Notes: generated from the letters alone by a model not told the origin. Counted from the stretch's first letter, positions 1-64,000 are shown. The stretch is DNA of 64,000 nucleotides from Fervidobacterium nodosum Rt17-B1 (GCF_000017545.1 NC_009718.1:124001-188000), one strand, 5' to 3'. A program made the numbers and translations.

Positions 1-512
1 TTGGATTTATAAGGAAGTTACCTCACACCTTAGTTGAGGCGTTTCATTCAACTTTAGAAGAAATTCTTTACTCAGATGTAATTATCATACTTGTAGATGT
101 TAGCGATACCAATTATAAGAAGAAACTCTCTGCTTCTTTTAGTGTGCTTGAGGAAATAAAAGCGAATGATAAACCTTATTTCATTGTTTTTAATAAGATA
201 GACCTTGTACCAGAGGACTATTTAGATATGATAAGGTATGAGTATCCAAATTCTGTCTTTATATCGGCTAAATCCAAGTTGGGATTTGAAGTTTTATACA
301 AAAAAATAAGAGAATATATTGATATTTTTGATATAAGAAAGAGGATTCATATAAAAGCTGAACAACTCAGTGTTATACTCAAATACGCTGATTTTATAGA
401 GTGGAATGTAGTTGAATATCTGAACGATGGATATATATTGGATATAAAAGGACCAGAAAACATAGTTGAAAAAATTTCAAAGCAACTTAAAGACGATAAA
501 CAAATGTTTTAA
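1..512 (+). CDS. hflX: GTPase HflX, C-terminal part (5' end outside window)
   Basis: The frame is open from base 3 and ends with TAA at 510-512, so the gene starts before the window. The first visible residues read GFIRKLPHTLVEAFHSTLEE, the switch II region typical of HflX, and NKIDL at about residue 58 of the visible part is the G4 (NKxD) guanine-specificity motif. ISAKSKLG is the G5 motif. After the G domain comes the short alpha/beta C-terminal tail. HflX is a ribosome-associated GTPase that splits stalled 70S ribosomes after heat stress. This role is family knowledge and is not shown by the sequence. The next gene begins 17 bases downstream and is probably cotranscribed. Confidence 0.9.
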   Translation, partial: GFIRKLPHTLVEAFHSTLEEILYSDVIIILVDVSDTNYKKKLSASFSVLEEIKANDKPYFIVFNKIDLVPEDYLDMIRYEYPNSVFISAKSKLGFEVLYKKIREYIDIFDIRKRIHIKAEQLSVILKYADFIEWNVVEYLNDGYILDIKGPENIVEKISKQLKDDKQMF

Positions 513-529
513 GGGAGTGTGAATATACA

Positions 530-1519
530 GTGTTAAGTAGAAAGTATGCTTTTTTGACTTCTATTTTTCTTTCTTTTATTTATTCTGTTTTTTTGTTTGC
601 TCTTTATATGGTACCTGTTGATAACAGTTATATAACTGCTACTTTTATGGAATTTAGATCAACTGGTAATATTCCACATTTCCATTCAGGTATCGATTTT
701 AGTACGTTTTTGAAAGAAGGTATACCAGTTAAAGCTGTCGAAGATGGATACTTAGTACGTCTTGAGATAGATGAAGGGGGCATTTATGGAAAGACTTTAG
801 TTCTCCAACACGCTGATGGTTACAGAACTTTGTATGCTCACCTTTCAAAATTTTCTGAAAAGCTTGATAAATTGGTTTCAATGATGAATGAAGAATTTGG
901 AAATCAAAGGGTTGTTGTAGAAATTTATTCTGATGAGTATAAATTTCAAAGAGGTGAAGTGATAGGATACTCTGGTAGTACAGGAGAAGCAACAAAACCG
1001 CATGCACACTTTGAAGTTAGAAGCAGCGACGAGAAGTTCTTTTACGATCCTCTAAAATTTATCGATAAAAACCTCTTGAGACCAGTAAGCATGAATATTC
1101 TCTTAAAGAGTGTAAGAATTGAAGGTAAAGAGTATCCATTCGTAGAAAATGGAGTTTACTATTTTAGTGAACGATATCCAAAAATTTCCATTGAAGCGTA
1201 CACAGAATTAGCAAAAAATTTACTTGGAGTTAAAGAAATAAAAGTGTACTTTTCAGAAAATTTGGTGTATCATATAATACTTGACGAGGTTCCAGAAGAA
1301 TATTGGAATAAGCCTTACGAAGTTTACGATGAAGAAGGAACAATCATGACTGGACTTATTTACCGTGGTTTTTATAAACTTTACAATAATAAAAATGTTT
1401 CATTTGTTAAAGAAAATAAAATCGAAAGTCAAACTGGAAATTTGTACAACGTAAGGATTGAAATTACTGATGAATTCGGAAATAACGGAGTTTTTAGATT
1501 TACTCTTCAAAGAAGATAA
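530..1519 (+). CDS. M23-family metallopeptidase, membrane-anchored or secreted
   Basis: A 329-residue protein with a GTG start and GGGAGTG ribosome site about 10 bases upstream. Residues 7-28 form a hydrophobic N-terminal segment (signal anchor or signal peptide). A LytM/M23 peptidase fold follows: the HxxxD zinc motif is at H52/D56 (HSGIDF), H104 is in YAHL, and the HxH motif is at H158/H160 (PHAHFEV). All expected zinc and catalytic histidines are present, so the enzyme is probably an active peptidoglycan endopeptidase acting outside the inner membrane. An inserted stretch of about 30 residues lies between the core strands (residues 110-140). Residues 170-329 are a beta-rich C-terminal extension of unknown role. 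Exact substrate is not predictable. Confidence 0.85.
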   Translation: MLSRKYAFLTSIFLSFIYSVFLFALYMVPVDNSYITATFMEFRSTGNIPHFHSGIDFSTFLKEGIPVKAVEDGYLVRLEIDEGGIYGKTLVLQHADGYRTLYAHLSKFSEKLDKLVSMMNEEFGNQRVVVEIYSDEYKFQRGEVIGYSGSTGEATKPHAHFEVRSSDEKFFYDPLKFIDKNLLRPVSMNILLKSVRIEGKEYPFVENGVYYFSERYPKISIEAYTELAKNLLGVKEIKVYFSENLVYHIILDEVPEEYWNKPYEVYDEEGTIMTGLIYRGFYKLYNNKNVSFVKENKIESQTGNLYNVRIEITDEFGNNGVFRFTLQRR

Positions 1520-1555
1520 AAAACTCTAATTTTTTTATTTTTGAAGGTGATTGCC

Positions 1556-1885
1556 ATGTTATTTTTCAAAAAAAGAGAAAAAACTGAAGCAGAACTTGAA
1601 AAGAATCCATTTTACAAAGACAAAAACGCACTTGTTGTTTATATTAAGTGCAATAAATGTGGTGAAGTTTTTAGAAGTCATCTGAGAATAGGATACGATT
1701 TTATAATAAATTACGATGATAGGTCATCGCCTTTTATGATTGAAAAAGTTTATGTTGGCTCGAAATGTCCTAATAAGATTGAGTTACACGCAAAATTCAC
1801 TGGTTCGTATAAACCAGTGAGTATCGATATAGATGGTGGTAAGTTTATCTCAAAAGAAACCTACGAAAGGGAGGCAGAGAGATGA
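1556..1885 (+). CDS. Small conserved protein with CxxC, function unknown
   Basis: I place the start at the ATG at 1556, which has AAGGTGAT just upstream (1544-1551); a longer TTG start at 1541 would put the ribosome site inside the gene. The product is about 109 residues and charged. CNKCGE and a later single cysteine (SKCPN) suggest a degenerate zinc-ribbon-like or beta-rich fold. The C-terminal half has alternating polar/hydrophobic residues and ends [10 protein letters not shown]. It overlaps the metK start by four bases (ATGA), so the two are translationally coupled. I do not recognise a named family; it is likely a Thermotogota lineage protein. Confidence 0.7.
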
Positions 1886-3072
1886 GAAGACTTTTTACAA
1901 GTGAAAGTGTCACAGAAGGACACCCAGATAAGATGGCAGATCAAATTAGTGATGCCATCTTAGACGCGATTATTGAGCAAGATCCGAAAGCTCGTGTAGC
2001 TGTTGAAACACTTCTTACAACAGGTGTTGCCATTGTTGCGGGAGAAGTTACAACAAAAGCTTACGTTGATGTGCAGGACATTGTTAGAAAAACTGTGCTT
2101 GACATCGGTTATACAAGAGCAAAGTATGGTTTTGACGGTGAAACATGTGCAGTTCTTTCATCCATTCACAGTCAGTCACCTGACATAGCTCTTGGTGTTA
2201 ACGAAGCTGCAGAGTTTAAGCAGGGCGATAAAGCAGAAGATGAGATTGAAAAAGTTGGAGCTGGTGACCAAGGAATGATGTTTGGTTACGCTACTAACGA
2301 AACAGAAGAGCTTATGCCTCTTCCAATTATGCTTGCTCACAAGCTTGCTATGAAGCTCGCCGAGGTAAGAAAAAATGGAACAGTTCCTTTCTTAAGACCA
2401 GATGGAAAAACACAAGTCACGATTGAATATGATGAAAACGAAAAACCAGTAAGAGTTGATACAGTACTTATATCCACTCAACACGAACCAGATGTAACTA
2501 TTCCTGAGATAAGAGAAGCGCTTGTAAAGTATGTTATAAATCCAATTATTCCAGAGAATCTTAGAGATGACAATATGAAAATCTTGGTCAATCCAACCGG
2601 TAGATTCGTTCTTGGTGGACCATCTGCTGATACTGGATTAACTGGAAGAAAGATAATCGTTGATACATATGGTGGGGCTATACCACATGGTGGAGGAGCA
2701 TTCAGCGGAAAAGATCCGACAAAAGTTGACAGATCAGCTCATTATTTCGCAAGATACGTTGCGAAGAACGTTGTTGCGGCAGGTCTTGCGGATAAATTCA
2801 TGATCCAAGTAGCTTACGCAATTGGTGTTGCAAGACCAGTATCTATAATGATTAATACATTTGGAACGGCAAAAGTAGACGAAGAAAAATTGAGAAAAGT
2901 TGTTGAAGAAATTTTCGATTTCAGACCAGGTGCGATAATTAAAAAACTCGATCTTCTTAGACCAATTTACAGAAAGACAGCTGCTTACGGACATTTTGGA
3001 AGAAATGACCCAGACTTTACCTGGGAAAGAACGGACATGGTTAGAGAGTTAAAAGCTGCTTTCAACCTTTAA
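1882..3072 (+). CDS. metK: S-adenosylmethionine synthetase
   Basis: A 396-residue protein of the normal length for MetK, which makes S-adenosylmethionine from methionine and ATP in the cytosol. Visible signatures are [16 protein letters not shown] near residue 14 (ATP and metal binding), [12 protein letters not shown] near residue 116 and the glycine-rich [19 protein letters not shown] near residue 264 (phosphate loop). The start codon overlaps the preceding stop (ATGA) with GGGAGGCAGAG upstream. Upstream there is only a short gene junction with no room for a SAM riboswitch. The matching SAM-cycle enzyme ahcY is at 12590-13795 in this window but in a different operon. Confidence 0.98.
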
Positions 3073-3099
3073 TAAATGAGAAAATGGGAGGAATGATGT

Positions 3100-3387
3100 A
3101 TGCCAAATAAAATGTCTGCTGAAAAAAGGGTAAGGGTTTCTGAAAAAAGAAGAGTGCTCAATAAAGCTTACAAGACAAGTATGAAAAACAAAATCAAAGC
3201 TGTTCTCGCAGCTATAGCACAGAAAAAATCCGCCGAAGAAATAATGGAATTATTTAGAAAAGCTCAAAGCGCAATTGATAAAGCCGCAAAAAGTGGGGCA
3301 ATTCATAAAAATCAAGCTAGCAGGAGGAAATCAAGACTGGCAGTCAAGGTAAAAGCTTACTTGGGTGCTGAAAAGCAAGGGGTGTAA
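3100..3387 (+). CDS. rpsT: 30S ribosomal protein S20
   Basis: A 95-residue, lysine/arginine-rich helical protein with the S20 pattern: N-terminal basic helix, the central [13 protein letters not shown] segment and the closing [12 protein letters not shown] block. S20 binds 16S rRNA at the bottom of the 30S body early in assembly. The start ATG at 3100 is preceded by GGGAGGAATGATGT. It sits 27 bases after metK and 3 bases before the next gene, so it reads as part of the same transcript. Confidence 0.96.
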
Positions 3388-3390
3388 TTA

Positions 3391-3795
3391 ATGTCATTCT
3401 ACTATGTAATGGAACTTGAAGTTAACGAGCAAAGGGCAGATTTTGCTTTAAAAAATACAGAACTCGTAGAATTTGTAAAATCAAGAAAATGCAATTTATC
3501 TTATTCGAAAGGGATACTAACTATAAGATTTCCTGACAACGAAGATTTGGATGAAGAAGTTATGGTTGAAGTTTTGAAAACTCTCAGAACCCCAGTTAAT
3601 GCTAAAGAATACGTTTACGAAAACGGAAGTAAAATGGAGATTTTTTCTGGAAAACTTGATCCTCAACATCCACTTGGCCAAGCAAAAGAAGAGATCCAGG
3701 AAAGAACAATAGAGAGCATTGAGGAAGAAGAGGAATTAAAGACATCTTATGAAGAACTATTAGATGACATTGAAGAAGAAGTGGACGAAGAGTGA
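3391..3795 (+). CDS. Small acidic-tailed protein, function unknown
   Basis: A 134-residue protein starting 3 bases after rpsT, with AGGGGTGTAATT before the ATG. Residues 1-90 are a mixed alpha/beta domain. The last 45 residues are very acidic (runs such as EEEEEL and DDIEEEVDEE) and are probably disordered or helical. No known motif or metal ligand set is visible and I do not recognise the family. Being cotranscribed with S20 and followed directly by a terminator, it could have a ribosome or RNA-related role, but that is only a guess from position. Confidence 0.7.
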   Translation: MSFYYVMELEVNEQRADFALKNTELVEFVKSRKCNLSYSKGILTIRFPDNEDLDEEVMVEVLKTLRTPVNAKEYVYENGSKMEIFSGKLDPQHPLGQAKEEIQERTIESIEEEEELKTSYEELLDDIEEEVDEE

Positions 3796-3836
3796 TTTTG
3801 AGGAATGATTTCTAAGTAAATAAGTGATACAATAAT

Positions 3837-3874
3837 AAGGATCCCCTTTTCATTGGGGATCCTTATATTTTTAA
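3837..3874 (+). terminator. Rho-independent terminator after the metK-rpsT cluster
   Basis: A perfect 10-bp stem AAGGATCCCC (3837-3846) pairs with GGGGATCCTT (3855-3864) around an 8-base loop, followed by ATATTTTTAA. It lies 42 bases after the last plus-strand stop. Confidence 0.9.
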
Positions 3875-3895
3875 CATTCAATTTCTGCTTCATGA

Positions 3896-3936
3896 AAATA
3901 AAAACTCCATCCCCTTAGATAGGAGGATGGAGTTTT
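3896..3936 (-). terminator. Rho-independent terminator for the minus-strand chemoreceptor operon
   Basis: A perfect 12-bp stem, AAAACTCCATCC (3901-3912) with GGATGGAGTTTT (3925-3936), loop of 12. On the minus strand the stem runs directly into TTTTTATTTT, so it ends transcripts coming from the chemoreceptor at 3953. Together with the preceding terminator it insulates two convergent units. Confidence 0.9.
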
Positions 3937-3952
3937 TGAATAGTTTCAAGTA

Positions 3953-5944
3953 TTATAATTTAAACTTCTTCACATAATTGTTTAATTCGCTAACGGCTGT
4001 TGATAGTTCATCTGAATAGGTCTTAACTTCGTTGATTTGATCAGCTTGAGAAGCTATCTGAGCGGCCATTTCTTCGATATCTCTCTCAACTTCTTGGACA
4101 TTCTTTGTCACTCTATCCATAGCTGCACTGACTTCCTCTGTTGCACCGCTTTGTTCTTCTGCCGTTGCTGCTAAGTCTGTTGTCATCTTCGATACTTCTT
4201 CTATTTTTGTAATTAACATGCTCAAACTTTCACCAGCTTCTCGCACTGTAGAAACGTATCCATCAACTTTCTGACTAACTCCTGTTGTGACTTTTTCAAC
4301 TTTCTTGGCTTGTTCACCAATTTTACTTAATATTTCCGCTATCTTCTTTGTTGCTTGTCTACTTTCTTCTGCAAGTTTTCTTATTTCGTCTGCCACTACT
4401 GCAAACCCTCTTCCCGCTTCACCGGCTCTTGCAGCTTCTATTGCAGCATTCAACGCTAGAAGGTTTGTCTGTTCTGCGATACTAGATATTGTATCCACTA
4501 TCTCACCTATTTGATTTGAGAATTTGGTTAATTCTACTATCGCTGTCAGTGATTCACCCATTCCTGTTCTAATCTCTCCAACTGAATTTTCTACTTCTTG
4601 CATTCTTTCGGAAACTAAACTCACGTTTTCGCGCATAAGTTCTGCACTTTGCGAGAGTTTTTCAGAATACCTTGCTATATTCTGTGCACCAGCTGCTATT
4701 TCTTCCATACCGCTATTTGCTTCTTCTGTCGCAGCTGCTATATCTTGTACTTCAAGTGTAGTTTTTTGAACTGTTTCCTTAGATGTTTGTGCTGCTTGAG
4801 CGGAATTCTGTGCCAAATCATCAAGCATAAATGATACTGAAGAAACTTGTACGCTTAACTTTATAACTTCGCCTACTGTTTGTTTGAAACTTTCTATAAG
4901 TAATTTAAACGCATGACCTAATTTTGCGATTTCATCTTTACCAAGCTTGGCCTCGTCAACAGTTGCTGTTAGGTCATTTTCAGCAACTTTTTGAGCGATT
5001 TCAACGACGTGATTTATACGTTTAGTTATTGTGTCTGTAAGGAATATAGCAATTAAAGCTGCGCCAAGTGCGATTATTATACCAGCGAAAACACCAGACA
5101 TAATTATTTCATAAGCTGCCTCTGTAATTTCCGAAAATGGAATTATACCTATAGCGGTTAAATTGTAATTTCCAATTCTTTCAAATGCTGCGAATTGTTT
5201 CCCATTAAATGTGTACACTATTGTACCTTTTGTTTTGGATGTGATTTCTTGAGCAAGTATCTTTGTTCCTTCTTCTTCTGATAAATCGAGCTTTCCAACA
5301 AATTCAGCTTTTGGGTGTGCCACTGTTAAAGTACCATAAACTAGAGTAACGTATCCTGTTTTACCAATTTTTATTTTACTTACCATTTTTTGCAATTCGT
5401 CAATTGGATAAAATCCAACGAGCGCCCCGATAACATTTTCACCGAAATCATAAACAGCAGCAGCAACCATAATATAATTTTTTCCATTGTACTCGTATGG
5501 CATATAAATTTCTGTCTTTTTCTTTCCTGATAATACTTTTTCAATTATTTCCGATGGTAGTTTCACATTTGCCAAACCATCCTTTGATACAACTCTCATA
5601 TCTGGAAGAACTACAAAGACATCGTGGTAACCTTTCTGGTTTAGTGCACTGTAAGCATTCCGTACTCCCCAACCAAGCTGACTGAGCCCAAGTTCATCAC
5701 TCACGTTTGTCATGTAAGGTGATATTGCACCACTAAACGAGTAATCTGCGAGTGGTTTGATTATATCGTTTAAATAATGTACCTCTATATCTTTTTTCAC
5801 AGATGATAGAACCAAAGACTGAATTTGTTCAGCTGCATCTCTAACAACAGAGGTTGAGACTAAAACAGAAACAAGCACACTTACAAAAGATGATAAGATA
5901 CCTACAAGTACCAAAGATAATATAAGCTTTGTCCGTAAACTCAT
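3953..5944 (-). CDS. Methyl-accepting chemotaxis protein with periplasmic Cache-type sensor
   Basis: A 663-residue transmembrane chemoreceptor. TM1 is at about 8-30, followed by a ~240-residue extracytoplasmic domain with Cache-like features (the motifs KTGYVTLV and [12 protein letters not shown] resemble the membrane-distal and proximal PAS-like folds of dCache). TM2 is at about 280-305, a HAMP domain follows (starting [19 protein letters not shown]), then the long coiled-coil signalling domain with the conserved hairpin tip [20 protein letters not shown] and [16 protein letters not shown]. It signals ligand binding to CheA/CheW. No C-terminal NWETF-like CheR-binding pentapeptide is present. 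The ATG overlaps the hutH stop (ATGA), with GGGAGGTGCTTTC as ribosome site, so it is cotranscribed with histidine ammonia-lyase. Confidence 0.93.
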
Positions 5945-7410
5945 GAAAGCACCTCCCTAACTATTGTATTTTTTACACGCTCAAAATCATCACCAAAAAA
6001 TCTGTCATTACCTGGTTTTACATCAATTAAACCATAAAATTTTTCGATTTGTTCAGAACTTTTCAAAGGACGTCTGTAGTATAATGCGGTGCTTCCAAGC
6101 ATAGCTTCTATTGATATTAAGCTTACTAAATTTTCGTATACTCTCCTCAATTTTCTTACAGCGTTTGCCCCCATACTCACATGATCTTCTTGATAAGCGG
6201 AAGTGGGTATTGTGTCGGCGCTTGCCGGATGAGAAAGTACTTTGTTTTCATTACATAAAGCTGCGGCGGTATATTGCCATATCATGTAACCACTATTTAA
6301 GCCTTCTTCACCACCTGCTAAGAATGGTGGTAAACCTTCGTTGACCTTTGGATTAACAATCCTATCTATTCTCCGTTCAATCATGTTTCCCATGGAAGTA
6401 AGTGCAACTGCAAGGTAATCTGCGCATAGTGCAAGAGGCTCACCATGGAAATTCCCACCACTTAATATCTCATCACCGAAAACTAACGGATTATCAGTTG
6501 CTGAGTTAATTTCCCTTATTACAATTTCTTTGACCCATTGGATAGTATCGTATACTGCACCGTAAACTTGGGGGATAGTCCTTAATGTGTACGTGTCCTG
6601 AACTTTTGGGCATTTTTTATGACTTTCTCTGAGTTCACTTTCATCAAGGAATTCCCTTAGCCATTGAGCGATTTTAATTTGTCCAGTATGCGGTCTTGCG
6701 AGTTGGATTCTTTCATCGAAAGCTTTTGGAGTGCCCAAAAGTACGTCTACTGACAAAGCAGCTACAAGTGTTGCTAATTTCATTAACTTTTCTAAATCAC
6801 GCACGATGAGTGCTAAATGTGCGGCCATGAATTGTGTACCGTTTATAAGACTTAACCCTTCTTTTTCTTCTAATTCTATAGGAACAAAGTCAGTTTTATT
6901 TATATCAATAATTTTTCCGTTGTAAAAGACTTTTCCTTCTCCTATTATACTCATTGCTATATGGGAAAGAGGAGCTAAGTCACCACTTGCACCAACGGAA
7001 CCTTTTTCAGGTACCAAAGGTGTAATTTTTTTGTTTAGGAGTTCTACAAGTTTTTCTACAATCACGGGTCTTACTCCACTGTAACCTTTTGCGAGTGCGT
7101 TTGCTCGTATTAAAATCATTGCACGGACAATATCTTCTGGTAAGTACTCTCCAATTCCAGCTGAATGAGAAAGAACTATATTTCTTTGCAAATCTCTAAG
7201 TTTATCTTTTGAAATTCTTACATTAGCTAAAGCACCAAATCCTGTATTAATACCATACACAGGTTCTCCAATTTCTAAAACCTTTTCTATTGTTTTTCGA
7301 CTATCTCGCATTTTTTTGTATGCTTCATTTGAAATAGAGACTAATTCGTATTTTCTACTTACATTGTGTACATCTTCTAAGCTTAAGTGCTCACCATCGA
7401 TTACTATCAT
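5941..7410 (-). CDS. hutH: Histidine ammonia-lyase
   Basis: A 489-residue member of the aromatic amino acid lyase family. The internal Ala-Ser-Gly triad that forms the MIO cofactor is at A141-S142-G143 ([12 protein letters not shown]), the catalytic Tyr is at about Y52 (YGINTGFG) and the SHSAG motif at 81-85 carries the histidine found in HAL/TAL rather than PAL enzymes. The expected reaction is deamination of L-histidine to urocanate and ammonia. No hutU, hutI or hutG lies nearby, so a full histidine-degradation pathway cannot be inferred here. Start and stop overlap both neighbours by four bases (ATGA each), forming a tightly coupled operon with the corrinoid adenosyltransferase and a chemoreceptor. 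Confidence 0.93.
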
Positions 7411-7931
7411 AACTCACTACCCCTTATTTTTCTTATATGGCTACCTTCAATGAACCTCGCCATTATGTAAAGTAAGTCGGAGATTCTATTTAAATACCTT
7501 ATCACCTCACCACGTACTTCCTCTTGACTTGCTAACGTTACGACTAATCTTTCCGCTCTTCTTGCTATTGTTCTACATACGTCCAAATGAGCACTTGCTA
7601 TTGTTTCCCCAGGTATTACGAAAGAATTCAGTTCGACTTTAGACTCGTATTCATAGACTAAATTTGTTAATTTTTCTATATCTTCCTCGTTTATCAATTT
7701 TACGTATTGCTCACCTTTTGCAAGTTCTGCAGCAAGTCTGAATAGATTTTTTTGAATTAATTCTACAACTTCTCTTTCATAATCTGGTAAGTAATGTTTG
7801 GCGAGTCCAAGGAATGAATTCAACTCATCAACAGTCCCGTAGGTTTGTACTCTTATATGGTCTTTTTTTACACGCTCTCCATTAGCAAGACTTGTTTCTC
7901 CGTTGTCACCTGTTTTTGTTGTTATAGACAT
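7407..7931 (-). CDS. Cob(I)yrinic acid a,c-diamide adenosyltransferase, PduO type
   Basis: The product begins SITTKTGDNGETSL, the ATP-binding N-terminal motif of PduO-type corrinoid adenosyltransferases, followed by RVQTYGTVDELNSFLGLA and near the C-terminus the conserved CRTIARRAERLV and YLNRISDLLYIMARF blocks of the five-helix bundle. It transfers the adenosyl group of ATP to Co(I) corrinoid, making adenosylcobalamin. I choose the ATG at 7931 with GAGGAGG 7 bases upstream rather than the longer ORF start at 7967. The stop overlaps hutH (ATGA). About 175 residues, normal for the family. Confidence 0.93.
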   Translation of the reverse strand: MSITTKTGDNGETSLANGERVKKDHIRVQTYGTVDELNSFLGLAKHYLPDYEREVVELIQKNLFRLAAELAKGEQYVKLINEEDIEKLTNLVYEYESKVELNSFVIPGETIASAHLDVCRTIARRAERLVVTLASQEEVRGEVIRYLNRISDLLYIMARFIEGSHIRKIRGSEL

Positions 7932-7971
7932 ATATATTCCTCCTCGTGTTTGGATAGGTATTAACAATTCT

Positions 7972-8000
7972 ATTTTATCTTACCGCAGATTCTATTTCAA
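7972..8000 (-). promoter_or_regulatory. Sigma-A type promoter for the adenosyltransferase-hutH-chemoreceptor operon
   Basis: On the minus strand TTGAAA (7995-8000), a 17-base spacer and TAAAAT (7972-7977) lie about 40 bases before the start at 7931. Spacing and sequence fit a housekeeping promoter. Confidence 0.65.
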
Positions 8001-8057
8001 ATCTTGAAAAGTGCACACATATCAGTAATTTATTTTATTTCATTTGTTTTTTTACTT

Positions 8058-8576
8058 TTAGAAGATTTTTCCGTATATTACAACATCTTCGAATTTATCA
8101 CCGTTTTTTAAATAAGCAACCATTTTGCCCTCAAGTTCGAACTCAAAATTTTCTAAAATTTTTCTCATGGGGATATTTTTTTCTAAAGTTTCAGCTTGAA
8201 GTCTTTTAGCTCCTTTTGATTTAGCCCATTTGACTGCAATTTCACATAGCTTTGTTCCCAAACCTTTATTTTGATGTTCACTAACTATTTCTAAGCCAAA
8301 TTCAACTATATGTGATAGTTTAATTTTGTTATCAATAAACCAACACCATAACTGACCAACAATTTCTCCTTCATATTCAACAACTGCGAATAATTTTGTA
8401 GGATTATCTTTCCAATTTTCAATCCATGACTTCATTTTATCAAATGTAATCTCTTCAGGTGATGATAAAACGGTATCACTTTCTGTACATACCCTTTTCC
8501 TCATTTCGTAAACTTTTTCTACATCAGAAGAATCAACAGTACGAATGCAATACTCTCCAAACTTTTCTAAAACCAT
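8058..8576 (-). CDS. GNAT-family N-acetyltransferase
   Basis: About 172 residues. The acetyl-CoA binding motif A is seen as VSEHQNKGLGTKLCEIAVKW (Q/RxxGxG/A loop at QNKGLG), with the upstream beta strand IVGQLWCWFI and downstream AKRLQAETLEKN, where small-molecule or protein acetyltransferases carry their motif B. The final segment EFELEGKMVAYLKNGD resembles RimJ/RimL or phosphinothricin acetyltransferase-like members. I choose the ATG at 8576 because GGGGGAA lies 8 bases upstream; an ATG at 8591 has no ribosome site. The substrate cannot be deduced. It lies just after the terminator of the long division operon and is probably a separate unit. Confidence 0.85.
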   Translation of the reverse strand: MVLEKFGEYCIRTVDSSDVEKVYEMRKRVCTESDTVLSSPEEITFDKMKSWIENWKDNPTKLFAVVEYEGEIVGQLWCWFIDNKIKLSHIVEFGLEIVSEHQNKGLGTKLCEIAVKWAKSKGAKRLQAETLEKNIPMRKILENFEFELEGKMVAYLKNGDKFEDVVIYGKIF

Positions 8577-8602
8577 ATGTAATTCCCCCATAAAAGATAT
8601 TT

Positions 8603-8628
8603 AAAAACCCCAACTTTTTGTGCTGGGG
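8603..8628 (-). terminator. Terminator closing the long ftsQ-like/ftsAZ operon
   Basis: On the minus strand CCCCA (8624-8628) pairs with TGGGG (8608-8612) around an 11-base loop and runs into TTTTT (8603-8607). The stem is short, but position directly after the last gene of the operon supports it. Confidence 0.7.
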
Positions 8629-8659
8629 CGTAAGATTGGTGTTAGTTATAATTGGAACT

Positions 8660-8920
8660 TTAATCTGCGCTTCCATTATTCGGATTTAACTTTACAATTT
8701 CAAGATTAACAATGGCTCGAGCACTTTCAAGTAATTTTATAGCATCTATAACAGTATCTTTAGTTGCTATAACTTTTAAAAACTCGCCTTCAAAACTTCT
8801 TATGTTCATTGTGTTGTCTTCCGCTTCGAGTAAATAGTTTAAAATATGTACATCTTCTTTGTTTATCCGTACTAAAATGTCGTATTCAAGAATATCATTT
8901 ATTTCATCCATTTTTTTCAC
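8660..8920 (-). CDS. Small DUF4911-like protein
   Basis: An 86-residue protein starting with GTG, preceded by GGAGG 10 bases upstream. The pattern VRINKEDVHILNYLLEAEDN, then MNIRSFEGEFLKVIAT and a final helix, resembles DUF4911, a small alpha/beta family found in Firmicutes and Thermotogota with no known role. Assignment is from memory of the family pattern and not certain. It is the last gene of the ten-gene minus-strand operon, 5 bases after the DtxR-like regulator, and is followed by a terminator. Confidence 0.75.
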   Translation of the reverse strand: MKKMDEINDILEYDILVRINKEDVHILNYLLEAEDNTMNIRSFEGEFLKVIATKDTVIDAIKLLESARAIVNLEIVKLNPNNGSAD

Positions 8921-8925
8921 TATAC

Positions 8926-9450
8926 TTATTCCTCCTTTTCAGACTTTTCTGCTTCAGACTTTTCTGCGCTTTTTTCAAGAATTTCGTATGTACTACTTAT
9001 CGGGCAAGGTGCTGTTTTCTTTCTTGGTTGAGAGAGGAATGTTCTAAACTTTTCCACAACTGCTTTTCCTTCTTCCTCAACGAGGAACCTTGCAAAATCT
9101 GAGAACTTATTAACTATTTTATCACTCAAATTAAAATATACATTCCAAGCAGCTTCATCTGATTCTTTTTCGTTAAGTTGTAGTATTTCACAAAAGAACA
9201 TTTTAACAGCATTAAACCTTGCGTTTTCTAACACTGCTAACTTTTTACCTTCCTGTGTAAGTGATATTCCACCTCGATGTTCATAGTATATTAATCCTTG
9301 CTCAGTTAATTTTTCCAAAAATTGTTTAGCTGAGGGCATTTTCACATTTAGGAAAGTGGATATTTTTTTCAACCTTGTCCATCCCATTTCATTAAGTGTC
9401 AAGTACACTGCCAATAAATATTTTCTTTCCGTTGAACCTATTTTATCCAT
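8926..9450 (-). CDS. DtxR/MntR-like winged-helix transcriptional regulator
   Basis: A 174-residue protein. The N-terminal half is a winged helix (ERKYLLAVYLTL, then the recognition helix region KMPSAKQFLEKLTEQGLI and wing YYEHRGGISLTQEGKKLA), close to the DtxR/MntR layout. The second half is helical, as in the dimerisation domain of that family, but the classical metal-ligand pattern is not obvious. The C-terminus is a Lys/Glu-rich repeat tail (KSAEKSEAEKSEKEE) after a CP motif. It may respond to Fe or Mn, but that is inference. A related gene is present at 24386-24904. Start ATG at 9450 with GGAGGG upstream. Confidence 0.75.
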   Translation of the reverse strand: MDKIGSTERKYLLAVYLTLNEMGWTRLKKISTFLNVKMPSAKQFLEKLTEQGLIYYEHRGGISLTQEGKKLAVLENARFNAVKMFFCEILQLNEKESDEAAWNVYFNLSDKIVNKFSDFARFLVEEEGKAVVEKFRTFLSQPRKKTAPCPISSTYEILEKSAEKSEAEKSEKEE

Positions 9451-9480
9451 CGAAATCCCTCCAAGGGTTTTATTTTAACA

Positions 9481-11157
9481 TTAATAACGAAACGCACTTC
9501 TACCAATAAATTCTCTTATAATAGACGTTCTTGGTATATCTTCAATATTTGTTATCGGAAGGAAGTAGTCTAAAATTTTAAGTAGTCTATTGGCTTCCGT
9601 TGATTCAGGTTCATTATCTGGTACCACCGCTAGAAGCTGTTCAGCAAAAATTTTGAGTACGGAGATTTCGTAAACAAGAGCGCTGTTAAACATTACATCG
9701 GCATTTTCTTGGAATGGGAATATGTTCTTTTCTTCTCCTCGCCTTACACTATCCCACATTTTTAATGTTGCAAGTGCATCGTGTCCTCTAAATTTACTAT
9801 CCCTGACCATTCGCCTTATGAGTCTAACATCCGTTGTGTGTAACCTGTTTACGCTATCGAGGTTCAATTGGGCAAGTGCACTTGCGTATATCTTGAATTT
9901 GAGGTCTTCTGGAACAAGTTCTGTCAGTTTCGGATTCAAACCGTGGATTCCTTCAACAATTATAATTTGGTCTTTATCAATTTTCATTTTTGTTCCGGAT
10001 GCTTCTCTCCTGCCAAGCACAAAATTAAACTTTGGAATTTCAACTTCTTTTCCATCGAATAAATCGAGCAAATTTCTATTGAAAAGCTCTACATCTAAGG
10101 CTTCTAATGCTTCAAAGTCATAATTGCCATTTTCATCACGGGGTGTTCTTTCACGATCAACAAAATAATCATCAAGAGAAATTGCGATTGGTTTTAAACC
10201 ACTTGCCTTTAATTGGACCATGAGTCGCTTCGAAAATGTTGTTTTCCCACTTGATGAAGGACCGGCAATTAAAACTAAACGGACATTTTTTCTATTTTTT
10301 ATCTCTTCTGAAATCATTGCTATCTTTTTTTCATGTAAAGCTTCTGCAAGAATAATAAGGTCGGTAACAGCTCTTTCGCCCTTAGCTATTATCTCGTTTA
10401 AATCCCCTACATTATCTATTTCCATGATTTCAAGCCATCTCGAATATTCAAGAAAAACAGCGGATAATTTCGGGAATGGTTTGAAGTCTGGAACCGTAAC
10501 GGTCTCCCCAAAAATTTTTGGAAGAAGAATTACAAAACCTTGATCGTATTTAACAATTTTAAACCACTTCAAATAACCTGTGGATGGTGGCATATAACCA
10601 TAGAAATAATCTATGTGTCCATCTGCTTCGTAAACTTTTACTGTCTTCTTTTTTCTGTATTTCAATAATTTTACCTTATCTTCCATTCCAACGGAACCAA
10701 ACAAATCCATAGCTAAACTCTTTTGTAATTCGCTTTTCCTAAATTTGAAGTCACTTTCGACCCATTTTTTCATTTGGTCTTCTAAATTTTGGATGTCTGT
10801 TTCATTAATTTGTCTGACTTTATTGTCTTTATCACGAATTTCGCAGTAAACACCATGACCGATGGTATGGAGAATTTTCAATTTGGAATCTTTAAAAATA
10901 TTTCTTACAGACGCATGTAAAATAAAAAATAAGCCTCTTTGATAAATTCTCATGCCATCTTGTGTATCCAAAGTTATAAATGTGACCTCACCGGATTTAG
11001 TTATAGGTCTGAAGAGTTCTATTATTGTATTGTTCATCCTTGCGCCAACAATTATTTTTCCTGATTTTTTCTCGTATTCTTTTGCGATAGACTCTAACGT
11101 TGAGCCGTACTGTATCTCGTATTCATTACCATTAACGTAAACTTTAAGCATTTCCAT
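9481..11157 (-). CDS. TGS-domain nucleoside kinase (uridine kinase-like)
   Basis: A 558-residue fusion. Residues 1-65 form a TGS (ubiquitin-like) domain and about 80-220 resemble the second additional domain of threonyl-tRNA synthetase (HxxxH-like HTIGH at 97-101, SxxxDxYYG-like HIDYFYGY). Residues 290-558 are a P-loop kinase of the uridine kinase/phosphoribulokinase class with Walker A GPSSSGKT at 299-306 and the downstream SLDDYFVDR motif. This architecture is known from bacterial enzymes annotated as nucleoside kinases or uridine kinases. The likely reaction is ATP-dependent phosphorylation of a nucleoside, with the TGS part perhaps sensing a ligand. Start ATG has GGGAGG 8 bases upstream. 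Confidence 0.85.
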   Translation of the reverse strand: MEMLKVYVNGNEYEIQYGSTLESIAKEYEKKSGKIIVGARMNNTIIELFRPITKSGEVTFITLDTQDGMRIYQRGLFFILHASVRNIFKDSKLKILHTIGHGVYCEIRDKDNKVRQINETDIQNLEDQMKKWVESDFKFRKSELQKSLAMDLFGSVGMEDKVKLLKYRKKKTVKVYEADGHIDYFYGYMPPSTGYLKWFKIVKYDQGFVILLPKIFGETVTVPDFKPFPKLSAVFLEYSRWLEIMEIDNVGDLNEIIAKGERAVTDLIILAEALHEKKIAMISEEIKNRKNVRLVLIAGPSSSGKTTFSKRLMVQLKASGLKPIAISLDDYFVDRERTPRDENGNYDFEALEALDVELFNRNLLDLFDGKEVEIPKFNFVLGRREASGTKMKIDKDQIIIVEGIHGLNPKLTELVPEDLKFKIYASALAQLNLDSVNRLHTTDVRLIRRMVRDSKFRGHDALATLKMWDSVRRGEEKNIFPFQENADVMFNSALVYEISVLKIFAEQLLAVVPDNEPESTEANRLLKILDYFLPITNIEDIPRTSIIREFIGRSAFRY

Positions 11158-11190
11158 TTCTACTTCCTCCCTAATTCTTAATTTCGTTTT

Positions 11191-12582
11191 TTATATTTTC
11201 CAAGTTATTTCATATGATTCTGGGTCAAGATGCGTGAAATGTATATGTATAGGAACTTTAAAAGTTTTACGAAGTAAATCTTTATTAATGAATTCTTTCA
11301 AAGAAGGGTGAAATTTTATTATAACTTCCTTTGCATTTTTTGGCTTATTTTTTACTTCCTTTAATAATCTTTCTATAACAAATTTTGGACTCATAACATG
11401 TCCTGTCCCATTACATACAGGACATAGAGCTGTCATTTTTTCATCAAGCGATTTACTCGTTCTTTTACGAGCCATCTCAAGTAAACCGAGTTGTGTAAAG
11501 CCGTATACTTCAATTTTATTTTTGTCTTTAAGTGTCTCAGACTTGATTGCGTTTAAGATTTCTAACCTGTTTTCTTCGTTTTTCATATCGATAAAATCAA
11601 TTATTATTATACCACCTATGTTCCTCAATCTTATTAATCTGCAAATTTCTTTTGCTGCTTCAATGTTTATTTTTTTTGAAAGCTCTTCGTGGCTTTCAGA
11701 ACTGGTATAATGTCCGGAGTTTACGTCGATGATTGTTAAAGCCTCTGTTTTGTCTATTACGATTTCTCCTCCTGATGGTAATTCGTGAATTCTTTTCATG
11801 GAATTTTGGATTTGCTTGTACACATTATACTCTTCGAATGGATCACTCTCTATAAGCTTAACTGGTATATTTGGTTTGAAATCTTTAGAGATAACCTTTA
11901 ATTTTTGAGAATTTGTAATTACTTGCTCTACTTCTTTTCTTAGAAATTCTCTTACAACAAATTCGTCACTATCTGACTCTTTGTGGATTAATTTTGTTTT
12001 TCTTGAGCGTTTGAAGGTATTTACTATTTCTTCCCATTTTTTATGTAATTCTTCAGCTTCTTTTTCGATATACTCTTCTTTGCTTTCAACACAAGAAGTT
12101 CTAAGTATAAAACCACAATTATATTTACTTTTAAGCTTTTCGCCTACTTCTCGTAGATGTTTTCTATCATTTTCGTTTGTAATCTTTCTAGATATTCCTA
12201 TAGATTTAGAGAATGGCATGTAAACTATATAACGCCCAGGGATTCCTATATTCGTTGTAACTTGTGGACCTTTGGTATTCCCGCCTTCTTTTTTTATTTG
12301 GACTAGTATTTTTTGACATTCTTGGAGTTTTGAAATACCAAAAAAATTTAGATATTCGTTTTTAATATCCTTTATTCTCAAAAAAGCATTTTCATCATCT
12401 GGGAGTTTTACAAATGCCGCCTCTAATGCAGGGATAAATTTTTCGATCTTTCCAATGTAGATATTTCCTGCAATACTTTCTTCATCATCATCTGAAATGA
12501 ATATTTCAGCAAGTATTCCATTTTCAATTAAAGCTGCTTGTGCTTTTTCATTTTCACCGTCTTTTTTTAGCAGTAAAATCAT
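11191..12582 (-). CDS. rng: Ribonuclease E/G family endoribonuclease
   Basis: A 463-residue protein of RNase G length. It has the N-terminal S1 insertion (GNIYIGKIEKFIPALEAAFV at about 41-60), the 5' sensor and DNase-I-like catalytic region with the two metal-binding aspartates in TIIDVNSGH and IIIIDFIDM, and the zinc-link CPVCNGTGH that joins dimers into tetramers. It lacks the long C-terminal degradosome scaffold of E. coli RNase E. The enzyme cleaves single-stranded AU-rich RNA in mRNA decay and rRNA maturation. It follows ahcY by 7 bases within the division operon. A ribosome site AGGGAG lies 13 bases before the ATG, a little far. Confidence 0.92.
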   Translation of the reverse strand: MILLLKKDGENEKAQAALIENGILAEIFISDDDEESIAGNIYIGKIEKFIPALEAAFVKLPDDENAFLRIKDIKNEYLNFFGISKLQECQKILVQIKKEGGNTKGPQVTTNIGIPGRYIVYMPFSKSIGISRKITNENDRKHLREVGEKLKSKYNCGFILRTSCVESKEEYIEKEAEELHKKWEEIVNTFKRSRKTKLIHKESDSDEFVVREFLRKEVEQVITNSQKLKVISKDFKPNIPVKLIESDPFEEYNVYKQIQNSMKRIHELPSGGEIVIDKTEALTIIDVNSGHYTSSESHEELSKKINIEAAKEICRLIRLRNIGGIIIIDFIDMKNEENRLEILNAIKSETLKDKNKIEVYGFTQLGLLEMARKRTSKSLDEKMTALCPVCNGTGHVMSPKFVIERLLKEVKNKPKNAKEVIIKFHPSLKEFINKDLLRKTFKVPIHIHFTHLDPESYEITWKI

Positions 12583-12589
12583 ATTCCAC

Positions 12590-13795
12590 TTAAAACTCCC
12601 TCAAATATTTTTCTTGTTCTGAAGTCAACTTATCAATATTAATTCCCATAGTCTCAAGTCTCATTTGCGCAACTTCTTTATCTAATTCCTCAGGATAATC
12701 GTAGACCTTTCTTTCTAGTTTATTATAATTCTTTGAGAGATAAATTAATGAAAGTGTTTGTAAGGCAAAAGATATATCCATTATTTCAACTGGGTGTCCA
12801 TCAGCTGCTGCCAAATTTACAAGTCTGCCTTTACCTATGACAAATATATCTTTGTTATTTATTCTATAGCATGTAACATTTTGTCTTATTTCATATTTTT
12901 CGGAAGCCATTTTTTCAATCTCTTCCATAGGTATCTCAACGTTGAAATGTCCTGCGTTTGCTAATATTACACCATCTTTCAATTTGTTTATTATTTCTTT
13001 GTTTAAAACATCCTTAACACCTGTAGCTGTTATTATGAAATCAGCTTTTGGTGCAAGTTTCTCAATTTCTCCAACTTCAAAACCGTCCATCAAAGCTTCA
13101 ACCGCTTTGATGGGGTCTACTTCACTGACCATTACCTTTGCGCCTAATCCATGGGCGCGCATAGCGATGCCTCTACCACACCAACCATATCCAGCTACGA
13201 GTACGTTTTTACCGGCTATCAACAGATTTGTGTTTCTCATTATCGAATCTAATGTTGATTGCCCAGTTCCATACCTATTGTCAAACATAAATTTCATTTT
13301 TGCGTTGTTGACAGCAATCACGGGAACTTGAAGAATTCCATTACTTTGGAGGTTTCTCAATCTTCTAACTCCAGTCGTTGTTTCTTCCGATACACCTTTC
13401 AGATTTTCTAAAACTTCTTTTCTCTCAGTGTGAGCAAGTACAGTTAAATCAGCGCCGTCGTCTAATATAAGATCAGGCTTGTAATCTAAAACCATGTGAA
13501 GGAATGAAAAGTATTCTTTTTCGCTTTCTGTCCTTTTTGCATGAACATAAACACCAAAATCTTTAAGCGCTTCAGCCACATCATCTTGAGTTGACAACGG
13601 GTTACAACCAGTGACAACAACTTCTGCACCGAGTTTTTTCAAAGTAATGGCAAGATATGCTGTTTTTGCTTCAAGATGTATTGACATGCCAATCTTTAAA
13701 CCACTAAGATTGTACTCCGATGTGTTTTGTATTTTATTTAGTAATTTCATATGCTTTGAAACCCAATCTATCTTTTGGTGCCCTGTATTTTTCAT
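12590..13795 (-). CDS. ahcY: Adenosylhomocysteinase
   Basis: A 401-residue S-adenosylhomocysteine hydrolase, the shorter form without the ~40-residue insertion seen in eukaryotic and many bacterial enzymes. Motifs include MSIHLEAKTAYLAI near the N-terminus, the NAD-binding fingerprint AGYGWCGRGIAMRA near the middle, and the closing HPVEIMDISFALQTLS block. It splits S-adenosylhomocysteine to adenosine and homocysteine, clearing the product of SAM-dependent methylation and completing the cycle with metK at 1882. Upstream gene spacing is 34 bases and the downstream gap 7, so it is inside the operon. Confidence 0.96.
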   Translation of the reverse strand: MKNTGHQKIDWVSKHMKLLNKIQNTSEYNLSGLKIGMSIHLEAKTAYLAITLKKLGAEVVVTGCNPLSTQDDVAEALKDFGVYVHAKRTESEKEYFSFLHMVLDYKPDLILDDGADLTVLAHTERKEVLENLKGVSEETTTGVRRLRNLQSNGILQVPVIAVNNAKMKFMFDNRYGTGQSTLDSIMRNTNLLIAGKNVLVAGYGWCGRGIAMRAHGLGAKVMVSEVDPIKAVEALMDGFEVGEIEKLAPKADFIITATGVKDVLNKEIINKLKDGVILANAGHFNVEIPMEEIEKMASEKYEIRQNVTCYRINNKDIFVIGKGRLVNLAAADGHPVEIMDISFALQTLSLIYLSKNYNKLERKVYDYPEELDKEVAQMRLETMGINIDKLTSEQEKYLREF

Positions 13796-13829
13796 AACTC
13801 GCCCTCCTAGATTTAATAAGTTTATAAAG

Positions 13830-15005
13830 TTATCTCCCGACTGCTATTGTAAGTTTTTTCTGGTATGTTGAATCACCTGATTTTGTTGTAACTATAAGTT
13901 CGTAAACACCTGGTTCTGAAAATACAAGTCTTTCAAGTTTTGTTACGAATACCTTCGAAAAAGGCATGAAGAAAAATCGCCTGTTCCCTACTTCAAAGTT
14001 ATAACCTATTTTTGGAATACTGAAAGATATTTTGTCCATCTTTAAATATCTTGTTGTGTTTTGTTTGTTACTCATGAAAATATTTATCTTAGCTGCTTTA
14101 CTAGCAACAACACTTTCCTCAGACTCTAAGCTGAAATCTATGTTTTTTGTGCTTATTTCAATTTCTTTTGTTATGGGAACAGAAATGCTTATTTCTTTTA
14201 TGCTTCCGTCTGCTAAGAAAACTTTTGTGTTAAGTATGTTTTGAGAAAAACTTCCTATTTTATCAATATTAAATTCGAATTTGGATTGAATTATATGAGC
14301 TTCGCCTGGAAATATTTTTATACTATCATTGACTGTTTGAGTATATTCAAAGTCTGAGAATTTCCAAATAATTTTTTGTATTTCCAAATTTTCTTGTTTT
14401 GATTTTCTATTTATTATTACCAATGATGGTTTCATTTTTTCGCCGGTAAGATAGAATGGTTCTATCGAAATTTGGTACTCTGTTTCTTCTATATAAGAAA
14501 AGTTCCTTGATATCTCGGCTTGCCTTCCGTTGATTTTACATTGGACATAGATAGTATAAGTACCTGCGGAAAGATTGCTGATATCTATCTCTTTTTCCAA
14601 ATCATATACAAGTTTTTTTGATAATCCTTCTACACTACTTTGTACAGCGGACGGATAAGAAAATTCATACAATGTTTTTTCATTAGAGTATAGCTTTATA
14701 TAAAAATCGCTTATAATGAAATCTTTCGCAGTTCTCTTAGTATTTGTTATGTAAACCTTTGCGCTAACTCTGTCTGGAGCTTTATATTCAATTTTTGGTA
14801 ATTCAACAGTTAACTGCAAACTTTCAACTATATTTGAATATGTTTGAGGTGAAACTCTCTGCACAAAAAAGACAAATGCAAAGATTGCTATGACAATCAT
14901 TATATTTAAAAAAAGAAACTTAAAGCTTCTTTTTCTCAAGCTTCCATAAGTTTGTTTTATCTCTTTTTCTTTCTCTTCGCGGTATTTTTTTGGATCAAAG
15001 TTCAA
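13830..15005 (-). CDS. Membrane-anchored protein of unknown function
   Basis: A 391-residue protein with a charged cytoplasmic N-terminus (about 1-28), one transmembrane helix at about 29-48 (FLFLNIMIVIAIFAFVFFVQ) and a long extracytoplasmic part rich in beta strands. That part looks like two or three Ig-like or sandwich modules, repeatedly using patterns such as YELIVTTKSGDS and GTYTIYVQCKING. I do not recognise a family. It starts 3 bases after the pilB-type ATPase gene, so a link with type IV pili or with envelope assembly is possible. The sequence itself does not show one. Confidence 0.75.
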   Translation of the reverse strand: MNFDPKKYREEKEKEIKQTYGSLRKRSFKFLFLNIMIVIAIFAFVFFVQRVSPQTYSNIVESLQLTVELPKIEYKAPDRVSAKVYITNTKRTAKDFIISDFYIKLYSNEKTLYEFSYPSAVQSSVEGLSKKLVYDLEKEIDISNLSAGTYTIYVQCKINGRQAEISRNFSYIEETEYQISIEPFYLTGEKMKPSLVIINRKSKQENLEIQKIIWKFSDFEYTQTVNDSIKIFPGEAHIIQSKFEFNIDKIGSFSQNILNTKVFLADGSIKEISISVPITKEIEISTKNIDFSLESEESVVASKAAKINIFMSNKQNTTRYLKMDKISFSIPKIGYNFEVGNRRFFFMPFSKVFVTKLERLVFSEPGVYELIVTTKSGDSTYQKKLTIAVGR

Positions 15006-15008
15006 GAA

Positions 15009-16709
15009 TCACTCCTCCTCTTCACCAACAACAGACAGAATCTCTGCAATGGTTGTTTCACCAGAAAGTACTTTGTAGAGTCCGTCTTGGAACATGGAAA
15101 TCATTCCATTTTTTCTTGCAGCTTTGTCCAACTCAAATGTTGAAGCTTCTTTTTGTATTAACCTTCTTATTTCATCGTTAACGATAAGAACTTCAGCAAC
15201 CGCTGTACGACCTTTATAGCCTGTGTTATTACATTTATCACAACCTTGACCTACATATTGTATTGGCTTCATATCTGGGAATATCTTTTTTGCTTTTTCA
15301 GCGTATTCAGGTGGTAATTCAGTTTCAACTTTACAATAAGGACAGACTTTTCTAACGAGCCTTTGCCCCATGACGCCTATCAATGATGCTGAGATAAGAG
15401 AAGGTTCTATTCCCATATTTACAAGTCTATCAATTGCGCCTGCGGCAGTGTTTGTGTGCAGCGTTGAAAGCACAAGGTGACCTGTCAACGATGCTTCAAC
15501 CGCTAATTGGGCTGTTTCCTTATCTCTTATTTCTCCTACCATGATTATATCTGGGTCTTGCCTTAGGAAAGCTCTAAGATACTTCGCGAATGTTAATCCT
15601 ATTTCTGCATTTACCTGACATTGTGTGATACCATCAACTGTATATTCAACAGGATCTTCAGCAGTTACGATATTAACATCTTCGGAATTAAGAGAGTTTA
15701 TAACAGCGACTAATGTTGTAGATTTACCACTACCTGTTGGACCTGTTACTAATATTATTCCGTAAGGATGTTCAATGAGTTTTTTAATTCTCTCATAGTT
15801 ATATGGTGAATAACCCAAATCCTCTAATTTTTTCTTGGATGATGAAACTTTCAATATTCTCATAACAACTTTTTCCCCGTGGACTGAGGGCATTGTAGAA
15901 ACACGAAGGTCAAATTGTTCTTCGTCTTTTTTTATAAAAAACTTACCGTCTTGTGGCAATCTTCGTTCAACAATATCCAATCCGGAAAGTATTTTAATTC
16001 TTGAAACAACTGCGGAATGCATGTTTCTTGGGTATTCCGTGATTCTTCTTAGAACTCCATCAACTCTGTACCTTACTACTACGTTTTTTCTTTGCGGCTC
16101 AATATGTATATCACTCGCATCAAGTTCTATAGCATGACTTACAATATTTGAAACAAGTTTAACAACTGGTGTGTCCTCTTCTGAAATTTTCTCGGTTTCT
16201 TCGGTTTTTTCTTCTTCCTGCTGTTGAACGATTGCATCGCCTATTTGTTCAGCAAAAACACTTGAACTCATACCATGAATAACTGTGTTGTACATGGACT
16301 CGAAAACACTTGGTGAAAATAAACAAAAATCTACGTCTTTATTCATTCTAAATTTGAGTCTTCGTTTTACATTTGGTATGTCATAAACATTTGATATGCC
16401 AACAAATAATTTGCCATCTCTTTCCGATATAGGAACTATTTTTAATTCTTGAATCAATTCTTTCGGGAATTTTTTAACAAATTCATTGTCGATTTTGACT
16501 TCACCAATGCAAGCTTCTATTCCGTATTGTTCAGCTAAAGCTCTAACTATATCATCCCATGTACAGTAACCCATCTGTACAAGTACTTCACCAAGTGGTT
16601 TTTTTAGTTGACTTTGTGTTTCTAAGGCTTTTTCAAGTTCAAAAGGGGTTATAATACCTTTTTCTATTAAAACATCACCAAGTTTTTTTGGCTTAACTTC
16701 CTTTTCCAA
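15009..16709 (-). CDS. pilB: Type IV pilus/type II secretion assembly ATPase (PilB/GspE family)
   Basis: A protein of about 566 residues with an N-terminal MshEN domain (KLGDVLIEKGIITPFELEKAL), a linker, and the GspE/PilB motor core. Walker A is GPTGSGKST, the Asp box EDPVEY and Walker B IIMVGEIRDKETA follow, then the His box GHLVLSTLHTNTA and a tetracysteine zinc site (CPYC...CDKC). PilB powers pilus extension and is used for twitching and DNA uptake. The start is taken as TTG at 16709 with GGGGTG 6 bases upstream, instead of the GTG at 16718 which overlaps that site. It lies 11 bases after the ftsZ stop. Confidence 0.92.
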   Translation of the reverse strand: MEKEVKPKKLGDVLIEKGIITPFELEKALETQSQLKKPLGEVLVQMGYCTWDDIVRALAEQYGIEACIGEVKIDNEFVKKFPKELIQELKIVPISERDGKLFVGISNVYDIPNVKRRLKFRMNKDVDFCLFSPSVFESMYNTVIHGMSSSVFAEQIGDAIVQQQEEEKTEETEKISEEDTPVVKLVSNIVSHAIELDASDIHIEPQRKNVVVRYRVDGVLRRITEYPRNMHSAVVSRIKILSGLDIVERRLPQDGKFFIKKDEEQFDLRVSTMPSVHGEKVVMRILKVSSSKKKLEDLGYSPYNYERIKKLIEHPYGIILVTGPTGSGKSTTLVAVINSLNSEDVNIVTAEDPVEYTVDGITQCQVNAEIGLTFAKYLRAFLRQDPDIIMVGEIRDKETAQLAVEASLTGHLVLSTLHTNTAAGAIDRLVNMGIEPSLISASLIGVMGQRLVRKVCPYCKVETELPPEYAEKAKKIFPDMKPIQYVGQGCDKCNNTGYKGRTAVAEVLIVNDEIRRLIQKEASTFELDKAARKNGMISMFQDGLYKVLSGETTIAEILSVVGEEEE

Positions 16710-16720
16710 TGTTACCACCC

Positions 16721-17791
16721 CTATTCACTTGTTTTTCCTTTATACTCAAGTCCAAATTTGTAAATTGCAGGTATATCTTCTTCAGATTTTGTAAACTTAT
16801 CTTCAACGTCAAAGCGTGTAGCAATTACTGTGACACGCATTTCATCATCTGCAAGTTCGTCATCTATAACCATACCAAATTTCATATCTGCGTCTTCACT
16901 ACAAGTTTGTTTGACAATCATAGCTGCTTCTTGCATTTCTTGTAAAGTTGCGTTACGAGGTGCCGATATGTTTAAGATTATGGAACGTGCGTTTTCAATT
17001 GGGTAATCAAGGAATTTACTATCTAGAGCTTTTCGAGCAGCATCATAAACGCGTTTTTCACCTTTACCTAATCCGATTCCCAACATTGCGTTTCCAGCAT
17101 TTCTCATAACTGAATCAACATCGGCAAAGTCAAGATTAATGTACCCTCTCTTCATTATAAGATCAGAAATTCCGCGCACACCTTGATTAAGTATCTCGTC
17201 AGCTGTCGCAAACGCATCTACAATGGTTGTTGATGGTGACAGTTGTTCAAGCAATTTGTTATTGCTTATTTTAATAAGTGTGTCAACTTTTCCAGTTATT
17301 TTTTTGATTCCTTCAAGCGCAGCATTCCATCTTGGAGTGCCTTCAAAAAAGAATGGTAAAGTTACAATTGCCACGGTTAATATTCCCATTGTTTTTGCAA
17401 TTTCAGCAATTACAGGTGCAGCACCTGTACCAGTTCCACCACCAAAGCCGGCAGTTATGAAAAGCATATCGGTACCGTGTAATATCTCCTCTAGTTTTTT
17501 CCTATCTTCTAATGCAGCTTCTTCTCCTATCTTTGGATTTCCTCCAGCACCTAAACCTTTTGTGAGTTTTTCACCTATTTGAACAACAACATCAGCTTTG
17601 TTAATTTCTAAAACCTGTGCATCTGTATTTACGGCGATTAGCGTAACTCCACGCAATCCCATCTCAGCCATTCTGTTTATAGCATTGCAACCTGCTCCAC
17701 CTACACCTATCACTTTAAGAACAGGAACACCTGGTATTCTTTCGCTATTTGTTGGGTATTTTCCTTCCTTTTCTATCATGAATGGCATCAT
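16721..17791 (-). CDS. ftsZ: Cell division protein FtsZ
   Basis: A 356-residue tubulin-like GTPase. The GTP-binding glycine loop is GGGTGTGAAP, preceded by VGGAGCNAINRM and followed by the T7 loop region NLDFADVDSVM. A short C-terminal linker leads to DIPAIYKFG, matching the conserved C-terminal peptide that binds FtsA. FtsZ polymerises into the ring that guides septation. The linker is much shorter than in many bacteria. Start ATG at 17791 with GGAGG 5 bases upstream; ftsA is 23 bases before it. Confidence 0.98.
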   Translation of the reverse strand: MMPFMIEKEGKYPTNSERIPGVPVLKVIGVGGAGCNAINRMAEMGLRGVTLIAVNTDAQVLEINKADVVVQIGEKLTKGLGAGGNPKIGEEAALEDRKKLEEILHGTDMLFITAGFGGGTGTGAAPVIAEIAKTMGILTVAIVTLPFFFEGTPRWNAALEGIKKITGKVDTLIKISNNKLLEQLSPSTTIVDAFATADEILNQGVRGISDLIMKRGYINLDFADVDSVMRNAGNAMLGIGLGKGEKRVYDAARKALDSKFLDYPIENARSIILNISAPRNATLQEMQEAAMIVKQTCSEDADMKFGMVIDDELADDEMRVTVIATRFDVEDKFTKSEEDIPAIYKFGLEYKGKTSE

Positions 17792-17814
17792 TCTTCCCTC
17801 CTCAGTGTAAGGTA

Positions 17815-19089
17815 TTAACCGAATATTTTACCAAAGACATCTGAAATCTTTTTAAAGATACCTTTTCCCGATTGCTTGAATTTTTCACCTGTAATAGGGG
17901 CGTACAAATTCTGTTCTCTTTCATAAACAATTATATTTCCAAAAGCTGCTGTATAAACAGGAGAAGATATAACTGATTCATCTACTTCACATTTGAACTT
18001 TTCTGTATCGAACAAGCTACCTATTCTTACTGGACATCTGAATACATCGCTAGCAAGAGCTTCAATTCTTTGTAATGCTGCACCTCCACCGGTAAGGACA
18101 ATTCCACCTGGGATACCCACGTTTGAAAATTCAGGATACTTCAAGGTGTAATCTTTATATAGCTTCTTGACTTTCATAAAAATCTCCCTGAGTCTTGCAT
18201 AAATTATTCTTGAAAGATATTCTTTATCAGTTCTTTGTATACTTCTCCCATCCAAACCTTTGTATTCGATGGTTAGCGGTTCAACGTCCAGATACATTGC
18301 AACACCGTATGTTCTCAGTAATCTTTCGGCCTCTTGTAACGAGGTTTTAAGTACAATAGCTATGTCTTTTATCACGTTTTTCATTGAAATTTCTATTCTT
18401 TCCATCTCTAAAGGTGTATTCGCATGGTACATTGTTACAATAGTTGAATTGTAACCAAGGTCTACATGCAATATTCCTCTATCTTTTTCAACATTTGAAA
18501 GCACTGCTTCGGCGCTCGAAATTGGGGAAATATAATATTCAGCATCGCCGATTATGTCTTTTGTTGCGTATTCTACGACATTTCTATATCGTTCAGAACC
18601 CATTACCGTAGTATAAACAGCTGAAAGCTTTCTTGCTTTCATTCCTATTGGATTAACAACAATTTTCTTATCATCTAATACATACCTTTTTACAAAAAGA
18701 TGCAAAGAATTTTTTTCATTTGCTGGGGAAATATCAGCGAAAAGGTTTTCTGTTAACTTTGATACGTGTTCTTCTGATATATATCCTTCTTCCTTTTCAT
18801 TTAGTAGCAATTCTTCAGTAACCTCTGACAAAGTAAAGTCTCCACAACTTGATGAAATAAGAAAATCTCCTTTAAGCTCTTTTCCGATTTGTTCCTCGAG
18901 ATCTTCAATAATTTGCAACATTGATTCATTAAGTGAAACAACGTCTTTAATTTCCCCGTTCTCTATGCCCCTTGTTTTTACATTGGAAAAAGCAACCACG
19001 TTTCCGTAACCTTCAGAATAGTCTACTACTATAGCTTTTATACTTTCATTTCCAATATCGATAGAAACAATCTCGTGACTTTTTGGCAT
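17815..19089 (-). CDS. ftsA: Cell division protein FtsA
   Basis: A 424-residue actin-like ATPase. The start SIDIGNESIKAIV is the phosphate 1 motif, LHVDLGYNSTIV the phosphate 2 motif and GGIVLTGGGAAL the adenosine motif. The C-terminus GKGIFKKISDVFGKIFG is an amphipathic helix, the usual membrane-targeting anchor of FtsA. It tethers FtsZ filaments to the inner membrane. The start ATG follows GGGGTGACAGT. Gene order with ftsZ after it, and a small membrane protein before it, is that of the standard ftsQ-ftsA-ftsZ end of the division cluster. Confidence 0.97.
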   Translation of the reverse strand: MPKSHEIVSIDIGNESIKAIVVDYSEGYGNVVAFSNVKTRGIENGEIKDVVSLNESMLQIIEDLEEQIGKELKGDFLISSSCGDFTLSEVTEELLLNEKEEGYISEEHVSKLTENLFADISPANEKNSLHLFVKRYVLDDKKIVVNPIGMKARKLSAVYTTVMGSERYRNVVEYATKDIIGDAEYYISPISSAEAVLSNVEKDRGILHVDLGYNSTIVTMYHANTPLEMERIEISMKNVIKDIAIVLKTSLQEAERLLRTYGVAMYLDVEPLTIEYKGLDGRSIQRTDKEYLSRIIYARLREIFMKVKKLYKDYTLKYPEFSNVGIPGGIVLTGGGAALQRIEALASDVFRCPVRIGSLFDTEKFKCEVDESVISSPVYTAAFGNIIVYEREQNLYAPITGEKFKQSGKGIFKKISDVFGKIFG

Positions 19090-19113
19090 ACTGTCACCCC
19101 TTTATATTGAATT

Positions 19114-19581
19114 TTATATTGAATATAATTTCCCACTTTTGAATATAAAACGCTTTCCACTATCGAGATATTGACCTATAGTTTTCAAAATATTTATACA
19201 GTTTTCTATATCTTCAATGTTTGTGAGATATATTACGGACGAATTTACAGTTGAAATATATTTTTCTTTTAAGTTGATTTCAAAAACGATATCTGGAATA
19301 TCTTTTGGTATTAAAGAAATTAAGCTGGCACTTACTGTGCCATTTTCTTCGTCTATATCAAGTCCTGTGACAAAAAATGATGAATTGAGGTCATCTTCAG
19401 GGAGAACATTGTAAATTTTTGCGTTTTTATCAACAAACCAAACTCTCTTTTTATAATATATTGAGAACCAATAAAAATTTTCACTCTTAGGAGTGAGTGT
19501 ATGTTTTTGCGAAATAAATAACGCAAGCCAAAAAATAAAGAATATAATATATATAAATAATATCATGTTATATCTTTTCAT
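19114..19581 (-). CDS. Small bitopic membrane protein, candidate minimal FtsQ/DivIB
   Basis: A 155-residue protein with a 5-residue cytoplasmic tail, one transmembrane helix at about 6-24, and a ~130-residue extracytoplasmic domain. Residues 47-75 (VWFVDKNAKIYNVLP, then FFVTGLDID) follow the pattern at the start of the FtsQ beta domain, where a strand ending in D-x-x-G/A is followed by a conserved P and a G-D/L turn. The canonical POTRA domain of about 70 residues is missing. It sits exactly where ftsQ should be, 24 bases before ftsA. This assignment is inference from topology, weak motif and position. The alternative is an unrelated small envelope protein. Start ATG with GGGTGAC upstream. 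Confidence 0.7.
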   Translation of the reverse strand: MKRYNMILFIYIIFFIFWLALFISQKHTLTPKSENFYWFSIYYKKRVWFVDKNAKIYNVLPEDDLNSSFFVTGLDIDEENGTVSASLISLIPKDIPDIVFEINLKEKYISTVNSSVIYLTNIEDIENCINILKTIGQYLDSGKRFIFKSGKLYSI

Positions 19582-19722
19582 TTATTGTCACCCGAGCAAA
19601 TTAATTTCTATATTTTTTAAAACAAAGGTTATAATTTGAAAACCTAAATAATTTTGGTCAAATTACATAATAATTTTACCACAAAAACTTTAAATAGGTA
19701 AAGCAATTTTTTGGTTTTTATG

Positions 19723-19731
19723 TGATATAAT
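19723..19731 (+). promoter_or_regulatory. Extended -10 promoter for the SUMF1/PDZ gene
   Basis: TGA directly followed by TATAAT (19726-19731) lies 37 bases before the ATG at 19768; no good -35 is seen. The whole 19582-19767 gap is AT-rich, and no clear opposite-strand promoter for the ftsA cluster could be fixed. Confidence 0.55.
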
Positions 19732-19767
19732 AAAATTAATCAATGTCGATATTGGGAGGAATTAAAA

Positions 19768-21669
19768 ATGAGATTTTCTGTTTTTTTTAAAATTTTAGTT
19801 TTTATAGTGTTAATATCGAACTCATTTGCATTTTCTGAGCAACTGGTTTATAAGTCAGGCGATTCCATTGATGGAAAACTCGTTGAACTATTTGAGAATT
19901 ATATTGTTTTTGATACATCATTGGGACGAATATTTGCAATTATTGATCAAGTAAAGTTTGTTATTTTTAATTCTTCTATTCAACCTGAAGAAGGCTTTGC
20001 GTCATTATCAGGGAAGAAAATTAAAGGTTATGTAACTGACATCAAAGGCAATTATATAATCGTTACAACCAATTTTGGAAAGATGAAATTTGTAAGAACG
20101 AATGATATTGATTATCTATCATTTGAAAAAGTTGAATTTCAAAGTTTACCAGTTTTTGATGGACTTAATATCGATTTAAGTTTATCAAATATGTACACTG
20201 TATTTCTTTCTTCTGGAGACGTTTTCACTGGTCAAAAATTATCTTCAGATGATAAATATATTATCATTTCTGATAATCAGGGAAATGAAATCTACATTGA
20301 AAAAGTTTTTGTTGAGAATTTGTACATACCTATTAGCAATGCAAATGGATATGAATTGTTAATTCTAAAGAATGGAAGACGGTTGTATGGAAAGGTTACA
20401 AAAGTTGATGAAAATGATTTAGAAGTTTCAGGCGAATGGGGTAAATTGAAAGTTAAACTTTCTGAAGTTGTTTTTACAACTTATAAACCAGGCTATGAAA
20501 AACTTCAAACCTCATCAGAAGTTATCTATGACAAAGATGGAGTAGCTTCTATGGTAGTTAAAACTCCGTTAAAAGTTAACAATAAAGAAGTGAAAGTTAT
20601 AAAAGTTTATCCACAAGAAATTGTTGATCCAAGAACAGGTGTAACTTTTGTATTTATACCAGGCGGTACTTTTAAAATGGGTGCAGATACTTCTTGGGGG
20701 AAAGTTGAAGAAGATGAATTGCCGGCAAGAAATGTTTATATTTCTGGGTTTTATATATCAAAATACCCAATTACAGTAAAGCAATATCTTGATTTTCTTA
20801 GAGCAGGTAAGAGTTCAAATGTTCTTTCTGGGAAAAATATTACTCCCGTGACGATAGATTTCCTTGGTTCTAAATTTACAGTAGGTTATACAGCAAACAA
20901 AAGCTCTTATGACTTTCCTATAACTAACATAAACTGGATCTCTGCAAAGGCTTATTGTGACTGGGCTGGTTACAAATTACCGACTGAAGCTCAGTGGGAA
21001 AAAGCTGCAAGAGGAACAGATGGAAGAATTTATCCATGGGGAAATGGTAAGGCTACGAAATTTAATGACGGGAAAAAAGAATACAGCGTTAAAGCGTTTG
21101 AAGATGTAGATGTTTCACCCTATGGAGTTGTAAATATGTTTGGGTATCCAATAGAATATTGTATGGATTATTATAGTAAGGATGCTTATAAAAATTTACC
21201 CAACGAAAATCCGATAAATACTTCAGGGACTTTAGTTGTTGGAAGAGTTGGAGCTATAGCAAATAGAATTACCGATAGAGTTCCAGTTAGTCCATCTGAG
21301 GCAAGGAGTGATTTTACATTTAGAGTTGTTGTTGAGGCAGATTCGATATTTTCTGTCATCAACAAACCAATGGATAACAAACTTATGGGAGTTACATGGT
21401 TTGTTGTAAATGATAAAGTGAAAAGTACATATGGAGTTAAAGCTGATGGCCTTTACGTTGCTTATGTTGAGGAAGGATCACCCGCTCAAATTGCAGGTTT
21501 GAAAGTTGGCGATGTGATAACTTCTATTGACCAAAAGTCGATTAAAAATCCAGATGATGTTACGAAAATAGTTGCAAATAAGAAGATAAACGACGAGATA
21601 ACTGTAACTGTTAATAGAGCTGGGCAAATGGTAAATATTAAATTAAAACTCGGTGTTTGGAAGTTCTAA
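19768..21669 (+). CDS. Secreted protein: four beta repeats, SUMF1-like domain and PDZ
   Basis: A 633-residue exported protein. A signal peptide covers about 1-22 (cleavage near SFAFS). Four similar 40-residue beta modules follow at about 26-66, 79-117, 145-185 and 198-240, each with a pattern like G-x-x-[IVL]-x-G-K/Y, then a turn and a G-[KRN]-x-x strand. Residues 288-540 are a formylglycine-generating enzyme/SUMF1-type C-lectin-like domain (FIPGGTFKMGAD, TNINWISAKAYCDWAGYKLP, TEAQWEKAARGTDGR, YPWGN). The catalytic cysteine pair near the usual GFRC end is absent; it reads DFTFRVVVE. A PDZ domain closes the protein (about 555-633, GSPAQIAGLKVGDVITSID). It is probably a binding or scaffold protein of the periplasm. 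GGGAGGAATTAAAA precedes the ATG. Confidence 0.85.
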   Translation: MRFSVFFKILVFIVLISNSFAFSEQLVYKSGDSIDGKLVELFENYIVFDTSLGRIFAIIDQVKFVIFNSSIQPEEGFASLSGKKIKGYVTDIKGNYIIVTTNFGKMKFVRTNDIDYLSFEKVEFQSLPVFDGLNIDLSLSNMYTVFLSSGDVFTGQKLSSDDKYIIISDNQGNEIYIEKVFVENLYIPISNANGYELLILKNGRRLYGKVTKVDENDLEVSGEWGKLKVKLSEVVFTTYKPGYEKLQTSSEVIYDKDGVASMVVKTPLKVNNKEVKVIKVYPQEIVDPRTGVTFVFIPGGTFKMGADTSWGKVEEDELPARNVYISGFYISKYPITVKQYLDFLRAGKSSNVLSGKNITPVTIDFLGSKFTVGYTANKSSYDFPITNINWISAKAYCDWAGYKLPTEAQWEKAARGTDGRIYPWGNGKATKFNDGKKEYSVKAFEDVDVSPYGVVNMFGYPIEYCMDYYSKDAYKNLPNENPINTSGTLVVGRVGAIANRITDRVPVSPSEARSDFTFRVVVEADSIFSVINKPMDNKLMGVTWFVVNDKVKSTYGVKADGLYVAYVEEGSPAQIAGLKVGDVITSIDQKSIKNPDDVTKIVANKKINDEITVTVNRAGQMVNIKLKLGVWKF

Positions 21670-21681
21670 TGTTGAATTTCC

Positions 21682-22236
21682 TTAACCTTTATCTTTGAAT
21701 TTCGCCAAAAAGTATTCTTCAAATTTGTTTACTTTATAACCGTCTATATCACAGAAAATGATTTTTTGTAATGTGCCTTCATAGTCTTTTAAGTAATTAA
21801 TTAAGACTTTTGTAACGTTTTCTATAAATCTTTCTAGTGGATAACCGAATATTCCTGTTCCGACGAATGGTATTGCAATCGTTTTAATGCCAAGTTCGTC
21901 GGACTTTTTTATTATATTTATAAAGCATTTAACTATAATATCATCGTTTTGCGGTTTATCACCGATAGGCCCAACGGTGTGTAAAACATATTTTGCAGAT
22001 AAGTTTCCAGCCCCAGTTACAGCTACTCCGCCAGGCTCAACAGGACCATACTTTTTCACGTATTCATCACTTTCTTTTTGGATCGTTGGACCACCTTTCC
22101 GAGATATTACACCAGCAACTCCTCCACCGTGACTAAGATATGAGTTAGCTGCGTTAACTATTGCATCAATGTTTTGGGTTGTGATATCCCCAACTACAAA
22201 TTCAATTTCCACAGGTTTTTTACCAATTTTTATCAC
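21682..22236 (-). CDS. Macro-domain protein (ADP-ribose binding / deacylating hydrolase)
   Basis: About 184 residues forming a single macro domain: VGDITTQNIDAIVNAANS at the start (ADP-ribose adenine contact D and catalytic N region), GGGVAGVISRKGG (glycine-rich phosphate loop), the LSAKYVLHTVGP strand and GTGIFGYPLE loop. Macro domains of this type remove acyl groups from O-acetyl-ADP-ribose or release ADP-ribose from proteins or DNA. The start is taken as GTG at 22236 because GGAGGTG lies 5 bases upstream; the ATG at 22254 is upstream of that site. It is the last gene of the UDG-rarA operon, 32 bases after rarA. Confidence 0.9.
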   Translation of the reverse strand: MIKIGKKPVEIEFVVGDITTQNIDAIVNAANSYLSHGGGVAGVISRKGGPTIQKESDEYVKKYGPVEPGGVAVTGAGNLSAKYVLHTVGPIGDKPQNDDIIVKCFINIIKKSDELGIKTIAIPFVGTGIFGYPLERFIENVTKVLINYLKDYEGTLQKIIFCDIDGYKVNKFEEYFLAKFKDKG

Positions 22237-22268
22237 ATTTTCACCTCCAAACAATGTTTGTGCAGATA

Positions 22269-23492
22269 TTAAATGTCATTGAATCTTTCTGGCCAAAGTT
22301 TTCGATATATTTCAGCAATTTTAGATTCTTTTGCTATATTTTTTGGATAATAAAACCTCTCTTTTATTTCTTTTGGTAAATAACTTTGTTTTACGAATCC
22401 TCCATACGAATGTGGATATTTGTATCCACTACCTTCGATATTTAATAGATGCTTTGGAACATTCAAATTCATCGTTTTTTGAGCAATTTGTTGGGCTTTG
22501 TTTATCGCTTCATAGCTTGAGTTGCTTTTCGGAGCAAGCGAAAGGTATATAACACATTCAGAAAGGTTTAAAATGCATTCTGGTAATCCTACGCTTTCTA
22601 CCGCCTGCATAGTAGCAGTTGCCAAAACTAACGCAAATGGATCGGCGAGCCCAATATCTTCACTTGCAAGGATAACAAGCCTTCTTGCAATGAACCTTGG
22701 GTCTTCCCCACCATTTATCATTCTTGCCATGTAATAAAGCGCAGCATCTGGATCACTACCTCTTATACTTTTTATAAACGCCGAAGCCAGATTGTAATGT
22801 TCGGTATCTGTGTATTTTGTTAGCTCATCCGCAGTGTACATTTTAAATATCTCTTCGTCTATTAAATTTTTACCAATTGTTTTTGCAATGTTTGATAGTA
22901 TTTCGTAAGTATTTATTAAAAACCTTGCATCGCCGTTTGATGACCTTATTATCATATCTTTAACATTCTCAGTTACTTCCATTCCAACGTAAGATATCGC
23001 TTTTTCCAAAATTATTCGAAGATCTTTTTCGGAAAGTTTTTTAAATCTTAATACTCTACACCTTGAAAGAAGAGCTGGGTTAAGTACGTGTTGTGGGCTT
23101 TCTGTGGTTGTGCCATAGAGCGTGTATATACCCGTTTCCACTCCTGGTAAGAATACATCTTGCTGCTTTTTGTTAAATCGGTGAATTTCGTCTATAAACA
23201 ATAGGATATTCTTAATCCCTTTCATATTGTACGCGTATTTTTCCCATTTTTTGATGTCTTCTACGGAGGTAAACGCAGCATTTAATTGGACAATTTCGTA
23301 ATCTGTGTACTTCTTAATAAGGTTCAAAACAGATGTCTTGCCTGTGCCTGGAGGACCGGCAAGGATAGCGGAGAAAAGATTATTTGTCTCAATGGAAATA
23401 CGCAAAAGAGCACCTTCACCGAGAAGGTGCTCTTGACCGATAAAATTTTCAAAAGAATCAGGCCTGAGTATTTCGCTTAAACCATTCGACAG
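22269..23492 (-). CDS. rarA: Replication-associated recombination protein A (RarA/MgsA), start codon uncertain
   Basis: An AAA+ ATPase. Walker A is GPPGTGKTS, Walker B FIDEIHRFNKKQQD, sensor TTESP and arginine finger region LNPALLSRCRVL follow, and the C-terminal MgsA domain ends in HYPKNIAKESKIAE-type sequence. RarA acts at stalled replication forks with SSB. The frame continues upstream of the first ordinary start (TTG at 23405) and encodes the conserved family N-terminus LRPDSFENFIGQEHLLGEG, so translation must begin earlier. No ATG, GTG or TTG occurs in frame before a TGA at 23499-23501. CTG at 23492, with GAGG four bases before it, is the best candidate. It overlaps the end of the epimerase gene by 35 bases. 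Confidence 0.85.
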   Translation of the reverse strand: MSNGLSEILRPDSFENFIGQEHLLGEGALLRISIETNNLFSAILAGPPGTGKTSVLNLIKKYTDYEIVQLNAAFTSVEDIKKWEKYAYNMKGIKNILLFIDEIHRFNKKQQDVFLPGVETGIYTLYGTTTESPQHVLNPALLSRCRVLRFKKLSEKDLRIILEKAISYVGMEVTENVKDMIIRSSNGDARFLINTYEILSNIAKTIGKNLIDEEIFKMYTADELTKYTDTEHYNLASAFIKSIRGSDPDAALYYMARMINGGEDPRFIARRLVILASEDIGLADPFALVLATATMQAVESVGLPECILNLSECVIYLSLAPKSNSSYEAINKAQQIAQKTMNLNVPKHLLNIEGSGYKYPHSYGGFVKQSYLPKEIKERFYYPKNIAKESKIAEIYRKLWPERFNDI

Positions 23493-24393
23493 TTTTCCTC
23501 AACCCCTCTTCGAGAGAATGCTTAGGTTCCCATTTTAATTCTATCCAAGCCCTATTGTAGCACAGCAAACTTTTTCTAATATCCCCTTTCCTATGTGGAC
23601 CATATACTGGATCTTTTTTATAACCGGTCAATTTCTTTAACAATTTGAATAGCTCATTTGTCGTTGTCCCTGTTGCTGTACCGATGTTTATAACGAGCCC
23701 ATCACCTTTTTCCATAGCTTTTATATTCGCATCTACAACATCTTCAACGTAAACGTAATCTCTTGTGTATTCGCCGTCACCGAAAATTGTGCAGTCTTCA
23801 TTTTTAAGCATCCTTGACGTGAATATGGCAACAACACCAGCCTTACCGTATGGATCTTGGCGAGGACCGTAGACATTACCGTATCTGAGAACTGTATATT
23901 TAAGACCAAATTCTTTGCTAAAGAATCTTAAATAATTTTCAACTGAAAATTTTGCTATTCCATACGGTGACATTGGTTGTGGAAATACACTTTCTGGCGT
24001 AGGAAATACCTTTACATCTTCTCCGTAAATTGCTCCACCGGTTGAAGAGAAAATAAACTTATTTACACCATTTTCTATAGATGCTTTTATTAGATTTATA
24101 CTTCCTATTATGTTCCAGTTAGCATCTTTTACTGGATCTTTGACAGAAATAGCTACACTTGCTTGAGCCGCCAAATGAAAAACGTATTCAAATTTTTCGT
24201 TCGCAAATAACTCATTAACTTTTTGACCATCGTAAATATCCATTTCTACGAACTTTGCTTTAGGATTAACATTTTCTCTTTTTCCTGTTGAAAGGTTGTC
24301 GATAACAACAACATCGTGACCTAATTCAACAAGTTTGTCAGTTAGATGCGAACCAATAAAACCAGCTCCACCTGTTACTAAAACTTTACTCAT
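23458..24393 (-). CDS. NAD-dependent sugar epimerase/dehydratase (UDP-glucose 4-epimerase-like)
   Basis: About 311 residues of the extended short-chain dehydrogenase family. NAD-binding GGAGFIGSH is at the N-terminus, with VIDNLSTG (adenosine ribose contact), FSSTGGAIYG (catalytic Ser region) and the YxxxK catalytic pair in PYGIAKFSVE. The pattern is that of bacterial GalE-type 4-epimerases acting on UDP- or dTDP-sugars for envelope glycans. The exact sugar cannot be told. The start is the ATG at 24393, with AGGAGG 9 bases upstream; the ATG at 24402 touches that site directly. It overlaps the previous gene by 8 bases. Confidence 0.88.
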   Translation of the reverse strand: MSKVLVTGGAGFIGSHLTDKLVELGHDVVVIDNLSTGKRENVNPKAKFVEMDIYDGQKVNELFANEKFEYVFHLAAQASVAISVKDPVKDANWNIIGSINLIKASIENGVNKFIFSSTGGAIYGEDVKVFPTPESVFPQPMSPYGIAKFSVENYLRFFSKEFGLKYTVLRYGNVYGPRQDPYGKAGVVAIFTSRMLKNEDCTIFGDGEYTRDYVYVEDVVDANIKAMEKGDGLVINIGTATGTTTNELFKLLKKLTGYKKDPVYGPHRKGDIRKSLLCYNRAWIELKWEPKHSLEEGLRKTVEWFKRNTQA

Positions 24394-24904
24394 CAACTTC
24401 ATCCTCCTTTATTTTTTCTTTGAGCTTATATACTTCCTCAGGTATTTCCATATTCATTCTTTGTTCTTTTATGAATTTCTCAAGCTCTTCTGCTTTTTCT
24501 TTTGTAAAATCAATTAAAATTGAATAAAACTTTCTCAATTTTCTTCTTGTATCCGCGTCTAAGTCGTATACCATAAGGCTTGCTATTTGCTCTGCTTTTT
24601 TTTCTGGTATTCCAACAACATATATGAAGAAATATTTTATTCTGGATTCACCAGATTTTAGCATTTGAGCAATTTTTAAACCTCTTAGAGTTAATTTGAC
24701 AAAACCATACCTTTTATGTTCGACAACACCAAGTTCTGCAAGCTTTTTAACAGCGTTAGTTGCGCTTGCGTAGGATACGCCTTTCACTTTTGCTATGTCA
24801 GAAATCCTTGCCACACCTTCTTTTTCTATAAGAGAGTAAATTGCTGAGATGTAACTCATAACTGTTGGTGTAAGCTTTGTTTCATGCTTAAAATCGTTTT
24901 TCAC
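24386..24904 (-). CDS. DtxR-like winged-helix regulator
   Basis: A 172-residue protein with a GTG start and GGAGG upstream. The N-terminal 75 residues form a winged helix: MSYISAIYSLIEKEGVARISDIAKVKGVS, the recognition helix YASATNAVKKLAELG and wing VEHKRYGFVKLTLRGLKIA, matching the DtxR/MntR family. The rest is helical and highly charged. It is related in layout to the protein at 8926-9450. Metal-sensing residues are not clear, so the signal is unknown. Placement inside a repair and sugar-epimerase operon suggests local autoregulation, but no operator was found. Confidence 0.75.
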   Translation of the reverse strand: MKNDFKHETKLTPTVMSYISAIYSLIEKEGVARISDIAKVKGVSYASATNAVKKLAELGVVEHKRYGFVKLTLRGLKIAQMLKSGESRIKYFFIYVVGIPEKKAEQIASLMVYDLDADTRRKLRKFYSILIDFTKEKAEELEKFIKEQRMNMEIPEEVYKLKEKIKEDEVDE

Positions 24905-24927
24905 GTAATTTCCTCCTTACTTATTAA

Positions 24928-25536
24928 TTATCTATTAATTTTACCAGTAATTTCTTCCATAAACTGATCGTAATATCTTCTAACTTCTTTTATATCTTGC
25001 CAAGTTAAATCTTTTGGGCTTCCTTTTTCTTTAGACGGGTTTCTTAAAAGATAGCTTGGGTGGAACATGGGAAAAATTATGATATCACCTTTCCAAGTGA
25101 ATTTTTTCCCACGAATTTTTGTTATTGGTTCTTCTTTTCCTAAGAAAAACGTTGCAGCTGTACTACCAAGCGGTATTATCATACGTGGGTTAATTATCTC
25201 TATTTGAGCTGTCAAATAATGAGAACATGATTGAATTTCTAGGTTTGTCGGGACACGATTATTTGGTGGTCTACATTTAACAACGTTGGTAATATACACA
25301 TCCTCACGTTTTATATTAACTGATTCTATAATCTTTGTAAGAAGTTGTCCGGCTTTACCAACAAATGGTCTGCCTTGATTGTCTTCTTCTTCGCCAGGCC
25401 CTTCACCAACAAACATTATAGGTGAATATATATTTCCTTCACCAGGAACTGTATTTTTTCTAAGTAAATGCAAATGGCAGCTTTGACAATTTTTTATTCT
25501 TTCTTCAATTATCGCCATCATTTCTTCCTTTTTCAT
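24928..25536 (-). CDS. Type-4 uracil-DNA glycosylase (4Fe-4S)
   Basis: A 202-residue protein. Active-site motif 1 is GEGPGEEEDNQGRPFVG at about 44-60 and motif 2 is HPSYLLRNP near residue 159-167. Four cysteines at C17, C20, C88 and C104 hold the iron-sulphur cluster of family 4 enzymes, first described in Thermotoga maritima. It removes uracil from DNA, important for thermophiles where cytosine deaminates quickly. Start ATG at 25536 with AGGTGATTCG before it. It heads the operon with the DtxR-like regulator, epimerase, rarA and macro-domain genes. Confidence 0.95.
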   Translation of the reverse strand: MKKEEMMAIIEERIKNCQSCHLHLLRKNTVPGEGNIYSPIMFVGEGPGEEEDNQGRPFVGKAGQLLTKIIESVNIKREDVYITNVVKCRPPNNRVPTNLEIQSCSHYLTAQIEIINPRMIIPLGSTAATFFLGKEEPITKIRGKKFTWKGDIIIFPMFHPSYLLRNPSKEKGSPKDLTWQDIKEVRRYYDQFMEEITGKINR

Positions 25537-25639
25537 CGAATCACCTAGCCTTCAAAAAACGGATTTAATAATGTTTAGAACTGATTAATGATATTTATGA
25601 TGAGGCTAACATTGTTTTCTATTACCATTTTACCACATT

Positions 25640-25669
25640 ATTATAACATAAATCAATCATGAAATGCAA
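25640..25669 (-). promoter_or_regulatory. Candidate promoter for the UDG-rarA operon
   Basis: On the minus strand TTGCAT (25664-25669), an 18-base spacer, and TATAAT (25640-25645) lie about 100 bases before the start at 25536. The rest of the 25537-25783 gap holds only this and the terminator; no other feature was seen. Confidence 0.55.
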
Positions 25670-25703
25670 GTTTTTTCAAAAAGTACATATTCTTAAAGAT
25701 TAT

Positions 25704-25735
25704 CAAAAAAAGCCTGCTCGATAAAAGAGCAGGCT
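25704..25735 (-). terminator. Terminator after the heterodimeric exporter genes
   Basis: A perfect 9-bp stem AGCCTGCTC (25711-25719)/GAGCAGGCT (25727-25735) with a 7-base loop is followed on the minus strand by TTTTTTGATA. Confidence 0.92.
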
Positions 25736-25783
25736 AAGAGTTTTATTTGGTTAATTTTTTTAGATTGAGTATTCTCATTTAAT

Positions 25784-27670
25784 TTATGCATCGACTAACG
25801 CACCAAGGAACTGACTTCTGTACATATCTGCGTAAAATCCTCCTTTTTCAAGCAATTCCTCATGTTTGCCCATTTCTATAATTTTACCTTCGTTCATGAC
25901 AAGAATTATATCTGCATTTCTGATAGTTGAAAGTCTATGTGCGACAACAAAGGCTGTTCTTCCTTTTAGTAAATCGTTCATTGCTTTTTGGATATATACT
26001 TCCGTAAGTGTGTCAACGTTGCTTGTGGCTTCGTCAAGTATTAGGATACTTGGATCGGCTAAAAACGCTCTTGCAATTGTTATGAGTTGTTTTTCACCTT
26101 GCGAGATATTTGTTGAGTCTTCGCCTATGGTTGTGTTGTACCCGTCTGGTAATGCCATTATGAAATGATGCACATGAGCCATCTTTGCTGCTTTTATTAT
26201 TTCTTCTTCTGTCGCATTTGTTTTACCATAAGCGATATTGTCTTTTATTGTACCAGAGAATAACCAAGTGTCTTGCAAAACCATTCCAAAGTGTTTTCTG
26301 AGGTTGTATCTTTTAATATCGCGTATATCTATTCCATCTACTCTTATACTTCCACCTTGAATCTCGTAAAATCTCATGAGCAAGTTTACAAGTGTTGTCT
26401 TTCCTGCGCCTGTCGGACCAACTATAGCGACCATCTGACCGCTCTTAATATCGATGTTTAAATTCTCGATCAGCGGTTTTTCAGGATAATAGCTAAATTT
26501 CACACTTTCAAACTTCACGTTTCCGTCAACTTTATCCAGTTCTACAGCTGTTTCTTTATCTGGAACTTCTTCATTTTCTTCTAATATTTCAAAGACTCTT
26601 TCCGAAGCTGCCAAGGTTGATTGGATCATATTTACTATGTTTGAGATTTGGATTATCGGTTGGTTGAATTGTCTTGAGTACTGTATAAATGCCTGAACAT
26701 CACCAATTGTAATGGCTTTCTTAGTTACCAATACACCACCGCCAACTGCAACGATTATATAGCCAAGGTTACCGATAAAATTCATCATTGGCATTATTAT
26801 ACCTGTTAAAAATTGTGCTTTTTTACTTTCCTTGTATAATTCGGTATTTACATATGTGAATTTCTCAAGCTCATCTTTTTCTCTTCCATAAGCTTTTACA
26901 ACTATGTGTCCTCCATAAACTTCTTCAACTTGTCCTGTGAGTTTTCCCAGTAATTTTTGTTGCGCTGCAAAGTACTTTTGTGAATATTTTGCTATAACTA
27001 TCGTTGCTATAGCACTTAATGGCAATGTTATTAACGTTAAAAGTGTGAGTTTGACATTTATAGTTAGCATCATATATGTTATACCCACAATTGTTACTAT
27101 ACCAGAGATAAATTGTGTTAAACTCTGCTGCAACGTGTTACTTATCAAATCAATATCATTGGTGATCCTACTGATGATATCACCGTGTGACCTGTGGTCG
27201 TAAAAACTTAGGGGGAGTCTTTTCAATTTATCATTTATATCTTCCCTCATTTTCTTTACTATTTTTTGTGTAATACCTGCCATCATGTAACCTTGGGAAA
27301 AGTTTAACAACGCAGATATTCCGTAAAGTAGAGCAACGTTCAAAAGAATTCTAAATATCTTATCGAAGTCCATAGATGTGTTAAGGAATCCGGAGAATGG
27401 TGTTTTTCTTAACATAATGACTCGGAATATTTCTGTTGTTGCTTCTCCTAAAATTTTCGGTGCTTTTATTGTGAGAACTGTTGCAATTATTGTTATTACA
27501 AATACAGCTATAATCGCATATTGGTGAGGTCTTAGGTAAGTCATAAGCTTTTTCAGGGCTTTTTTGAAATCTTTTGGTTTTTCGCCACCTCTTGCAAATG
27601 CTGGTCCTCCAGCTCCAGGTCCCATTGGTCTTGGTGGTCTTTGTTTTTGTGTTTGTTCTCTTTTTTCCAT
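25784..27670 (-). CDS. ABC exporter, consensus-site subunit (TM288-like)
   Basis: A 628-residue half transporter: a charged Pro/Gly-rich N-terminal tail (to about 35), six transmembrane helices, then a nucleotide-binding domain. Walker A is GPTGAGKTT and Walker B ILILDEATSNVD keeps the catalytic Glu, with switch His in VVAHRLST. The signature is NISQGEKQL instead of LSGGQ. This pairs with the partner at 27682, whose Walker B is degenerate but whose signature is normal, as in the T. maritima TM287/288 drug exporter. One ATP site is catalytic and one is degenerate. Substrates are probably lipophilic drugs or lipids (inference). It ends 12 bases from the partner. Confidence 0.92.
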   Translation of the reverse strand: MEKREQTQKQRPPRPMGPGAGGPAFARGGEKPKDFKKALKKLMTYLRPHQYAIIAVFVITIIATVLTIKAPKILGEATTEIFRVIMLRKTPFSGFLNTSMDFDKIFRILLNVALLYGISALLNFSQGYMMAGITQKIVKKMREDINDKLKRLPLSFYDHRSHGDIISRITNDIDLISNTLQQSLTQFISGIVTIVGITYMMLTINVKLTLLTLITLPLSAIATIVIAKYSQKYFAAQQKLLGKLTGQVEEVYGGHIVVKAYGREKDELEKFTYVNTELYKESKKAQFLTGIIMPMMNFIGNLGYIIVAVGGGVLVTKKAITIGDVQAFIQYSRQFNQPIIQISNIVNMIQSTLAASERVFEILEENEEVPDKETAVELDKVDGNVKFESVKFSYYPEKPLIENLNIDIKSGQMVAIVGPTGAGKTTLVNLLMRFYEIQGGSIRVDGIDIRDIKRYNLRKHFGMVLQDTWLFSGTIKDNIAYGKTNATEEEIIKAAKMAHVHHFIMALPDGYNTTIGEDSTNISQGEKQLITIARAFLADPSILILDEATSNVDTLTEVYIQKAMNDLLKGRTAFVVAHRLSTIRNADIILVMNEGKIIEMGKHEELLEKGGFYADMYRSQFLGALVDA

Positions 27671-27681
27671 ATTCTATCACC

Positions 27682-29436
27682 TCACTGGATTTCTTCTTTG
27701 GAAAGTTGCGAGTAAACTATGTCTTGATAAACTTCACTTGTTTTCATTAATTCTTCGTGAGTTCCGATTCCAGCAATTTCTCCATCTTTCAAAACAATTA
27801 TTTGGTCTGCATGCATTATAGTTGCAACACGTTGAGCAACAATGATAACTGTTGCATCTTTTGTTTCTTTAAAGAGCCTTGTTCGAACCTTTGCGTCTGT
27901 TTTAAAATCAAGGGCGCTAAACGTGTCATCGAAAAGGTATATCCTAGGTTTACCTGCAATTGCACGCGCTATCGAAATTCTCTGTTTCTGACCACCTGAT
28001 AGGTTTAGACCTGCTTGATCAATTTGGTAATCTAGACCTTCTGGATACTTTGAGGCAAACTCCAGAACTTGCGATATATCGGCAGCATTTTCAACCATGT
28101 CATTAGTTATCCATTCTCTACCAAATCTTATATTCTCCCTTATCGTCCCTGAAAATATAAAGGCTTTTTGTGTCGCGTAACCTATATTTTTTCTCATAAT
28201 CTCAAATGGGATTTCTCTAATATCAATATCGTCTATCTTAACACTACCTGAAGTAACATCGTAAAACCTTGTTATTAAATTTAATAAAGTGGATTTTCCC
28301 GAACCGGTTGAACCGATTATAGCGGTAATTTTTCCGGGCAAGGCTTTAAACGAAATGTTTTTCAAAACCGGTTCCGCTGCACCGGGGTATTTAAATGTAA
28401 CATTATCGAATTCTACGATACCTTTGAAGTTATTGTTTATATCTTCAAACCAAGTTGGAGATGATTTTACTTTAATTGCATTCTCTGATTCCTTGATTTT
28501 TGTTTCAGTCGTAAGTACTTCTTTAATTCTCTGATTTGAAACACTTGCCCTTGGTAAAAAGATAAAAATAACCGAAATCATTATAAAAGAGAACATAATC
28601 TGCATAACATATTGCATAACAGCCATCATCTGACCAACTTGTAATGTACCAGCGTCGATTTGTTTAGCACCAAACCATATGATGGCAATTGTTGTAAAGT
28701 TCATAACTATCATCATGTATGGAAATAGTACGGAAGAGATCCTATTTACGATTAAAGCTGTTCGCGTCAGATCGTTGTTAGCTTCGCTAAACCTTCCTTT
28801 TTCGTAATCTTCTTTATTGAATGCCCTTATAACCCTTATGCCTGTAACGCGTTCTCTAACAACTAAATTGAGTTTATCTATCTTTTTTTGCATACTCTTG
28901 AACAATGGCGCAACTATCCAAGCTATGATTCCAAGTCCTAAAAGCATTACGGGAACTGAAACAAGCAAAATACTTGTGAGCTTAGCGTCTTTTTGGATAG
29001 CCATGAATATTCCGCCAACCGCCATTACAGGTGCCATAACAACCATACGCAAAATCATAATTGTGGCTTGTTGAATCTGTGTAACGTCGTTTGTTGTCCT
29101 GGTAATCAAAGATGATGTACTGAATTTATTCATATCCTCCAAGGAGAAAGATGTTACTTTCTTGAAGATTGCTTCTCTCAAATCCTTTCCAAGTCCCATA
29201 CTAACTATGGAAGACGAATAACTGGCAAGTACCGCTGCAATAACACTTATAAACGAGACAAGTAACATCTTGCCGCCAACACGCCAGATATAATCAGTAT
29301 CACCTTTTGTTATACCTTTATCAACTATATCAGACATCAAATCAGGCAAATATAAAGAAATTATTGCTTGAATAGCTACTAATAAAATTGTTAAGGTTAT
29401 TAGAAACCAATACTTTTTGAGATACTTGCTCAGCAT
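27682..29436 (-). CDS. ABC exporter, degenerate-site subunit (TM287-like)
   Basis: A 584-residue half transporter with six transmembrane helices and an ATPase domain. Walker A is GSTGSGKST. Walker B reads YLFDDTFSALD, with Asp in place of the catalytic Glu, and the switch loop has Gln (VAQRVAT) instead of His, while the signature LSGGQKQR is intact. These are the marks of the degenerate half of a heterodimeric exporter; together with the downstream subunit it gives one active and one inactive ATP site. It overlaps the marR gene by 7 bases and is controlled by the same promoter. Confidence 0.92.
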   Translation of the reverse strand: MLSKYLKKYWFLITLTILLVAIQAIISLYLPDLMSDIVDKGITKGDTDYIWRVGGKMLLVSFISVIAAVLASYSSSIVSMGLGKDLREAIFKKVTSFSLEDMNKFSTSSLITRTTNDVTQIQQATIMILRMVVMAPVMAVGGIFMAIQKDAKLTSILLVSVPVMLLGLGIIAWIVAPLFKSMQKKIDKLNLVVRERVTGIRVIRAFNKEDYEKGRFSEANNDLTRTALIVNRISSVLFPYMMIVMNFTTIAIIWFGAKQIDAGTLQVGQMMAVMQYVMQIMFSFIMISVIFIFLPRASVSNQRIKEVLTTETKIKESENAIKVKSSPTWFEDINNNFKGIVEFDNVTFKYPGAAEPVLKNISFKALPGKITAIIGSTGSGKSTLLNLITRFYDVTSGSVKIDDIDIREIPFEIMRKNIGYATQKAFIFSGTIRENIRFGREWITNDMVENAADISQVLEFASKYPEGLDYQIDQAGLNLSGGQKQRISIARAIAGKPRIYLFDDTFSALDFKTDAKVRTRLFKETKDATVIIVAQRVATIMHADQIIVLKDGEIAGIGTHEELMKTSEVYQDIVYSQLSKEEIQ

Positions 29437-29894
29437 TTGACTTCACGCTCCTTTAGTGGGAATTCTTCATCTAACTTTTTGTTTATTTTTTCAATTACTT
29501 TCAAGAACATTTCTTGCTCACTTTCTTGAAGTGTTGAAAGTATTTTACTTTCCAAATTAGCTAAGACATCTTTTATATAAAAAAGCGCGTCTTTTGCCTT
29601 TTGAGTTAAGTGAACTCTTAAAACCCTTCTATCTCTTTCGTCTGTTGTTCTTAATATCAGACCACTTTTTTCCATACGCTTGAGCATAACCGCAACGGTT
29701 CCCGGTTCGATGTTTAGTGCGTCTGCTATCTCTTTTTGGCTTATGCCTGGTTTTTTTTCGATTATAAACAGCATCGGGACTTGACCGGGGTGTATACCGA
29801 ATTCTTTTGAGACTTGTTCATGGATAATTTTGAAAATTCTCTTTTGCAAAGTACTTACATGATAAACAATACCTTTTTTATTATCTGTAAACAA
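29430..29894 (-). CDS. MarR-family transcriptional regulator of the exporter
   Basis: A 154-residue winged-helix protein with the MarR pattern: PGISQKEIADALNIEPGTVAVMLKRMEKSGLI as the helix-turn-helix (recognition helix GTVAVMLKRMEKSG) and RTTDERDRRVLRVHLT as the DNA-contacting wing. MarR proteins bind palindromes as dimers and are released by small aromatic ligands. Start TTG at 29894 after GGAGTGATAAG. It sits directly in front of the exporter genes, and a near-perfect palindromic block overlaps its own promoter at 29935-29993, so autoregulation and substrate-triggered induction are likely. Confidence 0.92.
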   Translation of the reverse strand: MFTDNKKGIVYHVSTLQKRIFKIIHEQVSKEFGIHPGQVPMLFIIEKKPGISQKEIADALNIEPGTVAVMLKRMEKSGLILRTTDERDRRVLRVHLTQKAKDALFYIKDVLANLESKILSTLQESEQEMFLKVIEKINKKLDEEFPLKEREVKC

Positions 29895-29934
29895 CTTATC
29901 ACTCCTCTCTGCACATTATTTCTGATGTTTTGTA

Positions 29935-29986
29935 AATAGTTATACGTATAATAGTTATATGCATAATTATAATACGTATAACTATT
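29935..29986 (-). promoter_or_regulatory. MarR-type operator (inverted repeat)
   Basis: A perfect 15-bp inverted repeat, AATAGTTATACGTAT (29935-29949) with its complement (29972-29986), separated by 22 bases that contain a further imperfect palindrome around ATGCAT. It covers the -10 region and the spacer of the marR promoter, so binding would block RNA polymerase. Confidence 0.8.
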
Positions 29987-29993
29987 TTGTCAA
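29966..29993 (-). promoter_or_regulatory. Promoter of the marR-exporter operon
   Basis: Minus-strand TTGACA (29988-29993), a 16-base spacer and TATAAT (29966-29971): both boxes are perfect consensus. The spacer and the -10 box lie within the inverted-repeat operator. Confidence 0.85.
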
Positions 29994-30071
29994 TACAAAA
30001 AATAAAAAAACAAACCGAATTTTTGTTAGAACAATCTTTGATGATACATGCATAGAAAATGTTAAACTTTG

Positions 30072-30080
30072 TGGTATAAT
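30072..30080 (+). promoter_or_regulatory. Extended -10 promoter for the ruvB-tilS-ftsH run
   Basis: TGG directly followed by TATAAT (30075-30080) lies 37 bases before the ATG at 30117. No clear -35 is seen. Confidence 0.55.
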
Positions 30081-30116
30081 ATTTTTGCAAAGTAATATGT
30101 AAATGAGGTTTAAGTC

Positions 30117-30620
30117 ATGAAAAAATTATTTTTGAATACTACGTTTTGGCTTATCGTGGTAAGTTTAATTGCAATGTTTCTTTTATCTATATCCCTTTTT
30201 AACCTGAAAAGGGCATTTTTTGTTGTTAGTGATTTGAAGATTAATTTTGAAATCACGGAAACTCAAATAAAAGGAATAAATCTTATTATAAATGCTAATT
30301 TGAAAATCAATGCTCCAAGCCAAAATAAAAAAATTGCTATTGAGAAAGAAATTGAACTTGTACAATTAAAAGTTTACGATAGTGCATGGAATATTATAGG
30401 CTTGTGGAATGGTGAACCAGCAAAGATAGATGAAGATCTTTATAGCTTAAGCATTGTTTTCTCATCCGTTGAAATTTTCAATAAAAATTTAAAAAATATG
30501 AACACTGAAAGTTTTAAAATACAAGGCTTTGCAAAGGTAAGGATTAATTTGGGACGAGAAGGTTTAAGAATTAATGTACCGTTGGAAGCAGAGGTGTTAA
30601 ATCTTGGAAAAAATAAATGA
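30117..30620 (+). CDS. Membrane-anchored protein, function unknown
   Basis: A 167-residue protein with one transmembrane helix at about 10-28 and the remainder extracytoplasmic with alternating beta strands ([26 protein letters not shown] is beta-like in pattern). It resembles LEA14/WHy-like or FN3-like sandwich proteins in pattern only; no family is certain. The stop lies 17 bases past the ruvB TTG start, so both are translated from the same transcript. Start ATG after GAGGTTTAAGTC. Confidence 0.65.
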
Positions 30621-31647
30621 ATACGGTAGTGAAAGGATAGTCTCACCGGAGAGGACTGGTTACGATAGTTATTCCTTAAGACCTAAATTTCTTTCTGAAT
30701 ATATAGGTCAAGAGAATATAAAGGAAAGGTTGAAGCTTGCTATCCAAGCTTCTAAGATGCGTGGCGAACAGCTTGACCATATTTTGCTTGCTGGACCTCC
30801 AGGCCTTGGTAAAACGACACTTGCAACTATAATAGCGAATGAATTAAATGCAAATATACATGTCACAAGTGGCCCGATATTAGAAAAGCAAGGAGATTTA
30901 GCTGCGATATTGACAAACCTTGAAGCAGGTGATGTGTTATTTATAGATGAAATACATAGGATGAACAGGAATGTCGAAGAAATCTTGTACTCTGCGATGG
31001 AAGATTTTCAAGTTGATATAATGATAGGTAAAGGACCAGCGGCAAGGTCAATAAGAGTGGAATTACAACCTTTTACATTGATAGGTGCTACAACAAGAAG
31101 CGGGCTTTTAACCTCCCCTTTAAGAAATAGATTTGGTATGATTTTCGAAATGAATTTCTATACTCAAGAAGAACTTAAGATGATAATAACTCGGGCAGCC
31201 GAAGTTATGGGTACTTTAATTGATGATGACGCAGCCCTTTCTATTGCAAAAAGGTCGAGAGGGACTCCAAGGATTGCTATAAGGTTACTCAAGAGAGTTC
31301 GTGACTTGAGTACAGTACGTGGCTCAGAAAATATAACACTCAATATAGTTGAGGAAGTTATGAGATTATTGGGTGTCGACGAGTTTGGGCTTGATGAAAT
31401 GGATAGAAAAATATTGAAGACAATTATAGAAATTTACAAAGGTGGTCCTGTCGGATTGAAATCTTTAGCAGCTTCTCTTGGTATAACTGAAGACACAATC
31501 TCAGAAGTTTATGAACCTTTTTTAGTGCAAAGTGGTTTCATTGCAAGGGGAGCACGCGGAAGGATTGCTACTGAAAAGGCTTATAAATACTTAGGTTATA
31601 ACACTCTACCTGGAGGGTTGTTTGATGGATTCGGAAATATTGAATAG
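30604..31647 (+). CDS. ruvB: Holliday junction branch migration ATPase RuvB
   Basis: A 347-residue AAA+ protein. Walker A is GPPGLGKT at 64-71, Walker [12 protein letters not shown] near 109-119, the beta-hairpin contacting RuvA includes [14 protein letters not shown], the sensor is IGATTRSG and the C-terminal winged helix is seen in [19 protein letters not shown]. RuvB drives branch migration with RuvA in recombination repair. The start is TTG with AGAGGTG 7 bases upstream. It overlaps the preceding gene by 17 bases. ruvA and ruvC are not in this window. Confidence 0.96.
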
Positions 31648-32332
31648 TTATTCAATGATAAAGAAAAATTACGAATACGTCATGAATAAAATTTCGGAAC
31701 ATGCACTGAAAGTTGGCAGAAAGCCAGATGAAATAAAGATAGTCGCTGTTACAAAGACTCATCCTGTTGAGATTATAAAAACTGCTTACGATGTTGGGTT
31801 AAGAATTTTTGGTGAAAATTACGCGCAAGAACTTCGTGATAAATCTGAGCAATTAAATTTTCCAGACATTGAATGGCATTACATAGGGCGTATTCAAACA
31901 AATAAATTGAAATACATAGTTCCTGTTGCTTATCTCATTCATTCAGTTTATAGGATAAACGAAATTGAGGAAATCAACAAAATAGCTTCGAAAATGGGAA
32001 AAATTCAAAAAATTTTGATAGAAGTTAATGTTTCAGGTGAAGAAACAAAAGGTGGTATTAGTCCAAATAATATTGAAGATCTATTGAAGGAATCTGAAAA
32101 GTTTAAAAACGTCCAAGTTATTGGACTTATGACGATGGCTCCATTTGTTGAACCGGAATCTACAAGGAAATATTTTAGGATGTTGCGTGAAATTAGAGAT
32201 GGTATCTCAAAGAGATTTCCGAATTTGAAAGAACTATCTATGGGTATGAGTAACGATTTTGAAGTGGCAGTTGAAGAAGGAAGTACGATAGTTAGAATAG
32301 GTACTGCGATATTTGGTGAAAGGGGGAAATAA
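31625..32332 (+). CDS. YggS-family pyridoxal-phosphate homeostasis protein
   Basis: About 235 residues. PLP-binding Lys is in VAVTKTHP (near residue 40), with FGENYAQE, the loop [33 protein letters not shown] and the closing [22 protein letters not shown] all typical of YggS/PROSC. It is thought to buffer pyridoxal 5'-phosphate, with no catalysis shown. I prefer the ATG at 31625, with GGAGGG 7 bases before it, over the TTG one codon upstream. It overlaps ruvB and leads into yggT, a pairing common in Gram-positive bacteria next to division genes. Confidence 0.93.
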
Positions 32333-32333
32333 T

Positions 32334-32630
32334 GTGTTTATACTTGGTAATCTTTTCTATGCGATGGGTTATGTTTTGAGAATATTTTTGAATTTTGAAA
32401 TGACTGTTATAATTATTACCGCGATATTGAGTTGGATACCTAATATGTATTCTTTCAAATTTTATCATATATTGAGGGATATAGCTGAAATTGTGGAAAG
32501 ACCTATCAGAAAATATATACCCCCGATAGGCTATATAGACATAACCCCTTTGATCGCAATTCTTATTTTGATTTTCCTAGACCAATTCATGGCTCAATCA
32601 CTTATAGATTTAGGTTGGAGATTGAAATAA
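32334..32630 (+). CDS. YggT-family membrane protein
   Basis: About 98 residues with two hydrophobic segments (around ILGNLFYAMGYVLRIFLNFEMTVIIITAILSW, and the C-terminal LIAILILIFLDQFMAQSLI), separated by a cytoplasmic loop with the YggT marks ERPIRKYIPPIGYIDITPL. YggT proteins are linked to envelope and division or osmotic shock, without a proven role. GTG at 32334 is chosen, with AGGGGGAAATAAT before it, over a TTG upstream that overlaps yggS. Confidence 0.9.
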   Translation: MFILGNLFYAMGYVLRIFLNFEMTVIIITAILSWIPNMYSFKFYHILRDIAEIVERPIRKYIPPIGYIDITPLIAILILIFLDQFMAQSLIDLGWRLK

Positions 32631-33422
32631 ATGATTAAGTTAGGTATTTTTTATCGCGTAGATTACGTAGAAGCAGCGAAGTTTGTTCTTGAAAATATTG
32701 TAAAAAATTTTGAAGTAAAACACTTTACGGATTCCTCTTTGGATTTTGACGAGGAGAAGTTTTCCGTTGATGTGAACATCGTTGTTGGCGGTGATGGTAC
32801 GGTTTTAAGGACTTTAAAGAAAGTAAATACTCCCGTTATAGGTGTAAAAGCAGGGAGATTAGGATTTTTCTCAGGATACTTGCTTAACGAAATTGACAAA
32901 CTTATTCAAGATTTGAAAGATTGGAATTTTATTGAAGACAAACGCTGGACTCTTCGAATTGAAACAAAGAAAGGAACTTATTTTGCAATAAATGATGCTG
33001 TCATTCAAAAAGATGTATCTCAAAAAATTCTTGATTTGGATGTAAAAATTACAGACGGTACGTTTTATTATCACGCCGATGGATTGGTTATAAGCACCCC
33101 AACGGGTTCTTCAGCATATGCTCTCGCACTTGGTGGGCCTATTATGCTTCCAAATGTTGAGGCGTTTGAAATTACACCTATGGCACCACAATTTTTAGCA
33201 AATAGGAGTCTTGTAATTCCAAGTAACGAAAGGATTGCAGTAAGATCAAGTGAAGTTGCAAATTTGATAGTAGACGGGGATTTAGTTGAGCAGACAAATG
33301 AGTTTAGAATCAAAAAGTGTAATAGAACTGTGATTATTTTAAGGCCAAAATCATACGACTTTTCCACTTCGATAAAAGAAAAGATAGGTTACGGAAGAAA
33401 AATACTGAAAAATGGTTTGTGA
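32631..33422 (+). CDS. nadK: NAD kinase
   Basis: A 263-residue protein with NAD kinase hallmarks: GGDGTVLRTLKK near residues 54-65 (catalytic Asp in GGDGT), VIGVKAGRLGFFSGY, NDAVIQKD and the DGLVISTPTGSSAYALALGGPI block. It phosphorylates NAD to NADP at the cost of ATP or polyphosphate in the cytosol. The ATG immediately follows the yggT stop (TAAATG), so expression is coupled. Confidence 0.96.
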   Translation: MIKLGIFYRVDYVEAAKFVLENIVKNFEVKHFTDSSLDFDEEKFSVDVNIVVGGDGTVLRTLKKVNTPVIGVKAGRLGFFSGYLLNEIDKLIQDLKDWNFIEDKRWTLRIETKKGTYFAINDAVIQKDVSQKILDLDVKITDGTFYYHADGLVISTPTGSSAYALALGGPIMLPNVEAFEITPMAPQFLANRSLVIPSNERIAVRSSEVANLIVDGDLVEQTNEFRIKKCNRTVIILRPKSYDFSTSIKEKIGYGRKILKNGL

Positions 33423-33446
33423 AAATCAATCAAGAAGGTGAACGAT

Positions 33447-34145
33447 GTGAAATGGCTTATTGAAACTAACATTAATGAAATGAAAAAAATTTTAACAAAA
33501 GAGGCATGGTACGTTGAAGATCTCCTTAGATTAACAATGGAAGCTTTTAAAGAACGCAATCTGGAATTAGCGAAAAAAGTTAAAAATCAGTATTGGGATA
33601 TATATGAAGAGTACCTAAATATACTAAATTTTTCTCAAACAATTGTTGGGACATCTAACCCAAGCGGTTACGAGCTGAGATTTATTTTTGGAAGTGTGCT
33701 TGTTGCAAAAGTTTTGTTGGATATAAGTTCTAGGCTTAAAGATATCGCTGAGGATATAGAAAATTTGATAAAAGAGCCGGAGCTCAATCAAAGTATCATG
33801 CTTCCCGAAATGTTTTCATTCGCTCAAAAAATGCTAAGAAAAGCATTGAGAATATATGTTGACCAAAATACCGAAGGTGCCTATGGAATATGTAACCAAG
33901 ATGAGATTATGGATAAAATGCTTGAAAAATTCCAAGAAGATATAACAACGATCATACAAAATAATCCAAGGTTGATTAAGAGGGGTTTAATTTTGTTAGA
34001 TATTTCAAAAATCTTAGAGGAAATTTCAGATTTTGCCGTTCAGATTATAGAGATTACATTTTACATTTTGACTGGTAATTATTACACATGCTACAATGAC
34101 GAATTACAACAATTTTCAGTTGATAACCTTAAAAGTGAAAATTGA
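33447..34145 (+). CDS. PhoU-like helical protein
   Basis: About 232 residues of long amphipathic helices in two repeats, with patterns like AFKERNLELAKKVKNQYWDIYEEYLNI and ILLDISKILEEISDFAVQIIE, the repeated helix bundle of PhoU domains (the D-x-E/D pairs in DISKILEEISDFA are the typical metal-binding pattern). PhoU proteins modulate phosphate transport and signalling. A transport partner is absent here, so the target is unknown. GTG at 33447 has AGAAGGTG upstream, replacing the longer start at 33438. It lies in the run between nadK and the Lpt fusion. Confidence 0.8.
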   Translation: MKWLIETNINEMKKILTKEAWYVEDLLRLTMEAFKERNLELAKKVKNQYWDIYEEYLNILNFSQTIVGTSNPSGYELRFIFGSVLVAKVLLDISSRLKDIAEDIENLIKEPELNQSIMLPEMFSFAQKMLRKALRIYVDQNTEGAYGICNQDEIMDKMLEKFQEDITTIIQNNPRLIKRGLILLDISKILEEISDFAVQIIEITFYILTGNYYTCYNDELQQFSVDNLKSEN

Positions 34146-34175
34146 AAAATAAAAATATACATTGGGGTGAATAGG

Positions 34176-37100
34176 TTGAAGACTCTGACAAGATATGTTT
34201 TAAAGCAAGCATTGAAACCATTTTTTATGGGACTCGCTGGTTTTATTGTGTTTGTCAGCGTAGAATGGCTTTATCAAATTTCAGATTACATAATTAGAAA
34301 TAGAGTTGGAATAGATAAATTACTACTATTTGTAATGTACAACATACCTTACTTTACATTTCTCGGTATCCCTGTTGGGGTACTTTTTTCAATATTCTGG
34401 GTTATAAGCGATATGTACAACAACAGAGAAATTACTGCTTTATTGGTTCACGGTGTTTCGGCTAAGCATTTAGTTACACCGTTTATCATTCTTGCACTAA
34501 TCTTAGGCTTTTTCTCCTGGTTGCTTGGTGATTACGTTGTTCCAACCGCCAATTACAAATCTTCGCAGATACTCAACCAGTATATATTTCAATCACCTGA
34601 AAGTGTTGTAAAGACAAATATGCTTGTAGAATTAGAAAAAGATGTTTATTTTTATGTTAAAGAACACAACAAAGCTAAAGGTGAACTTTACGATGTAGTT
34701 TTATTTAGAAATGAAGAGGGAAACGAACAGATTCTTACAGCTAAAAAAGTTATAAAAAGGAAAGACGGTTGGTTTTTATTAGACGGATCGATGTATATAG
34801 TGGAGTTGAAAACAGGATTTCTCAAATTAGACATGCAATTTAAAGAAATGAAATTAGACGTTGCTGGTGAAATCGAAGAAATGCTAAGGGCTTACAAAAC
34901 TACAAGGGATAAAACTTCAAAAGAGCTAAGAGAACAACTTCAAACGTACAAGAAATTAGGTATAAATGCTTCGAATTTGATTGTTGAACTTAACCAACGT
35001 TATGCAAATGCTCTAGGAGCTTTGGTTATAGTTTTGATAGGTCTTCCTGTTTCATTGTTGTTTGGGTTTATTAGCAGGTCTTGGAGCATTATCCTTACAT
35101 TTCTTATAATTGTACTATACCAAGGTTCGGGTGCATGGTTGTCTGGTATGGGAAAAGAAGGATTAATGGATCCGATGCTTGCAACGTGGCTTCCGAACAT
35201 TGTATTTTCCGTTGTTGGGTTCATTATGTATATTTTTGTCGATACTCCAATAGCTTTTAAAGTGAGAGAGTTTTTGTCAAGGTTGTTCTTATTCATATTG
35301 ATAATAGTTGTTTTTTTCGGTTTTACTAATTCCATTGGCTTTTCAGAAAATCTTGTAAAGGTCAACTCTCTGGATGCTTATTTTTCAGAAGAAGTTGTTA
35401 GATTTAAAGGAGAGGTTTCTTTTTCTTGGGATAATTATAAACTTCTTTGTGATGAAGCAACAGCGACAATTGTTGATGGTAAGATAAAAGCAATTCAAGC
35501 TACTGGTGAAATAAAATTTTACGATAAAGATATGACGTACACTGCCAGAAGTTTTAAATATGATTTTGAAAGTGAAAGGGCGTTGATAGTCAAAGCTAAA
35601 GTTGTTTACAATTATAACTATAACAACAAAAAAATCCCAGTTTATGTTTACAGTTCTGAAATAAATTATGAAGCTACATCAACATTGACCCAACTTGAAG
35701 ACTCTTATTTAACCACTTGTAATTTGGAAGAACCGCATTATATGATTCTTTCTTCCGATGTATATGTATTCGAAAATAAGTACATAGTTGCTAAAAATTC
35801 GTTTTTAGTAATTTTGGGTGCTCCCATTTTCCTGTATCCTCTTTATATAATGAACCTTGATGGTGTTCCTCCATACTCTTTTTCAATTACATTCGGAAAT
35901 ACTTTAGTTGTATCTCAGTCATTCAATTTTGCTGTAAATAAATGGGCAGTAAAATTATCATTTGGAACAGAAGGAGTTGGAATTGAAACTCAGAACACGC
36001 AGAGTAAATCAGATAAAATATCTTACAATCAATCTAAGGATAGTTTTGAACTTATGCTATCACCTTTTATTTACAGGTATTCAAAGGGGAATATTTATTA
36101 TAAATACGATGGACCTATATACGTTGAGGGTACGTACATCAATGATAATAATTTCTATCACAAACTTGGTTTTAACTATCAAAATCAAAATGTCTATTTT
36201 AGACCTTATATTATGTACGATAAAAAACTAACCGATACTTTAATTGTTTTAAATGGTGGAATAAAGAACTTATCTTTTGATATTCTTCCAGAAAATAGCT
36301 TGAAAGTTAATTCCGTTGACAGTACTTATAGAATGCAATACGACGGATACTTATTCGAACCAGAAAAAGATTGGAAAACTTCTAATCAAACTATTTACAA
36401 CATTGGATTATCAAACAAGGTTATAAATTATAATATTTCGGCAAATGGCTCAGTGTACAATAACAGCGAAAATAGAAATGTTGTTTACACATACCAATTG
36501 CCTTGGAATTGGAAGTTGGATAATTTTTCACTAAATTTCAACTATACTTTCACGCTGAAAAATGTGTACAATTATTCTAATAACACTTCAAAGCAATCAT
36601 TGGGTGCATCTGATAAGTATAACGTTACAGGAATGTACAATATTGGTCCACTTAAAACTTCGCTTTCTTGGGAGCAAGTTTACAATTACCTCGATGAACC
36701 AACATCTACAGATAGGAATTTATTAAAGTTTACACTTGAAGCTAACTCATCAAATCTTACACTTTCGACGTCAAGAAGTATCGATTTGATAAAAAATAAT
36801 CAGCTACCTGATACTTTGACAGTAAAGTACAACCAAACAATTGGAGATTTCAATATTGGTGGTTCTCTATCCACAACGTATGATAACACTTTGCGCAAAC
36901 TTGGTAATGAGAACATCACACTTGAAATGCGTTACACCCCATTCTCATTAAGGTACGCTTTGCAATTTATTATTAGACCGGGGATGTCTTTAGACAATTA
37001 TGTACATGTCATAAATTATGGTAATCTAAATGCTACCATATACCAACAAAACGATTATATAAAAAACATTGTTGCTTCAGGTTCTTTTAATCTTTTTGAT

Positions 37101-37511
37101 TATACAGCAATGCTGAGAGCAAATTACAATAAAACTTCAAAAGAAGCTACTCCGACGTGGAATTTTACATATGCAATGGAAAAAAAGAACGAAAAATATG
37201 TTCTATCTTATAATACAGATAATAAAAATACCTATAAATTAGAAATGGACTTAAAGAATCTTGACCCAAATATCAAACTCAGCGTTACATTTAATCCCTC
37301 AACAATGTCATTTGATTATTTCTCATTCAACTTTGATAAATCATTGCATTGTTGGAGATTAAATGCTGGAATTGATTTTAAAAATAGAAATTCTCCGAAC
37401 ATTTTTGATAATATTGATAAGATTTATTTTAAATTTTACTTGACCGATATACCAGATAAATTTTTCCAATTTGATCCGAAGAATGGTCAGTTTAATTTTA
37501 ATGGGATGTGA
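34176..37511 (+). CDS. LptF/LptG-type permease fused to an LptD-like outer-membrane assembly domain
   Basis: A single frame of about 1111 residues. Residues 1-355 have the LptF/G layout: three N-terminal transmembrane helices, a periplasmic beta-jellyroll (about 125-265) and three C-terminal helices. A seventh hydrophobic segment at about 369-388 follows (LFLFILIIVVFFGF), flanked by Arg and Glu residues like a signal sequence. Residues 395-560 resemble OstA/LptD beta-jellyroll, including LTTCNLEEPHYMI, a motif like the YTTC...P.Y segment of LptD, and GAPIFLYPLYIMNL. The last 550 residues alternate polar and hydrophobic strands as in a beta-barrel, with many Tyr/Asn. The TTG at 34176 follows GGGGTGA. 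A fusion of inner-membrane permease and outer-membrane translocon is highly unusual; see findings. Confidence 0.82.
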   Translation: MKTLTRYVLKQALKPFFMGLAGFIVFVSVEWLYQISDYIIRNRVGIDKLLLFVMYNIPYFTFLGIPVGVLFSIFWVISDMYNNREITALLVHGVSAKHLVTPFIILALILGFFSWLLGDYVVPTANYKSSQILNQYIFQSPESVVKTNMLVELEKDVYFYVKEHNKAKGELYDVVLFRNEEGNEQILTAKKVIKRKDGWFLLDGSMYIVELKTGFLKLDMQFKEMKLDVAGEIEEMLRAYKTTRDKTSKELREQLQTYKKLGINASNLIVELNQRYANALGALVIVLIGLPVSLLFGFISRSWSIILTFLIIVLYQGSGAWLSGMGKEGLMDPMLATWLPNIVFSVVGFIMYIFVDTPIAFKVREFLSRLFLFILIIVVFFGFTNSIGFSENLVKVNSLDAYFSEEVVRFKGEVSFSWDNYKLLCDEATATIVDGKIKAIQATGEIKFYDKDMTYTARSFKYDFESERALIVKAKVVYNYNYNNKKIPVYVYSSEINYEATSTLTQLEDSYLTTCNLEEPHYMILSSDVYVFENKYIVAKNSFLVILGAPIFLYPLYIMNLDGVPPYSFSITFGNTLVVSQSFNFAVNKWAVKLSFGTEGVGIETQNTQSKSDKISYNQSKDSFELMLSPFIYRYSKGNIYYKYDGPIYVEGTYINDNNFYHKLGFNYQNQNVYFRPYIMYDKKLTDTLIVLNGGIKNLSFDILPENSLKVNSVDSTYRMQYDGYLFEPEKDWKTSNQTIYNIGLSNKVINYNISANGSVYNNSENRNVVYTYQLPWNWKLDNFSLNFNYTFTLKNVYNYSNNTSKQSLGASDKYNVTGMYNIGPLKTSLSWEQVYNYLDEPTSTDRNLLKFTLEANSSNLTLSTSRSIDLIKNNQLPDTLTVKYNQTIGDFNIGGSLSTTYDNTLRKLGNENITLEMRYTPFSLRYALQFIIRPGMSLDNYVHVINYGNLNATIYQQNDYIKNIVASGSFNLFDYTAMLRANYNKTSKEATPTWNFTYAMEKKNEKYVLSYNTDNKNTYKLEMDLKNLDPNIKLSVTFNPSTMSFDYFSFNFDKSLHCWRLNAGIDFKNRNSPNIFDNIDKIYFKFYLTDIPDKFFQFDPKNGQFNFNGM

Positions 37512-37515
37512 GACG

Positions 37516-38856
37516 TTGGCTTTAGATACACAAGATGAATTTTTTAAAAAGTTTGTAAATTTTATAAGAGAGTATGTTCCTAATTGTTCATCGGTTCTCC
37601 TTGCGGTCTCAGGTGGAGTAGATTCTATTGTCATGTTAGATCTTTTCAACAGAGCAAAGGACGAGTTATTAATAAACATTGGAGTTGCTACTTTCAACCA
37701 TAAGTTGAGAACTGAAGCGGATGATGAGGTGATTTTTGTTCAAAAATTTTGTGAAGGATTGGGAATTCCATTTTTTCCAGGTGAAGCTGATGTAAAAATG
37801 TATTGCGAGCAAAATAAGTTATCAATAGAAGAAGGCGCACGGATTTTAAGGTATGAATTTCTGAAACGTACTGCTAAAGAAAATGGATACAGCTTTATAG
37901 CCACGGCACATAACGCCAACGATCTTTTAGAAACAATAATACTTAGGCAAATAAAAGGCACTGGACCTTTTGGTTTGGCGGCTATAAAGCCTATAAATGG
38001 TATATTTATAAGACCACTTATCTTTTTCACACGTAAAGAGATAGAAGAATATGCCAAAGAAAGAAAACTTGAGTATGTTATCGATAGGACGAATTTTGAT
38101 ATTGAGTACAACCGAAATTTTGTAAGGCACAAAATAGTCCCCCTCTTAAAAGAGATTAATCCTTCTGTTGAAAGTGCTTATTTAAAGCTGGCAAAAAATA
38201 TCTGGGAACTTGATAGTTATGTAGATAGAGCTATTGGTATTGATAAGAGTAATCTTGAAAAAATCGGAAACAATTTTATTTTTAAACTGGTAAATGATGA
38301 GTACCTTCAGATTGAACAAATTAGAAGGTATTCTTTGTTGTTATTTGGTAAACCATTAGATTACGAAAAACTTGAACGATTTAAAAAAGCAAGAAGCTCT
38401 GGAAAACCGTCTTATAAAATATCTTTTTGGGGAGCACTTGGAATTGAGATTTCTTATGGGTGGTGTATGATGGGAGACATAGTAAATTATCCGGTTTTTG
38501 AAAAGATTGTATGCTTTGATGGAAGCAAAGAGTTTGAGCTAATAGAAGCAAACGGTTACTTTATAAAATTTGCAAAGTATGATATAATTAATAAAAAAGA
38601 GCATACAAATGTGTGTTTTAAGGTTCGCAATTGGAGAGGTGGTGATAGGTTGTTGAGTGGTAAAAAAGTTAAAGAATTATTTTCAGAGAGGAAAGTTCCA
38701 ACGTTTTTAAGAAAGTTGATACCGCTTGTGTTTTTATCCGAAAGCGAGCAAGATAGTAAAGTTATTTACATACCGTTTTTGTATGAAGCAAAAAGCTATC
38801 TAAATGATATTGGTGTTTTTATAGAAACGAAAGGAGGTTTTCATTTTGAATCGTAA
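37516..38856 (+). CDS. tilS: tRNA(Ile)-lysidine synthetase
   Basis: About 446 residues. The PP-loop ATP-binding motif LLAVSGGVDSIVML is near the N-terminus and the HNxNDxxET-type segment TAHNANDLLETIILRQIKGTGPFGL is typical of TilS, followed by the C-terminal domain VRNWRGGDRLLSG and IPFLYEAKSYL. The enzyme attaches lysine to C34 of tRNA-Ile (CAU), changing its codon from AUG to AUA, and is essential. The true start is uncertain: TTG at 37516 is preceded by GATGTGAGACG; longer in-frame starts at 37471-37501 lie within the previous gene. It overlaps ftsH at the end by 11 bases. Confidence 0.92.
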   Translation: MALDTQDEFFKKFVNFIREYVPNCSSVLLAVSGGVDSIVMLDLFNRAKDELLINIGVATFNHKLRTEADDEVIFVQKFCEGLGIPFFPGEADVKMYCEQNKLSIEEGARILRYEFLKRTAKENGYSFIATAHNANDLLETIILRQIKGTGPFGLAAIKPINGIFIRPLIFFTRKEIEEYAKERKLEYVIDRTNFDIEYNRNFVRHKIVPLLKEINPSVESAYLKLAKNIWELDSYVDRAIGIDKSNLEKIGNNFIFKLVNDEYLQIEQIRRYSLLLFGKPLDYEKLERFKKARSSGKPSYKISFWGALGIEISYGWCMMGDIVNYPVFEKIVCFDGSKEFELIEANGYFIKFAKYDIINKKEHTNVCFKVRNWRGGDRLLSGKKVKELFSERKVPTFLRKLIPLVFLSESEQDSKVIYIPFLYEAKSYLNDIGVFIETKGGFHFES

Positions 38857-40690
38857 CATTGGATCGGTAATTTTTCTAATACTAATTGCACTCTCTTTAT
38901 TTTGGATTTACGAAGGTTTTATAAATTCTAAGGGTGCAATAGAGCTTAACATGAGTTACAGTGACTTTATAAAACGAGTCAGTAACAGTGAAACGGATAT
39001 AGCTGAAGTGGTTATAAAAGATGATGGTAATCTGAGTATAAAGACAAAGCAAGGAAGATCGTATTCTGTTTATGCTCCTTGGTTTAGATACGATATAGAG
39101 ACAATTAACAAGCTTGTTGAATATGGAATAGTGATTCAAGGTGAAAGAGTTACAGATAGCAGTTTTTGGGTAAATGTTATTGGAAATATCGCGATTTTTA
39201 TAGTTACTCTATTACTTTTTGCGTTTATAATTCGCGGTCTTGGACGTGGAAATAACCAGGCATTTACCTTCACAAAAAGTAGGGCGGAGAAGGTCAATCC
39301 TAATAAAATAAAAGTAACATTTAAGGATGTAGCTGGTGTAGATGAGGCTGTTGAAGAACTCAAAGAAACCGTTGAGTTTTTGAAAAATCCTGGAAAATTT
39401 ACAAAAATTGGGGCAAGAATGCCGAAAGGTATTTTACTCGTTGGACCTCCGGGTACTGGTAAGACATTACTTGCACGTGCTGTTGCTGGAGAAGCAAACG
39501 TTCCTTTCTTCCACATAAGTGGTTCTGATTTTGTTGAATTGTTTGTCGGTGTTGGTGCGGCAAGGGTAAGAGATTTATTTGAGCAAGCGAAGGCTAATTC
39601 TCCTTGTATAGTTTTTATAGATGAAATTGACGCTGTTGGTAGGCATAGAGGTGCAGGTCTTGGCGGAGGTCATGATGAAAGGGAACAAACCCTAAACCAA
39701 TTGTTAGTTGAAATGGATGGTTTTGACGTTAATCAAGCTATTGTAGTAATGGCCGCAACGAATAGGCCAGATATACTTGATCCTGCACTGTTAAGACCTG
39801 GAAGGTTTGATAAGAAAGTTGTTGTTGATCCACCAGATGTAAAAGGAAGAGAAGCTATATTGAAAATACATTTAAGAAATAAACCTATAGATAAAGATGT
39901 TGATGTCTCTGTACTTGCTAAACGCACAACGGGATTTGTTGGCGCTGATCTTGAAAATTTGGTAAACGAAGCAGCATTGTTAGCCGCAAGAGATGGTAGA
40001 AATGTCATTAAGATGAACGATTTTGAGGAAGCAATAGATAGGGTTATAGCCGGACCTGCTAGAAAATCGAGAGTTATCTCCGAAAAGCAGAAGAAGATAG
40101 TTGCTTATCATGAAGTAGGACATGCGATAATAAGCTCTTCATTACCAAATTCAGATCCTGTTCACAGAATATCAATAACACCACGTGGTTACGCAGCTCT
40201 TGGATACACATTACATTTACCTGCTGAAGACAAGTACTTAGTTAGTAAAAACGAACTACTCGATAATATAACGACACTTTTAGGTGGTAGAGCAGCTGAA
40301 GAGCTAGTTTTTGGCGATTTTACAAGTGGGGCAGCAAACGATATTGAAAGAGCTACCGAAATAGCAAGAAAGATGGTTTGTGAATATGGAATGAGTGATA
40401 ATTTTGGACCTTTAGCTTGGGGTAAGACGGAACAAGAAGTATTCCTTGGCAAAGAATTGACAAGGATAAGAAATTACAGTGAAGAAGTTGCTAAAATGAT
40501 AGACCACGAGATTCAAAATATCATAAAATCTTGCTATGAGCGTGCAATGGATATTTTAACTAAGAATAGGGAAAAAATGGAACAAATAGTTGCAGTTTTG
40601 TTGGAACGTGAAGTAATGAGTGGTGAAGAACTAAGAGCAATGCTTAATGGGAACGAAAGTGGATTAGACACTAATTTACAAGAAGCGTAA
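38846..40690 (+). CDS. ftsH: ATP-dependent zinc metalloprotease FtsH
   Basis: A 614-residue membrane protease. TM1 is at about 6-24 and TM2 at about 110-130, with a small periplasmic domain between. The AAA+ module has Walker A GPPGTGKT at 200-207, Walker [19 protein letters not shown] and SRH region [18 protein letters not shown]. The zinc protease motif is HEVGH near residue 420. It degrades membrane and short-lived cytosolic proteins. The start is TTG with AGGAGG 8 bases upstream. It follows tilS, a gene order (tilS-ftsH) shared by many Gram-positive bacteria. Confidence 0.98.
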
Positions 40691-40742
40691 AGAAACTTAC
40701 AAATTTTTTCACGATTTTCTTACAGGGAATGGGGGGAACATT

Positions 40743-41141
40743 GTGGAAGAATTAAGCAGAATTTTAGGATTGAGCAAATCTGTAGAAGTTATTCCAGATG
40801 AATCAATGGTATGGGACGAAGATGAAGAATTATCTCATTTACATCTGCTTTCAACTTCTGGATTAATCAAAGAAATAAATCTTGTTACCGGAGAATTTTT
40901 AAATCAGTTTCTTGAAGAGGAAAATGTATCAGTTGTGAACTACAACGAAATAATTCATTTGAAACCTGTTGTTATTGGCGAAAGACTAATTGTTGGTATT
41001 AGAGTTACAGAGGTTGTAAATAACATCGTTACTTTTAAGGTGATTGTTATGAGAGAAACAGAAAAAATAGCAGAAGGTACTGTAAAAAGAGTTGTCGTTT
41101 CTAAAAATTACCTTAGGAGAAAAGCCCTTGAACAGATTTGA
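40743..41141 (+). CDS. Hotdog-fold thioesterase-like protein
   Basis: A 132-residue protein starting with GTG after GGGGGGAACATT. The second half has the hotdog pattern HLKPVVIGERLIVGIRVTEV followed by TFKVIVMRETEKIAEGTVKRVVV, as in FlK-type/fluoroacetyl-CoA-like and other acyl-CoA thioesterases; the N-terminal part is acidic. A catalytic residue set cannot be fixed by eye, so substrate and activity are unknown. Its TGA overlaps the TTG start of the next radical SAM gene by two bases, which suggests coupling. Confidence 0.75.
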   Translation: MEELSRILGLSKSVEVIPDESMVWDEDEELSHLHLLSTSGLIKEINLVTGEFLNQFLEEENVSVVNYNEIIHLKPVVIGERLIVGIRVTEVVNNIVTFKVIVMRETEKIAEGTVKRVVVSKNYLRRKALEQI

Positions 41142-42586
41142 AATTCAATGAATTTTTGGGAGGATTTGAGTATTTAATGAGAAAACCAAGAGACGCGGAA
41201 TCATTTAGAGAATACGAATACATTTTGAAATTCAAAAAATCAGAAAAAATTTTAAAAGATATTTCAGGCAACCTTCCCAAGGTTGCCTTTATTTTCCCAA
41301 ACAATTACGAAATTGCAAGTGGTTCACTTGCTTGGAGTTGGATTCAACAGCTTTTGTCTCAGCAGGGAATAGGTGTGGAACGTTTTTTCTATGAAAAATG
41401 GTTTAAGAAATTTTATTCTTTAGAATCTCAGATACCTATCGATGAATTTCCTGTGTGGTTAATTACTTTCCAATTTGAAAATGATTTACTAAATATAGCC
41501 GATATACTTATAAAAAAAGGTATACCACTGAAGGCTAATGAAAGAAACGAATATCACCCACTTATAATAATAGGTGGACCAACTACACTTTTCAATTACA
41601 AAATTGTCGAAGAAATCGCCGACTTGGTGTTCATAGGTGACATAGAATGTTCGATAACTCAATTTTCAGAAGCGCTTAAATATTATATTGATAGTCGTTT
41701 AGTTGATAAATTCTTGGATGTTAATGAGATTTACTCAAAGAAATTTGGTAAGATTAAATTTTCAAAATGTTTTGGCACCCTTTTCCCAGTTCCACACTCA
41801 CATTATGTTAGTAGCATGTCATCGTTTAAGAACAAAATGCTTATCGAAATTGGAAGAGGGTGTATTTGGAGATGTGCATTTTGCGTTACAGGATACACAA
41901 AGAAACCCGTAAAATTTGCAAAGATAGACGACATTGTAGAAATCTTTGAAAAATACAAAAACAATGAAATTGAGTATGGATTAATAAGTGCTACCATTAC
42001 AGATTACCCGTATCTTGATGAACTACTCGATTATGTCGAGAAGAATAAAGTAAAATTTTCTGTTTCTTCCATGAGAATAGACAAAGTTAACGAAAGATTG
42101 TTGAGGGTTCTTAAGGAGACAAACCAATACTCATTTACAGTTGCACCAGAAGGTATATCTCAAAAAATAAGAGATGTTATGATGAAAGATATGTCGACTG
42201 ATGATATAATAAACGGACTAATTTTAGGTAGAAAAGTTGGATTTGATAGTGTAAAGCTTTACTACATAATAGGGCTTGAAGAAGAAGATGAGAAAGATTA
42301 CAATGATTTTTTTGAATTTATTAAAGAAGTACAAAAAATGGGGTATAAGAACATAACATTAAGTATAAACCCTCTTGTACCAAAACCAATGACACCATTT
42401 GAAAAAAGAAATATGATTTCAAAAAAAGAGTATGAAAATAGAATGTTAAAAATCAAGAAAAGCCTTCCAAAAAATGTTAAGGCAGATTTTGAAAGCTATA
42501 AGGAAAGTTTTATACAGTACGAAATAGCGTATTTGAGTGGCGAAGATGTGATTTATTACATAGCTAAATTTTTCCCAATTTCATAG
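41138..42586 (+). CDS. Radical SAM protein of unknown substrate
   Basis: A 482-residue protein. The SAM-binding cluster motif is GRGCIWRCAFC (C242, C246, C249). Residues 45-200 form an N-terminal alpha/beta domain that resembles a degenerate B12-binding or Rossmann-like fold (VAFIFPNNYEIASG and HPLIIIGGPTT), and the C-terminal part continues the TIM-like barrel with TVAPEGISQKIRDVM and LSINPLVPKPMTPF. The group resembles the B12-binding-type radical SAM enzymes with a TIM-barrel (YgiQ/MiaB/Elp3-like in pattern). Its start is uncertain: TTG at 41138 overlaps the previous stop (TTGA), and an ATG at 41177 lies behind GGGAGG but 13 bases away. It ends overlapping rsmE by 23 bases. Confidence 0.82.
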   Translation: MKFNEFLGGFEYLMRKPRDAESFREYEYILKFKKSEKILKDISGNLPKVAFIFPNNYEIASGSLAWSWIQQLLSQQGIGVERFFYEKWFKKFYSLESQIPIDEFPVWLITFQFENDLLNIADILIKKGIPLKANERNEYHPLIIIGGPTTLFNYKIVEEIADLVFIGDIECSITQFSEALKYYIDSRLVDKFLDVNEIYSKKFGKIKFSKCFGTLFPVPHSHYVSSMSSFKNKMLIEIGRGCIWRCAFCVTGYTKKPVKFAKIDDIVEIFEKYKNNEIEYGLISATITDYPYLDELLDYVEKNKVKFSVSSMRIDKVNERLLRVLKETNQYSFTVAPEGISQKIRDVMMKDMSTDDIINGLILGRKVGFDSVKLYYIIGLEEEDEKDYNDFFEFIKEVQKMGYKNITLSINPLVPKPMTPFEKRNMISKKEYENRMLKIKKSLPKNVKADFESYKESFIQYEIAYLSGEDVIYYIAKFFPIS

Positions 42587-43241
42587 CAAAAAAACCGGTT
42601 GAGAGTATTATAGCTGTTTCGAATCTCAATATCTTTTTTCCTAAACAGATACTTTTGAATTTGCTTTTAAGCAATTTTAATTCGCTTTTTGAAAATCCTC
42701 CTTCAGGTCCAGCTATTATACCAACACTCTTGGATATTCTCTTTGGAATTTTTCTTCCTTTAAAATCTAAGATATATGTACTCTCCGGTGCTAGAGAGAA
42801 AATATCTAAAAATTCTATGGGTTTTATTGTTGGAAAGTGGTACCTAACACATTGTTTTGATGCTTCCCTTACAATAAGCTCAAGCTTGTCTTGCTTATCG
42901 TCGTAATGTCGTGAAGCCCTTTCATTGTTGAAGACGTATATCTCATCTACACCCAATTCGACGGCTTTTTCAATAGTCCATCTGAGCCTTTCCCATCTAC
43001 CTGAAGGAGCGAAGAGTACAAGTTTATTGTTTGTAACTTCAACAAATTCATAAGATAGGACATTGCCGTACGCTTCGTTTTTTCCAATAGATTTTATTAT
43101 AACTTTATATTTTCCACCGTTTCCGTCTGTTGCTTCGACTATTTCACCTTCTTTTAGCCTCATTACTTTCATATGTGTAACTTCATGCTCATCAAAATAA
43201 ACAGAATCATTCTTAGGAATGCAAAAGTATATATTTGGCAA
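42564..43241 (-). CDS. rsmE: 16S rRNA (uracil-1498-N3)-methyltransferase
   Basis: A SPOUT-family methyltransferase of about 226 residues. The N-terminal PUA-like part (HEVTHMKVMRLKEGEIVEATDGNG) is followed by the trefoil-knot SAM site GIIAGPEGGFSKSEL and LGKKILRFETAIIL, both diagnostic of RsmE. It methylates U1498 of 16S rRNA near the decoding site. The start is TTG at 43241 with GGGGGTG 6 bases upstream, replacing the longer TTG at 43256 that lies upstream of that site. It is convergent with the radical SAM gene, sharing 23 bases. Confidence 0.95.
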   Translation of the reverse strand: MPNIYFCIPKNDSVYFDEHEVTHMKVMRLKEGEIVEATDGNGGKYKVIIKSIGKNEAYGNVLSYEFVEVTNNKLVLFAPSGRWERLRWTIEKAVELGVDEIYVFNNERASRHYDDKQDKLELIVREASKQCVRYHFPTIKPIEFLDIFSLAPESTYILDFKGRKIPKRISKSVGIIAGPEGGFSKSELKLLKSKFKSICLGKKILRFETAIILSTGFFAMKLGKI

Positions 43242-43283
43242 AGGTAACACCCCCAAATTTTTAAATTTACTTATTTACAAAAC

Positions 43284-43305
43284 CACCGCCCTATTTAGGG
43301 CGGTG
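43284..43305 (-). terminator. Hairpin terminator after the sugar-ABC ATPase gene
   Basis: A perfect 9-bp GC-rich stem CACCGCCCT (43284-43292)/AGGGCGGTG (43297-43305) with a 4-base loop, followed on the minus strand by GGTTTTG. The weak U tract makes termination likely but not certain; readthrough into rsmE is possible. Confidence 0.75.
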
Positions 43306-43345
43306 ATTAGGTTTTCTAAACTCTCTAATTAAATTTCAAATTTAA

Positions 43346-44455
43346 TTACCAGTGGAGTAATTCTTTTTCTGTTTCTTTATCGAACACATGCATTGTTGTC
43401 ATGTCGAAAACGAGGTCTATCTTCTGGCCTTCCTTTGCCTGGCTCTTTGCGTTAACTCTTGCTACAAGCCTATCCTCACCAGCAACAACGTGTAGTAATG
43501 TTTCGCTACCAAGTGGTTCAACAACATCAACGGTAACTTCAGCGGTATTTTCTGGTTTTGGCGCGATTGCGAACATTTTGTCGTATATATTTTCTGGCCT
43601 TATACCAAATATTATATCTTTATCAACATATTTTGAAAGTTTCTCTTCGTATTCTGCGGGAACCTTCAATTTTAATCCGCTTGTCTTTACCCAAAGACCA
43701 CCTTCACCCTTGATTATCTTTCCATTAATAAAGTTCATTGATGGGCTACCGATGAATCCTGCAACGAAAATATTCGCTGGTCTATTGTAAACTTCGTACG
43801 GGCTACCAATTTGCTGGATTAAACCGTCTTTCATGATAACAATCTTGTCTGCCATTGTCATAGCTTCAACTTGGTCGTGTGTAACGTAAACGATTGTCGC
43901 TTCTAATCTTGCGTGTAACTTCTTAAGTTCAGCTCTCATTTGAACACGAAGTTTTGCGTCGAGGTTTGAAAGAGGTTCGTCGAATAGGAAAACTTTCGGA
44001 TGTCTCACGATAGCTCTTCCAACGGCGACTCTTTGCCTCTGACCACCGGAAAGTTGCCTTGGTTTTCTGTCTAATAAATGCTCAATCTCAAGAATTTTTG
44101 CAGCTTCTCTAACTCTTTTTTCTATCTCATCTTTTGGAACTTTTCTAAGCTTAAGACCAAACGCCATATTTTCGTAAACAGTCATATGTGGATAAAGTGC
44201 GTAGTTTTGGAAAACGAATGCGATGTCCCTATCTTTTGGCTCAACATCGTTTACAACTCTTCCATCGATTTTGATTTCACCTTTCGTAATTTCTTCAAGC
44301 CCTGCAATCATTCTTAGTGTAGTTGTTTTTCCACAACCAGATGGACCAAGCAACACGACAAATTCCTTATCTTCGACTGTAAAATTTGCATCTTTAACTG
44401 CTTCAACCTTGCCTTCATATATCTTCCATACATGTTCAAGTACAACCTGAGCCAT
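43346..44455 (-). CDS. Sugar ABC transporter ATPase (MalK/UgpC/MsmX family)
   Basis: A 369-residue ATPase with Walker A GPSGCGKTT, Q-loop FQNYALYPHMTVYENMAFG, signature LSGGQRQRVAVGRA and Walker B LFDEPLSNLDAK, followed by a C-terminal OB/TOBE regulatory domain (IFGIRPENIYDK). This is the energy-coupling subunit of carbohydrate importers. No binding protein or permease genes lie beside it, so it may serve several transporters, as MsmX does in Bacillus. The start ATG has GGGAGG 8 bases upstream. The gap to the next gene upstream holds no second gene. Confidence 0.93.
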   Translation of the reverse strand: MAQVVLEHVWKIYEGKVEAVKDANFTVEDKEFVVLLGPSGCGKTTTLRMIAGLEEITKGEIKIDGRVVNDVEPKDRDIAFVFQNYALYPHMTVYENMAFGLKLRKVPKDEIEKRVREAAKILEIEHLLDRKPRQLSGGQRQRVAVGRAIVRHPKVFLFDEPLSNLDAKLRVQMRAELKKLHARLEATIVYVTHDQVEAMTMADKIVIMKDGLIQQIGSPYEVYNRPANIFVAGFIGSPSMNFINGKIIKGEGGLWVKTSGLKLKVPAEYEEKLSKYVDKDIIFGIRPENIYDKMFAIAPKPENTAEVTVDVVEPLGSETLLHVVAGEDRLVARVNAKSQAKEGQKIDLVFDMTTMHVFDKETEKELLHW

Positions 44456-44498
44456 AGACTCAACCTCCCTTTTTTGATTAACAGTATGACATAATTAT

Positions 44499-44762
44499 TT
44501 ATTCTTTTTTCTCATAATTATCAAATATATCTTCAAGTTTGATATCTTTAAAAACGGAAGGATCTCCAAGATCAAGAAGATAAAGATCCCAAACTTTATC
44601 AATGAAATCTAGTATTTTATTGTATTTCTCATAATTGATAATAACTGCTGCGGGTTTACCATTTTTTGTAATTACTACATCAACATTTTCCGAAATTTCA
44701 ACAACTTCTGAAAACTTTGCCTTTGCATCTGCAAGCGAATAAAAATCTGTTTTAAATCTCAT
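44499..44762 (-). CDS. Phd/YefM-type antitoxin, orphan
   Basis: An 87-residue protein with the Phd/YefM N-terminal fold: SLADAKAKFSEVVEISEN followed by DVVITKNGKPAAVIINYEKY, typical of antitoxins that bind DNA as dimers. The C-terminal part (DFIDKVWDLYLLDLGD and following) would be the toxin-binding tail. No RelE/YoeB or Doc toxin gene lies next to it; the neighbouring genes are a sugar ATPase and a radical SAM enzyme. It may be solitary or act on a toxin elsewhere. GGAGG lies 7 bases before the ATG, directly abutting a 20-bp palindrome. Confidence 0.88.
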   Translation of the reverse strand: MRFKTDFYSLADAKAKFSEVVEISENVDVVITKNGKPAAVIINYEKYNKILDFIDKVWDLYLLDLGDPSVFKDIKLEDIFDNYEKKE

Positions 44763-44774
44763 ATGTTTACCTCC

Positions 44775-44794
44775 TTGACTATAATTATAGTCAA
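44775..44794 (-). promoter_or_regulatory. Perfect 20-bp palindrome: antitoxin operator with -10 box
   Basis: TTGACTATAA (44775-44784) is followed by its exact reverse complement. The centre contains TATAAT on the minus strand (44784-44789). It touches the antitoxin ribosome site, fitting autorepression by an antitoxin dimer. Confidence 0.75.
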
Positions 44795-44880
44795 ATTTAT
44801 CTAAAAAGCAAACACGAACATAAAAAGTTACCTAAAAGTTACATTTTTGAAACACACATAAGGTTTATCAGGTGTAAAAT

Positions 44881-44896
44881 TTGACTGAACGGTCAA
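44881..44896 (+). promoter_or_regulatory. Candidate TetR-type operator before the radical SAM-TetR-MFS genes
   Basis: TTGAC (44881-44885), six bases, GTCAA (44892-44896): the 16-bp spaced palindrome TGAC-N6-GTCA type is common for TetR/AcrR operators. It lies 88 bases before the first gene start. A -10-like TATAGT at 44923-44928 is downstream. Role is inferred. Confidence 0.5.
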
Positions 44897-44983
44897 TAAA
44901 TAGATTTTGAGATTTAGATTATTATAGTGAAATCATGCAATACTATTAAATAAAACTTAATTAGAATTTAGAGGAGGGGTATT

Positions 44984-46432
44984 ATGGCAGTGGGTGGATT
45001 AAAAGGTATGGTTTATCATCAAGCTGGAAAGTTCGTTTCGTCTGTTGTTAGAAAGGCAGATACTCAAACATTTGCAAAACTTCTATTCACGATTTCTGCT
45101 CTTAGTAAAGAACCAGCAAAAAGTGGTTTAAAAAAGCTTGGGCTTATGGCTCAAGAGGAGCATCCAATGATTAAAAAATGGATTGAGATTTTCCAGAGAT
45201 CTTCCCCACAAGCAGTTGAAAAGATTATTAATAATCTTATAATTAACGAATTCGCCATTGGTGAACCACACAGGCAAAAGATGATGCAAGAGCACAAAGT
45301 TGTTCTTCCGAAATTGGGAGTTATAAGCCCAACTTACGCATGTAACCTTAATTGTATAGGATGCTATGCGGGACTTTACGGAAGAAAATACGAATTAACA
45401 AAAGACGAAGTGAGAAGTGTTTTAAAACAAGGTGAGGAACTTGGTATTTATTTCTGGGTTATTACAGGTGGAGAACCATTCTACTGGCCGCACCTCTTGG
45501 AAATACTCGAAGAATTTAACGAGCATTACTTTATGATTTACTCAAATGGTATATTAATAACAGAAGAGAAGGCTAAAAAACTTGCGGAACTTGGCAATGC
45601 GACAATTTCAATTTCTGTTGAAGGATTTGAGTCTGAAACTGATTGGCGACGTGGTCATGGAGTTTTTAAAGCTATTCAGAACACATGGGAAAGATTGAGA
45701 AGATACGGTGTGCCATTTGGAGCAAGTGTTACTGCAACAAGGGTGAACCACGATATAATTATGAAAGATGAGTTCTGGAATTTCTTAGAACAAAACGGGG
45801 TTGAGTACGTTTGGATTTATCAATTTATGCCTGTAGGTCAGGATCCTGTAATGGATCTTGTTCCAACACCTCAGCAGAGATACGAAAGATTCTTCAAAAC
45901 TGATGAGATGAGACTTAGTGGCAGGTTTGCTTTTGTTGCCGACTTCTGGAACCATGGTTTCTTGACTCATGGTTGTCTCTCGGCGGGTGCGAAATATTTC
46001 CACGTCAATGCAAAAGGTTATGTTGAACCATGTGTTTTCCAACAATTTGCAGTGGATAGTATAAGGGAAAAAACATTGCTTGAAATATTCAAATCACCAT
46101 TCTTTGAATCTTACAAGAGAGCAATTCCATTCTCGAATAACCTTTTCAGGCCATGTCCAATAATCGATAATCCAAAGGTGTTTAGAGCAATGGTAAAGAA
46201 CTTTAATGCTATACCACAACACGAAGGTTCTGAAAAGACTATCACCGATCTTGCGCCCGCAATTGATAAACTTGCCGAAGAATGGAAACAATATGCTGAT
46301 AAACTATGGTATGAGTACGGTTACGTTGAAAGGTATCCTGTAAATAGAGGAATTTATAACTATGAGACAAGAATGAAGAGATATGCCAATAGAGAAGAAG
46401 CACTTAAAGTTGATAAAAAACTTAATGTTTAA
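44984..46432 (+). CDS. Radical SAM protein with SPASM-like C-terminal cysteines
   Basis: A 482-residue protein. A 110-residue helical N-terminal region, rich in Lys and Met, precedes the radical SAM cluster motif CNLNCIGC (C120, C124, C127). Further motifs are TGGEPFYWP and a C-terminal set of cysteines (C331, C350, C391) in GCLSAGAKYFHVNAKGYVEPC, like a truncated SPASM/twitch domain that may hold an auxiliary cluster. The substrate is unknown; SPASM proteins usually modify peptides or carry out anaerobic maturation, and related radical SAM proteins also act on tetrapyrroles or lipids. It is the first gene of a unit with a TetR regulator and an MFS transporter. GGAGGGG precedes the ATG. Confidence 0.85.
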   Translation: MAVGGLKGMVYHQAGKFVSSVVRKADTQTFAKLLFTISALSKEPAKSGLKKLGLMAQEEHPMIKKWIEIFQRSSPQAVEKIINNLIINEFAIGEPHRQKMMQEHKVVLPKLGVISPTYACNLNCIGCYAGLYGRKYELTKDEVRSVLKQGEELGIYFWVITGGEPFYWPHLLEILEEFNEHYFMIYSNGILITEEKAKKLAELGNATISISVEGFESETDWRRGHGVFKAIQNTWERLRRYGVPFGASVTATRVNHDIIMKDEFWNFLEQNGVEYVWIYQFMPVGQDPVMDLVPTPQQRYERFFKTDEMRLSGRFAFVADFWNHGFLTHGCLSAGAKYFHVNAKGYVEPCVFQQFAVDSIREKTLLEIFKSPFFESYKRAIPFSNNLFRPCPIIDNPKVFRAMVKNFNAIPQHEGSEKTITDLAPAIDKLAEEWKQYADKLWYEYGYVERYPVNRGIYNYETRMKRYANREEALKVDKKLNV

Positions 46433-46465
46433 TAAGTGTTTGATAACTACAGGGGGAAGTTAATT

Positions 46466-47047
46466 TTGAGCGAAAGAATCCGCGAAAGCAACAAAACTAA
46501 GGAAAAAATTATAGATGCTGCACGTAAATTATTCTCTGAGAAAGGTTTTGATGGTGTTAGTATGGAGGACATTGCGCAAGCCTCTGGTGTGCGCAAGTCC
46601 CTTATTTACTATTATTTTCCAAGCAAGGAGATCCTCTTTGAAGAAATCTGGATTAATGTTATAGATGAACTTGAAAAAGAGGTTTTCTCGGAAGTAGATA
46701 ATGAAAGTAGTATATCAAGAGCTATAAAAAGATTGATAAAAAAGTATGTCGAATTCGCTATGAACAAGGAGGAAATAAGTAAACTAATAGCAAGGGAAAG
46801 ACTGAATGTGCTTGAAAGTGAAAATGGACTTCATAATGCAAAAAGTAGGTATGAAAGACTTTTACAAAGAGTGGAGAAAATCTTTGAAAGGGGTAAAAAC
46901 GAGAATGTTTTGAATGATATAGAACCATCAACAGCTACAGAGATTATATCTTCAGTTGATGCTGTACCAAGAAGGGGTTTACTTAAGAGTATCGAAGAAT
47001 TTCTAATTAAGGTCATTTTGAAAGATAAACCTGAACCTCAAAAGTGA
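46466..47047 (+). CDS. TetR/AcrR-family transcriptional regulator
   Basis: About 193 residues. The TetR DNA-binding region is clear: KEKIIDAARKLFSEKGFDGVS, the helix-turn-helix MEDIAQASGVRKSLIYYYFPSKEILF, then a divergent helical ligand/dimer domain. I take the TTG at 46466, with AGGGGGAA about 8 bases before, as start; the ORF is open 30 bases further. It lies between the radical SAM gene and the MFS transporter, so it likely represses them until a ligand, perhaps the exported compound, binds. The palindrome at 44881-44896 is a candidate operator. Confidence 0.9.
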   Translation: MSERIRESNKTKEKIIDAARKLFSEKGFDGVSMEDIAQASGVRKSLIYYYFPSKEILFEEIWINVIDELEKEVFSEVDNESSISRAIKRLIKKYVEFAMNKEEISKLIARERLNVLESENGLHNAKSRYERLLQRVEKIFERGKNENVLNDIEPSTATEIISSVDAVPRRGLLKSIEEFLIKVILKDKPEPQK

Positions 47048-47072
47048 TCGTGTTAAGCGAGGTGAAATTTAA

Positions 47073-48254
47073 TTGCAAGATGCGAAAAATATGAAGAAAA
47101 AAGCTTTATATTTTATTGTACTAATGGGTTTTGTAAGTCTTTTCAGTGATATAACTTACGAAGGAGCAAGAAGTTTAGTAGGACCTTATCTGGGACTTTT
47201 GGGTGCGTCAGCGGTAGTTGTTAGCGCAATTGCCGGTTTGGGTGAGTTATTGGGGTACACTCTCCGTTTTGTTACTGGAAAGCTCGTTGACAAAACTAAA
47301 AAATATTGGTTTTTTGCCATTCTTGGTTACTCAATTAATTTGTTAGTTATCCCAACTTTGGCTTTGACAAAACATTGGATACTTGCCGCAATACTTGTTA
47401 TTCTTGAAAGAGTTGGTAAAGCTTTAAGAAAACCCGCAAAAGATACCATAACGTCTTTTGCAAGTAGTCAAGTTGGTTATGGTACAGGTTTTGCCATTGA
47501 GGAATTCATGGATCAAATAGGAGCCACAATAGGCCCTCTTTTCATGAGTTTAACTATCGCAAATAACATAAAACTCGAAACTGTTGATGCTTATAGGAAG
47601 GCTTTTGCGTTTCTTGTTTTTCCTGCTGTTATAACAATAGGTATAATTTTTATCGCAAGAGTGCTCGTACCAAATCCGGAAAAAATGGAAAAAGCTAAAG
47701 AAACGATTAAAGATGTAAAACTCGACAGGACATTTTATTTGTACTTAGCTGGTATATCTCTTATCGCTTTTGGCTTTGCGGATTTTGCATTGATTGGTTT
47801 TCATGCTCAAAAGCTAAATCTTCTTTCACCTGCGATGATTCCAATAGCATACATGATTGCCATGATTGTCGATGCGTTTGCAGCGCTTTTCTTTGGAAAA
47901 TTATTTGATAGATTAGGAATAGGTGTTTTAGCTATCTCAACATTTATTTCTGCATTTTACGGGATTTTTTCTTTTGGAAATAGTGGGACCTTTATTATGG
48001 TTGGTTCGATACTGTGGGGTATCGGTATGGGCGCTCAGGAATCTATTATGAAAGCAGCCGTTGCAAAACTTGTTGAAAAAGAAAAAAGGGCAACTGCATA
48101 TGGATTCTTCAACGCAGTCTTCGGAATAGCTTGGTTTGTAGGTAGTGCATTACTTGGAATTTTGTACAGTATAAGTATAAAAAGTTTAATTGCCGTTTCC
48201 ATTATTTCTGAAATTGCAGCTGTAATTATTTTCTTAACGATTAGAAAAAGTTAA
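47073..48254 (+). CDS. MFS transporter
   Basis: A 393-residue protein with about 12 hydrophobic helices. The MFS loop 2-3 motif appears as GYTLRFVTGKLVDKTKKYW, and the inter-domain region has ERVGKALRKPAKDTITSF. Typical of small-molecule effluxers or sugar/organic acid exporters; the substrate is not apparent. Coupled with the TetR gene (TTG start after AGGTGA) and ending at a strong terminator. Together with the radical SAM gene, it may export a compound made or modified by that enzyme, but that is inference. Confidence 0.9.
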   Translation: MQDAKNMKKKALYFIVLMGFVSLFSDITYEGARSLVGPYLGLLGASAVVVSAIAGLGELLGYTLRFVTGKLVDKTKKYWFFAILGYSINLLVIPTLALTKHWILAAILVILERVGKALRKPAKDTITSFASSQVGYGTGFAIEEFMDQIGATIGPLFMSLTIANNIKLETVDAYRKAFAFLVFPAVITIGIIFIARVLVPNPEKMEKAKETIKDVKLDRTFYLYLAGISLIAFGFADFALIGFHAQKLNLLSPAMIPIAYMIAMIVDAFAALFFGKLFDRLGIGVLAISTFISAFYGIFSFGNSGTFIMVGSILWGIGMGAQESIMKAAVAKLVEKEKRATAYGFFNAVFGIAWFVGSALLGILYSISIKSLIAVSIISEIAAVIIFLTIRKS

Positions 48255-48286
48255 CGTTTAAAAATAATTAAAATATACAAAAAAAC

Positions 48287-48318
48287 AAAGGGGATGATAA
48301 GCATCCCCTTTTATTTTT
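48287..48318. terminator. Bidirectional terminator between MFS gene and S1-protein gene
   Basis: A 10-bp stem AAAGGGGATG (48287-48296)/CATCCCCTTT (48302-48311), loop 5, with T-rich tail on the plus strand (TATTTTTTT) and TTTTTTT tract on the minus strand. It serves both convergent units. Confidence 0.92.
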
Positions 48319-48333
48319 TTACATTATAAATTT

Positions 48334-48693
48334 TTATCTTCTCTTTGTAACACCTTGTTTTTTATCCAATCTCTTTTTGTATTCAGAATATGTCTTTTGG
48401 CTATCTTTAAGGAATTTGACAAGTTTCTTTTCGAATTCTTCCTTTTTTGCCTCCGTTTGGTCTTCTTGTGTTTCTTCTTTGAGTGATAATTCCCACTTGC
48501 CGTCTCTGCCTTTTCCAATTACTTTTGCCTCAATATCTTGACCAACTTTCAAGAAATCCTCGACTTTTTGAACGTACTGATTTGAAATTTTTGAAATATG
48601 GATAAAGCCTTTTTCCCCGTTTTCTAATTCGATGTTTGCTCCGAATTTGAGTACTTCTGTTACTTTACCTTTTACTACTTGACCAACTTCCAT
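48334..48693 (-). CDS. S1-domain RNA-binding protein
   Basis: A 119-residue protein with a single S1/OB domain (VGQVVKGKVTEVLKFGANIELENG, FIHISKIS and VGQDIEAKVIGKGRDGKWELSLK) followed by a lysine-rich charged tail. This layout is that of the general stress protein 13/YugI or CvfD type, which bind ribosomes or RNA. The role here is unknown. GGAGGG lies about 8 bases before the start at 48693. It follows the L31 gene by 49 bases on the same strand. Confidence 0.88.
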   Translation of the reverse strand: MEVGQVVKGKVTEVLKFGANIELENGEKGFIHISKISNQYVQKVEDFLKVGQDIEAKVIGKGRDGKWELSLKEETQEDQTEAKKEEFEKKLVKFLKDSQKTYSEYKKRLDKKQGVTKRR

Positions 48694-48742
48694 AAAATAT
48701 AACCCTCCTGAAAATTTAGATTGAAAGATACGTGTTTAAAAA

Positions 48743-48955
48743 TTAATACTTGCCTTCAAACTTTTTCTTAAACTTCTGTACGCGTCCTTCAGTATCTACA
48801 ATCAGGCTAGCACCTCCACTTCCTTTGTAAAGTGGATGGCAATTTGAACACACATCGATCTTAAGTTGTTCTTTCGTTGTCCAAATCTTGTGTTCTGCAC
48901 CACATGCACATCTGACTGTTAAAAGTCTCATTTCTGGGTGTATGCCTTTTTTCAA
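48743..48955 (-). CDS. rpmE: 50S ribosomal protein L31
   Basis: A 70-residue protein of the zinc-containing L31 type: CACG (C16/C18-type) and [10 protein letters not shown] (two more cysteines) make the four-cysteine zinc site, and the C-terminal FKKKFEGKY is typical. It is part of the large subunit and bridges to the small subunit. TTG start at 48955 after AGGTGACGCACG. Confidence 0.97.
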
Positions 48956-49001
48956 CGTGCGTCACCTCTCCTTGAATTTTTGTCCGTTTTAATCACGTTA
49001 T

Positions 49002-49030
49002 ATGATACCACTTTTTTATAATTTTTTCAA
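49002..49030 (-). promoter_or_regulatory. Promoter for rpmE and the S1 gene
   Basis: Minus-strand TTGAAA (49025-49030), a 17-base spacer and TATCAT (49002-49007) with a TGG just upstream of the -10 (extended -10). It lies about 47 bases before the L31 start, and overlaps the stop-proximal end of the chemoreceptor. Confidence 0.65.
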
Positions 49031-49033
49031 GTC

Positions 49034-50848
49034 TTATATTTTTACTTCCTTGAAATTCTCTTGTATCATGTTGAGAAGACTAATTGTTTGCTTAACGTTA
49101 GCAAAGACGTTATTTAGTTCATCTAAAAATCTTTGAATTGATGCGCTTATCTCTTCAGCTGTTGCCGAACTTTCTTCAGAAATTGCAAGTAGGTTTTGAA
49201 TACTTGTTGTTATTGCTTCCAGTTTTTGCGTTTCGTTGTTTAAAGAATTTACCAAATCATTTAGTTGATTTGTGATATGGGAGATTATATCGCTTGATTC
49301 TTTACTCTTTGTTGCACTATCCGAAAGGTTTTTAGCTTGTTCTTTCAGTTCCTCATAACCTTTTACGACACTTTGGCTTAGTTTATCAATACCGTTTGAA
49401 ATTGTCCCTAAGAATTGCGATATTTTTACGGCAGATGCTTTGCTTTCTTCAGCCAACTTCCTTATTTCATCTGCAACAACTGCAAACCCTCTTCCAGCTT
49501 CCCCACTTCTTGCAGCTTCAATTGCAGCGTTAAGCGCTAACAAATTTGTTTGTTCTGCGATGCTCATCACTGTATTTGCGATATCCATAATTGCGCTTGC
49601 TTGAGTTCTAAGCTGTTCGCTTTCTGTTGCAATATTCTCAAATTCTTTACTCATTGCGTTCATACCTGAGGCAGAAAGCTCTACGCTCTTAGCAGCTGTG
49701 ATTATTTTTTCAACAGCGACGTTTAAATCATGAATAATTTGATTTTGTTGACCTATTGTTCTTGAGATAGTTTCGACATTCGATGAGACCGCTTCTGATA
49801 TTCGTTCGGCATCGTTACTAATTTGAACGGCTGTATCGGCAACTTGACTTGATAATTCTTTCATTGTATCAATCTGTTCTTGTACTACACTGGACGATTC
49901 CAATGTTTTCTTTGCGAACGCCATAATTTCTTCTGTGTCACCTTGGAGAGAAATTAAAAATTCTCTCAATTCATAGATAGCTTCAATATGTTCTTTTGAT
50001 ACTTCCTCGAATGATTTTTCTCCACCAATAACAAGTAAATTATTAAAATCTTTGTTTTTGTAAACCTTTGCAATATCCTTTGTCGCACTCAAACCTTTCT
50101 TAAAATCAACCAAACCGAAAGAAACTCCAACCAAAATCGCTAAACCTACGGCGATGGAACCAAACAATGGGCCAAATAAAGATGTGAATAGCCAAGACAA
50201 AACGAAAGTCAAAATTGGGAATGTTACAGTATATGTTTCAACCAAAGATTTTAGCAAACCAAAAGAGAAGATTTTGTACGATTTTAAATTTACTTTCTTT
50301 CCGTAAGGTTTTGTTGAAATGATTTTAACTTCTATAAAAGAACCAGAATCCGTTTTTCCTTGGTTTAGTACTTCGATTTTCAATGGATCATTGAAAAATT
50401 CAGATGCACCTTTAAGTAATCCCATAAAGTAATACCTAAAATCCCTTCTTGACTCATAGCGAACAATTGCAGTTTTTTCATCTATGTAGTTAAAGATTAT
50501 TCTTGGTGGCTTCGCACCGGTTATTCGCCTTGTGAGAGCTCTATGTACACTATCCATAGCACTTAAAAACGACATACAACCTTCTTTTTTAAAGTAATTT
50601 GGATAGAAAGAATGAAATGAGCGGATATTGTGATAACCGGTTTCTTCCCATAATTCTTCGTATTTTTTCCCAACTTTCTGTGCAAGCTTTTCTGAAAATC
50701 TTACAACAAGTTCGTCTGGTACATCATTTGTTGGGATTAATAGTTTTGTTCTGTCGATATTGAATTCCTGAACTAAATTATCAACAATCGATTCTCCATA
50801 AATTTTTTTCCACGTGGATAACCAGATATTCATAACGAAACTCTTCAT
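49034..50848 (-). CDS. H-NOX (heme) chemoreceptor
   Basis: About 604 residues. I choose the ATG at 50848 (GGGAGGTG 8 bases upstream); counted from there the N-terminal ~180 residues match H-NOX numbering: W9, N74, the heme-ligand H102 (DSVHRAL), P115, and the YxSxR heme propionate motif at Y131, S133 and R135. Y140 is the distal tyrosine found in oxygen-binding H-NOX such as that of Caldanaerobacter. Two hydrophobic helices (about 200-255) anchor it in the membrane. The C-terminal MCP signalling domain has the [20 protein letters not shown] tip. Predicted to be an aerotaxis or NO receptor. The gene is followed by rpmE after 78 bases, which has its own promoter. Confidence 0.9.
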
Positions 50849-50897
50849 TAAAAATACACCTCCCACATTTTACTATAGCATTTTAATACTGTAATGG

Positions 50898-50911
50898 TAT
50901 AATATATTATA
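50898..50911. promoter_or_regulatory. Divergent promoters sharing a palindromic -10 region
   Basis: TATAATATATTATA is palindromic. It offers an extended -10 (TGG TATAAT, 50895-50903) for the plus-strand amidotransferase gene and another (TGA TATAAT on the minus strand, -10 at 50906-50911) for the H-NOX chemoreceptor. No strong -35 is seen for either, and the two boxes face one another, so they should compete. Confidence 0.55.
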
Positions 50912-50961
50912 TCACAAAAGTCTCTATTTATAAATTCAATTTTTATTTGGAGGGATTTTAT

Positions 50962-51654
50962 ATGTGTAGAATGGCTGGTTTTAGTTTTGATGATAATCAA
51001 AATATATCTGAAATTTTTGAGTTTGTCAAATCTATGGCACTTAACGGTATGGAGGCACCACATAACGATGGTTGGGGATGTTTCTGTAAAAATGATGTTA
51101 ATCATATTTTGTACAAGTCACTCAGACCAATATACGAAGATTCATATAACATAAATAAAATAACTGAAGAAAAATTTAAATTAGGTTTAATTCACGCAAG
51201 GCTTGCTTCGAAAGGTCTTCCAAAGACAACATTGCAGCTTCATCCATTTTACATAAACGGGAGATATTTTGCGCACAACGGCACAATAAAAAGCGCAAGA
51301 AGAGAAAATATTTACGAGAGTGATACTTACGAATATTTTGAAAATATCGTCAATTTTAATTCGATTGGTCAACTTGTTCAGAATATCTTGAAATATTCTA
51401 AAATAAATGAGTTTAGTGGTATGAATTTTATTATGGTTGATGAAAAAGAAAACGCTTTATACGTATGTTGTCTTTACACAGACACATCAAGAAATAAAGA
51501 GTATTTTACGTTGCACTATTACTATAACAAGTCTGATAAGAAGTTCATCGTTTATTCAGAAAAGTTCTCTGATGAATTCCAACCAATGAAAAATGGTGAA
51601 ATAATTAAGGTCATCGATGGTATCATAGTGGAAAAGTTTTTTGTTAATATTTAA
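50962..51654 (+). CDS. Class II glutamine amidotransferase-like protein
   Basis: About 230 residues. The ATG at 50962 (GGAGGGATTTTAT upstream) gives MCRMAGF, so after Met removal Cys is the N-terminal nucleophile expected for Ntn-type class II glutamine amidotransferases. The strands HNDGWGCF and GLIHARLASKGLPKT, plus HPFYINGRYFAHNGTI, match the glutaminase domain (H-A/R and HNG motifs, GatA-YafJ type). A synthase domain is absent, so it may act alone or with a partner elsewhere. Function unknown. It is flanked by a strong downstream terminator, so it is probably monocistronic. Confidence 0.85.
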   Translation: MCRMAGFSFDDNQNISEIFEFVKSMALNGMEAPHNDGWGCFCKNDVNHILYKSLRPIYEDSYNINKITEEKFKLGLIHARLASKGLPKTTLQLHPFYINGRYFAHNGTIKSARRENIYESDTYEYFENIVNFNSIGQLVQNILKYSKINEFSGMNFIMVDEKENALYVCCLYTDTSRNKEYFTLHYYYNKSDKKFIVYSEKFSDEFQPMKNGEIIKVIDGIIVEKFFVNI

Positions 51655-51670
51655 AATTAAATTGTATAAA

Positions 51671-51708
51671 AAAGCGGTCCAATAAAAACTTTGGACCGCT
51701 TTTATTTT
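51671..51708. terminator. Bidirectional terminator
   Basis: A perfect 12-bp stem AAAGCGGTCCAA (51671-51682)/TTGGACCGCTTT (51691-51702), 8-base loop, and TATTTTTTG on the plus side. It also ends the minus-strand permease transcript. Confidence 0.93.
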
Positions 51709-51717
51709 TTGATTATT

Positions 51718-53073
51718 TTATTCTCTAAAGAATGTGAGGTAAGCTATGAAGAGTAAGGCAAGGACCCATGTGAACCAGTGAACTTCTTTTCTCTTTCCCG
51801 AAAAGGTTTTAACGATTGGGTATGTTATTATTCCTAATGCTATACCGTTTGCTATTGAGTAAGTGAAGGGGATCATAGTGAGTGTGACAAACGCGGGTAC
51901 CGCATCTGTTATATCATCCCATTTTATAGACATTAAGCTCTTAATCATTAAGACGCCGACGAATATAAGAGCTGGCGCTGTAGCGGCCGATGGAATTGTT
52001 AACGCTAGTGGCGAGAAGAATAACATCGCTAACATTAAAAGTGCAACTACGATAGCTGTTAAACCTGTTCTTCCACCTGCTGCAATACCGGTACTGCTTT
52101 CAATATACGTTGTTACAGTTGATGTACCAAACAAAGAACCAATAACTGTACCAATAGCATCAGCTAAATAGGCTGGTTTTGCTCTTTCAAGTTCGCCTTT
52201 TTTCTTTGTAAATCCAGCGCTTTCAGCTAATCCTGTAAGTGTACCTAAAGTATCGAAGAAATCAACAAAGAAGAATGTTGCAACAACTACCCAAAATGCA
52301 CCTGAGAGAAGTGTTTTTGAATCGAATTGTATTTTGAAAAACGTTGGAGATATATCGGGAATTTTTCCTATTATTCCTTGATAATGTGTAACGTTGAATA
52401 TAGGAAATGTTCCTATTACAGTTGTCAATATTATTCCAAGGAGTATGGAACCTGGTACTTGTAGTGCGAATAAAACAACGGTTATGAAGAATCCAATTAT
52501 TGCAAGCAATGTGTCTGGTTTATTCAAATGTCCGAGTGTAACTGCTGTTATCGGATCAGGCATGACTATCCCAGCATTTTTCAATCCAATTAAGGCAATA
52601 AACAAACCAATTCCAGCCCCTGTTGCTGCTTTAACTGGTTGTGGTACAGCTGTAGCTACGAAACTTCTTGCGCCAGTGAGAGTTAATATAACAAATATCA
52701 AACCTTCAATAAACACAGCTGTAAGTGCTAATTGCCATGGTATTCCAAGTTTTAAACATACTGTGTAAGTGAAATAGGCGTTAAGTCCCATACCGGGAGC
52801 CAAGGCGAATGGGTAATTTGCAAATAATCCCATTATGAGTGTTGCTGTTGCGCCACCAAGAATGGTAGCAACCATGAAAGCCCCGTAGTATGAGTTGTAG
52901 AGTGATTGGTCGATAATCTTCCCGGTTTGGTCAAAAATACCAGGAACTGCTTGAACTAATATAGACGGGTTTACGAAAACGATGTAAGCCATCGTTAGAA
53001 AGGTTGTGATACCTGCAATAACCTCCTTACGGACTGTGGAACCTGACTGTGAGATACCGAAGTACCTATCCAT
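51718..53073 (-). CDS. NCS2-type purine permease (AzgA/PbuG-like)
   Basis: A 451-residue protein with about 12 transmembrane helices. It has the NCS2/AzgA-like start (AGITTFLTMAYIVFVNPSI), LAPGMGLNAYFTY in the third helix, the substrate-region motif and the ESSTGIAAGGRTGLTAIV block. The pattern is closest to the hypoxanthine/guanine or adenine permease branch (PbuG/AzgA), proton driven. No purine riboswitch fits in the 50 bases before the start. ATG follows GGGGGGAGTGATAAAGT. Confidence 0.92.
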   Translation of the reverse strand: MDRYFGISQSGSTVRKEVIAGITTFLTMAYIVFVNPSILVQAVPGIFDQTGKIIDQSLYNSYYGAFMVATILGGATATLIMGLFANYPFALAPGMGLNAYFTYTVCLKLGIPWQLALTAVFIEGLIFVILTLTGARSFVATAVPQPVKAATGAGIGLFIALIGLKNAGIVMPDPITAVTLGHLNKPDTLLAIIGFFITVVLFALQVPGSILLGIILTTVIGTFPIFNVTHYQGIIGKIPDISPTFFKIQFDSKTLLSGAFWVVVATFFFVDFFDTLGTLTGLAESAGFTKKKGELERAKPAYLADAIGTVIGSLFGTSTVTTYIESSTGIAAGGRTGLTAIVVALLMLAMLFFSPLALTIPSAATAPALIFVGVLMIKSLMSIKWDDITDAVPAFVTLTMIPFTYSIANGIALGIITYPIVKTFSGKRKEVHWFTWVLALLFIAYLTFFRE

Positions 53074-53123
53074 ACTTTATCACTCCCCCCACGAAATGTT
53101 CGGTAAAAATTGATGGATATTTT

Positions 53124-53342
53124 TTATTTTAGCTTTATCTTTGTTCTATTTTCAAATTCAACAACTGTGCCATCGACTATGATATGATCTATGTCTGTGC
53201 CTTCCACCATTTGTATAATGGCGTCTTCAAGGTCTTTTTTCTCTTTGTTTAATTCTTTTATTGTATCTTTAACTCTTAAATATCTTCTCACGAAATTTTC
53301 AAGCGCTTGAAGTAATTGTTCATTTTGTATATCGTTATCCAT
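53124..53342 (-). CDS. Small coiled-coil protein, function unknown
   Basis: A 72-residue protein with a helical N-terminal part (KDTIKELNKEKKDLEDAII, coiled-coil pattern) and a small C-terminal beta segment (IDHIIVDGTVVEFENRTKI). No family recognised. GGAGGTCTTTCAT precedes the ATG. It lies between the aminotransferase and the purine permease on the same strand. Confidence 0.65.
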   Translation of the reverse strand: MDNDIQNEQLLQALENFVRRYLRVKDTIKELNKEKKDLEDAIIQMVEGTDIDHIIVDGTVVEFENRTKIKLK

Positions 53343-53359
53343 ATGAAAGACCTCCTAGT

Positions 53360-54490
53360 TTATAGTGATTCTTTAATTTTTTCAACAACCTCTTTTATCT
53401 CTTCGTTTCTTAGCTCTGGGAAAATTGGTAAAGCAAGCGTTGTTTTTGATAAACTTTCTGCAACAGGGAAATCGCCTTCTTTGTAACCATACTCTGAAAA
53501 ACACTTTTGTAAGTGTAGTGGTAATGGATAATATAAAGCTGTCCTTATTCCACTTTCTTCTAAATGCTCCTTAACTCTATTTCGTGTTTCTTCATTTTCA
53601 AACTCAACAACGTATTGGTGGTATACATGATTGCGATATCCAGTCTCTACAACTTTTGGATATTTCACTGGAAGTTTATAATCTTCAAATAATCTTTGGT
53701 ATTCCTTTGCAATTTCTATTCTTCTTGTCGTCCATTCGTCTAAGTACTTAAGTTTAACAGATAATATTGCAGCGTGAATTGAATCAATTCGCGAATTGTA
53801 CCCTACCATTTCGTGATAGTACTTTTTCTTTGAGCCGTGTTGTCTAAGCATTCTGCATTTTTCTGCTAATTCATCATTGTTTGTTACTATCATCCCGGCA
53901 TCGCCGTATGCTCCAAGGTTTTTGGTTGGAAAGAACGAAAAAATACCAATATCACCGATTGTTCCAGATTTTAAAATTTTATTGCCGATTTTTCCCTCAC
54001 TTCCTACGGATTGCGCCGAATCTTCTAATATTTTAACATGATACTTTTCTTTTAGGAAGAGTAGATTTTCAAAATCAACTGACCTACCAAAAAGATGGAC
54101 TGGTATAACAATTCTTATTTTTTCTCTTTTCAACACATCTTCAACTTGATTCAAATCTATGTTGTAAGTTTCCTTATCTACATCAACAAAGACTGGTACT
54201 CCACCATTCCTAACTATGCACGATGCAGTAGCGAAGAATGTGTATGGTGTTGTGATTACCTTCTCACCTTTTTCTATACCGATAGAATGTAGTGCAATAA
54301 CCAAGGCATCGCTGCCGTTAGCAACTCCAATTGCGTGTTTAACATTTAAATACCTAGCAAATTCACTTTCAAATTCGCTAACTGCAGGTCCAAGTATAAC
54401 TTTCCCACTTAATAAGACATCATCAATCGCTTTGAGTATTTCTTCACGTAAATTTTCATATTGCCTTGTCATATCGAAAAGTGGAATCAT
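53360..54490 (-). CDS. DegT/DnrJ/EryC1/StrS family aminotransferase
   Basis: A 376-residue PLP-dependent sugar aminotransferase. The Schiff-base Lys is in FFPTKNLGAYGDAGM (near residue 190), with GVANGSDALVIAL (phosphate site) and ITTPYTFFATAS near the N-terminus. Enzymes of this group make amino sugars for surface glycans. The specific keto-sugar cannot be predicted. GGAGG lies 10 bases before the ATG. No other sugar-biosynthesis gene is nearby except the epimerase at 23458. Confidence 0.93.
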   Translation of the reverse strand: MIPLFDMTRQYENLREEILKAIDDVLLSGKVILGPAVSEFESEFARYLNVKHAIGVANGSDALVIALHSIGIEKGEKVITTPYTFFATASCIVRNGGVPVFVDVDKETYNIDLNQVEDVLKREKIRIVIPVHLFGRSVDFENLLFLKEKYHVKILEDSAQSVGSEGKIGNKILKSGTIGDIGIFSFFPTKNLGAYGDAGMIVTNNDELAEKCRMLRQHGSKKKYYHEMVGYNSRIDSIHAAILSVKLKYLDEWTTRRIEIAKEYQRLFEDYKLPVKYPKVVETGYRNHVYHQYVVEFENEETRNRVKEHLEESGIRTALYYPLPLHLQKCFSEYGYKEGDFPVAESLSKTTLALPIFPELRNEEIKEVVEKIKESL

Positions 54491-54512
54491 ATAACTTTAG
54501 CCTCCTTAAACC

Positions 54513-55691
54513 TTATTTGTAATTGATTTTACAATGCTTTTCAGAAAAAACTAAACGTACGAATTCGTACTTTCTGTAATTTACATATACATCGTAACCG
54601 GTGTTTTTCTGCAAGAAATCAATAATTGATGGATTTTCCTGTTTTAAAGGAGTAAAACCATTTGGAATAGATATGAACTGTTCGATACCTATTTTTGGTT
54701 GTTTCAGTGGTTTTGTATATATAGCATAAAATCCAACTTGGGACTCGAACATTTTAAAATATTCTTTTGCTACGGTAATATTTCCCTCGTTGAAGTGATA
54801 AAATCCCAAAAATAGTTTGAATTCGGGTGATTTTTCGAATTTTCTAAGATTTTGAATCTCTATTTTATAACCTGCTAAATATTTTCTAGCAGCAGCAATT
54901 AGTTGACCATAAATACACCATTCAGGTGGTGTAACAGTCTCTCCTCGCAAATAAGCTCTATGTGTATTGATACATGTGTGAGACAAATTGGGAATTTCTT
55001 TTGTACTATCTACATAAACATTTAGTAAGAGTATTAAAGTCGCGAATATTCTTTCTCTGACTGCTTGAATTATATCTTGTTCGGTGGCTTGGTTAACGAA
55101 AAGTTTGTGTATTAAATTCCAAAATTCAGATTTTTTGGACAATATTTGCAATATTTTATCCATACCATCGGCTGAGCCCTTTAACATTTCTCTTTCCAGA
55201 AGTAAGAGCAAAGGATACAAAGAATCTGGATTTTTTTTCAAAAGCAAAACAGCGTTTTTTGATATGTCTTCGCCAGAGTACATTTCTGCTAATAATTTAT
55301 TGTACTCCGCCTCAATGCCTCCAGCTTGGCTAAATGAAGCAATCGAATTTTTTATGTTTCCATTGAGGAGATTTATCAACCCCTCGAATATGTTTTTTCG
55401 GTTAATGTTATTTGTTCTTTGTTGAAATATACGTAAGGTTTTTTCGATTGAGTCGATACTTGCGTCGTAATCATGGGAATTTATATCGTATAGTGTTAAA
55501 CTTTCTTCCTCTGTAATATGAGCACTTACTGTTAGATTTTCCTTGAGACGTTTTATAGTCTCTTCATCATATTTTGTTTCTTTTGCATCCTTTGGTTTAT
55601 CTTTGAGTAAACCTTTTTTCTTAAGGTCTTTTTCTAGTTCTTTTTTCAACTTTATTATATTTTCTAACTTTTCATTTTCATTATCAAACAT
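54513..55691 (-). CDS. Large helical protein, function unknown
   Basis: A 392-residue protein. It begins with a Lys-rich charged stretch (about 1-55) and is otherwise helical, with repeats of hydrophobic helix pairs that look like TPR-like modules (such as FLGFYHFNEGNITVAKEYFKMF). No transmembrane region or catalytic motif is visible and I do not recognise the family. Its ATG overlaps the radC stop (8 bases), so it is translationally coupled with radC and maf. GGGTGGGATA precedes the start. Confidence 0.65.
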   Translation of the reverse strand: MFDNENEKLENIIKLKKELEKDLKKKGLLKDKPKDAKETKYDEETIKRLKENLTVSAHITEEESLTLYDINSHDYDASIDSIEKTLRIFQQRTNNINRKNIFEGLINLLNGNIKNSIASFSQAGGIEAEYNKLLAEMYSGEDISKNAVLLLKKNPDSLYPLLLLLEREMLKGSADGMDKILQILSKKSEFWNLIHKLFVNQATEQDIIQAVRERIFATLILLLNVYVDSTKEIPNLSHTCINTHRAYLRGETVTPPEWCIYGQLIAAARKYLAGYKIEIQNLRKFEKSPEFKLFLGFYHFNEGNITVAKEYFKMFESQVGFYAIYTKPLKQPKIGIEQFISIPNGFTPLKQENPSIIDFLQKNTGYDVYVNYRKYEFVRLVFSEKHCKINYK

Positions 55692-56361
55692 TATCCCACC
55701 CTATTTCTTTACATTTTTGTCTTAGACTGTAAAATGTTTGACCAATTATGACATGGTCATGGAGGTTTATTCCCAATAATTCGCCCGCTTTCTTAATCTT
55801 TTTAGTTAATTCTATATCATCTTTGCTTGGCGTTGGATCTCCAGAAGGATGATTATGCGCAAGTATTATACCTGTGGAACTTCGCAAAATCGCTTCTCTG
55901 AAAATATCCCTTGGGTGTGCCATTGAAGAGTTTATAGTTCCTTTAGATACATCTTTGCTTCCAATTACTTTTAATTTTGTATCTAAGAATATAACTCTTA
56001 CTATTTCTTGGGGATAACTTTGCATATCTATACAATATTGAAAAACATTTTCAGGTGAAGTCAATTTTGGGTCTAAGATAACTGTTTCTTCCTTAACTAA
56101 TCTTTTAGCGAGTTCTAAAGCTGCCATAAGAGTTACTATTTTCACATCTCCAAGTCCTTTAATACTTTTGAAATCATCAAATGTTGCTCTTGACATTTTG
56201 TATAAACTTCCACCAAATTTATTGAATAATTCTTTTGAAGTTTCTAATACATCTTTTCCGTTTGTTCCTGTTCTGAGCAGAATAGCTATTAATTCACTTG
56301 TTTCAAGAGCTTCACTGCCTTCTTTTAATAACTTTTCCCTTGGACCGTATTCTATTGGCAT
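55684..56361 (-). CDS. radC: RadC-family JAB-domain protein
   Basis: A 225-residue protein with an N-terminal helix-hairpin-helix-like part (FDDFKSIKGLGDVKIVTLMAALELAKR) and a C-terminal MPN/JAB domain: the zinc motif is AHNHPSGDPTPSKDD with E upstream (MAHPRDIFREAILRS). RadC was named for a repair phenotype that is now doubtful. It may act in competence or phage-related processes. The start ATG lies inside the end of maf (overlap of 10 bases). The gene is not near mobile elements here. Confidence 0.93.
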   Translation of the reverse strand: MPIEYGPREKLLKEGSEALETSELIAILLRTGTNGKDVLETSKELFNKFGGSLYKMSRATFDDFKSIKGLGDVKIVTLMAALELAKRLVKEETVILDPKLTSPENVFQYCIDMQSYPQEIVRVIFLDTKLKVIGSKDVSKGTINSSMAHPRDIFREAILRSSTGIILAHNHPSGDPTPSKDDIELTKKIKKAGELLGINLHDHVIIGQTFYSLRQKCKEIGWDNV

Positions 56362-56921
56362 GTTTTACCCACTATCCCCCTATCGAAGAGAATTTTCCAA
56401 AGCTTAGGTAAAGGTAATCCAACAACGTTTGTGTAATCACCTATGATTTTTTCAACAAAAACACCGCCTAATCCTTGAATACCGTACGCTCCAGCTTTGT
56501 CGAGTGGCTCTCCAGTGGATATGTAATATTCTATCTCGCTATCTTCGAGTTTTCTAAACTTAACTTTTGTCATTTCATAAAATAATATTTCTTCGCTCTT
56601 TATTTTAACACAAACACCTGTAAAAACTTTATGCCATTTTCCTGAAAGTTCTTTAAGCATTTCAAAAGCTTCTTTTGAGTTTTTTGGTTTCCCAAAAATT
56701 TTTTTACTGGTACAAACTAGTGTATCTGCCGATATGATTGTATCATCTGCTTTAGCTTTTATAGCGTTCGCTTTTTTTAAAGCAAGTTCGATAACGATAT
56801 CTTCAGGATTGGTTGAGTTTATTTCGCTTTCGTCAATTTCTGGGGAAATGGCAACAAAATCTATTTTAAATGTTTTTAATAGTTCTATCCTTCTTTGGGA
56901 TGATGAACCGAGAATTATCAA
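56352..56921 (-). CDS. maf: Maf-family nucleotide pyrophosphatase
   Basis: A 189-residue protein with the Maf N-terminal motif LGSSSQRRIELL, the ISADTLV strand, GKPKNSKEAFEMLKELSGKWHKV and the PLDKAGAYGIQG block. Enzymes of this family hydrolyse dTTP, UTP and modified nucleotides (housecleaning), and were linked with septum formation. TTG start at 56921 with AGGAGG 8 bases upstream. Confidence 0.94.
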   Translation of the reverse strand: MIILGSSSQRRIELLKTFKIDFVAISPEIDESEINSTNPEDIVIELALKKANAIKAKADDTIISADTLVCTSKKIFGKPKNSKEAFEMLKELSGKWHKVFTGVCVKIKSEEILFYEMTKVKFRKLEDSEIEYYISTGEPLDKAGAYGIQGLGGVFVEKIIGDYTNVVGLPLPKLWKILFDRGIVGKTCQ

Positions 56922-56949
56922 CTATGATACCTCCTATACTTGATAATTT

Positions 56950-57894
56950 TCACAATTTTAATTCGTACCATATGTTTTTTATGTTAATTTCGTATTCTTT
57001 AAACCTGTCCATTGAACATACGACTCCTTTATATTCTTTCGCGAGGTTTATAATTAACTCATCGGCGGGTGAATGGTAATAAGTTTTCTTGTAGTTGAAG
57101 TATTTTGTGTGAAATTTGTATTTCGCGTTCTCATCAAAAACAATGTAAAATGGAAAATAGACTTTATCAAGTTTAGCAATAAGTTCAAGCAATGAATCTA
57201 TTTTTTCAGGACCTTTTATATTTTTAGACATAAGTATGTTGTTTCCATCTATTATAACAGGTATGGTATTTTCCTTAGAGGATAAAACCTTCCAAACATA
57301 TGGATGGAGTCTTGCTTTTAAGCTTTTGGACTCAATAGGATTTAAATATTTAATGAAATCCCGCATCCATAAATATTCTTCAAGCGTTTCGGGAGTTATT
57401 GAAATAGCTTTTTGGATGATATCTTTTATAAATGTATCGTTTTGTGCACTCTCGAGTGCGTACAATTGGACGAAATTTTCTAAGTTTAATTCTTTCAACT
57501 TTTTCTTTTGTTTCACTAGGAAGTCTTTATAGTTTTTTATGTTATCAGTTGGGAATGGATACAAAGAAGGCTTTGCCCAAAAAAGTATCTCAAAGAGCAC
57601 ATATCTGGAAATTTTATTTTTTTCAAATTCAATTATTTTATTTTCAATGCTCTCATTAATGTTAAAAAGACTATGCAGTAAAAAAGAAAAAGTCAGAGGA
57701 TTTATCTTCTTTAAATCCGCTTTCTCTGGTCTTTCAAAGTTTCTAATTAATACTCCTATCTTTTGCTGGTTCATGCTCTTGTATTCTTTAAGTATATCCA
57801 ATATAACTCTTCTTTTAACTTCGAGGGATTTGATGCGTTCGAGATACTCTTGACTGTATATATCCACATACTTATTGTTATCTAGTTTAGCCAC
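56950..57894 (-). CDS. NYN/Zc3h12a-like PIN-fold putative RNase with novel N-terminus
   Basis: A 314-residue protein. Residues 1-205 are helical, of unknown type. The last 105 residues follow the NYN/Zc3h12a PIN pattern: PVIIDGNNILMSK (D216), FYIVFDENAKYKF (D254), SPADELIINLAKEYKG (D278) and VVCSMDRFKEYE (D296), giving a plausible set of four acidic residues for metal-dependent RNA cleavage. I infer an RNase, but the activity is not proven and the target is unknown. GTG start with GGGG 6 bases before. Confidence 0.75.
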   Translation of the reverse strand: MAKLDNNKYVDIYSQEYLERIKSLEVKRRVILDILKEYKSMNQQKIGVLIRNFERPEKADLKKINPLTFSFLLHSLFNINESIENKIIEFEKNKISRYVLFEILFWAKPSLYPFPTDNIKNYKDFLVKQKKKLKELNLENFVQLYALESAQNDTFIKDIIQKAISITPETLEEYLWMRDFIKYLNPIESKSLKARLHPYVWKVLSSKENTIPVIIDGNNILMSKNIKGPEKIDSLLELIAKLDKVYFPFYIVFDENAKYKFHTKYFNYKKTYYHSPADELIINLAKEYKGVVCSMDRFKEYEINIKNIWYELKL

Positions 57895-57949
57895 ATAAAG
57901 CCCCCTAATTTCTAAATTATTTTAGTTAGTTTTGATTAGCTTTGACTCA

Positions 57950-58555
57950 TCAAAAAGATTTGAAGAATGGATTAATTTCAAATAATCTCTTTATTGTCGT
58001 TTGGTTTTCATGACCAGGACAGATTTTCCAGTCATCAGGAAAAGTTTTAAAAATTCTCCTTAAATTTTCTATCGTTTTTTTCATTTCTTCACGCATTTTT
58101 TTGGCTTTTTCCTTATCTATATAAAGATCCACTCTTCCTATAGTATCTGAAAAAACAACATCTCCGGTGAATAAATGTCCATTTATGATAATTATTCGAG
58201 AGCCCGCAGTGTGACCGGGTGCTAAAATTGTCTCGAAGTACTCATCGATATTATACCATTTATAATCTATACTGAAAATCTCGTCGAAAAATATAGAAAG
58301 GTTTAAAGATGGATTTGATAGGCATTCGCTATCTTCAGGCGATATGTATATTTTTCCCACATTTATTTCCTTTAATCCAGCGATATGGTCGTAATGACCA
58401 TGTGTAATTATAACATCGTAAGTTTTTGTTTTATCAACATAGTTACCAATTCCTTTTCCTGGATCTACTATGTAATCTATACCATTAATTGTAAAAGAAT
58501 AGCTGTTTGTTTGTAATTCACCAGATGTTTTGAACACTTTAAGATTTTCAATCAT
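57950..58555 (-). CDS. MBL-fold metallo-hydrolase (glyoxalase II-like)
   Basis: About 201 residues. The HxHxDH zinc motif is THGHYDHIAG, followed by APGHTAGSRIII (third zinc His) and LFTGDVVFSDTIGR (bridging Asp), typical of the glyoxalase II-like hydrolases that hydrolyse thioesters. The gene is followed by a final His (CPGHENQTT). Start ATG at 58555 with AGAGGGAGAATAAAT before it, not the GTG at 58579. It begins 25 bases after the end of the membrane gene. Confidence 0.92.
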   Translation of the reverse strand: MIENLKVFKTSGELQTNSYSFTINGIDYIVDPGKGIGNYVDKTKTYDVIITHGHYDHIAGLKEINVGKIYISPEDSECLSNPSLNLSIFFDEIFSIDYKWYNIDEYFETILAPGHTAGSRIIIINGHLFTGDVVFSDTIGRVDLYIDKEKAKKMREEMKKTIENLRRIFKTFPDDWKICPGHENQTTIKRLFEINPFFKSF

Positions 58556-58579
58556 ATTTATTCTCCCTCTTTTTGACAC

Positions 58580-59722
58580 TTAAATATGAATAAAAAGATT
58601 ATACATCAAATTTGCACTGAAGCCAGCCACTATACCACCGATTGTATGTGATAATATAGCCTTACTTGTTAAATATCTATATCCAAGTGCATCCATCATT
58701 CCAACGTGTGTACTCAGATATCCACTCCATGTCATTCCAATAGCGGTGAAGACAGCCACATCACTTGGTTTTATAAGGCCATGTTCCATAAATCTTGGAA
58801 CAAGTGCGAGGGCCGCGCCTGTTGAGCCAAGACAAGTGATAGGAAATGCAATGAGCTGTGGTGAATCGAAGCCAAAAAGGATTTTCAATGGCCAAAATAA
58901 GTATTTTCCAATTTTATCAAAAAGTGCGATTCCTTCATATGCAAGTCCTTGATAACCGACAGAGTTGTCCTTAGGGCCGAATGTAAGCATCATAACGAGT
59001 GTGCTTATTATAAGAACGCCTGGTATAATTCCTATACCGATATCAACACCCGTTTTCCCGCCATCTAACATCGCTTCAAGGAATCTTTCAAAGGCATTAC
59101 CTTCTCTTATCTCTCTATGTTTCAAATTTACGTTCTCAACTTCTTTATGAACGCTCCCAAGCTTTTTCTTAGTCCATATAGAGAAAAGTCTAACACTGAC
59201 TATACTACCTATAATTGTCGCGATATTCCCAACTATAACTGCAGGAACTAGGTTAACTCCAGCTCTTCCACCCTGCGCAATGAAAAAAGTAGATACAATC
59301 ATTCCCATACCAAATGCTGTACCAAGATTACATAATAAAGGTTCCTGCCACTTTTCAAAATGCGAGATGAAAGATTTATCTTTTGCAAGCGCAATTATAG
59401 CAGGGTTGTCAGAAAAGTAAGTTGACAGTATTCCCATTGCAGCAATTCCAGGTAAATTGTAAAGGGGTTTCATCAATTTATCAAGAAGCAGGTGTATCCA
59501 GTATATAACTCCAAATTCATTCAAAAGAGCTGCGAAAGCACCAGTTAATACTGCAACTGCCATAATGAAGAATACAGTATTTAACAATAAGTCATGAGCA
59601 GTTGACATTAAAGTCTTAAAAAAATTTGCGCTTCCCATTGTTGAAGTAAAAATCCAAAAAAATATTATAAGAAAGAAAAGAAATACAAAAGTTTCAAATG
59701 AAAATAAAGGTTTCCTATTCAT
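58580..59722 (-). CDS. Nucleoside-recognition (gate) domain membrane protein, CD0519-like
   Basis: About 380 residues with some 9-10 membrane segments. The Gate (nucleoside recognition) pattern is visible: FFIMAVAVLTGAFAALLNEFGV, STYFSDNPAIIALA and the C-terminal repeat TAIGMTWSGYLSTHVGMMDALG. Related families include the CD0519/CD1768-type membrane proteins and spore-maturation SpmA/B-like proteins. It is a putative transporter or channel of unknown substrate. The start is the ATG at 59722 with GGAGGATACCTTTT upstream; the longer ORF upstream is unlikely. Confidence 0.8.
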   Translation of the reverse strand: MNRKPLFSFETFVFLFFLIIFFWIFTSTMGSANFFKTLMSTAHDLLLNTVFFIMAVAVLTGAFAALLNEFGVIYWIHLLLDKLMKPLYNLPGIAAMGILSTYFSDNPAIIALAKDKSFISHFEKWQEPLLCNLGTAFGMGMIVSTFFIAQGGRAGVNLVPAVIVGNIATIIGSIVSVRLFSIWTKKKLGSVHKEVENVNLKHREIREGNAFERFLEAMLDGGKTGVDIGIGIIPGVLIISTLVMMLTFGPKDNSVGYQGLAYEGIALFDKIGKYLFWPLKILFGFDSPQLIAFPITCLGSTGAALALVPRFMEHGLIKPSDVAVFTAIGMTWSGYLSTHVGMMDALGYRYLTSKAILSHTIGGIVAGFSANLMYNLFIHI

Positions 59723-59832
59723 AAAAGGTATCCTCCTTCTCCTGCATAAATTTATATGAATTTCATTACAAATAGAGTTTATCATTGCCATTATCACTGG
59801 TCAAACTTTTTGTATTGTAAAAAATTAGGTTT

Positions 59833-59861
59833 TTGAACTATATATGTTTTAATGATATAAT
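59833..59861 (+). promoter_or_regulatory. Promoter for rnr-ligA
   Basis: TTGAAC (59833-59838), 17-base spacer and TATAAT (59856-59861), about 80 bases before the ATG at 59941. Both boxes are near consensus. Confidence 0.75.
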
Positions 59862-59940
59862 ATTCTTTAGTATTGACAGTTGTTTTTTTTGCTACTTTCG
59901 GTATGCAACTTTTAGGATAATATTTAAAGGGGGAATATAA

Positions 59941-62241
59941 ATGCCAAAGAAAACGGAATTGAAAAAATTATTTAGTCAAAAAGAATACACACCAATGACA
60001 TTCAAGGAGATTTGCAGATACTTTGGGATAATAGAGGATAATCAGAAAGAACTTTTGAAAGAGCAACTCAACGAATTAATAAATATTGGATATATATTCA
60101 AAGATGATAATGGTAGGTATCAACTCTCTAAGGGTAATTTATTTGTTGGGACAATAGAATTTACCAGAAGTGGTAATTTAACTTTTGTTACAACAGAAGA
60201 TGGTCAAGAGATAGCGGTACCAATCGAGAAAACAAATCTTGCGATGCATAAGGATAAAGTCCAAGTTCAGATTATAGGTAAATGGTACGAATTACCAGAG
60301 GGTAGAGTTGTCAAAATACTGGAAAGAGGAATAAAAAAATTCGTTGGTGTTTTTGAAACGCGAGGGCAGTTTGCATATATCATACCTGATGATCCAAAAT
60401 TACCTTTCGAATTTAAAGTTCCGATAGAAGATATAAATGGTGCTAAACCTGGGATGAAAGTAGTGGCTGAAATTACCAAGTATCCAAGTATAAAAAGAGG
60501 GCCGGAGGCAAAAGTTGTTGAAGTACTTGGAAAAGTAGAAGACCCTGCTACAGATTTTCCAACAGTTGTTGTGAAACATGACTTACCAGTTCAATTCCCA
60601 GATGATGTGATGGAAGAAGTCTCGAAACTACCAGATAAAGTTTCTGAAAAGGATTTGGAAGGAAGATGGGATTTCAGGAACGAAGTCATCGTAACAATTG
60701 ATGGTTTGGATGCGAAGGATTTTGATGATGCAGTACATGTTAAGAAGTTACCAAATGGTAATTATCTGCTTGGCGTTCATATCGCTGATGTTTCGCATTA
60801 CGTGAAACCAAATACGGCTCTCGATAGAGAAGCTTTCAATCGTGCAACGAGCATATACCTTGCAGATAGGGTTATACCGATGCTACCATTTAAACTATCT
60901 AATGGCTTGTGTAGTTTGGTACAAGGTGAAGACAGATTGGTAATGTCGCTTTTAATGGAAATTGATAAAAAAGGGGAAGTTGTTGACTATAAAGTTGGGA
61001 ATGGTGTTATACGAAGCTACAGAAGGCTTGTTTACGATGACGTAAATGCATTTTTAGAAGGACGTCCTGAGGGTGATAAACTTAAAGACCTTGCTGAGCA
61101 CATTTACCTTATGAAGGAGCTAAAAGATATTCTCAGAGAAAATAGAAGACGTAGGGGAGCTATATTGGATATAGAAGGTGATGAAGTAAAGATTATTTTA
61201 GATGAAAAAGGCCATGCAATTGATATAGTACCCCGAAAGCGTGGAGAATCAGAGGTAATAATAGAAGAATTTATGATAAAAGCTAACGAAACTGTCGCCG
61301 AAATATTCCATAATGCCGATATACCTTTTATTTATAGAATTCACGAACAACCTGACTTTGATACATTATTCCAGTTGAAAAATTACCTAAGTGCGATAGG
61401 TATCAATATGAAACTTCCCCAACAGATTCATCCTAAGATACTCCAAGAGCTTTTGGAGAAAACAAAAGATCATCCTCTTAGAAGTAGTATTCAAAGGCTT
61501 TTGGTTAGATCTATGAAACGTGCCATTTACTCGCCAAGCAATATAGGTCATTTTGGTTTAGCGTCGGAAGCTTACACGCACTTTACATCTCCGATAAGAA
61601 GGTATCCTGATCTTATCGTTCATAGATTGTTGAAAAAATACCTCGAAACTGGAGGAAGTATTTCTAAAAAAGAGATGAAAAATATTGAAAAATATCTTGA
61701 AAAAGCTTCAATACATTGTAGTAAACGTGAACGCGTGGCAGACGAAGCCGAATGGGATTATGAAGCATTAAAGAAGATAGATTACATATCAAAACATATC
61801 GGTGAAGTGTACAAAGTTGTTGTAACATCTGTTGCCAAATTTGGTTTATTCGTGGAGATACCTGATAAATATATCTCAGGACTTATACACATTTCCACTT
61901 TGGATGATTATTACTTTTATGATGAGCAAAAGAGTATTTTAACGGGGAAACACTCTGGAAAAATCTATAGAATAGGTGACGTGTTGTACGCAAAAGTTGT
62001 TAAGGCTGATAAGGTAAGGATGGAAATAGATTTTGTTGAAGCTTCTTCAGAAGATTCAGCACTAATGGAAGAAACTGAACAGATAGTAAAAGAATACGGT
62101 GTATCTATAAAGGCTAAATCAAAAGAGAAATCATCGAAAAAGGCTTTAAATAAGTCAAAGAGCTATGAGCAAACTGTACAAAAAAGAAAGAAATCAAGCA
62201 AAGAATCTAAAACGGGAATGAAAGATAAAAAACAGAAATAA
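59941..62241 (+). CDS. rnr: Ribonuclease R
   Basis: A 766-residue exoribonuclease: N-terminal helix-turn-helix/cold-shock domains (to about 205), the RNB catalytic domain with [15 protein letters not shown] (metal-binding acidic cluster near residues 252-265) and [15 protein letters not shown], the S1 domain ([17 protein letters not shown]...IHISTL, about 640-710) and a long Lys/Ser-rich tail from about 725. It degrades structured RNA 3' to 5' and is used in mRNA decay and rRNA quality control. Start ATG after AAAGGGGGAATATAA. The basic tail is family-typical. Confidence 0.97.
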
Positions 62242-62285
62242 TTTTTAAATATTCGAAAATTTCGAAAATTTCCGAGGTGGTAATC

Positions 62286-64000
62286 ATGGTTTCTGAAAAA
62301 ATAAAACAGGAGGTAGAAAAGCTAAGAAAAGAAATTGAGTACCATAATTACAGATACTATGTTCTTGCTCAGCCAGTCATAAGTGATGAAGAATACGATA
62401 AATTGATGAAACGATTAATGGAGTTAGAGGAAAAATATCCTGAGTTAAAAACTCCCGATTCACCAACACAAAGAGTTGGTGGACAGCTGATTGAGGGATT
62501 TGAGACAGTTGAACACAGCGAACCAATGCTCAGCCTTGATAATACATACAACGAAAATGAAATAAGGAATTTTCACGAAAGAATTAGAAAAGTTGTTAGA
62601 GATGTTCAATACGTTGCAGAACTTAAAATTGACGGAGTATCTATTGCTTTGAGATATGAGAATGGTCTTTTAGTAAGGGCTATCACAAGAGGCGATGGGT
62701 TAAGAGGCGATGATGTTACTGCAAATGTCAAAACAGTTAAATCAATTCCGCTTAGACTTCCCGAACCTCTAACGATAGAAGTACGTGGTGAAATATTCAT
62801 GCCAGTTCAATATTTTGAAGAATTTAATCGACAACGTGAAGAAGAGGGTTTACTGCCATTTGCTAATCCAAGGAACGCAACGGCGGGAACGCTTCACCTA
62901 CTTGATCCATCACAAGTTGCTCAAAGAAAATTGGATTCCTTCATGTACTATATTGTAAAACCACAACAATACGATTTGAAAACTCAATGGGATGCGCTTA
63001 AGTTTTTGGAAAAATTACATTTCAAAGTTAATCCACATAGTAAATTATTAAGCTCGATAGAAGAAGTGATAGATTATTGGAAAGAATGGACCGAAAAAAG
63101 GAAGAAACTTGAGTATTGGATAGATGGTGTTGTAGTAAAGGTTAACGATTTTGAACAGCAAAACGAACTTGGTTGGACTGCTAAATCACCACGTTGGGCA
63201 ATTGCCTTTAAATTTCCAGCGCAACAAGTTAGAACGAAGGTCTTAAATATCACATTCCAGGTAGGAAGAACAGGGACTATTACACCTGTTGCGGAGTTTG
63301 AACCGGTTGAACTTGAAGGTAGCATAGTTAAGAGGGCTTCTTTGCACAATTTTGACTATATAAAAGAAAATGATATACGTGTAGGAGATTATGTTTTTAT
63401 AGAAAAAGCTGGAGGTATAATTCCACAGATTTCGTATGTCTTAAAAGAATTACGTGACGGTGATGAAATAGAAACTGTTCCACCAGAAAAATGTCCCGAA
63501 TGTGGAGGACCTGTTGGTAAAGAGTCGGGAGAATACGTAGCTTACAAATGTCTGAATCCACATTGCCCAGCAAAATTGAAAAGACATATTGAAGTATTTG
63601 TATCACGTCAAGCGATGGATATACAAGGTCTTGGGCCAAAGATTATTTCTAAGATTGTTGATGCTGGATTAGTTAAGGATATAGCAGATTTATATTATTT
63701 AAATATCTTTGATTTAGCGCAAATAAGCGGACTTGGTCCAAAAATGATATCAAATATACTAAGTGAGATAGAAAAATCAAAACAAAATCCAATTGAAAAA
63801 TTGCTAGTTGGACTTGGAATACCAGGTGTTGGTGAAAAGATTGCAAAAGTGCTTGCCAAAAAGTATAAAAGCATGGAAGAACTTTCAAAAGCAGATATAA
63901 AAGAATTGAGTGAAATTGAAGGAATTGGAGAAGATATCGCTAAGAATATAGTCGAATATTTCAATTCGCCAAAGACAAAGGAAATATTGGAAAAATTACG
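62286..64000 (+). CDS. ligA: NAD-dependent DNA ligase, 5' part (3' end outside window)
   Basis: Open from the ATG at 62286 (GAGGTGGTAATC upstream) to the window end without a stop. About 571 residues are visible, whereas LigA is usually ~670. Ia domain, NAD site AELKIDGVS with adenylated Lys at K114, OB fold ([21 protein letters not shown]), zinc ribbon CPECGG...CLNPHC at about 400-426 and the start of the HhH repeats ([15 protein letters not shown]) are seen. The BRCT domain would lie beyond 64000. Joins Okazaki fragments. 44 bases after rnr, probably the same transcript. Confidence 0.95.

Follow-up and report, generated by a model that had tools for sequence, protein, structure and literature searches.

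In the 64,000-nucleotide window analyzed here, which is part of the complete 1,948,941-bp genome of Fervidobacterium nodosum Rt17-B1, a single frame on the + strand is open from a GTG at 34167 to a stop codon ending at 37511. The TTG at 34176 is the likelier start, because a Shine-Dalgarno-like GGGGTGA, read directly from the sequence, lies 5 nt before it and the homologs start there too. From this TTG the gene has 1111 codons, in agreement with the single frame (34176-37511) that a sequence-only reading of the window had proposed. Residue numbers are counted from GTG 34167; 3 must be subtracted for the TTG start. Elsewhere in the window (30117-30620), upstream of ruvB, a protein of 167 aa whose N-terminus forms a hydrophobic helix has no Pfam match. 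The features of the locus are as follows.

34164..34170, + strand: Shine-Dalgarno-like GGGGTGA
34176..37511, + strand: lptFG-lptD fusion gene with conserved architecture (TTG start; stop TGA at 37509-37511)
34191..35231, + strand: LptF/LptG permease domain (residues 9-355)
34608..34856, + strand: periplasmic beta-jellyroll of the permease (residues 148-230)
35262..35345, + strand: hydrophobic segment 7, a proposed internal signal peptide (residues 366-393)
35345..35346, + strand: predicted cleavage by signal peptidase I, after residue 393 (GFS/EN)
35358..35714, + strand: putative LptA/LptD_N-type beta-taco (residues ~398-516)
35712..35741, + strand: LptD signature TTC-x4-PHY (residues 516-525)
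35874..37508, + strand: predicted LptD-like outer-membrane barrel (residues 570-1114)
37347..37355, + strand: HCW motif with C1062, near the C-terminus

The two halves of the protein

The permease half matches PF03739 along its full length (E=3.5e-68; 230.7 bits vs. a cut-off of 27.9; profile positions 1-351 of 353), with six predicted transmembrane helices. The AlphaFold2 model places the strands of a jellyroll at residues 148-230, and the fold matches of this half in the PDB include 6mit_G. Thus, the six helices and the LptF/LptG-type jellyroll that the sequence-only reading had assigned to the N-terminus were recovered by profile, model and fold comparison. The NCBIfam equivalog models for LptF and LptG were both missed (139.2 vs. 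230 and 119.2 vs. 240 bits); judged by these scores, the permease half is a member of the LptF/LptG family but neither LptF nor LptG proper. E88, between the second and third transmembrane helices, is invariant in the 37-member alignment of the family. The permeases of LptB2FG (e.g., PDB 6mit and 9doh) share with this half the six helices, the periplasmic jellyroll, PF03739 and the presence of LptB in the genome. In contrast to them, the present permease comes from one gene, scores below the equivalog cut-offs and has an LptD attached at its C-terminus. Since the genome encodes no second PF03739-type permease, the permease presumably forms a homodimer.

The 720 residues after the hydrophobic segment are almost purely beta, and the AlphaFold2 model has about 30 strands after the TTC-x4-PHY motif (mean pLDDT, 84 for the whole protein and 90 for the C-terminal half alone). 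When the C-terminal half was compared with the PDB by Foldseek, the best 15 matches were all LptD (E from 4e-19 to 1.4e-13), and the first non-LptD match, another barrel, was about seven orders of magnitude weaker (E=2.5e-6). The search with the whole protein gave LptD first, then LptG/LptF. Both the jellyroll and the barrel for which an AlphaFold check had been suggested are present in the model, although the TM-scores to LptD are low (0.25-0.38) despite the strong E-values, and thus the barrel shape is not superposable on LptD in detail.

A sequence profile of the C-terminal half retrieved LptA and LptD chains among the PDB sequences, including LptD 7omm (E=2.7e-5). The alignment with this LptD, from N. 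gonorrhoeae, runs through the taco into 'TC...Y ... VA.......G.P.FY.P' and covers the Cys signature, where TTC-x4-PHY aligns to 'FNTCSAGDAGWY'. The Pfam model PF03968 (LptD_N) is sub-threshold in the window protein (E=0.0048) and reaches E<0.01 in 15 of 37 family members (best, 2e-8). PF04453, the Pfam LptD model, was not detected in the Thermotogota members when the same profile alignment was used, and a weak match to Porin_4 (E=6.9e-4) was seen in the C-terminal half. C518 and Y525 of the signature are invariant (C518, 37/37). Near the C-terminus, C1062 of the HCW motif is a Cys in most of the family and is replaced by His or Lys in some lineages (L054, L045, L056, L071; L038, L060, L062, L063). 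Since the first Cys is invariant while the C-terminal Cys is lost in places, a disulfide would not be the only role of the first. The final residue is Phe in 22 members and Met in 14; a terminal Phe is common among BAM substrates. Two genomes, G045 and G057 (L051 and L048), differ from all others by a Pro/Thr-rich spacer (~45 residues) that separates the hydrophobic segment from the taco.

LptD proteins (e.g., PDB 5iv9 and 7omm) have in common with the C-terminal half an N-terminal taco, a Cys signature before the barrel, a large barrel and a CW-type motif near the C-terminus. They differ in that the present domain has neither its own gene nor its own signal peptide but is fused behind a permease, is missed by PF04453 in the Thermotogota members, has a single C-terminal Cys that some lineages have lost, and occurs without LpxC. 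The profile and the model support the assignment of the C-terminal half as a putative LptD-type beta-taco and barrel, and the claim of an LptD-like domain with a TTC...P.Y signature and some 550 strand-rich residues is supported by the fold matches, the profile and conservation in two phyla.

Conservation of the fusion and its partner genes

Of 103 Thermotogota genomes, 100 contain PF03739, and the frame is at least 900 aa long in 89 of the 100. Of the 91 Candidatus Bipolaricaulota genomes that encode the permease, 76 have the long frame. When 84,980 species were scanned with two peptide patterns only, matches were obtained in these two phyla. Eight of the 11 Thermotogota genomes without the long frame (all but G053, G080 and G083) were examined: two have real splits (G101 and G051), one has an in-frame stop, three reach a contig end (G044, G038 and G071) and two are frame-shifted (G027 and G089). 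The stop in G050 (L047) is a lone TAA within the barrel part of a gene that is otherwise intact to its end, and it may reflect a sequencing error, a pseudogene or readthrough. Our results show that an LptF/G permease fused in one frame to an LptD-like domain, as proposed from the window alone, is the rule in two phyla. Misassembly or chance read-through was rejected as an explanation because the same architecture recurs at these frequencies in independent assemblies.

Some relatives have the two halves as separate genes. In Thermotogae UR.bin268, the permease ends with KRLLG, and a second gene, 7 bases on, opens with MHLRYKSFSPVLFIISLFFIILSGTKVFSA/TA. G051 has a pair of permease genes, with LptD encoded at a distant locus. 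Bipolaricaulota G151 and G152 carry lptFG and lptD as unfused neighbours; two Bipolaricaulota genomes (L183:3788-9588 and L184:115-5209) have an unfused operon of the order lptC/A-like, lptB, lptFG, lptD. The split LptD genes of UR.bin268, G151/G152 and G051 start at the position of the joint and have their own hydrophobic leader. In a permease tree, used for this question only since three Bipolaricaulota rows (L153, L157 and L166) were badly extracted and have long branches, the split genes are nested inside fused groups. Because of this nesting, the sequences are most simply explained by three secondary fissions, after each of which the hydrophobic segment would have remained with LptD as its leader. 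Separate genes for the two halves in homologs had been named beforehand as the observation that would speak against the fusion; what we found are rare secondary splits among fused genes. One Thermotogota genome (G051/G107; L127:5989-8331 and L181:2753-5302) has two permeases in tandem and an LptD, all encoded separately, and also a 621-aa protein in which LptA-type domains are repeated; the arrangement looks like a secondary split with duplication.

The possibility that the C-terminal half is another outer-membrane barrel, such as a porin, could draw on the Porin_4 match, the sub-threshold LptD_N score and the low TM-scores. However, the top fold matches are all LptD, with the large gap in E-value to the next barrel, and the profile match to LptD includes the Cys signature. 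An artefact of assembly or annotation is likewise at odds with independent assemblies from two phyla that show the identical architecture, and we regard either explanation as extremely improbable.

Partner genes are encoded elsewhere in the genome. In 30 of 31 genomes, LptB exceeded its curated cut-off; lptB of F. nodosum lies outside the window (C1:96909-97607; TIGR04406, 300.7 bits vs. a cut-off of 240). It is directly downstream of a gene for an OmpH/Skp-type outer-membrane chaperone (L179:900-2108). A secreted LptA-like protein of the OstA type (224 aa; C1:292950-293624, L178:551-1225; PF03968, E=9e-8) is the probable periplasmic bridge, judging from its domain, and a separate LptA-like protein was found in nearly all genomes surveyed. 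The N-terminus of the 224-aa LptA/LptC-like protein is Thr/Ser-rich. BamA is present in the genome. A separate LptC was not found in the F. nodosum genome, where the LptC model matches only the LptA-like protein.

LpxC, the committing step of lipid A synthesis, is absent in 61 of 61 Thermotogota genomes tested, whereas E. coli and three other controls were positive. Thus, the cargo would not be lipid A-based LPS. By analogy with Borrelia burgdorferi, a diderm without LPS in which an Lpt machine is proposed to transport glycolipid (PMC10353723), it is probably a non-LPS glycolipid; unlike the fusion found here, LptA, B, C, D, F and G of Borrelia are encoded by separate genes (PMC10353723). Diderm Firmicutes (Negativicutes and Halanaerobiales; PMC5007114) also have a single LptF/G homologue per genome, LptB and OstA-domain proteins. 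However, no LptD was found in them, LPS genes are present and no fusion was reported (PMC5007114).

The joint and the fate of the polypeptide

In the topology of LptF/G, with six transmembrane helices, the C-terminus is in the cytoplasm; thus, the seventh hydrophobic segment must carry the chain outward. The signal-like segment that had been noticed between the two halves is drawn by AlphaFold2 as one continuous helix (residues 361-385), and residues 385-395 are the only stretch of the whole protein with pLDDT below 50. In an unsupervised alignment of 37 members, column 372 is basic in 95% of the homologs and is followed by a hydrophobic stretch. Column 391 (position -3) is A, V, S, T, G, I, L or C in 92% and never charged, column 392 is large or aromatic (F, H, W or Y in 89%), and column 393 (position -1) is A in 11, S in 12 and G in 10 members (33/37), with no dominant residue; P, T or C occupies the -1 position in a few homologs. 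Among the 679 well-filled columns past residue 360, only 393 and 529 have at least 85% A/G/S without a dominant residue. The site of the window protein itself, GFS/EN, is weak-looking, and its cut position is predicted from column 393. In Bipolaricaulota, the joint is often AWA/QEPPP, and a small-x-A motif is present in 37 of 38. An n-, h- and c-region with the -3/-1 rule known for signal peptidase I is therefore seen at a conserved place, both in the alignment columns and in the Bipolaricaulota motif.

Simpler measures did not discriminate. The -3/-1 motif was present in 45 of 45 sequences vs. 38.1 of 45 expected from shuffled c-regions, and the hydrophobic run of segment 7 (median, 13) is not shorter than those of true transmembrane helices. 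Since motif counting is too permissive, the argument for cleavage rests on column conservation and the natural splits. We favour the view that segment 7 would behave as an internal signal peptide. Cleavage of a bacterial polyprotein at an internal signal peptide has precedents, e.g., cytochrome b/c1 (fbcH) of Bradyrhizobium, in which an exported protein is likewise fused in frame behind a multispanning inner-membrane protein and the joint resembles a signal peptide. In fbcH, however, the proteins are other ones and the second product remains in the inner membrane.

We propose that the gene encodes a polyprotein that signal peptidase I splits into a permease and an LptD inserted by BAM, together forming part of an exporter of a non-LPS (glyco)lipid, and we give this reading a probability of roughly two in three. 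The first ~360 residues would be the transmembrane permease; as a homodimer powered by LptB (LptB2), the product of a separate gene, it would lift the lipid out of the inner membrane. After the sixth helix, the chain would be in the cytoplasm, and segment 7 would then act as a Sec signal peptide. Signal peptidase I would cut after residue ~393 and free the mature LptD, and BAM would insert it into the outer membrane. The separate LptA-like protein would carry the lipid across to LptD, which would deliver it to the outer leaflet of the toga.

Two mechanisms, a built-in bridge and a polyprotein with an internal signal sequence, had been left side by side in the sequence-only reading; the constraint at the joint, the Bipolaricaulota sites and the splits at the joint favour the polyprotein, and the bridge is the less likely of the two. 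For the bridge, segment 7 would be a permanent anchor in the role of the LptC helix, and one chain would run from the permease through the taco to the barrel, tying the two membranes together at export sites. The frame is in phase in nearly all genomes of the two phyla, no anchored LptC separate from the LptA-like protein was seen, and the single helix drawn by AlphaFold2 is compatible with such an anchor; a parallel is the long MlaD bridge predicted to span the envelope of Veillonella (PMC10665443). However, an anchor would not account for the signal-peptidase-like constraint at residues 391-393, for natural splits at the same spot or for a separate LptA-like protein in nearly all genomes. 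Furthermore, one beta-taco of ~120 residues, probably a few nm long, seems too short, and the outer membrane is detached at the poles in both phyla (PMC10665443). We therefore consider an uncut bridge unlikely. If the chain did stay uncut, pump, periplasmic slide and gate would be one molecule, the membranes would be covalently bridged at each export site and a dimeric permease would feed two barrels, a picture that we find slightly more doubtful still.

The LptD half could also arise, besides or instead of the long product, from initiation inside the gene. GTG 35262 and TTG 35274 are in frame just before segment 7, as had been pointed out from the sequence, and in-frame start codons are found just ahead of the segment in 29 of 37 genes. 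The use of these codons as starts was not supported: no Shine-Dalgarno sequence precedes GTG 35262 or TTG 35274 in the window gene. Among the 37 genes, only 6 combine a start codon with a Shine-Dalgarno sequence at this place, compared with a mean of 3.4 (range, 0-13) in background windows and 22 of 37 at the true starts. Furthermore, reinitiation would work without a shared frame, yet 89 of 100 genomes preserve it. Internal initiation, at these codons or their equivalents in relatives, is thus very unlikely, and the polyprotein cut by signal peptidase I remains our preferred reading.

Implications for the toga

In a survey of 903 genomes, Thermotogae lacked nearly all of the outer-membrane genes examined except bamA (PMC8871954), and they have been reported to lack the coding capacity for LPS (PMC5007114). 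In both Thermotogota and Bipolaricaulota, the outer membrane is detached at the cell poles (PMC10665443). The LptF/G-LptD fusion is present in both phyla, and in Thermotogota it is accompanied by LptB and an LptA-like protein but not by LpxC; judged from these genes, a phylum described as missing most Lpt genes has a nearly complete set of Lpt parts. The parts are known Lpt parts. We found no description of their fusion in one frame across two phyla in the open-access literature searched; subscription papers and preprints were outside this search, and an earlier description is possible.

Because LptD is concealed behind the permease, gene surveys of diderm ancestry may have overlooked Lpt. The gene content described above also implies that Lpt is not tied to lipid A and that the export of a surface lipid may underlie the detached 'toga' outer membrane. 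The lipid that covers the toga becomes a testable question.
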